From assembly GCA_916048055.1 (NCBI GenBank), contig CAJZHL010000004.1:682001-746000 (forward strand): a DNA stretch of 64,000 nucleotides, in the 5' to 3' direction. Source of the DNA: Pedinophyceae sp. YPF-701 (Eukaryota > Chlorophyta > Pedinophyceae). A program made the position numbers and the translations under genes. The first letter of the stretch is position 1; each line of letters opens with the position of its first letter. Shown here piece after piece: positions 1 through 64,000 of the stretch. The notes beneath the pieces are model-generated. The model ran no database searches. It was not told the origin of the DNA and was given only the letters and a program-made list of their open reading frames with translations.

Positions 1-2790
1 TCCCGCCGCCACGCCTTCCGCACGCCTGCCGCCGCGGCGCTCGCACCGTGCGGCGCGGACGCTGCCGCTGGCGCAGCACGGCACTCCAAGCCACGCGCGC
101 GCCCGCCACGGCCCCGTCTCACCGCGCCACACACACCCCGCGCCGCCACCGCGCACCGCAGGCCGCTTCTGGACCGACGGGCTGCTGCACATCGCGGCGC
201 TGCACCCGCGGTCGCTCGCGATCTACACGCTGTCCTCGCAGCAGCAGGCGTACGAGATTCGGAAGGAGCACGAGCACCAGCTCGAACACACCGCCGCCAA
301 CATGGCGCAGGGCGAGTTCGGCCGGACGCGCGGGGGCTCGGAGATGCTGTGCGTGCAGTCGATGGACGGCCAGCTCTCGTTCTTCGAGGGCCGCAAGAAG
401 GTCTTCCACGTCTACCTGTCTGGCTTCCTCGTCCCGGGACCGCTGGCGTACCTGCCGGCGACGGACAGCATCCTGACCGCGAACTCCGCGTTCGAGGTCG
501 AGTGCTACTCGTACCAGACGCTCGCGAGCGCGGTGTCCGAGAAGGTCGGGGCCGCGGGGAACCCCCTGGGGTCGCCCGAGAGCGCAAAAGACGAGAAGGC
601 GCTCAAGGGGCAGAAGCGGCTGCTGCCGGCGTGGAAGGTGGTCGTGGGGGAGAACGCGCTGGACATGCGGACCGCGCCGCCGCTGCGGCCGCAGATGGAC
701 CCGCTGCGGAGCCAGGGCGACATCCTCGTGCTGTGCAACCACGCGGTGTGGTGCTTGACGAGCCAGGGAGACGCCCGGTGGATGAAGCGCCTGGACTACG
801 ACCCCACGGCGCTGCACGTGAGCCCCGTCCCGCCTCCCCTGCAGAGAAAACCGCGCTGCTGATCAGCGCCGGCGTTCGCGCCACCCACGCACCCACCCAC
901 GCACGCACACACGCCCACGACCTTGCTTCTGCGATCTCGGCGGCTTGCGCGGGACGCCTGAGCCATCGCCGTGCTCGGTCCGCCGTCGCTGCTGCAGGTC
1001 GTTCCGACGGACCCGCAAGTCACGGGCGTCAACTACCACTGCATGATCGCCACGCACACAGGCGCGCTGATGCTGTACCGGGAGGGCCGTCTGGTGTGGT
1101 CGGCGAAGAGCGAGAAGGTCCCCGTGTGCCTGACGACGGGCAGCTTCGGCGGAATCCCCGGCATCGTCGTCGCCCTGGACGATGAGGGCAGTTTGGACCT
1201 GTCGTACCTGGGGACAGACCCCCCCCTCAACGTGGTGCAGGTGCGACGCCGCCGCACGCCCTGCGCGCCTCGCACTGCCGTCGGGGAGCGCACTGAGCAC
1301 GGAGCGCAACACCCCTCAGCGCCCAGCTCAGGAAGGAATTAACACCCCCCCCCTCCCCCTCGTCCCGGCGCCCGCAGGTGGTGGACTCGAAGGATCTGGA
1401 CTTCGACGCGATGGACCGCGAGCACCAGGACCTCTTGCAGAAGATCCGGGAGCACGCGGCGGCGCAGGACCCGTCCGCAGCGGCCCATGCGCCCTCCCTG
1501 CTGCAGCTGCGCACGCAGGTGCCCGTGCTGGCGGACCCGACCGACGACCCGCGCATGCACGACCCGCTGTCGGGCATCCGCAACGACGCCCGCTCGCGGT
1601 GCGTGACGGCGACGCTCTACGTCACCTACACCGGGGCGCAGTCCACCGGCGGCACGTCGATCACCGTGGAGTGCCCCGCGGGCGTCTTCGCGGACAACCC
1701 GCGCTTCGAGCTGCCCGGGTTCCGCGGCGGGACGTCCACGCCGCAGATGGCGAAGCTGCGGTTCACGTACGCGGGGGCGCACGTGCCGCCGTCGCGCGTG
1801 GCGAAGATCACGGCGTACTCGCAGACGCCGCAGGGGGAGCCGCGCGTGACGAGCGCGGACGTCGTGCTCCCGCTCGCGCTCTTCGTCGAGCTGGACACCC
1901 CCGTGCGCGAGGCCGCCTTCAAGCTGACCATCTCGACCAACAGAGACCCCCCCCGACTGTCCTCCCTCTTCGACGACGTCCTCCAGAGCACCCCGGGGAC
2001 CATGAAGTCGGCCGCGGGGGGCTCCAACGTCCTGACCTTCCGCTTCATGTCCGGCGAGGACGTCACCATCATTGTTTCGAAAAACGCCGGAAGATACCGC
2101 ATCCAGTCCGACACGTTCCACGCCATGTGGCTGGTCGTCGAGGAGCTCCGCACGCGCCTGCGCGAGCTCTACAAGCACGACACGGGCGAGGAGCCCTTCT
2201 CGGTGTCGTACGAGGAGCCTCTGCCGCTCGCAGACGTATTCGATTGCGTGGACAAGCACTTCGACGTTCGGAGGCGCTTGTCGCAGCTGGGGTCGCAGCT
2301 GGAGTCGCGCGTCGCGTTTCTGCGCTCCGTGCAGAAGCGGCTGCTCGTGCGGTTCCGCGACAAGGCCCCGGAGCCCCTGCGGCACCTGGACACGCTGCTG
2401 TCGTCCACCATGGGCCAGGTGGAGAGCATGGCGGCGAACGTCGAGGCGTGCCAGCGCGAGCAGCAGACTGCGCGGTGGGAGCTCGCGGGCGCGGTGCGGC
2501 TCCTGGTGCATCTCTGCGGGATGCAGTTTGGCCTGTCTGAGAGCAAGGAGCGCGACCTGAGCACGTACTTGCCGGCCGAGGTGCCGGAGACGCCGACGCA
2601 GGGGTGGGAGGAGGCGGTCGAGGCGTCGATGGGGCACCTGCTGCGGACGACGATGGCCAAGGGCGGCGACGGCGCGACGGTGGCAAAGCCACTGGAGGAA
2701 TTAGAGGACACCAGTCTGCTGAAGCGGCACATGTCGATGGTGCTGGAGAGGCTGGGGCAGGGCATGACGCTGACGGCGGACGAGGAGTGA
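1..2790 (+). CDS. BBS9: BBS9/PTHB1, BBSome subunit (3' part, 5' end outside window)
   Basis: Partial gene for the BBSome subunit PTHB1, which takes part in trafficking membrane proteins into and out of cilia. Exons read as about 162-817, 998-1240 and 1378-2790; the last two junctions are phase 0 and the final stop is TGA at 2788. The visible protein is about 769 residues. Segments recognisable from the family are the CVQSMDG strand, SGFLVPGPLAYLP and, in exon 2 of the window, LSYLGTDPPL, which is the PTHB1 SYLGTDP signature. The last exon carries the C-terminal half, with a helical region near GSQLESRVAFLRSVQKRLL. Roughly the first 80 residues of a normal PTHB1 are missing and should lie left of the window; bases 1-160 look like intron ending CGCACCGCAG. 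Introns begin GTGAGC and GTGCGA. The assignment is by motif memory, not by alignment, but several family strings match in order. Confidence 0.9.
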
Positions 2791-3341
2791 CGCGGCTGCG
2801 TCGTGTGATGCGGTGCGATCGATCGAACGGGGCGTTCTTGAGGGCGAACATCCGTGCTTGTCCGACCGACCGCAACTGCGCTGCGGGCTGTTCGCGACGG
2901 GCGGGCTCGGGATGGCATTCGGCGTTGAGGCAGAAGACGGGGCGACTTTGCAATGGCCGTAGCGGCCGGCAGCACTGACTCAGTTATGACCACGTCACTG
3001 ACAGTCCGCCTTGTGCGTTCTTTCGGCGCAACAAAATGTGTCTGAGAGTCACACTGGCCGAGACCTTCGTCGGCCTGGCTACAAAAATGGTGTTGTTCGC
3101 GAGTTCGTTTGTACTTCGCTGACCTACGAACATCGCGAGTTGGCCTGTTTGCAAACACGTGCCTTCAAAAATATGCCTGCAAAACCACGCCTCGAGCTCG
3201 TGATCGAGCATTTCGCGTCACGTCGAAATATGCATGCTGCGCCTGCGGCGAGTCAGCCACGCAGACCCCCCCTCTCTCTGCATCGCCAGCACCGCTTGCG
3301 ATGCCGAGCCCACTCACCCCCCGCCGCCTCGAAATGTGCAA
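2791..3341. other. Convergent intergenic region, no gene seen
   Basis: This 551-base stretch lies between the BBS9 stop and the stop of the minus-strand hypothetical gene. It is noticeably richer in A+T around 2960-3230 than the coding DNA on either side. I see no credible exon, RNA gene or repeat in it. Confidence 0.5.
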
Positions 3342-5702
3342 TCACGCGCGTCGTGGATCAACGCTCCGTTCCTGCAGCCAAGACACCCACCCCATCACCC
3401 TCCGCTCCGCAGCGCCCGCAGCACCACCGACTGCACACCGCACCCGCCCCACGAGCCCCGTCGGCTCCGCTTCCCGCGCCGCGCCGTCCGCACCCTCAGG
3501 CACGTCTACGTCCTCGGCGTCCGTCGACCCCGCAGGCTCGCCGTCCACAGGCACGTCCTCAGACGGCATCGACGCGCCCTCGTGAAGCGGCGGCGCAGGC
3601 AGCAGCGCCGGCGCGTCCGAGAACGGCAGCGCGGTGGACAGCCGCACGACGGCGCCCGCGACGGCGGCCGCGGCCGCGCCGGCCTGCGTCCACGCCCCGC
3701 GCGCCACGTCCACGGGATGCATCAGCCAGAAGAACAGGCGGGCCGCACGGCGCGAGGACGCGCCCATCGGGAACAGGGCGTCCAGCGCGGCGTCGGCGGC
3801 GTGCCGGACGGCGCGCGTGGGGTACCGCGGGCCGCCCTCCTGAGTCAGGGTGTACAGGACAGACTGGAACTCGAGAGACACCATCGTGCCGATGCCGCGG
3901 AGCTCCGGGACGCCCTGCGTGCGCGAGCGCGACGAAGCGACCGCCGTGAGAGGCCGGAGGTCCGTCAGTGCGGTGCGATCGACCGGGGCCGCGCTGTGGC
4001 GTCGACGCGAGCGGTTGCGCGCAGAACGGCGGCGCGGCGCGGGGACGGACCTTGAGGGCGCGCAGGCGGCGAAGGCAGGTGACGAGCGCGTGCTCGGCTT
4101 GCATGGCGCACAGCGTGCGCGACACCTGTTGCATGAACAGCTCCGGGCCGGTGCGGGGGCCGGCTGCGGCCTTCGCCCACCCGCCGACGGCCTGGAACCC
4201 GCCCGGGACGCCGCGCACGCGGCTGGGCGTGCGCTTGTCGGACCCCGGAGGCGCGGGGAAGTTCCGGAAGTTATACCTGACGTAATTAGGCCCCAGGTAG
4301 TAGGGGGACATGCCAGCCACGACAGCGCAGGCCTCTAGGACGCTCTGGCGCGGGAGCGACGCGCGGGCTTCGTCGTCGAAGACGACGCTGCGGAGGGAGC
4401 GGGGAGGGGGGCGTGGTGTCGGTCGTCGGTCGTTGGCGCCGCGCATGTGGGTTTGCGTCGCCTCCGTGCGAGAGGGTCGGGGGGGCGAAATGTGAAGGAG
4501 CAGGCGGTTGCGTGATCGTGAGGGGGGGCGGTGTGTGTGGATGTGGTGCTGGGGTGCTGGGCGCGTGGGTGCGGCGTGGCGGGTGTAGGGGACAGGGGCG
4601 GGCTGGCAGTTGGGGATTCTCGACTGGTTTTCCCGCGCACCTGTCGTTGAGGAAGCGGAAGAGGGGCAGGAACTTGCTGGCGCCGCCGTCGGCGTCGCCG
4701 CGCATGAGGTCGCGCGCGGCGAGGAGCATGATGTGGGCGTTGCGCGCGCGGTCGTCGCGCCCCCCCGCGTCGGGCCGCGTCAGCAGCCACCGGTGAAGCA
4801 GCAGGGCGTAGATTGGGGGCACCAGGACCGACACCCACTGACCCTGGCAGAGCGCGAGGAGGCGTTCCGCGTCGGCGTGGTTCTCGTCGTCGTCGTAGTG
4901 CTCCGCGAGAATCTCGTAGAACCGCGAACCTGCGCGCAGCGCGCAGGACGGGGGCGCGGCTCGAGTGAGCTTCAAGTCCGTTGTGGCCGCCCCGGCGCCC
5001 TCGCGCGTCCTCGCGGGCCCGCACGCAGGAATCTCGCTCGCACTCCGCGCGAAATCCCAGAGGGACGGCGCCGTAGCGGCACGGCGTCGCGGACCGCCGC
5101 GAAAACGCGGCCCGAAGGGTGCGTGACAACTCACCGCGCGGCGCCTCGAGACATACGAGGGCGTGGTCGTCCAGCTCGCCCGTCAGATCGTCGAGGACCT
5201 CCTGGCAGACGATGTCGCGCGCCTCCTTGTCGTGCGCCTCCTCCAGGAGCCCGAGCTTCCTTTCAACCTCGTGCGCACAGCGGCGCTCCCACTGGAGGCG
5301 CTCCTCGGAGACAGCGCGCTTCTCAGGCCGCAAGTTCCCCGTCCGCGACGCGTGCGTCAGCCGCACGCGCCCGCTCGACGAGCTGTCCGCGCCGGGCGCC
5401 AGCAGCCCGGCCTCGTCCAGGGCCAGCGCCAGGCGCCTTGCAGCGCCGGAACCGCGCGGCAGCGCCGCGGGGCCGTCCTCGCAGGGCGAATCCTGCATCT
5501 CCGTCGCGTCGGTCTCGCGGTCGACGCTCGAATTCCGCGCCACATCCCGCGCGTCCGCCGAGCCGCGATCGCCCGGCTTGTGCCAGGGCGAGCGACGCGA
5601 GGGCCGCGCGCAGCCGTCCGCGGAGCTCCGCGCGTGGCGCCGCTGCGCCGGCGCCGTGCTGTCCGTGGCGCCGTCCGTGAGCCGGGCTTCGAGCACCCGC
5701 AT
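3342..5702 (-). CDS. Conserved-looking hypothetical protein, 588 aa, four exons
   Basis: I do not recognise the family. Four exons join in phase: 5702-5135, 4929-4641, 4387-4051 and 3914-3342. This gives 588 residues. The N-terminal 130 residues are basic and low in complexity and could include a targeting sequence. A charged helical part follows (RRCAHEVERKLGLLEEAHDK). The ordered core spans exons 1 to 3 and contains FYEILAEHYDDDENHADAE, VPPIYALLLHRWLL and FLPLFRFLND, then PYYLGPNYVRYNFRNFPAPP. The last exon has one weakly hydrophobic stretch (RLFFWLMHPVDVARGAW). The aromatic-rich, uninterrupted core and exact phase closure across three introns argue for a real gene rather than a chance frame. 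It is divergent from WDR60 across a 507-base gap. The start at 5702 is the first ATG after an in-frame stop. Confidence 0.75.
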
Positions 5703-6209
5703 CTCCGCTGCGATGCAGTGCTGTGTCGAAGGCGCGTGTGAGGGTGTTCACGCACGGGCCGCTGAGCGGGCCGTTTGGTCGGATTCTGGTCGCAAAAGGC
5801 GGGCCGCGCCGAGATCTGGCGGCGCGGGGGGCGATCGGGCGGCGAAGGCAGCCGGCGTGCCCCCCGCGCCCGTCAGTCGCACACGAGGTGGGAGTGCATC
5901 GGAGGGGTGGTGTTGCGGCGCGAAGCTCTCGGGCGGGGCGTGAAGGGTCCGCGGGGCAGCTGCGTGGGGCGACACGGCAAGCGCGGCTGTCGACGGGTCG
6001 CGCGGGTCTCGCGGCGCGGACTTGCGGACGTTGCTGAAGCGGAGCTGGCCTGAGGCGGGCGCGGGCGTCAGAGGTCTGGGTTTCCGGGCGCAGGCATCGT
6101 GCGAAGCCGGTGATTGCTTGCGGAGCGTAGAGGCGCGAAGCCGGGGCTGCTAGGGCCCGAGGGGCGCGGCTGGGCGGAGCTCAGCTCCGCTGCGCGTGTT
6201 TGGCGCGCG
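5703..6209. promoter_or_regulatory. Divergent intergenic region, presumed promoters
   Basis: The 507 bases separate the start of the minus-strand 588-residue protein from the WDR60 start. The region must carry both 5' ends, but I see no TATA box or other named element in it. The call rests on position only. Confidence 0.3.
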
Positions 6210-9200
6210 ATGTCGTCGGACGGCGAGTACTCCGAGGAGAGCTTTGAGGACTACGACGAGGAGGACTTCGAGGTGCGCCGACACGCGCCGCCGTCCTCCG
6301 CGCAGCGCCCTCGAATCCGGCGCAAAAGCGGAACGTGAAGCTCACCGGAGACTCAGCAGCATGTTGGCGGCACGTGGCGCGCTCTGCGGAGCCTCCGACC
6401 GCCGCACGCGGCCCCCATCGATGGGATTCATCGTGACGCCTGTGGAGTCGCCCGAAACATAGAGCGTCGGCGCCGCGGCGCCGTCCGGGGACCCACAAAG
6501 GCGCTACGGCGCCGTGGTGACCGCCCCGGACGCGCTGGCAATGCGCACGAGCGGACAGGGCCGCGCCGCGGGCCCCGGCGTCCTAGCTTACCCTCTGGAC
6601 TTCCCGTCCTGCGCGCTTGCTGCTGCGTTGCGGTCCTGAGGGCCGCGTGTGCGGGCCGCGCGTAAATTGCCGCTGCAGGAGTTCGATGATGAGGGGGGGC
6701 AAAACGGAGCCGTTGCGGCCCCGGGCGGCAGCGTCGCCGCGGCCGGCGCGAGGCCGCGGACGCCGCCGTTCATGAGCGGCGCGTTCCAGGCGGGAGCTCG
6801 CCTCGCGGCCCCGCCAGGCGTGGGCTTGGCAACCAAGGATGATCTGGCGGAGCAGATTCGGCAGCAAAACCAAGCGATCCAGCACCGGCTGCGCGCCCAG
6901 GTACGCGCGGCGTCCAGCTGCGCCCGTGCGCGCCCGCACTGCGCCAGCCGCCCGACTTTCGCGACGTGCAGCGACGGGCTAGCACACCTGCTGTCGTGCG
7001 CCAACGCACGCAGCGAAGCCCCCTCGCTCGTCCTTGCAGGAAGCTGCGGCGCAGGAGCTCGTGCGGCCGTCGACGGCGGCCCGGCTGGCGGCGAACCGCC
7101 CGGCTTCTGCCGGCTTGCAGACACGCAAGCAGCTGCCCCGTGCAGACGCCCTGGTCGTCACGGACGCGATGCGCAAGCTGAATGACCAGCAGAGCGCCCG
7201 TGCCCGGGACCTGAAGGCAAGCTGCGCCCACGCGCCCCCACCACGCAGCGCCCGCGTAACTGCACGTCGCTCCGCCAGCTGCAACGCTCCGCGCGCGGGC
7301 AGACGGCGCCCGCGGGGCGCAGCTCGGCCGCAGCTTGCCGCTCCACACCATCCTCTGGGACCTGCGCCGAGCACTGCGGCTGTCCCAGGCCGTCGACGAT
7401 CAAACAGCACGCATATTCCCTGCGTTGCTTTTCCAGACCTCGCTTCCCTTGGCTCGCAACACATTCGCAGGACCGGATCCACCTCTCGATAGGTCCGGAG
7501 CTCGACATGTTCGAGATGCGTCCTCTGTCGGACTACCAGCTGCTCCAGATGGGCCGCGGCCCGTTTGCCACGCGGGTGTTCCAGGGCACGCAGACGCACA
7601 CGCGCGACTCGCAGGAGACCCAGACCGTGCGCATGGCCGACACGGAGCACCAGGCGTGTCAGGCGCCGGAGGACTTCGGCGAGGACGCCATCAAAGCTGC
7701 CAAGGACGCCAGCGCAGGGGTACGACCCAAGAAGAAGAAGGGGGGGGGAGTCATTGACGAGGTGGCCGAGCTCCACGTGGGGCGCGACGTGGGCATGCGC
7801 GTGTCCATCCTGCGCGGCGCCGCGATCGTCTGCCGGATCCTCGACGAGCGCAAGCTGCGCGCGCTGCCACCGCGCTTTGCCAGCAATGCCGTGCACGGCG
7901 GCGCGAAGCCGCTGCCGGCGACAGCGGGGCCGGAAACGAAGCTTTCGTGGCCCGCGGGGCTGCACGACCGGCCCGTGGCGGGCATGGCGCTCGCGCAGGG
8001 CACCCGGCCGATGTTGCTGTGTGCGTACGGGGCGTGTCCGGGGGGGTGCGTCCACGGCCCGACGGCGCCGCTCCGAGCGCGCTTTCTCGCCCGTCGAGCT
8101 GCTGCCGCACCACAGGCCCGGCAGTTTGCCATGAGTCGAGTTTCGAAGTCTCCGGTTCCGCCGCTCGCGCCCTGACGCCCCGCGCGCCCCGCCCCGCCGC
8201 GCAGGAACGACCGGGACGTCCCCGAGGCCCTGCGTGCGGACGGACGCTCCTGCGTGTGGGACCTCTCCACCGCCCCGCGCACGCCCGCAGCGCTCCTCGT
8301 CTCCGAAGGCGTCGCCTCCTGCTGCTGCTGGGGCCCCGGCACGAAGCCGTGGCTCGCGCTCGTCGGCATGGAGGAGGGCGGCATCTGCGCGTACGATCTG
8401 CGGGAGCCCGCGAACGAGCACGCGTTTGCGGAGGTGGCGGGAGCGACGGTGGCGGCGCGGCGACCGACGTACACGACCGAGGCGGAGGTCACCGTCGCGC
8501 ACACCGCGGCGATCGTCGGCCTGCGGTGCCTCCCCGCGCCCGGGCGCGCTCAGAGCGCCGGCGACGACGACGCGGGGTTCCGCCCAGGGGAGCCGCTGTT
8601 CATGGTGGTGTCCCTTGACGCATGGGGGGGACTCGCGGTGTGGTACGCGGTGCAGACGCTCGCGCCCGTCGAGGGCGGCGTGAGCCGCGGGATACGCCCG
8701 GGCGGGCTGGTGTGTCTCGTCCAGGTGGACAGAAAACTCCCCCTGGGGATACAACAGGCGTTCCAGTCGAGTCAGGCGGCGCTGGAGGCCGAGGGGCGGC
8801 GCGCGGCGCTGGCGCAGGGGGCTCCGGAGATGCCGACGGCGCTGGAGCGGCTCGCGGCGATCGCGGCGGGGCGCCGCGCGTTCGGGCTCGCCACGCTGGC
8901 GGGGGCCGGCGGGGGAGTCGAGGTGCTCGCGGCGCTCGACGGGGCGCGCGTCGCCGTCGGCGGGATCGGAGGGAGCGTCGTGCCGCCGCGGGAGTTCGTC
9001 GCGGTCGAGCGGTGGCTCGCAGCGAAGGTCGGCGGCGCCAACGCCACCGCCGCTTTTGGGGAGGACGCGTGCGAGGTGCCCGCGGCCGCGGCGGCGGCGG
9101 CCGCGGCCGGCGCGACGGACTGCACGAGCCTCCACGCGAGCCCGTTCCTGCGCGGCCACTTCGTCGCGGGTTTCTCCGACGGTTCCATCGCGGTCTTCTC

Positions 9201-9603
9201 GCGGCAGCGCGCGCTGCCGCTGCTGATCGCGGCGGGCGGCGGCGCGGCGGTGGTCTCGGTGCGGTGGTCGCCGTGCCGGCCCGCGCAGCTGCTGTCGCTC
9301 GACGCGGAGTCGACGCTGTGCCTCTGGGACCTGCGTCAGTCGCGCACGCGGCCGGTGACAGTAGAAAAGGTGACCCGGTTCCAGAAGGACGCGGAGTACC
9401 AGGCGACGGGGCGGCCGGCGACGGCGTGCGCGCTGGAGGTGTCGGCGGCGGGGGCGGAGCATCCGATGTTGTTGTTGGGTCTGGACGACGGCCGCGTGGA
9501 GTGTCACAAGCTCATCGGCGACGAGGCGGGGGGGAGTGTCGAAGGGGAGGCCGAGCAGGTGCTGCAGCTCCTGCGGCAGGTCGACGGGTCGATGCTGTCG
9601 TAG
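6210..9603 (+). CDS. DYNC2I1: WDR60-like dynein-2 intermediate chain
   Basis: Predicted intermediate chain of cytoplasmic dynein-2, the retrograde intraflagellar transport motor. Exons are 6210-6272, 6679-6900, 7040-7216, 7471-8024 and 8205-9603, all in phase, giving 804 residues. The N-terminus is acidic (SSDGEYSEESFEDYDEEDFE), as in WDR60. Exon 4 holds the diagnostic MFEMRPLSDYQLL and GTQTHTRDSQETQTV region. The C-terminal half is a WD-repeat propeller with SCVWDLS, GICAYDLRE and LCLWDLRQS strands. Intron 3 (7217-7470) has the donor AAG|GCAAGC and acceptor CGCAG, so it is a GC-AG intron; the frame closes exactly only with this donor. Introns 1, 2 and 4 begin GTGCGC, GTACGC and GTACGG. The protein is shorter than animal WDR60, mainly in the disordered N-terminal part. 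Short exons 1 to 3 are less certain than exons 4 and 5. Confidence 0.86.
7217..7470 (+). other. GC-AG intron in WDR60-like gene
   Basis: The upstream exon ends in DLK at 7216 and the next one starts with DRIHLS at 7471, both phase 0. No GT near 7216 preserves frame. The donor GCAAGC fits the usual GC-AG consensus. Confidence 0.65.
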
Positions 9604-9821
9604 GTGCACCGCGGTGTGAGGGAGCCAACTTCCACCTCCTCGTGTCTCGCTTTCGTCATCATGCGCTACGTGTTCGCGTGGCTGCGTCAGGCGGAGCGCC
9701 GCATCGAGTCACACGCCGCGACGCCCCATTGATAGCGATCGCCACGCACCCTGTGCGCGGCGCCGCGGCATCGGGCGACGTGCTGCAGCCAAGTTGTACC
9801 GTGCCAGGGCGGGCCCGCGGC

Positions 9822-10793
9822 TCACTTCCTGCCCTTCCCCTTGCCCTTCCTGCGCGGATTCTGCGACTTCCACAGCGCCGCCGCGGCCAAGTTGGCGCCC
9901 GCGTGCGCGCCGATCGGCACGAGGCAGTCGCCCGTCCAGAGCATCAGCGCGCCGTACAGCACGCCCACGGCCGCAGCCCACGTCGCGAAGACCGCGTTGC
10001 GCCCGCCGCCGGCATGCAAGGCCCCGAACGCGGCCCCGGACGCAGCCACGGCGGGCCAGCCCCCCCCCAGCATAGGAATCAACGACGCGCGGAACAGCGC
10101 CTCCTCCGACGATCCCGGGAGCACGGCGACGACGGGGAGGTCGATCCAGGACAGCGGCGACAGGACCTGCGCGTTGCTGCGGTCAGACGCAGCCTTGAAG
10201 TCCGCGTTGTTGTCGAGCAGGAATACGCGCCCCGCCGTGACCGCTGCGGCTCCAGCGACGGCGGCGGCGACACCGACGGCCCCTGAGGATCCGAACCCGT
10301 CGCTGAGAGCGTACACGCGGTCGGCATCGGCGCCGAGCGCCCCGGAAACGATGGGGATCAGTGGGTGCAGCAAAGCGGCCCCGACGGCCATCGCCCCCGA
10401 CGTCGCGGCGCACACGCCGAGGACGCGCGCGCGGCCCACCTCGGGCAGCGGCTCGAGCGCCGCATCGCGCTGCGCAGCATCGCCCCCGGGCGCGCCGGGC
10501 CCCGCAGAAGTCTCCGCCTTCATTCGTGCCGCAGGGGCGCCGGGGGGGTCGCGGTCGCCCGGGCCCGCGATGCCCGGCTTCTGCGCCGTCCCAGCTGTCC
10601 CCGCAGCGCCGTCTCCATCCGCGCTGTCTCCAGCGCGCTGCGCCGAGGCGTCAGAGGTGCGCCCGAAGCCGCGCGCCCGCGCAGCGACGCTCGTGCGCGC
10701 GGGGAGGCGCTGGCGGCGCGCCCCGTCCGCGATGGGAGCGCGCAGGCTCGCAGGAGCGTGCAGGCTGGCTGGCATCGTGTGTATGCCGCACAA
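9822..10793 (-). CDS. CPBP-family intramembrane metalloprotease (CAAX protease-like), 323 aa
   Basis: Intronless gene for a membrane-embedded protease of the CPBP (Abi/CAAX prenyl protease 2) family. Three family motifs are present in order: EEALFR at residues 230-235, FGALHAGG around His260, and GAHAGANL around His297. These supply the paired glutamates and two histidines expected to bind the catalytic metal. Hydrophobic segments lie near residues 127-150, 170-194, 216-226, 242-262 and 267-286. The first 120 residues are rich in Ala, Arg, Ser and Pro and nearly devoid of acidic residues at the very start, which would suit a plastid transit peptide; plant members of this family are often plastid proteins, so a chloroplast location is inferred. 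The C-terminus is a basic KGKGKGRK tail. It reads away from the gene at 11111. The substrate is unknown. Confidence 0.88.
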   Translation of the reverse strand: MCGIHTMPASLHAPASLRAPIADGARRQRLPARTSVAARARGFGRTSDASAQRAGDSADGDGAAGTAGTAQKPGIAGPGDRDPPGAPAARMKAETSAGPGAPGGDAAQRDAALEPLPEVGRARVLGVCAATSGAMAVGAALLHPLIPIVSGALGADADRVYALSDGFGSSGAVGVAAAVAGAAAVTAGRVFLLDNNADFKAASDRSNAQVLSPLSWIDLPVVAVLPGSSEEALFRASLIPMLGGGWPAVAASGAAFGALHAGGGRNAVFATWAAAVGVLYGALMLWTGDCLVPIGAHAGANLAAAALWKSQNPRRKGKGKGRK

Positions 10794-11110
10794 AGCGACC
10801 TACAATGCCGCAATGATGATGTGTGCGCTCCGCCTGCCGTTGGTCGTCCGAGTGGGAGGTCTCGGTTCGCTCGCGACGGTGCGTGCAGCGTGCGGCCGGG
10901 GGGCGGGCCCGTAGAGCGCTCGGGGCCGCGGGCGCTGGCGCGCGGACAGGAGGAGTGTGGCGGGTGCGTCCAGGGCGAGCGTCGGCTGCTTGGCCTGCGT
11001 CAGTCCGCGGGCGCGTCAGTTTCACAGGAACGCGACAGACGTCCGTATCGCGAGGCCTGAGGAGGGCAAGCGAGTGATTCGGCGGTCGCGTCAGGGCGGG
11101 ACGCGCCATC
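10794..11110. promoter_or_regulatory. Divergent intergenic region, presumed promoters
   Basis: These 317 bases lie between the CPBP protease start (minus) and the start of the membrane protein gene at 11111 (plus). I see no recognisable element; the call is positional. Confidence 0.25.
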
Positions 11111-12533
11111 GTGATGCATCTCCACAGGGTGCCCCTCCGCACGGGGCAGCAGCCCGCTGCGCGGCCAGGCGCGGCGCTGACGGCGCGGGCCGGGGCGAAT
11201 CCCTTCTCCAACGGGTGGGAAGGCGTCAAGCGCGCCGCCAACGGCGTTCAGCAGGTACGGCTCCACGCGCAACCTTGCGCCAGGTTTCTCCGCGTTGCCG
11301 CTCGCTGCGGCCCCGAGGTGCCTCGTGCGACAGCGCACCGGATACCTGATACATCGTCGGGCGAGAAATCCCTGCGTGCGCGGAACGGCTGTGGAACGCG
11401 ACGGTCGTCCGCGCTTGGGCACAAGCCCTGGGCAGGCAACCGCCGTTATGCGCGACGACGTCGCGCGCTCGTCGCACGATTTGCGCGCGCTCTGCGATGA
11501 CACCTCGTACGCATCATCCGAGCACACGGAACGGCGCCGAGAGCTGCCTGGGGAGCGGCTCGACCATGTTGCACACCGCTGCCATCTCGTCCGTTTTCGA
11601 GAGGGTGTTTGCTCGAGCCACCCGGCCCGACGCGCCGCGAACGCCGCAGGATGCGAAGCGGCGTTTCGACGAGGCCAAGGTCGGCGAGAAGCTCAGCGAC
11701 GCCGCGCGCGTCGCGGGGAGGAAGGTGCGGGAGACCGCCTCCACAGGGGCCGAGGAGCTCAACAGGAGCGCCCGCCGGATCGAGAACGAGTACGGCGTCT
11801 CCGACAAGGCCAAGGGCGCGTGGCGCAAGGCCAAGCAGGCCGCACGCGACGCCGACAACTCCATGGGCATTTCTACAAAAGCACGGTGCGCACGTGGCCG
11901 CACGCCGGCTTTCGTGCGCCGCCCGGACGCCCCGCTGCGCCCCTGAGCGGGCCCGACGTGCCCGCGTCGAGATCGCGTCTCCGCAGGGCGTTCCGGCGGG
12001 ACTGGCCGATGTACAAGCACAACATCAGCGTGTTCCTCTCAACGCCGCTGGGGCGCTTCCTGACGTTCGGCGCCACGATCTTCATCTTCGTGTCCGGCCT
12101 CTGGCGCCCCCTCCTCAACTGCACCATCTGGCTCTGCTTTTTCGGCCCGATCATCTTCGGTACGCCCAGCGCCAACCCTCCTGTATTGCCGCCCAAGTCA
12201 GTCCGTCTCGCGCCGTTGAGGGGGCGACCATGAGACACTGCTGCGTCACCCGCCCACGTGCATGGCGGCTGACGCCGCGCCGCGGCGCCCGTGCCCGCTG
12301 CAGCGCCGGTGCTGGCTGCCTATGCGCGGATGAAGACGGACGAGGAGGCAGCCAGGGTCGCGGAGGCGCAGCGCCGCCGCCGGAACCCTGCGTACAACTT
12401 CACGCAGACGTGGCGGGAGGCAACGCAGGGCGTCGGGGCGTCGGGGCGGACGCGGGCGCGGAAGGACAGCGACGACGACGAGGACGGGCCCATCATCGAC
12501 GTCGAGGCGGAGACGGTGGATCGCAAGCGCTGA
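11111..12533 (+). CDS. Hypothetical membrane protein, 260 aa, four exons
   Basis: Not recognised. Exons 11111-11254, 11650-11885, 11987-12159 and 12304-12533 join in phase to 260 residues. The N-terminus is basic, possibly a targeting peptide. Residues about 50-120 form a charged amphipathic region of Lys/Ala/Arg helices (EKLSDAARVAGRKVRETA) that resembles LEA-like or lipid-droplet-associating helices in composition. Exon 3 encodes DWPMYKHNISVFLSTPLGRF, then two closely spaced hydrophobic segments (FGATIFIFVSGLW and LNCTIWLCFFGPIIFG), which suggest a membrane hairpin. The tail has NPAYNFTQTWREAT and an acidic end DDEDGPIIDVEAETVD. Such an acidic IDVE ending is familiar from plastid proteins of plants, but I cannot name a family. 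Introns begin GTACGG, GTGCGC and GTACGC. The first exon is the least certain part. Confidence 0.68.
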
Positions 12534-13189
12534 GGGCGCGAACGGACAGAGCGGCGGTGGTTTCGGTCTTGTAAATAAGCGAAGAGGGACAGCCTGACTC
12601 CGGCCATATTGGCTGCAGAAACGAGTGGGTGGTCAATTACTACTTTGAGTGGGGGGTTCAAAGCGTGTCACGGCGGTGCCTTGGGGTTCGCGCGTGCGCC
12701 CACGTGCGCGGGCGGTAGCGTAACGACATGAAGCGTCGGCGCCGGGCGAACGCCGCGCTGCCTGACCCTGCCACGCCGCGGCGTAAGGCAAGGTGGCGAC
12801 GGGCCGGCGATAAGTGGCAGCAGGAGGCCTGACGGTGTCCAGCAGCGCCCCTGCGTGCTGGCGCGGGACTCGGCGTGTGTCACATCACTTGGTCGCGCGT
12901 GCGAGCTCGGCCGCGGTGCGGTGGACAAGAATGCTCGTACCGTCAACGTGGACTGCGTAGTTGATGGCGAGGTGTGCGGCAGGGCGTCGACGGGTCATAT
13001 CGAGGGGCGGGAGCAGCGAGCACGGGCGCCGCAGTCGCTACGGCCGTGTCACTCCGTCACGCTGGCCCCGGAGGGGGGTCTTGTGCCGCACAGATCAAGA
13101 AAGGGGGGGGGGGTGTTGGCGGCGTGCTGCGGCAACGGTTGCTTGTGCGCAGTGACGTCCGGACGGCACGTTGCCTGCGTTCCGCGCGC
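12534..13189. other. Convergent intergenic region
   Basis: These 656 bases separate two convergent genes. A 19-base motif at 12627-12645 is shared, in reverse orientation, with 29216-29234. A run of eleven G lies near 13102. The longer open frames here are compositionally GC-driven and show no domain. Confidence 0.45.
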
Positions 13190-14390
13190 TCACAGCGCGT
13201 TCGTCGACGCCAGCTTCTGCCTTGCCGCCGCGACCGGATTCCCGGCCTGGCCGTGCCCTGACGAGTCGGGGTGGTGCTTCAGCGCCGACTTCTTCGGGTG
13301 CGCCCTCGTCTGGTGCGACCCCGTGCGGAGCGCGACCTTGCTCGCGTCGCTGTTCGTTTGGCTGCTCGTGCGCCCGGCTTTGTTGCTCTTGCGCATCATT
13401 GCCGCCACCTCGACGTCCAGCGCCGACAGCTCCGCGAGCGCGTCCTCGTCGTCGTCGTCGTCGCTGCCGAGGACGATCGACTTCGGGGTGTTGCCGGCGT
13501 GCAGCCCCTTCCGGAGCTTCGCTTCGTTGTCACTTGACGGCGTTGGTTGCAAGGAGTCGTCGTTGCCAGACGCAGGGGCGTCCGGGGGCGGGACGTTGAG
13601 CTTGGGCGGCGTGTAGCCTGTAGGAAGAGGGGGGAGGGGGCTGCGGTTTGCGTGCGGGCACGGAGGGGGTCGAGCACGTCCATTGTTGCTTGTCACGTGG
13701 GCGGGCTGGGAGGACGCGCACACCTGCGTAGAGCGTCCTCTGCGCGTGGTCCACGACCATGTCCGCCGGCGCGAGCCGCTTCGTCCGCGTGGACTTCTTC
13801 TTCGGCGGCGCTGGCGGCGGAAACACGTTGCTTGCCGGCCGCGCCTGTCCGTCCGGCCCGGCCTCGTCCTGCGGGCCCGTCCGGTCCACCGGCTGCCCGT
13901 CGATCCACGAGATCCCGCGGCTCCGCTTCTGCGGCGCCGCGCGCTTCGCCTCCTCCTCCTGCCTCCTCAGCTCGTCCTGCTCCCTCTTCGACAGCACCTC
14001 GGCCGACACCGGGTCGCCCATGCCGTCGTAAGCCCGCCCCGAGTCCTCCCCCGAGCCTTCCGCCTTCGCATACCACGACACGCCCTTCGAGCGCCGTCGC
14101 ACCTTCGGGACCGGCGCAGGCCCGTCCTCTGGCTCAACCACTGCATCCTCGCTCTCACCCGCCTCGTCCTCGAAGTGCGTCTTCCGACGGGGCTCCGGCG
14201 CCGGCTCCAGCTCTATCTCAATGTCGCCCGTGTCCGCGGCCACCTCCACCTCCTGGTACTCGCTCGCGCGGTCAGGAACCTCGACGGTCTGCAGGGGCAC
14301 CTCTGGTGTCGTCTCCGGCTTCTCCTGCGCCTGACGAGGAGGCGCCTCCTTCGCCTCCGCCTCCGCGCCCTTCGACAGACACTTCCCCAT
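13190..14390 (-). CDS. Hypothetical, predicted N-myristoylated acidic protein, 364 aa
   Basis: Not recognised. Two exons, 14390-13724 and 13617-13190, join in phase (intron GTGTGC to TACAG) to 364 residues. The N-terminus MGKCLSKG has Gly2, a small residue two positions before Lys, Ser at position 6 and Cys4, which fits dual N-myristoylation and palmitoylation and predicts attachment to a membrane. The rest looks disordered: Glu/Pro-rich to residue 100, then two related basic blocks, RRSKGVSWYAK and KRSRGISWIDG, about 70 residues apart, then a Lys-rich PPKKKSTRTKRLAP segment. The second exon has a related TPKSIVLGS block followed by a run of Asp. The repeated (R/K)RS(K/R)G(V/I)SW block could be a short interaction or basophilic-kinase motif; that is inference. 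The start at 14390 is preferred over an upstream in-frame ATG (14477) because of the myristoylation consensus. Confidence 0.7.
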
Positions 14391-14565
14391 CCTGCGGAGG
14401 GTCTGCGCGGGCAGGAGAGGGACGCGCGGGCCGGTTGGGAGAGCTTTGTTGAGGGTGCTGGCAAAAGAGCTTCCCACCGCCGTGTCCCACGCGGCGCGCC
14501 GCGGCGGAGCGGCGCGCGAGGAGGGTCAGTCTCGTCTGCCGGTGCTTGCCCGTGTCAGGGCGTCA

Positions 14566-15868
14566 GGGCAGGGGCTGAAGTGGCCTCAGACGGCTCAGGT
14601 GGCCAGCGGCAGACGCCGTGCGCACCTGCGCGCTCCAAAGCCTCCTCGCGCGCTACACCAACATCAAATATTCCCTATGTCCCCCCCGGAGCGGCACCGC
14701 GGCCGTCCAGTTCCGCCAACCGGCCACGTACGTACGATGCTAAAGCCGGGCCTGGGAACGTCACGCCACGTGGCGCTTTTGCTACGAGCTGCCTCCTCCC
14801 GCGCGAACGAAACGCAACAGTGCACTGCGCGGGCGCAGCCCGCACCTACGGCGCCCGTCGGCCCCGCCCGTCGGACCGGTCAAAGCGAGGGGTACTAAAT
14901 CGTCCGCAGCCCCCTCCGGACCCGCCCGGCCCTGCGCGCGCGGCAGCGCAACGCGCAAACGGAGCCCTGCCCCTCGCGCAACGCTCTCCCGAACGCAGAC
15001 GCGCATTTCCTGTCCCGCATTGTCACAGCAGTTACACAATGTAGTGGTTTCCGTGGCTCCCACGCGCCAATGTCTCCGCGCCGCCTCGCGCGCCCCGCTC
15101 ACGCCCTCCGCGCTACCAGCGTCCGCTCGTGCACCGTGTTGGCCATCAGCCAGCACATGCGCGCCCCCTCGAACACGCCGCGCCCGACCCTGGCCAAGAA
15201 CTCCCCCTCCGCGCACGCCTTGTCCCTCGAGACGCCGCGCCACTTGAGCGTCACCACGACCAGCCCGCCCGGCCGCACGAGCCCCATGCTCTCCGCCAAC
15301 ACCCCCCCCAGGTCCGCCGGGTGAATGTTCGCGTCGCACACCAGGACGTCCGCGGGGCCGCCGAACGCCGCGAGGACGTCCTCCCTCGCGGCCTCCACGC
15401 GCTTCTTCGCGTGCACCACGTTCGGAAGCGCGAGGACCTCCGGGGAGAGCTCCGCTGGGTCGATCGCAACCACGCGACGGCACGTGCGTGCCAGGTACTG
15501 CGTCCAAGCGCCCGGCGCCGCCCCTGCGGAGGCTCGGCGAAGCAGAACAGAGTCAGACGGAGCGCTCCGGGGCGGCGGGGGGCGTTTTGCGGTGCGTGTG
15601 GTCGTGCGAGGCGCACCAATGTCGATGGCATTGGCCGCGTCGAGGTCCTCCGCGGCGCCCGCGAACGCAAACGCCTCCTCGATCTTCGCCGCGGCCTTGC
15701 ACGCGCTGCCGTCGTGGCGGGCGCTCAGGTCGTTCGGGCTCCTGCACCGAGCACGCGGTGGACGCGCTGTGCGTCAGCGGCCGCTCCGCGCGCCCGCGGC
15801 GGGCGACGTGGCGCGCGCTCAGGCGCGGTGCGTACATGTGGCCCCACGCCGCTGGGGCCAGGTGCCAG
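14566..15868. repeat. Segmental duplication, copy 1 (truncated methyltransferase copy)
   Basis: This block is repeated at 20665-21867. From about 14881 to 15868 the copies match base for base by eye except for one G present here at 15171 but missing there, and one C here at 15818 that is T there. From 14566 to 14880 they are clearly related but differ by many small insertions and deletions, this copy being about 100 bases longer. The match stops abruptly after 15868, where LINE sequence begins. Confidence 0.9.
15099..15868 (-). pseudogene. 5'-truncated copy of FtsJ-type methyltransferase gene
   Basis: This copy keeps the last 33 bases of exon 2 (15868-15836), intron 2, exon 3 (15741-15617) and exon 4 (15523-15099) of the methyltransferase described at 21146-22485. 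It lacks exon 1, most of exon 2 and any promoter of its own. The SAM-binding motif DIGAAPGAWTQYL is intact across the exon 3/4 junction. Its C-terminus reads through to ANTVHERTLVARRA and a stop, which looks like the ancestral end of the protein; the full-length copy has lost this by a frameshift. It is therefore a broken gene with an intact 3' end. Whether it is transcribed from the adjoining LINE fragment is unknown. Confidence 0.8.
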
Positions 15869-17236
15869 GAGGTCGCGGACGTAGGGCATCGTCGTGCGGG
15901 TCCCGGTGAGCGGCGCCGGCGTCGAGGCCTTCCGGTTGAGCTCGGCGAAGGCCTGCGTGCCGAACTCGGACCCCAGCTTCGCGCGGCAGCTCTCCTCGTG
16001 CCGCCGGTGCGCTTCTTGGCAGTCGCGGCGGCACAGGCGACGCACGGTCCTGCGCGCCGCGCGGACGTCCTCCCGCGGCGCTCCGTCGCGCTTGAGCTGC
16101 TGCCAGTGCCGGTACGCCTCCCTGGAGTCCTCCGCGGGCTTGTACGTGAGCCCCCGGGGGGTGTGCAGGGTGTTGTGCGCGCGGCGGTGCTTCTTCTTGC
16201 AGCCGGTCGTCTGACGCGCCATGCACGCGCCGATCTCGTGCACCCCCGTTGCGATCGAGGTGCTCGGGTCCACGATCTTCGCGTGCAGGGCGACGATCTC
16301 CTCCATGTACTCCCGCGACCGTACTTCCGTCGCGTACTTGTTGGCGTTTCTCCAGCGCCACTGTCGCTGGTCCGTCGAGGCAACGGGCTGCGGCTGGCGG
16401 TCGACGAGGGGCACCTCGAGTTCGAGGAGCAGCGGGCGGTGTCCGAGGTCGCCGCAGCCGGGCAAGGCGTCGAATGCCCTGTCGCCGACGTCGGCGAGCA
16501 CCTCGAACCGCTGGACCGCCGGCGCCGCCACGGAGTTGACGGCCGCGTAGTCGATGACCGTGCCGGTGTGGTCGCGCTCCCGCCGGTGCGTCGCGCGGCT
16601 CGACGCGGCGCCCATCCTCCCGTTAAGCACGGCGAGGTCGCCGCGTGCCAGTGCGTGGGCGAAGCGCGCTGCGCGCTCGTTGTCGAGCGTGTTGTCCTCG
16701 CTGAGCCGCTCGGCAGCGTGGGCCGGCGTCGGTCCCGGCGGTCCGTAGCCGTCCTCGTCGTCGTCCGCCAGTTCGGGGTAGTCCTCGACGAGGTCCTGCT
16801 CCGTCGCGGTGCCCATGCGGACGTTGAAGTCGCCGACGAGGACGACGTGGTCGTCACGGTGGGGCGCGAGCGCGTCGATGGCGTCGTGCAGGGCATCGAA
16901 GTGGCGGTCGGCGTGGCGGCGGTAGACGTTGGCGATTGTGATGGTCTTGGTGTTGCTGAGGCCGATGGAGATGACGGTCGAGTTGCGCGAGCCGTCGAGC
17001 AGGCCGCGCTGGTCGGCGTCGCCCGAGCGGAGGCTGGAGTAGAGGTCCTCGCGCACGAGCGTGGCGGTGCCCTGCTTGCGGTCCCGCGCGTGTTCGCCAC
17101 CTGCGCCCGTCGCCTCGTAGTCCACGAACTGCACGGCGCGGTACCCCGCCGGGACAAGGGCTTGAGGGAAGTCGCTGCCGGCGCTGATCCAGGTTCGCGT
17201 CGTCAGCCATAAGGCTTTGGGCCCTGACCAGATCAT
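15869..17236 (-). mobile_element. LINE-type retrotransposon fragment: endonuclease domain without reverse transcriptase
   Basis: An open frame of about 455 codons encodes an endonuclease/exonuclease/phosphatase (APE-like) domain of a non-LTR retrotransposon. Visible motifs are VVLVGDFNVRMG (the GDFN strand), TGTVIDYAAVNSV and GHRPLLLEL. After it comes a basic, Arg/His-rich linker (KKKHRRAHNTLHTP, RRTVRRLCRRDCQEAHRR) typical of the stretch between endonuclease and reverse transcriptase. No reverse transcriptase follows: at 15869/15868 the frame runs directly into the methyltransferase duplication. The usual SDH near the end of the domain reads LGH, so the catalytic Asp may be lost. LINEs are normally truncated at the 5' end, so loss of the 3' part points to a later rearrangement. 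No internal stop or frameshift is seen, so the insertion is probably young. Confidence 0.8.
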
Positions 17237-17272
17237 TCTCAGAGTCTCAGTCTCACATGCGTAGTCAGCCCC

Positions 17273-18640
17273 TTAGGGCAACTCGAGCACGGCGTCCAAA
17301 CCAGTCTCACGGGTAAGCCGCACGATGTCCTCGTTGCTCAAGTCGCAACTAGTCGTATGTGGTCCTTCAGGTCCATCTGGTAGCTCGTCCGCACAAATGC
17401 GCCACAAGCGCGGGCGGGCTCGCGCTTCCTCGGCAGCCTGCTGGGGGTCTTCTGCCACCGAGGTCTGACCGATGGCCACGCCGTTGACGAGCAACGTGTT
17501 GTGTGCCACACACTCCGGGAGGTACGTGGACGCCACCGGAAAGCCTTGAAATCTGATACAACCTCGCAGCCCCATGTAAGCATCCGACTCCATGATATCC
17601 GCGATGCGCATCAGCCCCTTCCGAACGCCTTCAGGGTTGCACGCGTACCACCAGTCAAGTGTATGGAAGGTGTCGTGCATCACGATGCTTGTGACGCAAG
17701 CAGCATCGCCGGCCCAGTCGAGCTTCCGCGGCGCACTCTCTGTATTTCGAATGTCGCCCAGCAGTCTGTGAGCTTGGGAGAGATGTGGTACTGGAACCAT
17801 GTCCGGACGCAAGCGCCAGTGCAAGTCGTACTTCCTGCCTCTCTCCTCCTCGTGCTCGACCACCATGCGGAAACACTCTCGCACGTGCCAGAATTGGCCA
17901 AGCTGATAGTTCCCCCAGCCCGCGTCGACGCCCTCTTCGCCACTGTGCGGCCCTGCTGGATCGGGCATCCGTCGCAGGGGACAGAGAGAGGGGATTTTCT
18001 CCGACTTTGGGATCTCAGCGCCGTACGCACACGACCTCGGCGACGTCCATGGGTTTGCAGATGTCATGAAATCATGCCTGAAGTTGACGCGCACGACCTG
18101 GCCCCACGGGGGTTTCCCCCATGGCCCCGTGGTCTCCACTGCTGAGCCTTCCGGCCCGGGGCCCGCGTTGATGTAGTCCGCAACCAAATCGAGGTCCATC
18201 GCGAGGAGTTCTCCGCTCCTCCCAAATTCCATGAGATCGGGCGTAATGAACATGAAGGTGTCGGCTGCATTGGGCCAAAGCGCAATCTCAGCAATGCGCT
18301 TGTACACGCCCCGGAAGACGAAAGATCGCATCTGGCCTGCGATGCAAGCAGCGACGTCCACTCCTTCACTCGTTTGACTGTCCTGTGGTTCTCCCTGTTC
18401 GGATACCGCCTCCGCCTCGGGGGAAAGGCCTCCCTCATCCAGGGCCTGGCTGGGAACCCACAGGCTCCGCGCGCTGCTGGCGCTGAACTGGGTGAGGTAC
18501 AACGCAGATGCCAGGCATCCAAACGTGAACGAAATGATGAGTTTGAAGTCAAGGTATGACCTGCGCTGCGGTCGCAGGCAAGTCAATGCAGTAACAGAGT
18601 CGCCGTTGAGCGGACGCGACCCCGAAACATGGGCTTCCAT
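17273..18640 (-). CDS. Type II membrane protein, glycosyltransferase-like, 455 aa
   Basis: Intronless gene for a predicted type II membrane protein. A single hydrophobic segment lies at about residues 34-51 (LIISFTFGCLASALYLTQ), after a basic cytoplasmic start. The lumenal part has VAACIAGQMRSFVFRGVYK, ADTFMFITPDL, GQFWHVRECFRMVVEHE and KYDLHWRLRPDMV. The CIAGQMRSF opening and the YDLHWRLRPDM block are reminiscent of uncharacterised algal glycosyltransferase-like proteins, but I cannot assign a family or a sugar. Base composition is clearly lower in GC than its neighbours, with many A/T third positions, and it has no intron; both features set it apart from every other gene here. It ends 36 bases from the LINE fragment. 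Horizontal gain or origin in a low-GC chromosome region are both possible. Confidence 0.75.
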   Translation of the reverse strand: MEAHVSGSRPLNGDSVTALTCLRPQRRSYLDFKLIISFTFGCLASALYLTQFSASSARSLWVPSQALDEGGLSPEAEAVSEQGEPQDSQTSEGVDVAACIAGQMRSFVFRGVYKRIAEIALWPNAADTFMFITPDLMEFGRSGELLAMDLDLVADYINAGPGPEGSAVETTGPWGKPPWGQVVRVNFRHDFMTSANPWTSPRSCAYGAEIPKSEKIPSLCPLRRMPDPAGPHSGEEGVDAGWGNYQLGQFWHVRECFRMVVEHEEERGRKYDLHWRLRPDMVPVPHLSQAHRLLGDIRNTESAPRKLDWAGDAACVTSIVMHDTFHTLDWWYACNPEGVRKGLMRIADIMESDAYMGLRGCIRFQGFPVASTYLPECVAHNTLLVNGVAIGQTSVAEDPQQAAEEARARPRLWRICADELPDGPEGPHTTSCDLSNEDIVRLTRETGLDAVLELP

Positions 18641-19272
18641 GGCCTTGTCGACAAGTGCACCAGAGTACTCGGCGATAGTGTGTACCGTACTTCGCGCGGA
18701 GGGACACCAAAGAGCCCTGGGAAACAGCTAGCAGCCTCGCGTCGCGTGACTGAGGCCGACACTGACTGAGACTGAGACGGACCGAGACAACGGCCTCCGC
18801 TTGCGCTGCGGCCGTGGAGTTGGGTGATTGAGCAGCGCCGTGAACGTGGTGTTGCGAGAGGAAGTTGATATGGCGGGGCGCGTGCGATTGGCCGGCGCTG
18901 CGTGACATGTGCTTTTGCGGTGTGGGGTGTCGTGTCGTGGGCTGTGAGGTGAGGTGAGTGACATTCTTCGCGTGTGCGGCATGTCGGTGTGGGTGTGGAG
19001 CAGGTGCGGCAGGTTGCGATGAGGCGGGGTTGACGGTGCTGTGTGATTGGCGGTGCGTGGAGGTGCGGTTGTGCGTGAGGCGAGTATGTGCGGCCGGAAG
19101 GTTCACATCAGTGCCGGAAACTCGCGGTGCACGGGCTGCAGCGGCGGGCGACAGGCGGTGTGCAGGGTAGTTTTTTTTTGTGTTGTGAAAGTCTATTTAT
19201 TGGTGTGGAGGTAGGAGGGCCTGTCCCGCCTAATGCGGGCTCATCTGTATAGATGCCGCGCCAGTCGCGTGG

Positions 19273-19384
19273 GCGTCCGCCGCGGCAGCGTGGGCGCGGA
19301 GGTCTCCGCACGCGTTGTGCGCGACGCGACCGTAGGATGGAGCACGGCGCTCAGCGACGGCCCTCGCGGTTGTTGGTGCGCTGC
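19273..19384. repeat. Direct repeat, copy A (about 112 bases)
   Basis: This matches 19738-19852 at close to 90 percent by eye, beginning GCGTCCGCCGCGGCAG and ending GGTGCGCTGCA. Copies are spaced 465 bases apart. On the minus strand both encode a similar C-terminal string, VQRTNNREGRR followed by a stop here. Confidence 0.8.
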
Positions 19385-19737
19385 ACCTTGGGCGGGGTGA
19401 TCGGGTGGGTGGTGTCCTCGCCGGAGTCCACGAGGTCGTCGATCGCGAGCTGGCGCTTCTTCACGTGCTCGCTCTTGGGCGTGGTGGTGGTGCACGTGGT
19501 GGGCTGCGCGCTAGGGTTGGCGCCCTTGCTGGCTTCCGTGCCGTTGAGGTGGAACTTGATCTACTGGGCGTCCTGCTTGGTGGCGGGCTCGGGCCCGTCG
19601 TAGCCGAGCTTGTGCAGGAAGGCGGGTGGCGTTGGACACTGTGGGGTGTGTGGGCACTGTTCGCGTGGCGTCCGGGACGTCGAGGGTGGGGGCTCACCGC
19701 GAGGCGCATGAGTGTGGACGGCGCGCATGTTGCGTCA

Positions 19738-19852
19738 GCGTCCGCCGCGGCAGTGTGGGCGCGGAGGTCTCCGCACGTGTGGTGCGCGAAGCGACTGTGG
19801 GATGGAGCACGTGGCGGTCAGCGACGGCCATTGCGGTTGCTGGTGCGCTGCA
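19738..19852. repeat. Direct repeat, copy B (about 115 bases)
   Basis: Second copy of the repeat at 19273-19384. The minus-strand reading ends LQRTSNRNGRR and stop, preceded by YVCGRCG, which could be part of a zinc-binding element. No longer frame supports a gene. Confidence 0.8.
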
Positions 19853-20664
19853 GCCCGCAGCGGCCGCACACGTAGATCGCCATGCAGGTCGCCAGCGAGG
19901 AGGTTGAGCGCTCACTCATTCCTGGGCTCTGCGCGAACAGCGACAGCGACGACGGCGGCGACAGACGGCGAAGGCCGCAACCTGTGAGCCGACATCCCGT
20001 GCCGATGCCCGCCAGCAAAGCTCCACCGCGCGCTGCCGAGGCGTCACGACTGTGTGCACGACGACGACGCACACGTGCGCGAACGTCCGCCGCACAGCGA
20101 GGCCGCCAGCGGGGCACGCGGCCGGAAGCGACGCGACATCCGCTCCGCGAAACCCCGCACGCAACCGCGACGGCGCGCACAGGGACCACCTTGAAGGGTG
20201 ACATCGCCGCCGGGGGCAGAGGAATCGGGCCATCACAGAGCGTGCAGGGACGCGCGCGCCCCTTGCCCCACACCAGACGCTGCACTACACCGAGACAGGT
20301 CGGCACGCCGCGACACAGGCCGCGAGGCCGTCGAACGAGCACAGGGTCGCAAAAATACAAACATTTTTTGGGGCCTGCAGACGCCGGCGTGGCCGCGCCG
20401 TTCCGCGCACGACGGCGACGCCGGCGCGGATTTGGGTGCAGACACCCGGAAGACGACCCGCACGCGGGCACTGGAGCGGCGAGGAGGCCCCACGGGACGG
20501 CCCGCGAGCGGCGCGCAGGGCGCCGGCGAGCAACATGGCTCCGCGGCGGTTTCCGGCTCCGCGAGGACGCGCGCGCGACGGAGCCGCAGCCCGGCGGACC
20601 CCGCACGTCCGTACGCGCAGGTCGGGCGCAAGCATCCGAGGGCGACCGCCGCGGGCCGCGAGGG

Positions 20665-21867
20665 GGCTGGTGGCCTCAGACGCTCAGGTGGCCAGCGGCA
20701 GACGCCGTGCGCACAAAGCCTCCTCGCGCGCTACACCAACATCAAATATTCCCTATGTCCCCGGGCGGCACCGCGAGTTCCGCCAACCGGCCACCGTACG
20801 ATGCTACCGGGCCTGGGACGTCACGCCATGGCGCGCTAAAACTGCCTCACGCGCGCAGAAACGCAACGGTGCGTACGGCGCAAAGCGAGGGGTACTAAAT
20901 CGTCCGCAGCCCCCTCCGGACCCGCCCGGCCCTGCGCGCGCGGCAGCGCAACGCGCAAACGGAGCCCTGCCCCTCGCGCAACGCTCTCCCGAACGCAGAC
21001 GCGCATTTCCTGTCCCGCATTGTCACAGCAGTTACACAATGTAGTGGTTTCCGTGGCTCCCACGCGCCAATGTCTCCGCGCCGCCTCGCGCGCCCCGCTC
21101 ACGCCCTCCGCGCTACCAGCGTCCGCTCGTGCACCGTGTTGGCCATCAGCCAGCACATGCGCGCCCCCTCAACACGCCGCGCCCGACCCTGGCCAAGAAC
21201 TCCCCCTCCGCGCACGCCTTGTCCCTCGAGACGCCGCGCCACTTGAGCGTCACCACGACCAGCCCGCCCGGCCGCACGAGCCCCATGCTCTCCGCCAACA
21301 CCCCCCCCAGGTCCGCCGGGTGAATGTTCGCGTCGCACACCAGGACGTCCGCGGGGCCGCCGAACGCCGCGAGGACGTCCTCCCTCGCGGCCTCCACGCG
21401 CTTCTTCGCGTGCACCACGTTCGGAAGCGCGAGGACCTCCGGGGAGAGCTCCGCTGGGTCGATCGCAACCACGCGACGGCACGTGCGTGCCAGGTACTGC
21501 GTCCAAGCGCCCGGCGCCGCCCCTGCGGAGGCTCGGCGAAGCAGAACAGAGTCAGACGGAGCGCTCCGGGGCGGCGGGGGGCGTTTTGCGGTGCGTGTGG
21601 TCGTGCGAGGCGCACCAATGTCGATGGCATTGGCCGCGTCGAGGTCCTCCGCGGCGCCCGCGAACGCAAACGCCTCCTCGATCTTCGCCGCGGCCTTGCA
21701 CGCGCTGCCGTCGTGGCGGGCGCTCAGGTCGTTCGGGCTCCTGCACCGAGCACGCGGTGGACGCGCTGTGCGTCAGCGGCCGCTCCGCGCGCCCGCGGCG
21801 GGCGACGTGGCGCGCGTTCAGGCGCGGTGCGTACATGTGGCCCCACGCCGCTGGGGCCAGGTGCCAG
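20665..21867. repeat. Segmental duplication, copy 2
   Basis: Partner of 14566-15868. The near-identical core starts at about 20881, exactly 6000 bases after copy 1, and the offset becomes 5999 after the one-base deletion at 21170/21171. This copy continues beyond 21867 into the rest of the methyltransferase gene, so it is likely the source locus. Confidence 0.9.
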
Positions 21868-22485
21868 CGGAACGGCCGGGCGGGGCCGTCCGCGCCGTCA
21901 CCGGCCTCTTCCGGGATCTCCGCCACTTGCAGCACCCACTCGTACTGCTTCGGGTCGAGCTCCCAGGACATCGCGAGGTGCTCGCCCACGTAGTTCAGCA
22001 GCCGCCCGCCCGGCGTGGCCAGCACGCGCACCGCCCCCAGCGGCGCCTCCAGCCCGTTGAGCTGCTCCAGAAGGTCCTCGCGGGTCGCGGCGCGCGGGCC
22101 GTCGTGCGGAAAGAAGTACAGCCGCGTGACGTAGCGCTCCAGGTGCGTGTCGCGGAGCCACCGAAGCACCTGCGCACCGCAGACACGCGCATCACACATG
22201 CGTACCGCTCGGCGCCTTACACGATGTCCGCGGCGTCGAAACCGGGCGGCCGAGCGCGCGGGCTGCACGGGCGCGCGGCGCGTGGGGCGAGCGTACCTCC
22301 GCGGGGGTCCTCGTGACGCCGGTGAGCAAGCAGAGCTGGGGGCCTGTCCTGCTGCTGAAATAGCCGGGCTCCGAGGCGGCGGTCCCGAAGGAGTCGTCGG
22401 GGAAGAGGTGCCTCGCGCGCTGCCGGTGGAACATCACCAGCCGGTGCGCGTGCGACTGGTGCACGCACTGAAGCAAAACGTCCAT
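21146..22485 (-). CDS. FtsJ-type SAM-dependent methyltransferase, full length but C-terminally frameshifted
   Basis: Predicted Rossmann-fold methyltransferase of the FtsJ/RrmJ (probably RNA) type. Exons 22485-22297, 22169-21835, 21740-21616 and 21522-21146 join in phase to 341 residues. Exons 3 and 4 together encode SAM motif I DIGAAPGAWTQYLA, then VVAIDPAELSPEV, DVLVCDANIHP (catalytic-type Asp) and GGLVVVTLKWRG (catalytic-type Lys). The N-terminal 170 residues form a separate domain, as in RlmM-like proteins. A one-base deletion at 21170/21171 relative to the duplicate at 15171 changes the end from FEGARMCWLMANTVHERT to LRGRACAG and stop. In RrmJ-type enzymes the last member of the K-D-K-E tetrad sits near this end, so the lost HERT segment may include it. 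The copy may be crippled, or the deletion may be a sequence error. Introns begin GTACGC, GTACGC and GTGCGC. Confidence 0.78.
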
Positions 22486-23854
22486 GGTGCGACGGCTGCC
22501 GGTGCCTGACGCGGTGTGCGGCTACGGACGCGGCTATGTGCGGCGCGGCTGTGCCATCGGGTCGGAGTGCTACGTTCTTGTGGGCGCGACGGGCTCGTGC
22601 GTGCGCGCTGGCGACGCAGCGGGGGTCGGGTCCTGCAGCACATGATGGGCATGCGTTCGGCCACGGTTAGACGTGAAGTCCCGCGCGGATGATCCGAGCG
22701 GGATGTCGTCTTCCAGGCGGAGGGGCAGCCAGCGGGCAGCGGTGTTTCAGAGTCTGGGTAGTCTGCGCGGCGACGTTCAGACGTACCTAGGAAACCTCCG
22801 AGTGCCTCGCGGGCCGCCGGGCTGCCCGCGCGCCCGCCCCGGCACGCGATCTCCGTCCTGATGCCCAGCCGTCTGGGGCGAATCCGTCTCGCGCGACCCG
22901 CTCCTCGAGCGGAGAGACGCGACTGACGCCACTGCACAGGCTTGGCGCGACTATGCGGCTGGCCCCGGGCGACAACAGTGCGCGAACAGCGCAGTGACGA
23001 TGTGCAGGCGCCGGGACATTCCGATGTCGCGGCGGCGGGGCGCGTGGGCGGCCTCCCCGCGCGCGCGGCCGCCCTCCCCCTGACAGCGCTCACGGTGGAG
23101 CCTCCACGGTGGCGTGGGGGCGCGGGCGGCACGAGGGCCTTCCGCGCGCGGCGCCGGCGGCATTGCGTTGCGGAGCAGCACTGTCCAGACGGGCCCTTGA
23201 CGCGTGGTCACGCTTTCGAGAGTCGCTGACCAGAGGGTGCGCTTCCCGGGCGCCCGGCCACCGTAACTGCGCGCGTTCCCTCCCCGTGCGGCGGAATTTC
23301 GCATGTGTTGACATGATGCGGCGTCGTGCGCGTCCCACGCGGCGCGTTCGCCCGCGCGCGGACGTGCAGCTGCCTCTGTGTTGCGTCTGGCCCCGAGCCG
23401 CGATCGTGAGCCGCACGCGGGCCGCGCGCGGCGCCCACATCGTGCCCCTGCGCATCGTTTCGCTCTCTGAGCGTCGCAAAATGCCGCGCGTGCCGGCACG
23501 CGCGCCGAACGCGGCCTGCTCGATGTCGCCGGCCGTGTCACCGCGCGTGTACACCGACCTGACACGTCGCCCTCCACCTGGCGGCGTGCCAAACTTTTTA
23601 TCCATGCGGCATTGTCGCCGCATCACCCCGGCACGGGCCCGACGGCCGCGCTCTCCGCGCCCAGCGCCCAGGCTCCACCACGCCCTGCCTCCGCCCCGCA
23701 TCCCCCGGGCGCGGCCCCGCACCGCACGGCCCCGCCAGCGACCGTCCGGCCAGATACACCGCGCCCGTGCGGCCCAGGCCCCGTCATGCGCCCTCCCCGG
23801 CACGAACCGCTCAAGCCTGCCCCCACGGTGCGTCCCTCGAGTGCAGGCGAGGCG
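22486..23854. other. Divergent intergenic region, no gene seen
   Basis: These 1.37 kb separate the methyltransferase start (minus) from the large FG-GAP-like gene (plus). Long plus- and minus-strand frames exist but are Arg/Pro/Ala-rich and featureless, as expected from high GC. An A/T-rich CTTTTTATCC lies near 23596, about 250 bases before the downstream ATG. Confidence 0.4.
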
Positions 23855-26800
23855 ATGCAGGCGCCCCTCCTGCGCGCCCTGGTCCTCCTGGGCCTGGCCG
23901 CCGCGGCGTCGGCCTTCCACGTGACCGAGAACTTCCAGATCTACGCTGCGAACGCCACGGGACTGAATGAGGCCGGATTCCAGGGCAAGGGTGCGTGGCC
24001 TGCTTGCACACCGTGCCGCCGCCCCGACCTCGCCTCGCCGCCGCGCCGCCCGCGCCTCCCACGCATTCCGAGCCCGTGCTTCCTCGCGCCCGTCCCGCGC
24101 CCCGCGCCGCCCCGCACGCCCCGGACACGCCCGCGAGCGCCCCCACTCGCCCCACCGAAAAGCTGCTCCCGCCGCAACGACGCGACGCCGCCGCCTCCCG
24201 GCCCCGCGCCCGCCCCGCAGGCATCCAGCAGGAGTTCGGCAAGTACGTCTGGACGTCCTGGGACGGGAACTGGCTCGTCGTCGCCTCGGGCGTCACCACG
24301 CTGTACCCCGACGACGAAGTCACCACCACCGTCGAGTCCGGCGGCCTGACCTACTTCAAGTGGGACAACGAACGCGCCAACCGACGTACGCGCACCCCCG
24401 CGCCGCCGCCGCCCCCGCGCTCACCACCGCCCCCGCGCCGCCCACACCCGTGCCTCCTCGTGAACATATAGATAGATACTTATACACATATATGTGTACA
24501 TATATATCTGCAGGGGAGAACCCATGGGTGTACAAGGGGCACATCACGCCGCGCCTCGCGCGCGAGGAGGCCGCGACGATCGGGAGCGCCGCGGACACGA
24601 CGACCGGCGGCGGCACCACGAACGTGGTGCACGTGCCGACCGTGCGCACGAAGTTCGAGTGGGAGCGCTTGGGCACGTGCGCGCGGCTGGCCAACCGCAA
24701 CGAGGCCGACACCTCCGCGCCGTTCTACCTGGCCGCGAACGCCGCGAGCGGGACGGGCACCACCACGCCCGGCACGCGCCCCGTCGCGCCGAACGAGCAG
24801 TCGAACTTCAACTACGTGCAGAACTTTGGGTGCTTCGACTGGATTGACAGCTTCGCCATCAACGAGGACGGCTCGACGCTCGCGTACGGGTACCGCGGCG
24901 CCGCCGTGCGCGCCACGCGGTTCCAGCCGTACCGCGCGAACTCGGCCGACCTCCTGGGCGAGGTGGTGTACCAGAACGCGGGCGTCGTGTTCGTGTACGA
25001 CCGCAACCCGACGAGCGACATCTTCACGCACACGCGGACGATCACGTCGAGCGTGCCGACGGGGCCGTACCAGCGGCTGACGGGCGCGCCGACGACGGCC
25101 ACGCTGTCGCTGCTGAACGGCCCCGCGGGCGCGTGCGGCGCCACGGGGACGCTGGCGATTTACGGCGCCACGCTCGTGATGGGGTGCCCCGGCGACAACG
25201 CGCGGTTCCTGTACGACTTCGACACGCAGACGCCGCGCACGGGGCAGACGAACGCGGGCTCGACGTCGGCGGGCGGCGTGGACGGCGAGTCGCGCGAGGC
25301 GCTGACGGGCAACGCCAACGTCGGCGCCGTCGAGGTGTGGACGCGCTCGGGCGGGACGTTCGCGGCGAACGGCGCGTTCATCAACCCGTCGTGGGCCCTG
25401 TCGCAGCGCGTCCTCGAGGACGACGCGCTGCGCACCACGGGGCGCAACTTCGGCAAGATGGTGATGCTGTGGAAGGGGGTGCTCCTGGTGGCGTCGAACG
25501 ACGCGGCGAACGCGGCGCTGCCGGACCGGCTCGTGGCGTACATGCGCGACGCGGTGAACGGCCTGCCGGAGGACCCGGTGAACACGGCGGGCGCGTGGAT
25601 CCCGGTGCAGGAGTGGGTGCCGCGCACGACGGTCTTTGGGACGACGCAGGCGACGTCGCTGATCAACACGTACATCGCGAACAAGGCCGGGCTGGTCAAC
25701 AAGAACATCGAGTTCGCCGGGGACCAGTTCATGATCCGGAACGGCGCGACGATGATCATCTACCGCCCCGTGAGCGGCGACCCGCAAAAGTGCGAGACGC
25801 CGACCGGGTACGCGATCCCCGAGGGCGCGAACTGCGTGTCCGAGTACAACTGCGTCGAGACGACCACGCTCATCGCGGGCGGCACCTCGTTCGCGTGGCG
25901 CGGGAACCTCGTGGCCATTGGCATCTCCACCAAGGACTACACGCACCGCGAGGTGGGGCTGAACTACCTGGCGGGCGTCGTGGGGCGCGTGCGCGCGGCG
26001 AACGACCTGCCGCTGGTGGCGCAGATCCGCAACGCCGGCGAGACGCACTACTGGGAGCGCCGCGCCAGCAACTTTAGCGTCAACGGGCTCGACATGAACT
26101 TCGTGCTCGGCACGGGGTACGCCGACGTGCCGTTCGTGCGCAACTCGCGCGTGCAGACGCAGGGCATGTCGTACTTCGTGTACTCGGGCCGCATCCAGCC
26201 GGCGTCGATGGGCATGGACGCCAACTGCGGCGCCGCCGTCGCCATCGGCCGCACCACGGTCTTCACCGCGTGCCCCGTGCGGTTCAACGTCGCGCCGTAC
26301 GCGGGCAACAGCGTGCTCATCGAGCGCACGTCGACCACGATCCCCACGCTGGCCAACCTCAACTACTACCGCAACGTCGACAGCGACGACTACGTCTTCC
26401 AGCCGTCGCTGTACGAGGGGCCCTCGGTCGACCCCGACGGCCAGGTGCTCGCGATGGACACGGAGCTGCGCACCGAGCGCGTCCGCCGGTGGCAGTCGCA
26501 GCTCGTCGACGCCGCGGACCTCCTCTTTGGCGACCACACCAACTCGGGCTTTGGCCAGGGCTGCCTGGCGAACGACGGCGACATGCTGCTCGTCGGCGCG
26601 CCGCTGCTGTCGTCCGGGGGCCTCCCGGGCGTCGGGCAGGGCGTGCTCATGAACGGCGCCACCGGCGCCATCATGGGCCACCTGTGCAGCAAGCTGCCCG
26701 TGGCCACCATGGCCATGGGCAGCCTGCAGTGCGCGCTCAAGGGCACGTACGCCGCGCTGTCGGTCGAGGTCGGCCAGGTCCCGCGCAAGAACGCGTTCGG

Positions 26801-28439
26801 CGAGGAGGCCCTGAACACGCAGGCCGTGGGCGGCGCCGTCGACGTCTTCGAGGGCACCACGCACGTGGCGCGCATCTTCCCGGACAAGCCCAACGCGAAC
26901 ATGCGGTTCGGCGCGGACGGGATCGCGATCACGGAGGTGGACGGCGACGTCCTGGTGTTCGTGTCGGCGTCCCAGGACGACCTCGCCGAGGACCAGAACG
27001 GAAACGCGCAGCAGCTGACGACGGCCTACAAGCAGGACGCCGGGTCCGTCCAGGTGTTCAAGCGCCACACGTCGACGACGGGCGAGGCCGAGTACCTCCA
27101 CCTGACCACGATCACCGCGCCGGACACCTACGGCGTGGCCACGGGCGTCAACCCCGCGCAGGGGTTGGGCCTGACGGCGCTGCAGCGCGCCACCTTCGCC
27201 CGCGGCCAGCGCTTCTCGCAGCAGGGCTTCGCCGTGCGCGGGGACCTCGTCGCCGTGCCGGACCACAGCGCCGCGCTGTCGAACAACGCCCTCTTCTACG
27301 ACTACACCCGCGGGCCCCAGTGCCGCTTTGGCGCGGCCAACGGGAACTCGGCCGCCGGCGTCGACAACGGCGCCGCGTCGCAGCTGTGCGGCGAGCCGAA
27401 GCCCGGCGTGGTGTACCTGTACCAGTGCTCGGCGACGTCGTGCAGCCTCGCGCAGCGCATCATCCCGCCGGAGTTTTACCGCCCCTTCCTCCAGGCGGGC
27501 GGCAACGCGGCGACGAACTACCTGCTGAACCAGAATGTGGGCGCGCAGAACCCGTACGGCGACCTGGACAACCCGTACCAGCTCGCGGCGGGCAACGGCG
27601 ACCTCGCGAACCGCAGGTTCGGCCTCAACACGGCGATCTGCCCCAACGGCGACATCGTGGTGGCCGGCAAGTACCCCACGGCGCTCAACGAGGACGCCGG
27701 GATGCTGTTCTACTACCGCCGGCACACGGGGCAGGTGACCGACGGCCCGACGTCGGGCCTGCGCCCCGGCACGACGCTGACGAACTTCTGGTCGACGACG
27801 ACCAACATCACCGCGTACGACTCGTGGGGCGACAACCGCCTGGGCGTGGACTTCCTCGCGTGCGAGGACGGCATCATCCACGCGTCGGGCATCGACGCGC
27901 GCACCGGCGCGATGCGCCAGTGGATGTTTACGTACAACGCGGGGTCGCGCACCTGGGCCCAGGTCGGCCGCTACACGCCCTTCGTCGACCCCAGCGCCCG
28001 CGCCGCGACGAACTCGCGCCAGACGGTCGCGTCGTCCTCGACGGTCTTCACCGCGGACTCGTCGCTCCTGGAGCAGCTGACGCGCCACGACGAGCCCGGG
28101 CGCGCGACGGACTTCAGCAACTACCTGCGCACGGACGGGTCGCGCCCGACGTACGAGCGCGACTACACGGGCACGGAGGACCCCTACGTGTGCAACATGT
28201 GCGTCGACGGCGAGACGGCGGCGTTCGGCGCCGTCGCGCGCATCGACCTCTCCTACGACGGCATCGTGTGGAAGGGCGGCGACGAGGCGTCGAACTGGCC
28301 GCAGGGCCGCTCCGCGGGCGTCGCCGGCATCGTCATCGGCGCCATCGTCGGGGCGTTCATCTTCTTCGCGGTGATCTACCTCTTGATCAAGGTGTCGAAT
28401 ATCAAAGCCAAGGGCACCGCGGCGTCCAACCGGGCGTGA
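23855..28439 (+). CDS. Large type I membrane protein with FG-GAP-like repeats, 1408 aa
   Basis: Exons 23855-23990, 24221-24385 and 24514-28439 join in phase to 1408 residues. The start is chosen because it opens with a signal peptide (LLRALVLLGLAAAASA, predicted cleavage before FHVTEN at residue 21). The long ectodomain carries a dozen or so irregular strands such as FAINEDGSTLAYGYRG, GATLVMGCPGDN, CLANDGDMLLVGAPLLSSG, VRGDLVAVPDHSA and TAICPNGDIVVAGK, the pattern of FG-GAP/integrin-type beta-propeller blades. Cysteines are scattered in pairs. One transmembrane segment lies near the C-terminus (GIVIGAIVGAFIFFAVIYLLI), followed by a short basic tail KVSNIKAKGTAASNRA. This predicts a plasma-membrane or cell-surface protein with a short cytosolic end. 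Adhesion or cell-covering roles are possible but not shown. Intron 2 holds an A/T-rich run unlike the rest of the gene. Confidence 0.85.
24465..24511. repeat. A/T-rich simple sequence inside intron
   Basis: The 3' part of intron 2 of the FG-GAP-like gene reads as ATAGATAGATA followed by alternating purine/pyrimidine ATATATGTGTACATATATAT-type sequence just before the acceptor TCTGCAG. It stands out in DNA that is otherwise about two-thirds GC. Confidence 0.75.
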
Positions 28440-29215
28440 GCGGGGGAGCCGGTAGGAGGGAGAAGATGGAGCGTCGCGATCGACGCCGCACGAGGGTGTG
28501 CGTGGCGGTCGGACGCGGGGGCGTAGGTGGGCGAGGGGGGTGTTGAGCGCCAGTGGACAAATGGGGTGAAGGGGGGATGACGTACCGAAGCGTGGGGGAT
28601 GACATGTCTTGGAGGGAGCTTCGGGGTTAGCAGCGGGTGCCGCAGCACCCGCTTGATGTGCGCATCAGGGGATGCGGCGGACGGTTTCGGGTGGAGGAGA
28701 GCCTGGGCGTCGGAACTGGCGGCGCCGTGTGACCTTAATCGGCAAAAGCGCTCGCACGCGAGCAGGGCCTTGTGCGTGCCGTGACTGCACCGTGCTGCGC
28801 GCAGCAAGCAAGCTAGCGGCGCTGTTTTTCCCCCTGCGTGCGGGTCCTCCACCGCTGTCGTTGCGCTCGGCCGCCCCTGTTCTGGTCACTGCGATCTCCA
28901 GTAGACCCGTTTCATCGTGATTCTTTGCTCGAGCGGCGCGACGTAGTCACCTGCGTGGCGGAAGACGGGCGCAGGGTGCGTTGTCTGCATGTCCGCTGCA
29001 CGGCCCCTGCGTTCGTCTCGCCCTCGCGCACGTGTGCGCGGGTCATCGCTCGGCATCAGCCACGCCGCGAGGGGGCTCGAAGACCTTTGCTTGTTCGCTG
29101 ACCTACAGGCATCCTCTCCGCAAGACGGGTCTGCCTACCCCATGCGAGGCCGCCGCCCGCATCCCTGGCGTGCCGGTATCGCGGTCAGGCCAGCTGGGCA
29201 GCGGTCATGCACGTG

Positions 29216-29234
29216 AAGTGGTAATTGACCACCC
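29216..29234 (+). repeat. Short dispersed motif AAGTGGTAATTGACCACCC
   Basis: The same motif with one mismatch occurs on the minus strand at 12627-12645, and a weaker relative at 33724-33741 (plus). All three are in noncoding DNA. It may be a terminus of a repeat family. Confidence 0.5.
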
Positions 29235-29350
29235 GCGCACGAAACGAAATGCGGGTGTGCTATCGTCCTGATCAAGGCGGCAGCGTGCTAGGAGTACTCG
29301 CGCGAAATGCCATGTATTTAACATGCAGTGCGACAAACGCGTCACACCGG

Positions 29351-29429
29351 AGGTCACGTTAACCAGGAAAGGGGTGGCCGAGAGCAGCGACGCGGTGGAG
29401 TACCCGCACGCAGGATGAGCAAGCTGCAG
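29351..29429 (+). repeat. Dispersed repeat, copy 1
   Basis: This matches 49309-49388 with a long identical core that includes GAGAGCAGCGACGCGGTGGA and the following 14 bases. Both copies are in the same orientation in gene-free DNA. Confidence 0.85.
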
Positions 29430-30807
29430 CAAGTGTCGGGGTCCCAATCACCTGCGCACGCAGCTCGAGTGAAGTCTTCGATGAGTGACGAGCCCCGCGG
29501 GCGTGCGGGTACTCGTCGGCAAGCCCCACCACGCGTCCCGATGTCGTCGGCCGGCGACCCTGCCCAGCAAGACAGCATGCATGACATCACGCATGCCAGG
29601 TGACAGCCCCTCACGTCACCCGCTGCTCGGGCCGCTCCTGGAAGCACACACGTTGAGCAGCCATGATGAGCATGTCATCATTTAAATGCCACGGCGGGAA
29701 ACGTTGGGTACAACGCTCGACCAAGCAAGACAGCACATTCACGCACAACGTTGTCGACTCATGCGGGCATCGCGTCACATGGCCGCCTGGCATCATCGCA
29801 GCTCCCAATCGGGAGGCATGCAGGTCTTGTGGCCGGGCTGTATTCCTGCGTAGCCTGAATCATGCTGAATCCCCGCAGGAGGGGGAGGATGCTGTTGCTG
29901 TCGGTGCTGTTCAGTTCAAGTTGTGCGCGCCAGGGGCCGACCTTGGCGCCACCATGCACTCTGGCGATGCGCCTCGATCGCCCACCAGCGGGGCGGGCGC
30001 GTACGGGCGCAAGGACCGGGGCAAGCGGTCGCATGCGCGGGTGGTTGTGCGTCGCTTTGCGGGCACGGGGGCCGCGCAGCCGTGTTGCGTTGGTTTCCAA
30101 CTTGAAGTGTCAAGGGGCGGGGGGTGGCCTTTTGGCTCGAACGCGTCTGGCGACGGGTGCTTGGAAAAGTGCGCTACATGGGCCCTGCGTCTGCACGCAG
30201 CGCGTACGTGCCCGTACAGGTGCGGCGGAGGGCGTGCGGGGGGGTGCAGCAGGCGCGAGGTGGCGAAGAGGGGGGTGGGGGGGGGGAGTTGACAGGGGAC
30301 TGTGACTGTCTCTCTGACTCAGAGAGACTTTGCGGCTCGACGTCCGAAGGCCGCCCGCAGAGCATCGCTGGGACAGAAACGCTGTGGGGTGGAAGGGGGG
30401 GCGAAGAAGGGGGTTCTGTTGCTGTATTGACAGGAGGGGCTTCTAGGCAGGAGCGTAGAATCGGCCTGTGCCATAGAGATGGGGGGTGTTCCACATGGGG
30501 GGAGGGGGGGTGTCGATCGTAGGGGCGTACACAGATCCCGGGGCCGTGTGTGTTGGCGCCGGGACGCGAACATCGACAGAGGACACGTGCGTGCGGGGGC
30601 GGGTGCGGTGGGAGCGGGAGCCGAGACGGAGGGCAGGGAGCAACGAAAATCGGCCGGGGCCGAAAACCGGCCGCTGATGCGAGTCTTGCGTGGAGCCCGT
30701 ACAGCGCGCCGGCGCTCGGGAAAACAGCGCCAGCTGCGGAGGTCGTGTCGTGTCGTCGTGTGCAGGCAGGTCGACGTGCAGGTCATGCCGGGTGGCGGGT
30801 GCCGCGC

Positions 30808-32876
30808 TCATCGGCGGGCGAGGTAGTACGCGCCCGCGGGGTCGTTCCAGGCGAGCGTCGGCGGGATGTTGCGGAAGCCCGCCTCCTGCAGCCGCCCCAT
30901 CATGTGCGAGGCGTCCGCACCCTTGGGCGCGGCCGTGCCCGTGTCGGCCAGCACCTGCGTCGGGAGGTCGCCGCTGTTGGGCGGCCCGCGCGCCACGGGC
31001 ACCGACATCGTCTCCTCGAGCGTCCCCACGCGCCGCCGGATCGGCGGCGGGCCCTCGGACGCGTACAGGTGCGCCAGGGGCGCGTCCATCGCCAGCGTCG
31101 TCGCCGGGTACTGCTTCGGCGCGTACGGGCCGGCGCGGCCGTACGGCCCCGAGCGCGTCGGGCCGGCGTCGATCCGCGGGTAGTACGCGCCGCCGGCCGC
31201 GATGTGCGCGGAGGGCACGTCCATGCCGTACGGCGGCACCCCCGCGCGGTCGTCGTGCCGGACGGACGCGTCCTCGCGCGGGTCCGACGCGAGCAGGAAC
31301 GCGTTCGGCTTCATGCCCGCGTGCAGCGGCGCGAAGTCCTGCACGTTGGCGCCCGCGGCCTGCAGGAGGGCGGCGGTCGACGGCGGCTGGACCATATGCG
31401 GCGGCAGCGACGGAATCGGCCGGCCGCCCTGGCCGGCCTGCGGGACGCCGAACGACTGCACGAAGTCGTACGTCGGGACCGACGGGAACGCCTCCGCGGG
31501 CACGGTCCCGTCGAAGAAGCGGACGTTGTGCAGCCCCAGGCGGCGCGCGGCGTTGCGCGACGACTCGAGCTGGTCCGGGCGCTGCCCGAACCCGTGGAAC
31601 GTCGAGTTCGGGTAGGCCTGGGCCATCGCGAGGAGGTTGTCGCCCGAGCCGGCGTTGACGTCGGCGACCACGATGCCGTCGCGCAGCTGCTGCACGTGCC
31701 CGGGCACGCTGAGCGCGCGGCTCGCGTTCGCGTACCGCTCCCACATGCCCATGAAGCGCGTCACGTCGTACTGGATCTCGTCCACCGCTCTCCGCCGCAG
31801 CGTGTGCATCGGCTGCCCGGCGTCGTTGGGCGCCATCGACACGGGCGGGTCCGCGCGCCCCAGCGCGCGGGCGCTCACCGGAATGTCGTGCCGGGGCGCC
31901 GCCGGGACCGCGGAGTGCGGCTCGTGGCGCCGCGCGGGCGGTTCCGCGGGCGCCGCGGCCCTGGGCTTCGGCGGGAGGTCGCCCGAGTTGTGCGGCGACG
32001 TCGCACCGCCCTCCGGGCGCGCGGGCCGCGGGGCGATGCGGTTCGCGGCGGGCGGCGGGATGATGCGGGACTCGTACGACGCCTGCGCCTCGCCCATGCC
32101 GGAGTCCGCGGCGCCGCCAGAATGCCCCGACCCCTCCCGGCGGGCGACGCCCGCAGCAGCGGCCGCGGCCACCCCGCCCGCGGCGCCGTCGCGCCGCCCA
32201 GGGTCCTGGAACATGTCGAGCAGCTCGTTCGGCTTGGTCATGAACGCGCGCATCATCTCGAAGAGCCCCGCGCTGTTCACGAGCCGCGAACCAAACTGCG
32301 GGACGCCCTCTGCCCCAGGCTCGCCCTCGCCGTGGCTCGACCCGCGGCGGTGGTTCAGGCAGAGCACCTGCGCCTGCACGGCGTTCAGCCAGAAGCGCCC
32401 CGTGGCCTCGTCGACGCAAATGAGGTCCATGGACGCCTGCTGCAGGCACCACTCCTCCACCCACTGCAGCCCTGGCACGTTAGCGTGCTGCGCGAGCTCC
32501 ATCGCGGTGCACGGCGCGTGTTCTGCGGGGTGCGCGCGGGGGGGAGCGGGAGCGGGGGGGCGGGCGCGCCGCGAGGGGCGTGGGGCGCCGCGGCGCGGCG
32601 CGAATCGCGTCCGAAAGACGTGAGGCCGGCCATGCAAAGGGCACTTGCCGCGGGAGGCCCGGCGGGGGGCCTCCGGGGCCGTGCGGGCGCCCTCGCGCGG
32701 TCGGTACGCGCAGGGGGCGCGACGGGCGCGCGGCGGGGGCGGGGGCGGGCGTCGCGGGGCTCCACGGGGGCGGGGCGCGCACCGAGCAGCGTGTCATATA
32801 GCCTCAGGCGGTCTCCGATGTAGATCATGGAGCACGTCAGTCCGCCCGTGACGTAGCTGTAGAGGCGTGCAGTCAT
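30808..32876 (-). CDS. Winged-helix plus SAM methyltransferase protein with disordered insert, 602 aa
   Basis: Two exons, 32876-32783 and 32522-30808, join in phase to 602 residues. Exon 1 plus the start of exon 2 form the N-terminal winged-helix dimerisation domain seen in small-molecule and Rv2258c-like methyltransferases: GGLTCSMIYIGDRLRLYDTL, then TAMELAQHANVPGLQWVEEW and DEATGRFWLN. The Rossmann domain has GIVVADVNAGSGDN (SAM-binding glycine loop, about residues 315-328), NSTFHGFGQRPDQLESSR (acidic-loop region) and VRFFDGTVPAEAFPS. Between the two domains lies an insert of about 180 residues rich in Ala, Pro, Gly and Arg that the family normally lacks, and the C-terminal third is also atypical. 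The loop reads GSGDN, close to the usual G-G-G. Substrate unknown. The intron begins GTGCGC. The gene stands alone. Confidence 0.78.
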
Positions 32877-33838
32877 GGCAGCCGAGGTTTCGACGCCGCC
32901 CTGCGCGGGAGCGGGCGAGTGGGCGCGGAGTGGGCGAAAAGCTGGTACGACGTCTGTTATCAAGGTCGGTACGGCCACAGCGCGGTGAGGGGGGTGCGGT
33001 GATGCCGGCGCGCGGCGGCGGGCGGCTGGGTGGGCATGGGAGGCTGCCGTGCGGCGCGTGAGATCCGAGTTGCGCGGCCAGCCGCGAGGTCAGGGGCAGA
33101 GCGGCTCCAGTGACAGTGCTGGCTCCCGCGCGCCGCGGACCGGCCGCGGTGTGCGTCGCGGCGTGCGTGGTGAGTGGGTGGAATTCGAGGGAGCGGCCTG
33201 CCGCGCGGGGGCGTCATGGCGAGCGCGGCTCGGGGGGGGGCACCAAGGCACGAGCGGCAATCGATTCACTCACCGCTACGCCGGTGCTGCGTCCCCCGTC
33301 ACACTCCGTGGCCATTTTCTCGCTCACTGTCTGACGAGTACGGCGTTGAGCCGGGCGCGTGGCCTCGCGCCGCCTCCTACGATACCGGGCTCGGGCGCAC
33401 CGGTAGACGACGTGCGAAAAGGGCCGAAGGCCGCGCGTGTGGTTCGAACAGGCGTGTTCGGCGTATCTCTCGCTCTTTGCTTTCGGAAACTGCAAACGAT
33501 TGTGCCGACATACGCCCCCGCGCCGGCCCCTAGAGCCGCGCCCGCCCCGGTCTGACTTTAAGTCACTTACCAGTCCGCCCTACCTGCCCGACACTGGACC
33601 ACCGCGGCCGCGTCGCACGCGGCGCTCCGCGGCGCTCCGCGCGCGCCCCGGCCCGCGAGCCGCCGCCGTCGTACATCATATGCACGTAGGAGGCGGCGAG
33701 CTCGTTCGGCTCATAACGTCCCAAAGGGGTAATTGAACACTCGCGGTGACATCATGAAAGGCACCTGCGCGAGGGTGAAGAATGAACCGCGCACGCGGTG
33801 CAGCAGCGCGTCGCGCGGTCACACGCGGGCCGCGCGCG
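32877..33838. other. Intergenic region between two minus-strand genes
   Basis: These 962 bases lie between the start of the methyltransferase and the stop of CTR9. They include a relative of the AATTGA motif at 33724-33741. I see no gene. The right part serves as CTR9 3' end and the left part as methyltransferase promoter by position. Confidence 0.35.
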
Positions 33839-36800
33839 CTACTCGTCGTCCGAGTCGACCAGCGCACGCGGGCGCTTCGCCTCGGGGCCGGCCGCATCCT
33901 CGCCTGCTGCGTCAGCGGGCGCGGACGGCGGGCTCGCCGAGCGCTCGCGCTTGCGCCCCGCCGCCGCGTCCGCATCCTCGGTGTCCGCGCCGCCAGCGGC
34001 CTCGGCGGCCTCGGCGGCCTCGGCGCTCGCGCCGCCAGCGCCGTTCGCCGGCGCCCCCGCCTCGTCGTCGCTGTCGCTGTCCAGCCCCGCCCCCTGCGCG
34101 CAGACGCGTCACGCAGCCGGCACGACGTGAGGCTTCCCGCCGCAGCAGCAGCAGTACAGCAGCGCACGCGAGCCCACTGGGGGGGTGTTTTGTAAACAAC
34201 CCCCAACCTCACCTTGAGCAGCTCGCGCTCGTCGGCCGAGCCCCGCTCCGCCGCGTCGTCGCCGCCCCCGGCCTCCCCGTCGCCGTCGCCCTCCTCCGCG
34301 CGCTCCGTCGCCACCGTGCCGCGCGCCACCGCCGTCAGCCTCGCCCGCAGCACCTGCGTCCGCTTCTTCTCCTCCTCCGCGACCTTCAGCCGGCGGCCCT
34401 CCTCCGCCCGCCGCCGCGCCGCCTCCAGGGCCTTCTGCGCCGCCTCCATCGCCTGCTGCGCCTCCAGCTTCTCCCGCACCTTGGCCTGCACGGCCTGCCG
34501 CTGCGCCGCCCGCGCCGCAGCGCGCTCGCACAGCTTCTGCGCCTGCTCGAGGTTGCTCGAGCAGAACGCGATCTGGACCTGCAGCATCGAGCTCGAGAGA
34601 CGCGTCTGCGCTTTCTCGAGCTCCGCGAGCGCGCGGAGGTGCCGCAGTGCGACCGCCAGCGCCTCGGCGGCTCCGTTGACGAGCCGGACTTCGTCGCCGT
34701 GCGGGAGCTTGTCGGCCGCGGCGTCCTGCAGGACGGCCATCGCGCCGTGCTGCAGCTCGTACGCCGCGTTGTACCGCAGCGTGTGGTTGGTGGGGTCCAC
34801 GTGCAGCGCGCGCGCCAGCACCACGCGCGCCTCGCTGCCGCGGCCGGCGTCGTGCAGGGCGCGCGCGAGGAACAGCATCACGCGCGTGTCGCCGTTCTTG
34901 TAAAACTTCCGCAGCGCCGTGCGGTACAGCTTGACCGCCGTGAGCGCGTCGCCCATCGCCAGGTGGCACGTCCCCAGCGACACCAGCGCCTCCGGCAGCG
35001 CCGGCGACCCTGGCACGCTCGCGGCGTCGACCACGCGGCCAAGCACGTCCGCGGCCTCCTTGAAGCCGCCCCGCATCATCAACGCCATCCCCATCCCGGC
35101 CGCGGCCACCAGGTTGCCGCTGCCCTCCGGGTGCGACAGCACCTTCTCGTAGCAAGTGGCCGCTGTCCTCGCGTACTCGGCGCGCTTCCTGTCGTCGAGC
35201 TTGGTGAGGATCGGCGGGCACGCCGCGACGTTGATCGCGCCCTTCATGCACGTCATGTACTGGTCCTGTGCTGAAACGCCCCCCGGGGTCTTTTTCTTCA
35301 GAACCGCGTCGACGCACTCCTTCGCAGGTGAGTGCTTGGCGTCCTCGAGCAGCAGCAGCGCGCGCATCCCGAGCACGTCCACGTCGTCCTTGCAGTGCGC
35401 GTCCGCGGCGGCAAGGCGCTCCAGCGCCCCTGCGTGGTCGCCCGAGGCGCGCGCGATCGACGCCAGCCGCACGTAGCACTCCGCCATGCCCGGCACGCCG
35501 GCCAGGATTTCCTCGTACCCGCGCCGCGCGTCCGCATAGCGCCCCTCCGCCTCGCACAGCCGCGCATCGTTGAACGACAGCGTCACCTGCACCGCCGCAG
35601 GCGCCCCGCCCCCGGCCGCCTCCAGCTCCTCCCGCGCCGCCGTCAGCAGCGCGCGCGCGCCCTCGAGGTCCTCGCCCAGGTGCATCCGCAGCACGGCCGC
35701 GTTGTTGAACAGCCGCCACAGCGCCGGGGACTCCCCGCCCGCCGCACGGCCCTGCGGGTCCCCCACGGCGGCAAGCCCGGGGCGGTGCCGCGCGACAGCC
35801 TCGTCGAGGACGGCGCGCGCGCGGGTCAGATCCGTCGCGGCGAGCAGCTCCGCGATGACCTCGAGCGACCGCGTCGAGGCCACGCGCGCGAGCGGCACCT
35901 TGTGCACGTGTGCCGCCAGGGAAACAAGCTGGGCGGGCGTGGCCGCGGGGCACAGGCGGCCGGCGATGGCGAGGACGTCGGGGTCCGCGGGGGAGACGGA
36001 GAGCGCGCGGTCGAGCTCGACGACCGCGTTGTGCGTGTCGGTCGCCTGCCGGGAGGACAGAAAGAGCTGACTCAGCCCCAAGTGGGGGAGCGCCGCCCGC
36101 GCCCCGCGCGGCCCCGCGGCCTGCCGGTACGCCTGCATCGCCTGCTGCCGCATCATCACGGCCTTCCTGCTGTCCGGCTCCTGGCTCGCCAGCGCGTGCC
36201 GCGACCGCCCAACAACGCACTGCGCTTCCGCCTGCACGTCCCCCGCCAGCGCGCCCGCGGACGCCTCCGCGAGCGCCGCGGCGCGCTCGTACTGTTCGCG
36301 CACGAGCGCCTGGCACGACAGGAGGTACAGCGCGCCCGGGTGCGCTGGCCGGCACTTAAGCGCTTGCACGGTGTGTGACAGGCCAGTGGTGAGGTGCCGC
36401 TCGGCGTCCGCGGGCCGCTCGGCGGCCGTGGCGTCCGCGGCGGCGTTGAGGTCCATGGTCGCGAGCGCCACGTGGGCGTCGGCGCTCGCGGGGTCGAGGT
36501 CGAGGGTTCTCAGGAAGGCGGCGCGCGCCGAGTCGAGATTTCCCAACTTGAAGTGGCACGCTCCGATCGCGAGGCGGACGAAGGGCGGGCTCGAGGGGCA
36601 CTGCTTCAGCGCGGCCGCGAAGTGCCGCAGCGCGTCGCCCCATTTCTTCTGCGGCGCGGAACATGGGCGACAGAAACATGGGCGACAGAAAGCGCGAAAT
36701 GACTGTTCTTTCGCACGTGGAACGATCGCGTCGCTGCCGGCACACTTCGCGGCCAGAGCCGCACAGCGGTGGTCACCGCACGCAGACGCAGCCTCCGCGA

Positions 36801-37801
36801 CCCCGGCGCTCGGCCAGCGCACGCGGCCGCGAGGCTGGTGCAATGTACCAGCGACAATGGCCGGCGGGCGAGGGCGGATTTGTCGGCGACGCGGACGGCC
36901 GCCCGGGGACAGCATAGCGGGCCTTGGGGCGCGGTTCGGGGACGTTTCGGCGCAGGGTGGCGCGCCTGTGCGTAGCTGCAGATGCCAAGTCCTACGTGCG
37001 GCGCGACGTTCTTCTCGCCGGCGTTCTTGAGATTCGCGGCGCGCCTGAAGTGCGTCTCCGCTCGGTCGTACTTGGGCGCGGGCCGCCGGAGCTCGAGCAG
37101 GCCGCGGCCCACGTAAGGCAGCTGTTCCTGGGGTCCAGCCAGGAGGGCCGACTGCAGCGGCGGGCAGGGGAGGACGCAGTGAGGCGGAAAGGCGGCGTAG
37201 AGTGTAGCGTGGGTGCGTAGGAGATCGTGGGGCGCCCGTGCTGCCGAGATAGCTGCGTGGGCAGCGAGCGCGCGCGTGAAATGGCCGAGGACGTCGACTG
37301 TGGCCGAAATCCACGCGATGTCGCGGCTTGACAGGTGTCAACGGGGCTGCCCGGCTGGTACGCTGCGTGATCATGCGTTTGAGGCGGAGAACCGACCTTC
37401 AGACTGTCCTCCGCGGCCTTGAAGAGGGCTCCCTGCTCGGCGCTGCTGAGGCCCGGGTCGCCCGCTTGCGTCACGCAGTGCTCCGCGATGGCGCAGTGCA
37501 TGAACACCTCCACAACTGTGGCCTCTTCGAGTGTGAACGATTGCTGGAAGACCTCCAGGTTCTCCACAAACACCTTGGAGAGCTTGGCGAACTCGTCTCC
37601 GCGCCCCTCCGCCGCATACGCCCGCACAGCGTCGACCCAGACCTGCGGCGGCGCCTCCAGTCGCCCCAGTATACTCGTGAAGTTCTCCGCGTTCGGCATC
37701 TCCGCCGCCAGCACCTCGAGCACCTCGCTCACGGCCCCGTTCTCATCCCGCGCTACGGGCACCAGCACCGCCCCCGACGGCGCGGCCCCTTGGCCCGACA
37801 T
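33839..37801 (-). CDS. CTR9: CTR9, TPR subunit of the PAF1 transcription complex
   Basis: Scaffold subunit of the nuclear PAF1 complex, which couples RNA polymerase II elongation to histone modification. Exons 37801-37397, 37151-36966, 36648-34213 and 34093-33839 join in phase to 1093 residues, the usual length. Tandem tetratricopeptide repeats run through most of the protein, including QKKWGDALRHFAAALKQCP, PPFVRLAIGACHFKLGNLDSA, HPGALYLLSC and LPEALVSLGTCHLAMGD. After them comes a long charged helix (AQRQAVQAKVREKLEAQQAMEA) and an acidic, Ser/Asp-rich tail with a KRER basic patch, ending ALVDSDDE, as in other CTR9 proteins. Intron 2 (36965-36649) joins SYAQ to KKWGDAL only if the donor is CAG|GCGCGC, so it is a likely GC-AG intron. 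Intron 3 begins GTGAGG. The first ATG of the exon is at 37813, but MSGQ at 37801 is an equally good start. Confidence 0.92.
36661..36690. repeat. 15-base tandem repeat, two copies, at intron edge in CTR9
   Basis: ACATGGGCGACAGAA occurs twice head to tail, 13 bases inside intron 2 from the acceptor side. It may reflect replication slippage. Confidence 0.85.
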
Positions 37802-38495
37802 CGCGCCCAGCACGCAGCTGCAGCGATTCCTCCACGCCGCCGCAGCGCCCCCACCGCCTCACGCGCCGCCGTTCCCTCCCCTAAAGCCCACGATTGCGCT
37901 CTCCCGCAACCACCGGGCCCTGATCGCCGCCGAATTCGCGCGCAGACTGTCACTTCGAAGGTGGGAACTTCGCTTCCTTTCTGCGGCACGCGCGCTATGT
38001 GCTCCGGCGCGTAGCCAGCTGAGCGGCTCAGAGCCGGGCTGACACTGGCTGCGCGCTGACGGCGGTGAGCTGACTCGGGTGGCGGGGGGGGCGGCCCTCG
38101 CCGCGCGCGATCCGTCCTGCCAGAGGTGACTCGGCTCGCGTAGGCGGTCAGGCGCTCGCGAAGCTAAGGCCGATGGAGACACCGTCGAACAGTCACACAC
38201 AAATATGGTTGTTGAAGGACAACTGTGCGTCGGACCTCACAGCGAGCTCGCAGCGGGGCCAGCCCCCTCCGCCCCGTCCGCGATGCGCAACGCGTCGCTC
38301 GTCGCCGCACACGGGCACGTGGGCCGCCTGCAACGCCCTGTGAGTGCAGTGTGATCAAGACATGGCCGCGCTCTCAGCGGGCGTGTACTCAGCGCGGGCA
38401 CTCGATCCATGGCCAGCGCGGCGCGCGAGCGACGCAGTGAACGCACCTCCACCGCATGAGTTGTTTTTGACGAACATGATGGTGTTGCAGTGCAA
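37802..38495. other. Intergenic region upstream of CTR9
   Basis: These 694 bases contain the CTR9 promoter by position and the 3' end of the minus-strand gene at 38496. No element or gene is recognised. Confidence 0.3.
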
Positions 38496-39083
38496 CTACT
38501 CGTCTATGGCCCCGGCCGTGAACGGCTCCTTGATGTTCGTCGCGACGACGAACCCTGTCCAGTTCTCGGTGAGCTGAGCGCACTTGTCCCTGTCGCTGCC
38601 CTGCGCCCAGTGTCCTTCGGGCTCGCACTTGAACCGCCACCCTCCCGTGTTGACAGTGTCGTACTCGACGGACGCGCCGTCCTTCTCGATCCGGAAGTAG
38701 CGGGCCCGGCTCAGCGTGACCTCGACGCGGTCCGCGGAGTCCACGTACACGTTGACGTCAGGCGTCTGCAGCACCTCGCCGGGCTGATGCACAACGAAGC
38801 GAACCTTCCTCGCGCACCCGCCCCCGGCCCGCTTCACGTACTCCCCGACGTGCATCTCGCTCTCGGCGTAGTGGTAGTACTGGAACGCCGCTCCGTTCTC
38901 GACGTACACGCTGAATTCGACGAGGGGCTCCTCTCCGGAAGAGGAGGTAGGAAACCCGGAGGCTTCCTCGGCCGAGGGCTCAGCGGCCCGCTCGGCGCTT
39001 GGTTGCTCCGGAGGGAATTTGCGAGGGGGCTTTCCGCCGGTCGACTTCCTCGCGGTGCTCTTCGTTCCCACGGGTCTCGGCAT
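38496..39083 (-). CDS. Histone H3 tail-like N-terminus fused to an unknown beta-rich domain, 195 aa
   Basis: Intronless gene of 196 codons. Residues 7-22 align with histone H3 residues 3-18, with 14 of 16 positions identical: the string TARKSTGGK (H3 6-14) is exact and is followed by PPRK against H3 APRK. The equivalents of K4, K9, S10, K14 and K18 are all present, K9 being Lys13 here. After the tail comes a Glu/Pro/Ser-rich linker to about residue 50, then a 145-residue domain with alternating beta-like strands (VEFSVYVENGAAFQYYHY, KVRFVVHQPGEVLQT, VEVTLSRARYFRIEKDG) and a strongly conserved GGWRFKCEPEGHW block. This is not a histone fold; there is no alpha-N, alpha-1 or alpha-2 histone sequence. 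I do not recognise the domain. The start at 39083 puts the tail at the extreme N-terminus. A tandem paralogue lies directly upstream. Role unknown; possible mimic of the H3 tail for readers or modifying enzymes. Confidence 0.85.
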   Translation of the reverse strand: MPRPVGTKSTARKSTGGKPPRKFPPEQPSAERAAEPSAEEASGFPTSSSGEEPLVEFSVYVENGAAFQYYHYAESEMHVGEYVKRAGGGCARKVRFVVHQPGEVLQTPDVNVYVDSADRVEVTLSRARYFRIEKDGASVEYDTVNTGGWRFKCEPEGHWAQGSDRDKCAQLTENWTGFVVATNIKEPFTAGAIDE

Positions 39084-39687
39084 TGCACTTGCGGCGGTGT
39101 TTCTGCAGGCCGGCAGAACGACTCGCCGCCGTTCCTGGACAGCTGCAACGGGTCGCTCCGGACTTCGCCGACCGCGGGGATAGCACGAATGTTCGTCGCA
39201 ACACAGACAGACTCCTGGCGCGCGCGGGAGCAATTTGCTGACAGCTGCCGGGTTTGACACTTCTACCTCCAGCGGCATCCTTATACCCGCAAGCTACCCG
39301 TTCCCCTGACAGCACACAACGCCAAGATGCGCCGCAGCGCCACTTCAAGCAGTCGAGGGCCTCACAATCAGCCAGCACAAATGATTTCACTAGTCCCACT
39401 GCCCCGCTCACTCTCTTGCATGTCAGCGCAGCGACGCCACGGACCCCGACACGCGCGCTCCGGCTCTGATGCGCCCCGTCGCCGCCACGCTCGGCGCCGC
39501 GGGCACGCGGGCTCTCTGCAGCGCCCTGCGAGTTGCAACGTCATCACGCATGTCGTGCGATCGACGGCCGCCAGGGGCCGCGTGGCTGCCCTTGCACGCT
39601 CGCGGCGGGCGCGTTCTCGTCGTGGGCGATCCATGGTCGGTGAATCACGCGATTGACGCCACCAGAGTGCCGGCACATGGTAGACAT
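39084..39687. other. Spacer between the two tandem paralogues
   Basis: These 604 bases hold the presumed promoter of the H3-tail-like gene. No gene is seen. Confidence 0.35.
39279..39288 (-). promoter_or_regulatory. TATA-like element GGGTATAAGG
   Basis: The element lies about 195 bases upstream of the ATG of the H3-tail-like gene on the same strand. It is the clearest TATA-like string near a start in this window. It is only a motif match. Confidence 0.2.
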
Positions 39688-40257
39688 CTACTGCACGTCT
39701 ATAACTCCGGCCGTGAACGGCTCCTTGATGTTCGTCGCGATGTAGAAGCCCGTCTCTCTCTCCGTGATCTCAGCGCAGTTCTCGTCGCCGCTGCCCACCT
39801 CCCAGTGCCCTTCGGGCTCGCACTTGAACCGCCACCCTCCCGTGTCGACAGTGTCGTACTCCACGAACGCGCCGTCCTCCATTTGCAGGCGGAAGTAGCG
39901 GGCCCTGTTCAGCACGACCTCCACGCCGTCGTCGGAGTTCGCGTACACGGTCATGTCAGGCGTGTTCAGGACCTCCCCCTCCCCGAACACCGTGACGCGG
40001 ACCTTCCTCGCCTCCCCGCCGCCCTCCCGCCGCACGTACCCGCCGACGTGCATGTCGCTCGCGGCGTAGTGGTAGAACTTGAAGTCCGCTCCGTTCTCGA
40101 CGAAGAGGAAGAAGGTGATGAGGGGCTCCTCTTCCGGCGGGCTCTTGCCCCTTGGGGTCACCGACTTCCTTGCTAGCTGTGGCCTCGGGGGTGTGCCTCT
40201 TGCAGCCGCCGCGCTCTCCGCGCGCTTCCTCGCCTGCTGTGACGAGCTCCGTGCCAT
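39688..40257 (-). CDS. Tandem paralogue of the H3-tail-like protein, 189 aa
   Basis: Intronless gene of 190 codons, same strand and order as its neighbour at 38496. The C-terminal 145 residues align without gaps of note, roughly 60 percent identical by eye: EEPLITFFLFVENGADFKFYHY, MHVGGYVRR, RARYFRL, EYDTVDTGGWRFKCEPEGHW and the shared ending ATNIKEPFTAG. The tail differs: it begins MARSSSQQARKRAES and later has PRPQLARKSVTPRGK. These keep spaced pieces of the H3 tail (AR..Q.ARK like H3 1-9, and PR.QLA with ARKS like H3 16-28) but no continuous match. So either this is a decayed tail or the neighbour's tail has been refined. The domain is unknown. The start at 40257 is the ATG that keeps the basic tail N-terminal. 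Confidence 0.83.
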   Translation of the reverse strand: MARSSSQQARKRAESAAAARGTPPRPQLARKSVTPRGKSPPEEEPLITFFLFVENGADFKFYHYAASDMHVGGYVRREGGGEARKVRVTVFGEGEVLNTPDMTVYANSDDGVEVVLNRARYFRLQMEDGAFVEYDTVDTGGWRFKCEPEGHWEVGSGDENCAEITERETGFYIATNIKEPFTAGVIDVQ

Positions 40258-40627
40258 GGTTGATGGCACTGAAACACGATTCACGGACTTCACGTGCGCC
40301 GGCCGGGTCACCCATGCGCTGAGAGGCTCACCGCGGTCGCGCGTCCTTCCTCGACACAACGCTGACAGACTCGTCGCTCGCGAACGAGGAAATCGGTGCG
40401 AGGTTCGACGCGCCACCGTCTTCCTCTCGCAACGTGCCCGGCACTGCCGGTACTACCCCCGGGCCCCCGAATGCTGTTCTTTTTACTTCCACCCCCTCCC
40501 CCCCGCCGCCGCCTGACCCAGGCAGACGCGATGGGCACCCGCGACTCGGCACCGGACAGCGGGCGCCGGCAGCGGCAACGGACGCCACGGCTCGCGTAGT
40601 CGAGGACCTCACAATGCATGTCTCGGG

Positions 40628-41972
40628 TCAGCGCAACGAAGCCACCGACTCCGACACGCTCGCTCCGCCCCCGAGGCGCCCCGTCGCCGCCATGCTCGGC
40701 GCCGCCGTCGGCCCCAGCCCCCCCGCGCCCCCGAGCCCCGCACTCCGCAAGCCCCGCCCTCGCGCCGCGGTTCCTGCACTCCCCATCCCGTCCCGCCCCT
40801 CCGCCTCCCGCCTCCGGTGCTGCATACAGCGACGCCGTGCACCGCCGGTGAGCACCCGCGCCGCGCACGCGCGCGCGCCGGCCGCGCGACCTAGGCACGA
40901 GCGGCTGAGAATCAACCACGAAACCACGATCGCCGGCACACGCGGTTGTTTGGGGCGACCTTGCCTGCAAGCGCCACTGCTTGACGATCTCGCCCAGGTC
41001 CGAGACGAAGTTCCCGACGACCTCGAGCTGCTGCGCGGCGTCCGCGTCCGTCGGGTGGCTGATGTGCGACCGCGAGCGGCACCGGTGGAAGAGGTTGTCG
41101 GTGGCCATGCACACCTGCCCATGCTCGAGCGTCCTCTGGCACATGATCTGCATCGAGTAGTCCTTCTTCGCCTCGAGCGCCATGCACGCCCGCTCCCGCT
41201 GCTCCAGGTCCTTCTTCAGCGTCGATATCTCGTTGTTCAGATTCAATATCTCGTTGGTCTTGGCGCGCACGTACGCGTTCATGTCCAGCCGCAGCTGCTC
41301 GAGCTCCCGCGTGAGGCTCTGCGTCTGCTCCTTGAGGTCCTGGTTCGTCGCCTGGAGCGTCGCGTGCCGCGCGAGGAGGTCGGCTATTTCGTGGTACTCG
41401 TCCGCCGCCTCGAGGGTTTGTTCCAAAAAGGCCTGGTACTGCAACATGCGCGTCTCCAGCGCCGTGACCATCTCGTCCTTGGTCGCCCGGAGCTTGTCCA
41501 GGTCCTCCTGCAGCGCCGCGATCTCCCGCTCCTTCTCCTCGCGGACTTTCCGCTCGTCCTGCTCCCGGCGCAGCGCGCGCTGCCGCTTGGCGTCGTTCTC
41601 CTGGAGGAACTTCGAGAAGCGGATGAGCGACTCCTGGAGCTCAAGGTCCTTGCGCTTGAGGTCCTCCTCGCGCTTCTTGTACGCCTCCTCGCGCTGCGCG
41701 TGCTCCGCCTTTTGCAGCTCGAGCGTCTCGGCGACCTCAAACATCTGCCGGCGCTTCTCCATGAGGCGGGTGGCGGGCGAGACATGGTCCAGGACGAGGA
41801 ACTTGGGCCGCGTTGAGCCCGCCCTGCGCGGTGCGGGGCGGAGCGGGGCCGTGAGGGGACCGCGCGGGCACGGGCGCTGCGAAACAGCACATGGCGCGCC
41901 AACGGGCGCTTCTGCGGTGATTTCCGCCAGGATCAATTCGCTCAAGCGACAGAAAAGTCCCGGAAGTTTCAT
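40628..41972 (-). CDS. CCDC42/CFAP73-family ciliary coiled-coil protein
   Basis: Predicted axonemal coiled-coil protein of the DUF4200 family (CCDC42, CFAP73/MIA2). The signature block is clear: ATRLMEKRRQMFEVAETLEL, then KRKDLELQESLIRFSKFLQ and NDAKRQRALRREQ. Continuous heptads run to MNAYVRAKTNEILNLNNEI. The family's C-terminal motifs also appear: TLEHGQVCMATDNLFHRC and QQLEVVGNFVSDLGEIVKQW. Exon 1 ends at 40965; a GC donor (CAG|GCAAGG) splices in phase to 40819 and a 63-residue Gly/Ala-rich tail ending SVSESVASLR at 40628. A GT donor five bases further on is possible but gives a different tail. The true start is uncertain: the frame opens at 41972, but the family match begins near KFLVLDHVSPATRLM, and an upstream exon may exist. 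In Chlamydomonas the family member CFAP73 belongs to the MIA complex regulating inner arm dynein. Confidence 0.82.
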
Positions 41973-43493
41973 GTTTCGGCGAACTCAGGAGTCGTTCGTC
42001 GCTGTGCGGTGCGTGCGAGGCGCTGTGGTGCTGCTGGGGGCCAGTGCCGCGCGGGCGTGCCGCTGCGGGCGCCGCATCGCGTTTCGATGCGTGCATCGCG
42101 ATGTTTTGTATGATAGCCGTCACGGAGGCGGGATACGCGGGCCGACGGCTCAATGCGGGCGGCGTGGGGTCCACATTAGCCCGCAAACATGCCTCCCGCT
42201 CGCGGCCCCGCAGGCGCACCAGACACCTCGTCGTTGCGGCTTGGCACACGGGGGACGACGAACGCGTCAAAATCTGGCGCGGGAACTCACTCGGGGGCCT
42301 CCCGCAGCATTGTGGACGCCGCTCACGACCAAGCTCGATTCGAGTCCTTTTCGGCCACTATGCGCTCAAGGAACCACGAATGGCGCCCGCACCGCCCCGC
42401 TCGGGCCTCCTCCACTACGAGACGGGGCGTCTCGCGACCAGGACGGCGCCGTGCGTGCCCTGGGCTGCCCCTACGGCTCGTTTAATCAGCACGCGTGGTT
42501 CATTCACGGGCCCCTGGACTGCTAACGAGGCACACAGCGGTGCGTGAAGTGCATGCAAGCTGCTACGCTGTATGTGAGGCGCTGCTGCGGGCGCGGGCCC
42601 TTGTGACCGCCTGCGTCGTGCGGCAGCCGCTGGTGGTGTAAGGTAAAAGCAGAAGTGAACCATCAGTCGTGCTTCCTCGATACCCAATCGCTCAGCCACC
42701 TTCATCATGGCCCGGCGTCCCCCATCCGTGCACGACCGACCGCGTGCCTCGGCCGTGCGATCGTCCTCCGGCCGCGAGATACACGCCGCAAGGAGGGGGA
42801 CGACGGAAGCGGAGCGGCATCGCAGGTGCGACTGGTGCAGCACAGGCCGAGAGCTCGTGCACGGGTGCGGGCGCCACGGAGTTCGTGCGAGTGCCGACCG
42901 CGTCACGTGCGCCCGAGTTCGCCCTCACCTGAGTCAGCGCGAACGACGCCAACAGCCCTCCAGGAACCTCTCTCTTCAAGAGTTTGTTTTACTACAAAAT
43001 GGTCTGACAGGAAGTGCATGCTGTGCGCCGACTCGTTGGACGGCTCGGGGCACCAATGGGTTCACATGCCTCTTGGCGAGACATCCGGTTTCAATCATGG
43101 GGGCGATTCCGACGACGTCGGACGGAGGTCGCATACGTGAGGTCGTGTTAGAGGGTTTTTGATGGGCGGACGTCATGGGATCTTGTGGCGTGAATGGCAG
43201 GTCCAGCTCGTGGTTCAGTTCGTGCTCATCTTAGGCATCTTGTCATCTGGCTGGGATGGTGCTGGCAGAGGAACGGGGGGGAGAGGATATAACAGAGAGC
43301 AGGGGGTGTCAGGGAAGAGGTGGTGACGCCCACAACGGGGCCCGAGTTCACGGCAGAGGGGGTGGGGCATGCGCCGCGCGCCCACAAGCCCCGCGTCACC
43401 GCCGGAACCCCCCACCCGGGGCAGTGGGGGGTTCCAAGCGACCGACTCAGGGCGGGGGTTGGGACGATTCTCGCCGCGACATCGTCGAATCCC
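41973..43493. other. Intergenic stretch, no supported gene
   Basis: About 1.5 kb. The part from 42950 to 43250 is lower in GC. A 150-codon plus-strand frame at 42707-43162 has no domain or splice context and is not accepted. A promoter for the coiled-coil gene should lie at the left end. Confidence 0.4.
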
Positions 43494-46400
43494 CTAGGGC
43501 CCCATGGGTTTGAGCGGCGTCGGCGCGAGCCGGAACCTCCGCGCGTGTTCGTTCGCGATGGCCATCTCACGCATGACCTCCTGTTGCCGGGAGGCCTGGA
43601 GGCCCTCGACGCCAAGGTCCGGCAGCGCGACGCGCACGATGTCGCTCTGCTTGTTGCCCGGCGAGACGAGCCGCGCCTTGCGCGACGTCCGCAGCGCGCC
43701 GGCCACGCGGCCCGCGAGGAGCGCCGTCGACACCGAGAACACGTCGACCGGCACCTCCACGCCGTGCAGCGCGTACGTGCCGTCGTGGTGCACCACGACC
43801 TCGCGCAGCGGCGCCTTCTGGCGCGCCTCCGCGCCCAGGACGCTCTGCATGTGGTCCAGCAGCGCGCGGTGAACGATCATGTCGGTGCCATCTGCAAGCA
43901 TCGACCCGCGCGACGCAAGCGACCCGATCACCGTGCGCCGGCCGAAGGCGTCCTCGCGACCCGATCCGGCCGCGATCGGCGACGCGCCCGGCCCCGCGAT
44001 GCCGCTCGCGACCATCGCGCTGGGGTGCCGCCGCCCGCGCATGTGGACGTGAGCCGAGTTGGTCTGCGCGGCCGGGAGCATGAGGTGGTCGAGGTGCGGG
44101 CTGCGCGAGAACGGTGCAGGCATCGGGCCGCCGCTCGGCCGCTTCCCCAGCGTCTCGGACGACGCGCCGGCGTTGGCCTGCAGCGCGACGTTTGCCAGCT
44201 CGTTGCCCGACCGCACGCCGCGCGGCGGGTCCGCCTGGAACGTCACGTCCCGCCGCGTGGGCGCGGCCGTCTCCGCCGTCGCCGTCGCCGTCGCCGTCGT
44301 CTCGACCAGCACGCCCTCGGAATCGAGCGCCTCGGCAGACGACGCCGCGCGGGCCTTGTTGCGCGGCGGCGAGGGGGCGCCGTCGTCGCCGTTGTGCTCC
44401 GCGACCTGCAGCCCCGACGACGCCTTGAGGATCTCCCGCCGGAACTCGCGGTCCCCGACCAGCTTCGTCTTCGGGCCGCGGCTGCACCAGTCGGACATGG
44501 CGGCCTCGGCGACGCCCTTGGACGCCAGGACCTGGCCGTTGCGGGCGATGCCGTGGCACAGCCGCGCGGCGCGGTTGATGAACGGGCCGTAGTACTCCGC
44601 GCGGCCGTGCGCCGGGTGCGGCATCGCGAGCTCCGGCACGCCCGCGTAGATGCCCACCTGCGCCCGCAGCCCGCGGAAGGCCAGCTTCGTGCCCACGTCC
44701 TCCGTGGCCGTCTCCGCGAACTCCTCGAGCGCGGGCTGCCAGCGGAGCATCAGCAGCGCCTCCTGGAACATCACGGCCCACTCCACGGCCGCGACGGGCG
44801 TCGGCCACGACAGCAGCAGCACTGCCTCCTTCTGCCGACACACGTACCCGCTGAAGCACGGCGCGGTCGCGCGGATGAGCGAGATGTACAGCCACAGCGA
44901 GTTCTCCGCCACGGCCTGCCCGCCCTCGCGCTTCGCGAGCCGCGACGCCACCGAGTTCCATCCCGCCACGGAAACAAACGACACCACGACCTCGGAGCGG
45001 TGCGCGAGCCGCGGGGCGATCTCGCCCGCCTGCAGCAGCGCGTGGCGGTACGCGTGGTCGATGTACTCGTCGATGCACGGCGCCGTCGTCACCGGCGGCC
45101 CCGGACACTCGATCGTGGCCGGCGGCAGGAAGAGCTGCGTGCGCCCGAGGAAGGCGGGCGGGAGCAGCTGGATGAGCCCGATGGGCCCCGTGAGGCTGCG
45201 GCAGGAGAGGCGGTGCTCGCCCATGTGCAGGACCATCGTGAGCGGGAACCCCCCCATGAACTCCCCCCCCTCGCCCAGCGAGGGCGCGCTGAACAGCCCG
45301 TGGTCGGCGCTCCCGCGCCCGGCCTGGTTCCGCGACATCGTGCCGGACGCCAGCTGGCTGCTGTTCACGCCGGACTCGTTCGGGGAGTTCGCCTCGCTGA
45401 TCGCAATGCTCTTTCGAATGTTGGGGTTCGACCCCGGCATGCGCCAACCCGTGGTTCCCGCCGGCTGGCCCTGCGTCATCGACGCGGCCTGGTGTTCCCC
45501 CCTGCGCACGGCCGGCCTGAGCCCGACGGTGTAGCTCGCGTGCCGCAGCCCGGGGGGCGCGCGCGGCGGCGCGTTGGGGGAGGTGGGGCGGGCGCGCGAC
45601 ACGCCCCCCGGGGGGTCGGCGGCGTGGTCCGAGGCCGCCGAGGCGCCCGAGGCGCCTTTCGACGCGGCGCTCGACGCACGCGAGATCTTGCTGACGTGTT
45701 CAGGCGCGTCCCCGCCCGCACGCGGCAGGTCCACACTCGCCACGTTCCCCGCACGGGCCCGCACTTGCGACAAACGCGACGGCTCGCGCGGCATCGGCGC
45801 GAAGCTGCCCTGGCTGACGGGCCCCGACGGCCGGAGCCCGCGCCCGCTGTCGTCCAAGGCGTCGTTGCCCTGCGGCTTCCCGCCGCCACCGCCACGGCTG
45901 CGACCTTCCGCCATCTTACCCCGGCGCATCCAGAAGCTGAGCCGCTCCATGAGCGACGACCTCGACGGCGCCGCCAGGCCGGGCGCGTTGCGCTCCCGCG
46001 ACGCCGTCGCGCCAGTCCGAACCGACCCCCCCTCGCCCGCCATGCTCATGTTGGCCGACGGCGACGCGCCTTGGAACGACCGGCTGTAGTTGCGCCCGCG
46101 GCGCGCGTCGCTGTCCAGCATCAGCGCGCCCTGCCCGGCCGTGCCCGAGCTGTGCGCGAACGACGCCAGCTCCCCGAGGAGGGGGAGTATCTCCGACTCA
46201 AAGGTGGCCTCGTCAACGAGGAGCTGGCCGCCGTCCGCGGCGTCCTGCACGGCCGTCGCGAGCTCGAGCGCCGTGCCCTCGTACATCGCCGCGCCGGACG
46301 TGCCCTTGTGCTTCCGTCCGGGCCCGCCGCGCCCGCGCCCCGCCGACCCCCCCGACGCTGAGCTCGCGACTGAACCGGTGCGCTCCACGCGCGCGCGGCT

Positions 46401-48779
46401 CCTGGCCTCCGTCGTGGACGCGGCCTGGACCTTCCGGAACGTCCCGCACGACAGCCCCATGCGCACGCGGAGCCCGCGGATCAGGGGGGGGCGTGTGTCG
46501 TCCCCCCCGGGGTACTCGACCTTGCCGAGGGGGTGTTCGAGGAGCTCGCTGTCCCACGCGTGGTCGTTCAGCGTGCTCTGCGCGTCCCAGCAGAACTTCA
46601 CCGCGTCGAGCGTGGACCCGAACGCGAGCGTGAACGAATCGCCCTCCGTGAACAACTCGACCCCGCGGTGCCGCGCCACGCAGCGGCGCATCACGGTGTC
46701 GTGCTCGGCCTGCGCGACGTTCATCACGCGCGCGTTCCACTCCCACAGCTCCGTGCTGCCCTTGATGTCCGTCACCACCACCGCCGCCCACCCGACCGGC
46801 ATCCGCCGGAGCAGCGCCGGGCGGAGCAGGTGCCGCAGGGCGAGCGCGGCGAGGGCGCCGAGCGATAGGAGGAGCGCGGCGCTGAGGACGATGACCGCGA
46901 TGACGAGGCCCGCGTCGGGGTCGTCGCACTCGCCGGCCTGCGCGAGCTCGCGCCCGCGCGCGCCGCCGCACCGCCCCGCCGCGTCGGGAGACCCCCCCCC
47001 CTGACACTCGCAGCGCGTCAGGCCGTGGTACGCCGGGGGCAGCGCGACCGCGGCCGCCCGCCGCCGCTCCGCGCCTGCCGGCACCACCGCCGGGCACAGC
47101 ACTCCGGGCAGTCCGTCTACCGGCAGCAAAACCCCCCCCAGCTGCAGCGCCTCTGGTAGCCGCTCCCCGCGGCTGTTCCGCGCGCCGGCCGGGTGCGCGA
47201 GCGCCGTGCTCGACAGATCGAATGCGCCGCCGGCCGCCGACAGCGCCGCGGCGAACGCGAAGCCCGCGGGCACTGCGCCCTGAATGCCCGTGCCAGCCAG
47301 CGACAGCACCTCGGCCCGCAGCAGCATCGGCGCGGCCGCGGGGAGCGTGCCCGTGACGCCCGGGCAGCCCGCAAGGAGCAGCTGCACCAGGGCCGGCGGC
47401 GCGAGCGCCGCGGCGGCCGCGAAGGCGCCGTGCACGCGCGTGTGGGAGAGGTCCAGGGCGCGCGCCGAGTCGGGCAGGAGGCGCAGCCAGTCTGACAGCG
47501 CGCCGCCGACGCCCGTGCCGGCGAGGGAGAGCCGCTGGAGTGCCGGGGTCGCGGCGCGCCACGCGGGGACCGCGTCGGCCGCCACGGCGCTGCCATCGAG
47601 AGTGAGCTCGAGCAGCGGCGAGGGCGGGCAGAGCGGCTCCGGGGCTCCGGGGAGGCGAATGCGCAGCTGGTTTCCGCCGAGGTGGAGTGCTTTGAGGTTC
47701 TGCGGGGCGCAGGCGGCGAGAGGGGGGCCGGCCGTGAGCGGATGCGGCGGGGCGCGAGGTGGGTGGACACTGGAGTGATGGGCTGTGCGCGGGACGCGGG
47801 CGCACCGGGAGGCACAGGAAGTCCCACAGGTCCGGCAGATCGCCACGGAGGCCTGCGTCGGTCGCGATGAGCGAAACGAGCGCGCTGCCGCCCCCCCGCG
47901 CGCGCAGCTTGGAGCTGCCAGGCAGCTCCCAGTGTCTGAGCCTGGTGCCGGAGACATCGAGGTCCTCGAGCGTCGGGTGCGCGATGATGTCAGACGTCAG
48001 CCCGTCGTGGACGCTGCAGCCGCGGAGGTGCAGCGTCCTGAGGCTGCGCAGGCCGTCGAGCACGCCGCTCAGGCCGGCTCCCAGGCGATTGAAGGACAGG
48101 TCGAGGAACTCCAGGCTCTCGGCAAAAGGAAGCACCCCATCTCGCAGGTCTGCCGTGGCGATGTGGCCCTGGGCTGAGGACGACAGGTCCAGCCCGCAGA
48201 CGGTGCCGCTGGACGAAACGCTGTCGTCGGCGCTCCGGCCGCCCCGGCCCCCATCCGCGTGGCTTCGGGCGCGGCGGTCGCCCTGGCAACGAACGAACGA
48301 CCAGCAGCAGTAGTCAGGAAGCTCTATGGCGGCCGCAGGGTCCTCGGAAGCAGCGTTTTGGAGCTGCAGACCAAAGGAAAAGCGACGTACGGTGACACCG
48401 GCGCGTCACGCAGTCGCGCAGGCGTTCCTCTCGAGGATCCGGCCGCGTCGGGCCCGCCACACGCACCGCACGCCCCCGTCGCGTGCGGTGTGCGACCTCC
48501 TGCTCTGCACCTCCCAGGCGCGCCCTCACGCCGCGGGCGCGACGGCGACAGACGCTGCGTTGCGGGTGCACAGGGCCTTACCTCGAGGACGCAGCGTTCG
48601 GGGCCGTGGCTGCGCAGCTCCACGGAGCGGGGCAGAGGGAGCCCTGCCGCCGCTGCGAGTCGAACTAGCGTCTCCCGTGCGCCCTCTGGAGGTGCCCGCG
48701 CGCACGCAGCTCTGAGCAGAAGGGCGACGGCGAGCCCGATCAGCAGCGCGCTTCGCGCGAGCGCGCCCTTGCGCCCCAT
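43494..48779 (-). CDS. LRR receptor with class III nucleotide cyclase C1 and C2 domains, 1653 aa
   Basis: Predicted membrane receptor cyclase making cAMP or cGMP. Exons 48779-48582, 48363-47806 and 47699-43494 join in phase to 1653 residues. It starts with a signal peptide (LLIGLAVALLLRAACA). Exon 2 and the start of exon 3 carry an LRR N-terminal cap (YCCWSFVRC, GTVCGLDLSS) and plant-type leucine-rich repeats (LEFLDLSFNRLGAGL, LRTLHLRG, NLKALHLGGNQL). The transmembrane segment is at about 515-541. C1 follows: VVVTDIKGSTELWEWN and FTEGDSFTLAF give both metal-binding Asp residues (about 563 and 606). After a 370-residue disordered linker, C2 (about 1154-1326) lacks both Asp (SFVSVAGW, RQKEAVLLL) but has EYYGPFINRAAR, with Asn1294 and Arg1298 spaced as in active C2 domains. 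C1 lacks that Asn/Arg pair. The base-specificity Lys is not where expected, so cAMP versus cGMP is unresolved. Introns begin GTAAGG and GTGCGC. Confidence 0.88.
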
Positions 48780-49308
48780 CGTGCCAGACGCCAGTCACCA
48801 GACAGCACGCCGCGCCATCTCGCACGCTGCGCGCGTATATCCGCGCGTTCCTGCCCACGGCCGGTCGCTTGGTTCTTGCAGCGCGTCGGCGTGCGCAGAG
48901 AGGCCCGAACACGTGCCAGCGCAGCACGCACGCCTCTCTGCTTCGTTCCCACTCCCTAAAGCTCTGCCGCCCTCTACGGATGACAGGCCCGCTTCCTCTC
49001 GGTACCGCGCCTTGACTGCCGCTACAGTGACGGCCGCGACCCTCGAGACGCCCCGCGCCGGACCGCTTCTGTGACAGACTGTCTGACAGCGCCAGCGGTG
49101 CTGCATCAGCTCCCGCCCGACTCCACGCAGCTTCTACCGCACGTCCCACCGACCCCGCGCCGCCCGCAGTGCACGCGCAGCCGCACGCCGGTACGTACGC
49201 TGCGAGGCAGCCTCGTCATCTCCGCGGCGCTCCCGAATCCGCTCACACCGTGGAGCAGCATGCCAACCGGCACCGACAAACAGTCTGACGAAAAGTCGTG
49301 TCAACTGA

Positions 49309-49388
49309 AGGCCACGTTGACCGGGGAAAGGGGCGCCCGAGAGCAGCGACGCGGTGGAGTACCCGCACGCAGGGTGAGCAAGCTGCAG
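49309..49388 (+). repeat. Dispersed repeat, copy 2
   Basis: Partner of 29351-29429, same orientation. The palindrome at 49419 begins 30 bases downstream; copy 1 has no palindrome in that position. Confidence 0.85.
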
Positions 49389-49418
49389 CGGCAGGTGTGT
49401 GCCGGCAGTACCCCCCCC

Positions 49419-49455
49419 CCTGGGAAAGCTTTCAGGACCTGAAAGCTTTCCCAGG
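49419..49455. repeat. 37-base perfect palindrome, 18-base arms, 1-base centre
   Basis: The left arm is CCTGGGAAAGCTTTCAGG, the centre base is A at 49437, and the right arm is its exact reverse complement. A run of eleven C directly precedes it. It could form a hairpin or cruciform. Confidence 0.95.
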
Positions 49456-49601
49456 TCAGTGGTGGCTCGCCGCCCCCGGCGCAGCGACGCATACGCGTGC
49501 GGCTGACAGCAGGATATGCTGCGAACCGAATCCGCCACAGCTGCCGAACCTATCGCAACTATAACGGCGGGGGGTTGGCATGACATGACTCATCACCTAC
49601 T

Positions 49602-49645
49602 CGAATGATCTTTTCAGGTCCCGAAGCCTTGTGGCCGACGACGCG
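49602..49645 (+). mobile_element. Short remnant matching the start of the LINE endonuclease frame
   Basis: The 43-44 bases starting ATGATCTTTTCAGG align with the first bases of the LINE frame at 17236 (minus), with about six mismatches. Similarity ends after GACGACGCGAA. It is a probable fragment or shared 5' segment of the same element family. Confidence 0.5.
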
Positions 49646-49781
49646 AAGACTGCGACACCTCACCCCACCTCGGCACGCCGGCCCGGGCGGGTCCGCGCAA
49701 GCACCGCCTGTCTTTTTACAGCAGGCTGCAGCCAGCGCACGACCGGACGCCGCTCGGTTCGGCAGGGCGCCCGTGCGGGCG

Positions 49782-50690
49782 TCAGGACCGGCCCCCGACC
49801 GGCGCAGTGGTGGGGCGCGTCGCTCCGGCGCGCAGGCGGTCAAGCATGCCGGTTGCGTCGTTCACGCGGCGCGCGGTGCCCTCGAGCGCGAAAGCCTCCA
49901 TGCGCAGCAATTGTTCCTGCGCGTAGCGTCGCAGTTGGTCCTCCTCGATCGCGCGGGACGCCTTCCAGCGCTCGATTTGGTTCTGAATGCGCATGGCCTC
50001 GGGCGCGTGCCAGTACCCGAGGCTCTTGAGGTTGCCGTTGCTCGCGCGGGGCTCGAGGGGGATCTGGGGAACGACGATTGGGGAATCACGACTGTGAGAG
50101 CGCGACGGATGGGGCGAGGGAGGCGCCGGCGCGGGCTGCGTGGAACGGGCGAGTGCGCCCGCGTGCGCCCGCGTGCGCGTCGCTGGTGCGGCGTACCTGC
50201 TGCTTGTTGGGGTATTGGACGATGAGGCGCCCGGAGTTGATGTCGCCGGGCACGTCACACTTCACCCCAACCACCTCGCAAATGGCGCCCAGAGGAGTGA
50301 CGATCATGTCCCTGCACGCCACCGGGAACGCCTAGATATAGGACACTGCGGAGAGCCCGTTTGACGGTCGTGGGGCCGCTCACGGGCGGCGCACGGCGGC
50401 GCGGAGAGGCGGGCGAGCACGCCCCGTCGCGCACGGGGCAATGAAGGCGGCCCCGGCGCCCGGGGCCGCCATCTGCGCATCTCGACTTGCGTGACCGGTG
50501 CGGAGAGCCGCGGAACGCGTGCGACGCCGCACGTGCAGCGCCGCAGCACACGTGAACAGCAACTGGCATCTGGGGACCGCAGGGGGCGGGCAGCGCACCC
50601 GACGCGGAATCCGAACGGCGCGAGGAATTCCTCGTCGGTGATGATCGCGGCCTTCTTCTTCCCCCCCTTCTTCCCCTTCTTCGGCGGCAT
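49782..50690 (-). CDS. Small basic hypothetical protein, about 162 aa, three exons
   Basis: Not recognised by name. Preferred exons 50690-50599, 50311-50197 and 50063-49782 join in phase. The N-terminus is MPPKKGKKGGKKKAA, then TDEEFLAPFGFR; exon 2 reads MIVTPLGAICEVVGVKCDVPG and GRLIVQYPNKQQ, which suggests a small beta-barrel-like fold; exon 3 has IPLEPRASNGNLKSLGYW and a helical stretch IERWKASRAIEEDQLRRYAQEQ. A Lys-rich MPPKK start is common among small ciliary proteins, and the neighbours include a MORN protein, so a ciliary role is conceivable but unproven. An alternative with donor at 50604 and acceptor at 50331 also keeps frame and adds five residues; I prefer the version with GTGCGC and GCAG sites, which fit this genome's pattern. 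Confidence 0.65.
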
Positions 50691-51394
50691 CGTGTCCCAC
50701 GAAATCCACTCTCCACCCCAATGCCACGCGTGCGCGCCTCAGAACGCGCTGCGGGCGCCAGAAGCCGTCCGCCGGACCAATCCGCCCCGAGGAAGACCCC
50801 GAGGCGCGCCGACCGGCCGCGTCACGCGGACGAACGCGCAGGAGGGCCGAGACGCTCCTCCAAGGGGCGCTAGATGCGAGGGGCTTCCGCGCACCCTGGA
50901 AGCCAGAACGGATCGATCCGCCGCCGCCAATCGCGCCTCCTAGGGCGCGGTTTGTCGTCGAGGGCCGCGTCGACGCGCAGGAGCGCGCCACGTGCCGCCC
51001 GTGACGCTACACGTTGACGTTGCAGCCAGAATGCGGGCGTGAGGGGAGGGCTCGACGCGCGGCCAGGTGGGACGATGCGAGGGCTCGGCGCGCAGAGTGG
51101 CCGCTGCGCGGCGCTGTGCTCTCTGAAATACGGGCCGCTCTCTGTGCGGGAGGGGTGGGGTGTACTTGCGCATGTCCTCCTGGGGCCCAGTGGGCCGCTC
51201 AGCGGCGCTGCGCGCGTTGGGCGGCGCTGGACGCGCGCCCGGGCACTCGCGGCGCCCGCTGGAGGCGAGAATCGACGTATTGTGCGTTTTCGGCGACGGG
51301 AGCGCGGCGTGGAGCCGTTCCTAAAACAAGCAGGCGGGTCTAGCGAGCGAGGGCGCGTCTCTGCGAGGGGTTGCGGCTGAGCGGTCCGTTCGAG
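50691..51394. promoter_or_regulatory. Divergent intergenic region
   Basis: These 704 bases separate the small basic protein (minus) from the MORN gene (plus) and should carry both promoters. No specific element is recognised. Confidence 0.3.
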
Positions 51395-52591
51395 ATGTCC
51401 GAGGAGGGAGAGCCGCGCGTGCCGCAGTGGGAGGGGCCGCTCGAGGACGGCATTGCACATGGCGAGGGCAAGATGACGTACCCCGGGGAGCTCGACGAGG
51501 TGCGAACAGCGCCGCATTCAGCGCCCCCGACCTTCCTCGTATCACGAGGCGTGCCATGGCTGCGAATCCGCGCGACTGGGACGCTTCAGCGCGGCGCGGT
51601 CGGCACCGAAGCGGCGTGCCGTGTGCGGCGGAACCGCCTGCGCGCGCGTTTGCGGGGCGGGGGCGGGGCGGGGGCCTGGCGCCTTGGTCCGGGGAGGTCG
51701 ACACGTGTGTGCCCCGGCAGCCTGAGACTGATTGCGGGCGATTGGTGCGATGTGCGCAGGACGGCGAGGAGAAGCCCGGCGACACCTATGAGGGAAACCT
51801 CAACATGGGGGTGCGTCAGGGGCAGGGGAAGTACACGTGGGCGAGCGGGGCGTACTACGACGGAGAGTACAACGAGAACAAGAAGCACGGCGAGGTGCGA
51901 CTGCGCTGGTGCCTGCACCGCGGCGCCCCGGCCGCGCGCAACCTACGGCCTCCCTGTCGCCGGGCCGGGCGTCCTGGTGCGACGGGGTTCGCTCTGTGCG
52001 ACGGCTGCACGCGCAGGGGTTCATGAAGTTCCCGGACGGAGGCATGTATGCGGGGCAGTGGAAGGACGACCTGATCCACGGCAAGGGCATCTACACCTAT
52101 CCCAACGGTGACATTTACGACGGTGCGTTGCAGCCGCCTGCACCCCACGCCCCTGCTTGCACCCTCCGTCCTTTCCCGCCCCCCCGAGAGAACGCAGCCT
52201 CGCTCAGGGGCGCGTTCGGCCGCTCAGCTGCTCGGGGGGCGCGCCGCCGTTGGCCCGACCACGGCGCACGCGCGGCGCCGTCTCCGCAGGCGAGTTCGTG
52301 GAGGGCAAGAAGCACGGCAAGGGCAACTTCCTGCACAAGGAGTCCCAGAGTCAGTACGTGGGGGAGTTCAAAGACGGCAACTTTGCGGGCGGGCAATGGA
52401 TCCTAGTGGACTGCACGACGTACGCCGGGGAGGCCGAGGAGCTCGCGGACCAGGCGGTCTACAAGAAGGCCGAGTTCAAGCCGGGGACCTTCGAGGCGCT
52501 GCGCCTCACGAACGACGAGCAGGAGTTCCCCCTCGACGGCGCCACTGTGGCCATCCCGCCGCCGCCGGAGCCCGAGGAGACCCCCGCGTGA
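51395..52591 (+). CDS. MORN-repeat protein (radial-spoke-like), 215 aa
   Basis: Exons 51395-51499, 51760-51894, 52017-52122 and 52290-52591 join in phase to 215 residues. MORN motifs run from about residue 8 to 145: YEGNLNMGVRQGQGKYTW, YYDGEYNENKKHGEGFM, MYAGQWKDDLIHGKGIYTY, IYDGEFVEGKKHGKGNF and YVGEFKDGNFAGGQW. Each has the YxGxxxxGxxxGxGxx pattern. The C-terminal part (DCTTYAGEAEELADQAVYKKAEF, then Pro/Glu-rich IPPPPEPEE) is outside the repeats. Proteins of this size with a run of MORN repeats include radial spoke head proteins such as RSPH1 and other axonemal proteins, and several neighbours are ciliary. I would not name the orthologue. Introns fall between or within repeats and begin GTGCGA, GTGCGA and GTGCGT. 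Confidence 0.85.
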
Positions 52592-52888
52592 TCCCGCCGG
52601 CAGCCTCGGCGCGCGTGCGGCCGCGGACGACGTGCGCGGCTGCCCGCTGTGAGGCATTCGGCGCATTTCGGAACCCTTCTTTGCCACTGGTCTGACTCGC
52701 GAAAACACAGGCGGGATGCCGTCCTGCCCGCGCGCGCCAGCTGCTCAGAGCGCCCGCGCGACGTCACAGCTGCGAAGCAACTCGCGTCCGCGTCGTGCCG
52801 CGGGCGCCATGCCTCCCCGCTTCGTAAAAGGACCCAATCCGAAGGTGTCGTGTCGTTGCCGACCACGCGACGCACGCGGCGCGCCGTC

Positions 52889-54541
52889 TCACGTCAGCCC
52901 GTCCTGCCGCCGCACTGCCTTCAGCCGCGCCTCGATCCGCGGGGCGGCGTCCACGATCCTCCGCGCCGCCTCCGCAATCGTAGCTTCCCGTTTGCAGATG
53001 GCGATTCGAATCATATCTTTCGGTGCCTCGGCGGGATCGGCATAGAACGCACGCATCGGCGCGCCGCCGACCCCGGCCTCCTCGAGCAGCGCGGCGCACA
53101 GCGCCAGGTCGTCCTCCCCGGCAGCACGTGCAACAACAAAGTACCCCCCTTTCGGCGCAAGGACCTCCATGCCCAGCGCGCCGCTGAGCGCGTCCGCCAT
53201 GGCCTGCGCGTTCCGCTGCATGAGCGCGCACACTGTGGCGCACTCCGCGCGCAGCCCGGCGTCGGCCAGGGCCGCCGCGGTGCCATGCTGCAGCGGCGTC
53301 GGCGCGCAGAATGTGGCGTACGCGTGCATGCGCTGCGCGGCCTGGAGCATCCGCGGAGGGCCCGCAAGCCACCCCACGCGCCAGCCCGTCAGCGAGAGAA
53401 GCTTGCTGGCCGTGCCGAGCGTCAGCGTGCGCTCGCCCATGCCTGGCAGGTAGGCTAGAGGAACGTGCTCGGCGCCCCACGCCTGCACCGCGGGGACGGT
53501 GGATCCCACGAAGTCCAGCTCGTTCTCGTTCGTGTGCACATACTCAGAAGAAAATATTGAGATATTGGATCAGTATGTGACGAGAATCAAACAAATACGT
53601 CAAGGTGCTGTTCAGACTTGCCTGCATTGCGTACGCCTCGTCGGACAGCACGGCGACGTCGGCCGCCACCGCGCACTCCCGGATGCTCTCCAGCTCGCTC
53701 TCCGACAGCACGTGCCCCGTGGGGTTGTGGGGGGAGTTAACGATCAGCATCTTCGCGCCCTCGAGCGCGCCGCGCAGCGCCGCGGCGTCGATCGCGAACG
53801 ACGGCGGGTGCAGCCGCACGGGGACGGGGACGCCGCCCGCCGCCTTGATCGCCGGCGTGTACCACGGGAAGGACGGCTCCAGGAACACGCAGCGGTCGCC
53901 CGGGTTCAAAACTGCCATGCAGGCCGCGAAGATGGCCTCGGTGCCGCTCGTGGTGATGAGGTGGCCCTGGGCGTGCGGCGGCGGGCCGTAGAGGTCCTTG
54001 TCTAGCCGCGCGAGCGCGGCGACGAGCGACGGCAGGCCCGTCTGCGGCGCGTAGCCGTTCAGGACGGGGTCGCCTCGACCTGCGATGACGGCAGCGGCCG
54101 TGCACAGCTCGGTGCGTGCATCGGAGCGCGAGGCGGGCCGTGGCGTGGTGGGTGCGATGCATGGCGGCACGCCATTGATGTGGAACGCGCACCGATGGCG
54201 TCCGCGGCGGATTTTCGCGCGACTGCCGACCCTTCGAAGTCCGGGTAGCCCTGGCAGAGGTCGACGTTGCCCGGCTGCCGGGCGCGCGACGTGATCGTCG
54301 CCCACATCTGCAGAAGAGGGCGAGTGTGTCACCTCTTTCGCGCTTTCGGAACAGCGGCGCGAAGAGCGCGTCTGCGCGATGTTCAGCCGCGTGTGTGTGG
54401 GCCGTCTGCGTGAAGGAGCCAGGGAGGACCGGGAGGGCCCCGAACGACGCACACCTCTGCCAGCCCTGAGCTGCCAGCCTGCATATCGCGCAGGCAGCGG
54501 TCGGCGAGCAGCCTGTCGTGGACGTCTCCCGTTGCTGACAT
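52889..54541 (-). CDS. Class I/II PLP-dependent aminotransferase (kynurenine/methionine aminotransferase-like), 437 aa
   Basis: Predicted pyridoxal-phosphate aminotransferase of fold type I, nearest in feel to kynurenine-oxoglutarate or methionine aminotransferases. Exons 54541-54455, 54307-54193, 54079-53622 and 53542-52889 join in phase to 437 residues. Motifs in order: MWATITSRARQPGNVDLCQG and YPDFEG, GYAPQTGLPSLVAALA, TTSGTEAIFAAC, FLEPSFPWYTPAI, VNSPHNPTGHV, VLSDEAYAMQ and the lysine segment LTLGTASKLLSLTGWRVGW with catalytic Lys267. Intron 3 (53621-53543) has donor CAG|GCAAGT and acceptor TGAG; it is short and A/T-rich, unlike the other two. The first exon is short and chosen because it alone gives phase 0 into MWATI. 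No organelle-targeting peptide is obvious. The divergent neighbour is ALG1. Confidence 0.86.
53543..53621 (-). other. A/T-rich GC-AG intron in aminotransferase gene
   Basis: 79 bases with donor GCAAGT and acceptor TTCTGAG. It contains strings such as TATTTGTTTGATT and CAATATCTCAATATTTTC, in sharp contrast to the exons. Frame closes exactly. Confidence 0.7.
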
Positions 54542-54900
54542 CCTTCCTCAGCGCTCACGTCCCATAGAGTTGGATTTCACGCACGCACACAGCGCAGCGC
54601 GTGCTATACTCCAATTCCTCGATGATGGGCGCAAACGCTCTCGCCAACGACTGACTCAGGCCGGATTCGATACGAACAGCGAGCTGCGAGGGTCGTCGTG
54701 CCCGTGCGTCGACGAGGGCCTCGTCCACCGAGCGAATTGGGGGGTCTTTTGAGTTGCACGTCAGGCCGCATTCCCCCTCTGTCAGGCGCCCGTCCGCCGA
54801 CGTCAGGCTTCTTGACCGGCTATAGGCAGCTCGAATGCCTGGTCGTCGACAGTGTCTGTGCTGACGGCGCGCGTATCGTTGCCCTCGCGGCTGCGGGACG
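54542..54900. promoter_or_regulatory. Bidirectional promoter region between aminotransferase and ALG1
   Basis: A 359-base divergent spacer. No named element is seen; the call is by position. Confidence 0.3.
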
Positions 54901-57292
54901 ATGGGGGGCCGCACCGCGGTTGCAGGCGCCCACGCTCACCCACGGGCCTGCGTCGTGGTGCTCGGAGACATCGGGCGCAGCCCGAGGATGCAGTACCACG
55001 CAATGTCGCTCTCGAAACAGGCCGGCTTCGCCGTCGACCTCGTCGGGCACGCAGGTCCGACACAAAGGCAACTCTCTCTTCAGTTGCTGCTATCTCGCTT
55101 CCAACACCCCCAGCGCGACGCCAGACGCGCTCCTTCCGCGCGCAGGCTCGCCTGTGTTCGAGGGCATCGTGTCGGATCCAAACATTCGCGTCAGGACCGT
55201 TTCGGCGCCGCTGTGGACCGAAAGAGTGGGGTGGCGTCCCCTGGCGCTGCTCCTCAAGGCTCTGCTGCAGGTGCGCCCCGGCGATCGCGTCCCCGCCGGC
55301 ATTTCAAAGAGCTTCAGACCTCCTATCCGCCCGCGACCGCGGGCCTGCCCAGAGCAACGGCGCGACCCTTCGCCTGTTGCTGCGCTGGCGGTCGCTACGC
55401 GGGACGCTGCGAACGCACTCTCGCTCGGATGCCATCGCGCACTGCAGGCCCTGGCGTTGTTCTGGGCGCTCGTCTTCGCCCTGTCCAGACCTGACGTCAT
55501 CCTCGTGCAAGTACCCCCTGCCGTACCGACACTACCCATCTGTCTGCTAGCCGCGCGCCTGCGCGGCGCGCGGATCGTCGTGGACTGGCACAACCTCGGC
55601 TACACGCTCCTCGCGCTCAAGATGGGCCCCAAGCACCCCCTCGTGGCGCTCTATGCCTGGATCGAGAGAGTAAGTCACCAAATATAATTCTCAGTTCATA
55701 TTTGTTCACGCACACGTATCTCTGATTCGCGCGACGGACAGAAACAGCGCTGCAAGCATCGCACCCCTCGGCGCGTCCAGACCGCCGCCACGAGAACCGC
55801 AGCGGCAACACTGAGGCGCGCTGCATTCGCTCACGGCACCAACCCAGTGCGTCGCCGCGCAGGTCTTCGGCCGCGCCGCCGACGGTCATCTCACCGTCAC
55901 CGAGGCCATGCGCGACCACCTCTCGCTGACGTGGGGCATGCGCAACCCCCCCGGAAACATGGGGGTGTTTCACGACCGCCCCGCGAGCACCTTCCGTCGG
56001 CTGCACGCGCCCGAGGCGGCGGAGCTGCTCCAGCGCCTGCGCGTGGTGCTCGAGCACAGCGACGGGCGAGCGAGCGAGGGCAGCGGCTGCGATCTCTTTT
56101 GCACAAACACGCACCCCGACGGGCGGGCGTGGTATGGGGAGGGCGCGAACGGTGAGGCTTACAGACCCTGCGTGCACTGTGCATGCCTGCGTCTCGCACC
56201 TGCGCCCGCTGAGCGTTCCGGTCTCTCGGGTGCTGCGTGCGCAGGGCGTGCGCTGACCCCATGGACGGACGGCGCGGCGTGGCGGCCGCGCCGCCCCGCG
56301 CTGCTCGTCAGCGGCACGAGCTGGACGCCGGACGAGGATTTCGGCATCCTTCTAGACGCCGCGATCGCGTATGACAAGGTACGCACGATCTGACACACCT
56401 CTCCCCCCACGCACGCGCGCACCATGGGCGCGTATGTCGCGGAGTGAGGTGCGCGACGCGACGCGCCGTGGCAGTGCGCTGTCTCCGCGCAGGAGGTGAG
56501 GGCGGAGCGCGCTCGGGGCGGGGCGTCGCAGCTTGGTACAAGAGGCACGGGTCGAGAGGGGGGGGAGGAGTCAGGGGGGGGGTCAGGGGACAGGCTGCTG
56601 CCGGACCTGGTGATCATCGTGACGGGGAAGGGTCCGCTGCGGGACCACTACACGTCGCGGATGGCCGACTTGGATTTGCGGTGCGCCCCAGAGGCTTGAC
56701 CTGCTCTCAGCACCTGTTCAGTCATGCTGGCACCAAACAGCAGTGCCGTGGCGGTGGCCCCGTGTACCGACCGCACCGTGCGCCCTCCCCACAGCATGAC
56801 CCAATCATCAACAATCAACAATCAACGAACGTCCATGAACCAAGAACCAACGATCCACATTGCATCATCAATTCATGAGCAACGACGTTCCCTCGCAGGC
56901 ACGTGGCGTTTCGGTGCGCGTGGCTCGCCGCGGAGGACTACCCGCGCCTCCTCGGCGCAGCCGACCTCGGCGTGTCTCTCCACCAGTCCTCCTCGGGCAT
57001 CGACCTCCCGATGAAGGTCGTGGACATGTTTGGCTGCGGGCTCCCGGCCCTGTCGCGGTCGTTCGCGTGCGTCGGCGAGCTCGTCAAGGCGGGCGTCAAC
57101 GGCGAGCTCTTCGACACGCCGCAGGAGCTGTCCGGCCTGCTCGTGCGCGTCCTGCGGGGGTTCCCGGACGCGGCGCCCGCCGTGTACCATGCGTTGCGGG
57201 AGGGGGCGGCGCGGGAGGCGCGGGCGGGGTGGGGCGCGGAGTGGGAGCGGTGCGCGCTGCCGATGCTGGGCGGGAGGGACAAGAGGGCCTAG
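54901..57292 (+). CDS. ALG1: ALG1, chitobiosyldiphosphodolichol beta-mannosyltransferase
   Basis: ER enzyme that adds the first mannose to the dolichol-linked oligosaccharide for N-glycosylation. Seven exons join in phase: 54901-55054, 55146-55270, 55448-55669, 55863-56151, 56245-56378, 56493-56680 and 56899-57292, giving 501 residues. The start block VVVLGDIGRSPRMQYHAMSL is the ALG1 signature. Others are PAVPTLPICLLAARLRGARI, IVVDWHNLGYTLLAL, LTVTEAMRDHL, LLVSGTSWTPDEDFGILLDA, LVIIVTGKGPLRDHY and the GT33/GT-B donor site region GVSLHQSSSGIDLPMKVVDM followed by FGCGLPALS. There is a hydrophobic stretch near residues 94-115. Introns begin GTCCGA, GTGCGC, GTAAGT, GTGAGG, GTACGC and GTGCGC. Introns 3 and 6 have A/T-rich stretches. 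Length and motif order match known ALG1 proteins. Confidence 0.94.
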
Positions 57293-57633
57293 GGCGGGGG
57301 CGGGACGTGATGGTCGCGTGATGTTGCTGTCGCTGTACACGTGTCAACAGATAGGATAAAGAGTCTGTGAGCGCGCTCTTTGCGGTGTCTGTGCGAGGGT
57401 GGGTGGCCGCGGCGCGGATCGCGTGGCGGGCTGGCCGCGGGACGTGCGCGGCCGCTGCGGCGGTGGCCTGACGCCGAGTAGAAGCTAGAAGGTGACGGCA
57501 GTGGCACAGGTGGTGATCTATGGGGCTGTGGGCGCGAGCTTGCGCGGCAAATGTGTGGTTCCATGCGAGCGTGACGTCCTCGGTGGTGGTCCGTGATTGA
57601 TTTTCGCTGCTGAGGGCGCGGAGAGGCAGCGCG
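57293..57633. other. Spacer between ALG1 and MAD2
   Basis: A 341-base gap between two plus-strand genes, presumably ALG1 3' end and MAD2 promoter. Nothing else recognised. Confidence 0.3.
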
Positions 57634-58992
57634 ATGGCGTCAGCACAGGGGGCGGACAACACTATCACGCTGCGGGGGTCGACGCAGGTCGTAGCGGAGT
57701 TCTTTGGCTACGCCGTCAACAGGTGAGACATCGAACAACAGCACGCGACCGCCCGGCGTGGACCAGGCGGCGCAAGCAGTGCGCGCGGGGCTCGCTGAGG
57801 CTTGCGATGCCACAGATGGCGCTCTCCCCGCCGTCTGACTTGCTTCCTGCGCTGTCTCACGGCAGCTCCAGCATGGAACGGTAGAATGTGCGCCAGAGCG
57901 CGACGGATGGCCCGCTTGAACGCGGGAGCGCGGCATGCTTTGACGGCGCGCAAGCATCAAGTGTGCCGTGGCGCCCGCTCCCTGCCGCGCAGCATCCTGT
58001 ACCAGCGCGGAATCTACCCCCCAGAGAGCTTCGAGGTCAAGAAGGAGTATGGACTGTCCCTCATGGTTTCTTCGGACGGCGAGTTGTCCAAGTACCTTGC
58101 TGATGTTCTCAAACAAGTTCCAGGTGCGCGTCCGAACCGCGCCTCCATCCAGATCCCTCGATAACCAACAAACTCACGCCCTGCCTGCTCCACGACGTCC
58201 CTCCGCGTCGGAATCTGGCATCCAAGTATCCGCCCGGACCGCTCCAGTGCACATCTTGATGCAGCGCTCGACGCTCTCAGTTGGCCGCCCGGGCTTCGCG
58301 AGATCCCCCAGTGCTGGCGCGTCCTTTGCTCTTCGTGCGGGAGCGTTGCAGCCCCTCGCACCGAATTCCCCCCCTGGGCACAGCTGTCAGGCAAACCTGA
58401 CGTTGTCAGCTCCGATCTGTGCGCGCGCAGCGTGGATCGAGTCCGGCATGCTGCAGAAGCTGGTCCTCGTCGTGTCGTCCGTCGCCTCCGGAGAAGTTCT
58501 CGAGCGCTGGACCTTCAACGTGCACGCGGAGAGCCCACAAGCGGTGCGCAACACACCCCCCCGTTTCCCCAACCAGCAAGCTCCGCGCACACACACACAC
58601 ACACACACACACTTGCGGCCCGCACGTTCCCGCAGCCTGCGCCCTCGTCGCGGCGCTCCCGCAGCAACACCCCCCCCGTAACCCCCCCCGTATGCTGTGC
58701 CTTGCAGGCGCAGGGGGCCCCGGTGCCCGGGAAGTCGACCCGCGACGTGCAGAGCGAGATCGGCGCGATCATCAGGCAGATCACGGCGTCGGTGACGTTC
58801 CTGCCTCTCCTGGACGAGAAGTGCTCGTTCGACCTGCTTGTGTACACGGACCAAAGCGCGGTGGTGCCGTCGGAGTGGGAGGACAGCGACCCGCGGCTAG
58901 TGAACGACGCGGCGGAGGTGAAGCTCAGGTCGTTCAGCACGCGCGTGCACAAGGTCGACGCGCTCGTGGCGTACAAGCAGGGGGAGGACTGA
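57634..58992 (+). CDS. MAD2: MAD2, HORMA-domain spindle checkpoint protein
   Basis: Spindle assembly checkpoint protein that binds CDC20 and MAD1 at unattached kinetochores. Exons 57634-57722, 57993-58123, 58431-58543 and 58708-58992 join in phase to 205 residues, the same length as human MAD2. The HORMA domain spans almost the whole protein: ITLRGSTQVVAEFFGYAVNS, ILYQRGIYPPESFE, KYLADVLKQ, GEVLERWTFNVHAE, EIGAIIRQITASVTFLPLL and CSFDLLVYTD. The C-terminal safety-belt region is VPSEWEDSDPRLVNDAAEVK and LRSFSTRVHKVDALVAYK. Introns begin GTGAGA, GTGCGC and GTGCGC; intron 3 contains a CA microsatellite. Confidence 0.96.
58588..58612 (+). repeat. (CA)n microsatellite in MAD2 intron 3
   Basis: 25 bases of uninterrupted CA dinucleotides followed, some 50 bases later, by C-rich tracts before the acceptor. 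Confidence 0.97.
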
Positions 58993-59633
58993 CGCTCCGG
59001 GCCTGCGTCAGGTGCGGGGAGTCGGCGGGCCGCCGTGTGAGAGAGAGAGAATCCGCGCCCGGTGGATGGATCGCGCGATGGACGGTCGCGGCGCCTGGGT
59101 GGCCGGTGGCCGGGACCCACCTGGGTGAGAGGTCTCACGCCCCCGGGCTGACAACGGGGGGGGTTGACGATGTCGTGCGGCGTGCGCGGTGCCGATGGGG
59201 ACGGATGCACGTCCACGGGCGCAGTGTGTAGCTGTGTACGTGCAGTGCGAGCAGGTCGGGATTCGCGGGCCGGAGGCACGCCGGAGCGTCACCGAAGCAC
59301 TCCGTGCCATATAGGGCGTTCGCTCTCGCGGGCCCGTAAATGCGTGCGTCCTTCCGCGCGCCCCCAGGACCCCTCGTCAGCATCCTCACGCGCGCAGCCG
59401 GTCGGACTTGTCCCATCTCCACCGCAACGCGGCTGGCGGGCGGGGCAGCTGGCGCCCTCCCCTGCAGTGGGCGCTCTCACGCGTCGACGACCCGCGCAAT
59501 CGCGAGCTGCGGCGCACGGGAGAGGACGCAGCGACTCCACGCGGCGTACTCCGCCCCGCGACCGCTCGGAGCGATCTCGCGCAGTGCGGCGGCACGGTCT
59601 GTGCTCCAGCGCAAGGGATCGGCGCTTGCGGCC
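58993..59633. other. Spacer between MAD2 and DEG9
   Basis: A 641-base gap. A long plus-strand frame enters DEG9 exon 1 from 59340, but the part upstream of 59634 looks like 5' leader. No separate gene is seen. Confidence 0.35.
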
Positions 59634-61785
59634 ATGCCGCCGAGGCACGCGCGCGGCACGGGCAGCCATGCCGTCAACGAAGGCTCTGAGAGCCCGCGTA
59701 GGGAAAAGGGAGCGCCCTCGCGCTCTAGCACGCGCGGGCCGAAGCGGAAGCAGCCGGTGAGTCTCCCGGCGAGCGCCTGCGCCGCAGGGCCCGTACCGGG
59801 CGGTGACGACTCCCGTCTGCGACGTGAGAGTATCCTGTGCGTTGCGGCTATTCTGTCACGATGACGGATCATTTCTGCGCCCCGCAGCGCTGCCGGGAGG
59901 CGAGCCGTAGTGCATCGAGACCTCACCCGCCGGCTGCGGGGCATTGCGGCCCGCACCGCCCGCCCCAGCGGCTCCGGCCCTCGAACCCAATCACCGCCGT
60001 CGTTCGCGCTGCATCACAGGAGGAGAAGCCAACGCGCGGGAAGCGCAGCAGGGTGATTGCAGGGGCCGGCGACACCCCCGCCGCCGTCGACCACCCGCTG
60101 CACGAGGACCCATACGACGAGGTACGCCCCTGCACACCGCCTGCAGGCACCTCACGCCCCCTCGCGCCCAAACACCCCCCTCGAAACCCACACACACCCC
60201 CGGCGCCCTGCTCACACGCCCGCCGCGCCCCGCCGCGCCGCAGATCGAGGGCAACGGCACGCTGCTCCCTGCGCGCGTGCTCGACTCCGTGATCAAGATC
60301 TTCTGCATGCACACGGAGCCGAATTTCTCTCTTCCGTGGCAGCGCAAGCGGCAGGCGTCGTCCACGTCGTCGGGGTTCGCGATCCCCGGCCGCCGCATCC
60401 TCACGAACGCGCACTGCATCGAGTACCACACCCAGGTCAAGGTGAAGCGGCGAGGGAGCGACTCGAAGTACGTGGCGCGGGTGTTGGCCATCGGGCACGA
60501 GTGCGACACTGCGCTGCTGACAGTCGACGACGACGAGTTCTGGGAGGGCATCGAGCCGGTCGCGTTCGCGGAGGCCGGCGGGGGGCTCCCGCGGCTGCAG
60601 GACACCGTCACCGTCGCGGGGTACCCCATCGGGGGCGACACCATGTCCGTCACGTCAGGTGCGACTCCGGCGCTGCGAGGACTCCCCCCTGCTCGCTGAT
60701 TTCGCGTGGAAAGTGGGCTGACGAAATATCGGGAGTTGATCGGGTTTCGTCTCACTGCAGGCGTGGTGTCTCGCATCGAGGTAACGTCGTACGTGCATGG
60801 CATGTCGGAGCTGCTCGGGGTGCAGATCGACGCCGCGATCAACTCGGGGAACTCGGGCGGCCCGGCGTTCAACCGGCAGGGGGAGTGCGTCGGCATCGCG
60901 TTCCAGTCCCTGAAGGACGCCGACACTGAGAACCTGGGGTACATCATTCCGGTTCCTGTCGTGCGGCACTTCATTCAGGACTACGAGCGCAACGGCAAGT
61001 ACACGGGCTTCCCGATCCTGGGCATTCAGTGGCAGAAGCTCGAGAACCCCGACCTGCGCAAGTCCCTGGGGGTGTCGGACAAGCAGGGGGGGGTGTTGGT
61101 GCGGCAGGTCGACCCGACGTCGACGCTCGCGCCGCACGTGAAGAACGGCGACATTCTGCTGTCGTACGACGGCACGCCGATCGGCCAGGACGGCTCCGTC
61201 GTGTTCCGTTCCGGCGAGCGCATCTCCTTCAGCTACCTGGTGTCGCAGCGGTACATCGGCGAGACGGCGAAGCTCGAGGTGCTGAGCGGCGGCGAGGTGA
61301 AGCGCGTGAGCGCGAAGATGGCCATTCCGGCGCGGCTCGTTCCGCAGCACATCAGCGACAAGCTCCCGTCGTACTTCATTTTGGCGGGCCTGGTGTTCAC
61401 GCGCGTGACGGTGCCGTACCTGCGGAGCGAGTACGGGAAGGACTACGACTACGACGCGCCCGTGAAGCTGCTGGACCAGATGATGCACGCGGTGGCGGAG
61501 AAGGCGGACCAGCAGGTGGTGGTGTTGAGTCAGGTCTTGGCGCACGAGATCAACGTGGGTTACGAGGACATCGCGAACACGCAGGTGCGGAAGGTCAACG
61601 GCGAGAAGGTCGACAACCTCGCGCACCTCGTGGACCTCGTGGACGGGTGCAAGGACAAGTACCTCCGGCTCGACTTGGAGTACAACCAAGTGGTGGTGCT
61701 CGAGGCCAAGGCGGCGCGCAAGGCCACGGAGGAGATCCTCGCGATGCACGGTGTCCCGACGGACCGCTCGACGGACCTCGAGTGA
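59634..61785 (+). CDS. DEG9: DEG9-type Deg/HtrA serine protease, 554 aa
   Basis: Predicted trypsin-like Deg protease of the plant DEG9 type. Exons 59634-59756, 60020-60121, 60244-60658 and 60761-61785 join in phase to 554 residues. The first 75 residues are polar with basic GPKRKQP and RGKRSR patches that could be nuclear localisation signals, matching the nuclear/nucleolar location of DEG9 in Arabidopsis. The catalytic triad is His132 (LTNAHCIEY), Asp163 (HECDTALL) and Ser245 ([10 protein letters not shown]). Family strings [35 protein letters not shown] and [20 protein letters not shown] follow, then a PDZ domain, then [20 protein letters not shown] and a second PDZ-like region. Introns begin GTGAGT, GTACGC and GTGCGA. 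It converges with LCB1. Confidence 0.93.
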
Positions 61786-62190
61786 TGCCCCCGGACAGGC
61801 AGGCTGTGATGCACAATCGAGACACAGGGCAGGTTATTTGTCGTCTGTCATTTGCTATTTGTCGTCTGTTATTTGCTTCACTGTCTCTGCGGTGGTTCGA
61901 CGAGGTTCCGCGGGCTAGCGTTGATGAACGGACCAGCGTGATCCTCATGTACGTGCCGACACCCCTCCTGTGTGCAAGTGGACCCGAGTAAGCGAGAGCC
62001 GTCTTGGCGGACGGCTCGCGTCGCCGCGTCCGCGCACGTCACGCTCCCTCGCGCACGCCACTCGCAATCTTCAACCATTCAGTCCGCTGCCCGGCCGTGC
62101 GAGCACGGCACCACCGTTGTTGCAGCAGCAGAGGCGACCATCGGCAGCCACAACGCATCACACTTCGCACCACGCCCCGCCCGGCGTCGG
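61786..62190. other. Convergent spacer between DEG9 and LCB1
   Basis: A 405-base gap with both 3' ends; it is relatively A/T-rich at 61830-61880, where a short tandem repeat lies. Confidence 0.4.
61834..61876. repeat. 21-22 base tandem repeat, two copies
   Basis: The unit contains TATTTGTCGTCTGT and a TATTTGC-like end. It lies about 50 bases after the DEG9 stop. Confidence 0.8.
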
Positions 62191-64000
62191 TCACGCGGCC
62201 TTCGACGCCAGCGCGTCGCGCGCTGCCTGCGCCAGCACCTCCGCGCACTGCTGCAGGTCAGCATCGCTGTGCCCGCTCAACGGCATCACCTTGAGCGACG
62301 GCGCCGCCACCGCCGCATCGATCCGCGACCGCCGCGCAACAGCCACCAGCACCCCCTCCTTCAGACACCCGTCCCGCACCGCCGTCAGCCTCTCGTGCGC
62401 CTCGCCCGGTGTCCCCGCGGGCGGATCCAACACGAGGTGCACCACCGGCGAGTTGTCGTCGTGCTTCCCTCCCACCACGCGCAGCCCGGGCGCGCCCCCC
62501 GCCCTCCGCAGCAGCGACCGCATCCGCTGCGCATTGGCGCGCGCCGCCGCCGCGCGCGCCGGCCCCTCCGGCGACTCGAGCAGGTCCAGAGCGCCGATCG
62601 CCGCCGTGGCGAGGAACGGCGGCAGCGCGGCGCTGAAGACGTACCCGGACGCGTTGATGCGCTGGTGGTCAACGACCTCCCACTTGCCGACGCAGAACCC
62701 CCCCATGCTGCCCAGCGCGGTGCCCATGGATCCCACCACCGCCGTGGCGTCGTCGCACGACAGGCCCCAGTGCTCGAGCGCGCCGCGGCCCGCCGCGCCG
62801 AGGACCCCGAGGGAGAGCGATTCGTCGACTATCAGGCGGTATTTGTTCGCGTCCTTGACGCGCACGATCTCCGGGAGAGGCGCGAGTGTGCCGTCGCAAG
62901 CGTTGATGCCCTCGGCGATGACGAAGCGGCGCGTGAGCGGCGCGCCGCGCCGCCGGCGCTGCCGCTCTACGTCCGCCATGCGCGCCTCGAGGTCCCCGGC
63001 GTCGTTGTGTTTATACCTGACCACAGTGGCCCGGGAGAGCGCGCAGCCCTGCTGGATGGCCCAGGAGCACGACTCGTCGATCATGATCACGTCGCCGCGC
63101 CGGGCGAACGCGGGGATCACAGACGCCGGCGTCGCGACGTCGTACGAGTAGATGGCGCACGCCTCCTGGCCCAGGAAGGCCGCCAGGCGGCCCTCGAGCT
63201 CCAAGTGGACGTCGATGGTGCCGTAGAAGCCGCGCGGGCCGCACGCGCCGGTGCCGTACTTGGATATCGTCGCTATGCAGCGCTCTGCGGGCGGGAGCGA
63301 CGGCGGGGCACGCGCTGACGAGGACGGTGGGGCACAGGTGTGGAGCTTCGAGTGGTGCAGGGCGCCGCCCGGGCGAGGAGGATGACGGCAGGGGCGCGCT
63401 GGGGAATGGTGTGCTAGTGTGGGGCTGCGGGGCGCATTGGGCGGCTGACGGGCGCGGGAGAAGACGCGCGGGGGGGCAGCTGCTTGCATTGCAGGTTGCG
63501 GCCTCTTCAGCGCGCCGCGCTGCGCGTTCAGGCGACACTTCGATCAAGCGGCCCATGCTTGCGTAGCAGCGGCTGTGACGCACCTGTGATCGAGGCGTCT
63601 CCGCCCGCCATGAGGAAATTGGCCGACCCAAAGTTGAGGGTTTCCCTTCCGTTCGCTATCACGGTGCGCAGCGGCGGGCTCGACACCAAAGGCGCCGCGT
63701 CGGCTCCGTCGTCATCGGGGCGACCTGTTTCGCCGTCTACGGGGGGCGGAGCGAGGGGCTGAGGCTGCCACTCCGCGCAGAGCTGGTCGATCTCCGCTTC
63801 AGTGAGCGGGACGTCGTCACGGCGCGTGTACCGGAACCGCGGGACGAGGAGGAGGTAGAGGACGGCGACGACGAGCAGGCACTCCGCCACCAGGCGGCCG
63901 TGCGCGGACAGGAAGAGCCGCGTGAGGGCCTCCAAGTCCAGCACCTCGCTCGCCGCCAGGGCGCGGACGGCGCTCACGGCGCGGGCCGCGGACTCCGACA
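62191..64000 (-). CDS. LCB1: LCB1/SPTLC1, serine palmitoyltransferase subunit 1 (start at or just beyond window edge)
   Basis: Non-catalytic subunit of serine palmitoyltransferase, first step of sphingolipid synthesis in the ER. Exons 64000-63584 and 63284-62191 join in phase. Bases 63999-64000 read TG on the minus strand; if base 64001 supplies A, the protein begins MSESAARAVSAVRA and is 503 residues. An N-terminal membrane segment (VAECLLVVAVLYLLLV) is followed by LTEAEIDQLCAEWQPQPL, ETLNFGSANFL, and across the intron ISKYGTGACGPRGFYGTIDV. Then come VIMIDESCSWAIQQG, RFVIAEGINACDGTLAPLPEI, LIVDESLSLGVLG and SMGTALGSMGGFC. The PLP lysine of this enzyme superfamily is replaced here, as expected for LCB1 rather than LCB2. 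The intron begins GTGCGT. Confidence 0.93.

Follow-up and report, generated by a model that had tools for sequence, protein, structure and literature searches.

The 64,000-nucleotide stretch of Pedinophyceae sp. YPF-701 analysed here (the window; contig CAJZHL010000004.1) carries two tandem genes, to date found nowhere else, each predicted to encode a segment like the N-terminal tail of histone H3, a linker and a C-terminal domain not assigned to any family. Their sequences suggest products that would serve as soluble substrates or competitors for the H3K9/K14 system, an explanation to which we give even chances. One of the two, referred to as the H3-tail protein, is likely a host-encoded mimic of the H3 tail and would act as a competitor or alternative substrate; the histone-modifying machinery could, as its sequence suggests, mistake it for a histone.

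The H3-tail gene

The H3-tail gene is located on the minus strand at 38496–39083 (ATG at 39083, stop at 38496) and encodes 195 amino acids followed by a stop, which agrees with the placement in the first-pass annotation. Residues 7–22 (TKSTARKSTGGKPPRK; 39018–39065, minus strand) are identical to residues 3–18 of H3 at 14 of 16 positions; this earlier claim, including the exact TARKSTGGK, was reproduced from the ORF translation. The H3 residues retained are T3, K4, T6, A7, R8, K9, S10, T11, G12, G13, K14, P16, R17 and K18, with K8 of the H3-tail protein equivalent to K4 of H3, K13 to K9, S14 to S10, K18 to K14, R21 to R17 and K22 to K18. A G9a/GLP-like mimic is recognised by ARK[S/T] at its target lysine, and the H3-tail protein has this motif within TARKSTGGK (residues 10–18). 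ARKS has been named as the motif of H3K9-type mimics (PMC10611923, in excerpt). The protein begins Met-Pro-Arg-Pro-Val-Gly ahead of the H3-like stretch, and residues 1–2 of H3 have no in-place match. The stretch is thus close to the N-terminus but, with six residues preceding it, does not occupy the same position as in H3, contrary to what had been proposed.

A Pro/Ser/Glu-rich linker (residues 23–50; 38934–39017, minus strand), whose DNA alignment with the paralogue is not significant, leads to the C-terminal domain (residues 51–195; 38499–38933, minus strand). The domain is common to the paralogue, is identical to it at 98 of 145 aligned positions and could not be assigned to a family. The earlier statement that there is no histone fold is borne out by Pfam, which has no histone match to the protein at E up to 1; searching the genome with full-length H3 gave 11 matches, among which the H3-tail protein is likewise not listed. 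Upstream of the gene is a 79-base block (39422–39500, minus strand), 87% identical to its counterpart upstream of the paralogue (40627–40705, minus strand); each block is a possible promoter or 5' UTR. A candidate 3' splice site CAG (39103–39105, minus strand), judged from sequence, is located 19 bases ahead of the ATG.

Strength of the match to H3

A phmmer search of the PDB aligned residues 7–22 to H3 peptides and to H3 (E 0.03 to 0.21 in the best 60 of 129 rows), the E values being weak under ordinary scoring because the H3-like stretch is short. Measured by identity, the best other 16-mer in the six frames of the window (open stretches of at least 40 residues, 114,384 residues) matches H3 3–18 at 7 of 16 positions, 20 shuffled H3 tails in the same window search reach 7 or 8 of 16 at most, and shuffling residues 1–50 of the protein 20,000 times with the composition preserved gives a maximum of 9/16. 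The ARKSTGGK DNA pattern occurs at five places in the genome (27.9 Mb, 32 contigs), namely the four canonical H3 genes and the H3-tail gene, and at none in the reversed control. With H3 1–30 as the query against the genome (E up to 10), there were at least six matches: four canonical H3 genes, one H3 variant and the H3-tail gene (E 0.047), the sole non-histone among the matches listed.

A degenerate TARKSTGGK pattern, in which the serine codon position also lets in other residues, was found in 6 stretches of viral contigs and 18 of prokaryote genomes. Seven of these 24 loci were taken as H3. Six match at 16/16: in five of them the ORF also contains a histone-fold motif, and the sixth extends past the end of its contig. 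The seventh, L082, reads MARTKQTARKSTGGK and then continues into unrelated sequence; its match to H3 stops after GGK (13/16), and we interpret it as an exon end of an H3 gene. The remaining 17, taken as non-histone and including one cut by its contig start (L078), reach at most 11/16 against H3 3–18. Full H3 tails are carried by L079, L083, L086, L087, L093 and L094 of the prokaryote collection, which are contigs of bacterial bins; this is most likely eukaryotic contamination of the bins.

Overall, the H3 match is modest by standard scoring and, by identity, far outside the nulls, which do not exactly correct for choice by a reader of many windows. The reading of the protein as an H3 mimic is favoured because its 14/16 identity is far above both the shuffles and the non-histone loci, and because the N-terminus of the paralogue is itself H3-like, specific for H3 and second in rank.

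The tandem paralogue

The paralogue, absent from the first-pass annotation, is located directly upstream of the H3-tail gene (39688–40257, minus strand) and encodes 189 amino acids plus a stop. Its own H3-like N-terminus (residues 1–42, MARSSSQQARKR...PPRPQLARKS...; 40132–40257, minus strand) contains H3-like MAR, ARK and PRxQLAxK elements; its C-terminal domain (39691–40131, minus strand) is 68% identical to that of the H3-tail protein. A genome search with the C-terminal domain found the paralogue as the one other copy; a third match (E 2.4, 29% identity) was treated as noise.

In a MAFFT alignment the N-termini of the two proteins look unrelated. When segments starting at each Met in the six frames of the window (1134 Met in all, 1004 segments after dropping those of fewer than 10 residues) were scored against H3 1–30, each alignment being anchored at the Met, the H3-tail protein came first (79) and the paralogue second (55), with the third at 40. 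The two genes again rank first and second with H3 1–10 as the query, and the paralogue ranks sixth with H3 1–18. Among genome loci (237,637 bases, 1656 distinct Met segments of at least 20 residues, taken from earlier searches and so histone-rich), the order is canonical H3 (151), the H3 variant (129), the H3-tail protein (79), the paralogue (55), a divergent H3 variant (48) and others at 45 or below. When each N-terminus was shuffled 20,000 times, 23 shuffles equalled the score of the paralogue and none that of the H3-tail protein. Shuffling the H3 tail instead gave 32 of 20,000 as good as the paralogue, and 170 of 20,000 when H3 was shuffled behind MAR; without the first three residues of the paralogue, 187 of 20,000 shuffles were as good. 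A local alignment of the paralogue to H3 needs gaps and is equalled by 1% of 2000 shuffles. With the same scoring, neither protein stands out against the tails of H4, H2A or H2B, and the signal is H3-specific among the four core-histone tails. Both N-termini share Met-[Ala/Pro]-Arg and Ala-Arg-Lys; Pro-Arg-x-Gln-Leu-Ala-x-Lys is a further element of the paralogue. Within the window, M[AP]R...ARK, a pattern chosen after seeing the two gene starts, is confined to these starts.

As the tandem paralogue has its own H3-like N-terminus, coincidence is less likely and the H3-like N-terminus probably predates the duplication; the paralogue then appears to show an H3-like tail drifting. The same drift, in which the paralogue has lost exact residues but retained basic and ARK elements, would be explained if the N-terminus were a basic nuclear localisation signal of the histone type, with the H3 sequence kept for importins and not for chromatin enzymes; both paralogues have basic N-termini. 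A nuclear localisation signal requires basic residues and not the exact order of TARKSTGGK, and shuffles that keep the composition stay at or below the 9/16 given above. We therefore consider this explanation unlikely, although the signal in H3 is indeed read by a karyopherin, Kap123 (PMC5677370, in excerpt). A further scenario, which we hold to be quite unlikely, is an ancestral fusion of most of the H3 tail (approximately residues 1–28) to a new domain, after whose duplication the copies kept different parts, giving two dedicated soluble mimics that would tune the chromatin enzymes of the alga. The K9-S10-K14-K18 module would have stayed with one copy; its partner would have retained Ala1-Arg2 together with an ARK and with QLA-ARKS, a stretch resembling K23/K27.

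Start codon and coding signal

The last in-frame stop upstream of the H3-tail gene is at 39296. Two in-frame ATGs precede the domain, at 39278 and 39083, with no stop between them, and no further in-frame ATG lies between 39083 and the domain. That interval has 12 listed AG sites, and none of them is a CAG or TAG. All 11 intron ends viewed, which belong to genes for histones and LHC proteins, were positioned by eye with no RNA and are in part near-identical, have a CAG no more than 4 bases from the expected boundary. Should translation of the domain begin at an ATG, it would thus most simply include the tail. The paralogue does have CAGs between its own ATG and the domain, so the splice argument is good for the H3-tail gene only; in the frame of the paralogue, the ATG at 40257 is the sole ATG between a GTG at 40416 and the domain, and a candidate 3' splice site CAG (40269–40271, minus strand) is located 11 bases ahead of it. 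We favour 39083 as the start codon, from which translation would begin, because of the pattern of ATG and AG sites, the CAGs ahead of the ATGs and the low GC3 (0.58) of the upstream extension (39278 to 39084).

GC3 is 0.72 (36/50) in the first 50 codons of the H3-tail gene and 0.91 (132/145) in its domain (Fisher p 0.0017), where it is lower in the other two frames. The paralogue gives 0.74 (31/42) for the N-terminus and 0.93 (136/147) for the domain (Fisher p 0.0021). Seven other N-termini range from 0.78 to 1.00. The coding signal thus begins sharply at the domain in both genes, and the low GC3 ahead of it resembles non-coding DNA, which counts against a translated mimic. This is what would be seen if the tail were untranslated, as part of an intron or 5' UTR, and its likeness to H3 a coincidence picked from the many windows read, and the low value of the extension upstream of 39083 points the same way; open frames upstream would be long by chance at such a GC content. 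A fast-evolving segment could equally give such values, and we argue for it over non-coding DNA because both ATGs begin an H3-like reading. N-termini ranking first and second of 1004 are not expected of non-coding DNA. With the identity far above the null, and neither an in-frame ATG nor a CAG/TAG between 39083 and the domain of the H3-tail gene, we consider an untranslated tail distinctly improbable and retain the translated H3 mimic as the preferred reading.

Evolution of the tail

The H3-tail gene has the same codon as each of the four canonical H3 genes at 3 of 14 matching residues, and as the H3 variant at 5 of 13. As the amino acids match while the codons mostly differ, recent capture from an H3 gene, canonical or variant, is ruled out. 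The tail would then have arisen by convergence or by old descent, in the latter case under constraint on the protein. The 567-base 5' region, searched against the genome at E up to 1 with simple repeats and very common words skipped, matched nothing besides the 79-base block of the paralogue.

Tail and linker DNA of the two paralogues have no detectable homology (174 of 500 shuffles as good), while the whole 488-base interval is equalled by 2 of 200 shuffles. The domains are unsaturated: the same codon is used at 84 of the 98 identical residues against 61.6 expected at saturation, and the difference per codon position is 0.207, 0.193 and 0.221. Estimates of domain dN/dS disagree (about 0.80 by NG86, 0.71 by LWL85, 0.18 by YN00 and 0.27 by ML). 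Since the tail DNA does not align though the domains are unsaturated, the tail region has changed very fast, far more so than the stretches on either side, and such strong drift counts against the H3-mimic reading. Fast divergence and a dN/dS that would allow weak constraint on the domain also suit a tail that is translated, resembles H3 by accident and has no chromatin role, such as a plain linker or an organelle-targeting peptide, the latter commonly Ser/Thr/Arg-rich at the N-terminus. We give this little credence, as the match is exact at 14/16, the paralogue carries an H3-specific signal and the linker holds many acidic residues, in which a typical transit peptide is not rich.

The C-terminal domain

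The first-pass annotation described a beta-rich domain of 145 residues that could not be placed. It still has no place among known families, and its beta-rich character rests on low-confidence models only. Pfam gave one sub-threshold match for the H3-tail protein, DUF6727 (PF20495; E 0.061, 13.6 bits against a cut-off of 22.3), and none for the paralogue; DUF6727 has no match in the genome, but likewise none in 14 control genomes. PHROGs gave sub-threshold matches only (E 0.16–0.39), NCBIfam none, and a profile of the domain found nothing in the PDB better than E 0.4 and 0.9. A peptide pattern was fitted by 63 viral-contig and 92 prokaryote-genome stretches, none confirmed as a relative by tblastn; eukaryotes are outside the intended scope of both collections. 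A structure prediction, as the annotation had proposed, was made by AlphaFold with two sequences and gave a pLDDT of 35 for the full-length protein and 46 for the domain. The best Foldseek match to the low-confidence model has an E of 0.36. FKCEPEGHW and a second cysteine are kept in both copies, and FKCEPEGHWxxGS may resemble a copper site of cupredoxins.

Genome context

The genome encodes LHCII-type antenna proteins, which we read as those of a green alga. One ORF in the genome combines a SET domain (44.5 bits) with a Pre-SET that is borderline, scoring 31.5 bits at first and 29.0 on rescan (cut-off 29.1). Chromodomain matches are over the cut-off in 8 of 18 cases, one of them rechecked as an ORF. 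The SET/Pre-SET ORF and the chromodomains are candidate partners of the H3-tail protein.

The genome also holds several altered H3 genes. The H3 variant L007 (C5:102050-102427), 91% identical to canonical H3, has ARKSVGGK (T11 to V) and a changed 23–30 region. Two strongly divergent genes with rewritten tails, L008 (C8:273306-273647; MARTPKATPARRTGG...) and L009 (C29:252909-253262; MARNKRTPVKKRAHR...), are possible centromeric or special H3 variants. L019 (C10:651971-652222) and L020 (C29:450478-450729) are H3-like frames of 105 amino acids that encode the same protein on different contigs; where they match H3 the identity is 44%, and the frame stops before the usual C-terminus, by an intron or by truncation.

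The next gene downstream of the H3-tail gene (33676–37813, minus strand) encodes CTR9 of the Paf1 complex (the best PDB matches are CTR9, E 8e-50). The H3 mimic of influenza NS1 targets the Paf1 complex; the adjoining position of CTR9 may be coincidence. The gene upstream of the paralogue (40311–41972, minus strand) carries DUF4200 (E 2e-24), a coiled-coil family of ciliary proteins.

Proposed action of the H3-tail protein

We propose that the N-terminal segment of the pair is either related to the H3 tail or selected to resemble it. The near-intact H3 3–18 stretch would enter the substrate groove of enzymes acting on K9, S10, K14, R17 and K18 of H3, and once modified the protein would be bound by readers of those marks. 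Most likely the protein would serve the H3K9/K14 writer-reader system in soluble form, as an alternative substrate or as a competitor, and the C-terminal domain would set the place or the time of this action. We infer that the tail is disordered and that the protein is nuclear, is modified and acts as a competitor. Readers that need the free Ala1 of H3 are unlikely partners by analogy with Sgo1 and Survivin (PMC9253516, in excerpt), because six residues precede the H3-like stretch. Resemblance in a motif can mislead, as the nuclear histone-mimic role of SARS-CoV-2 ORF8 is disputed (PMC10833455, in excerpt).

If the proposal is correct, a 16-residue, near-exact and unmutated stretch of H3 on a non-histone protein, whose paralogue retains different H3-like elements, would approximate an H3 tail occurring free in nature. 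Were it modified and recognised as H3 is, the cell would possess a titratable competitor of its chromatin. Whether cells use soluble histone-tail decoys could then be tested directly in this alga, whose genome is small.

Comparison with known histone mimics

No algal cellular protein of this kind was found among the matches listed in the open-licence PMC literature, and we know of no cellular counterpart with an H3-tail stretch of such extent. The H3-tail protein has the tail sequence of histone H3 (14/16, H3 3–18) but not the histone fold that follows it in H3. The H3-like motif of G9a/GLP is short. Once methylated it is recognised by HP1, an interaction that is blocked when the residue after it is phosphorylated (PMC9768651, in excerpt). 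This motif is located inside the methyltransferase itself, whereas in the H3-tail protein the likeness covers 16 residues near the N-terminus of a protein with no SET match.

The first-pass annotation had described host-encoded H3-tail mimics as rare and not built like this, which is not quite right, as it overlooks the host proteins Sgo1 (PMC9253516) and EZHIP (PMC6513997), both sources being used in excerpt here and below. The N-terminal tail of shugoshin Sgo1 is H3-like and engages the pocket of Survivin that binds H3 (PMC9253516). The likeness of Sgo1 to H3 lies in its first four residues (Ala-Lys-Glu-Arg, compared with Ala-Arg-Thr-Lys in H3; PMC9253516), whereas the H3-tail protein carries H3 3–18, with K9/S10/K14, after six residues. 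An N-terminal Ala after Met removal, as in Sgo1, is not present in the H3-tail protein; the paralogue starts Met-Ala-Arg. EZHIP is a host H3K27M-like inhibitor of PRC2 (PMC6513997) that occurs in one lineage only, is duplicated and is under diversifying selection (PMC6513997; PMC12713659, likewise in excerpt). It mimics H3K27M, with the methionine in the active site, through its C-terminal part (PMC6513997), whereas the H3-tail protein mimics the K4–K18 stretch. No lysine is changed to methionine at K13 or K18 of the H3-tail protein, and because these lysines are kept it would be a substrate and not a K-to-M inhibitor. Influenza NS1 and other viral H3 mimics also carry an H3-like stretch in a non-histone protein (PMC5769502, in excerpt), but they are viral and the H3-tail protein is cellular. 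From its sequence, the H3-tail protein is best called a case of host-encoded histone mimicry, which would work like G9a/GLP, Sgo1 and EZHIP while lacking the features that define the H3, Sgo1 and EZHIP types.
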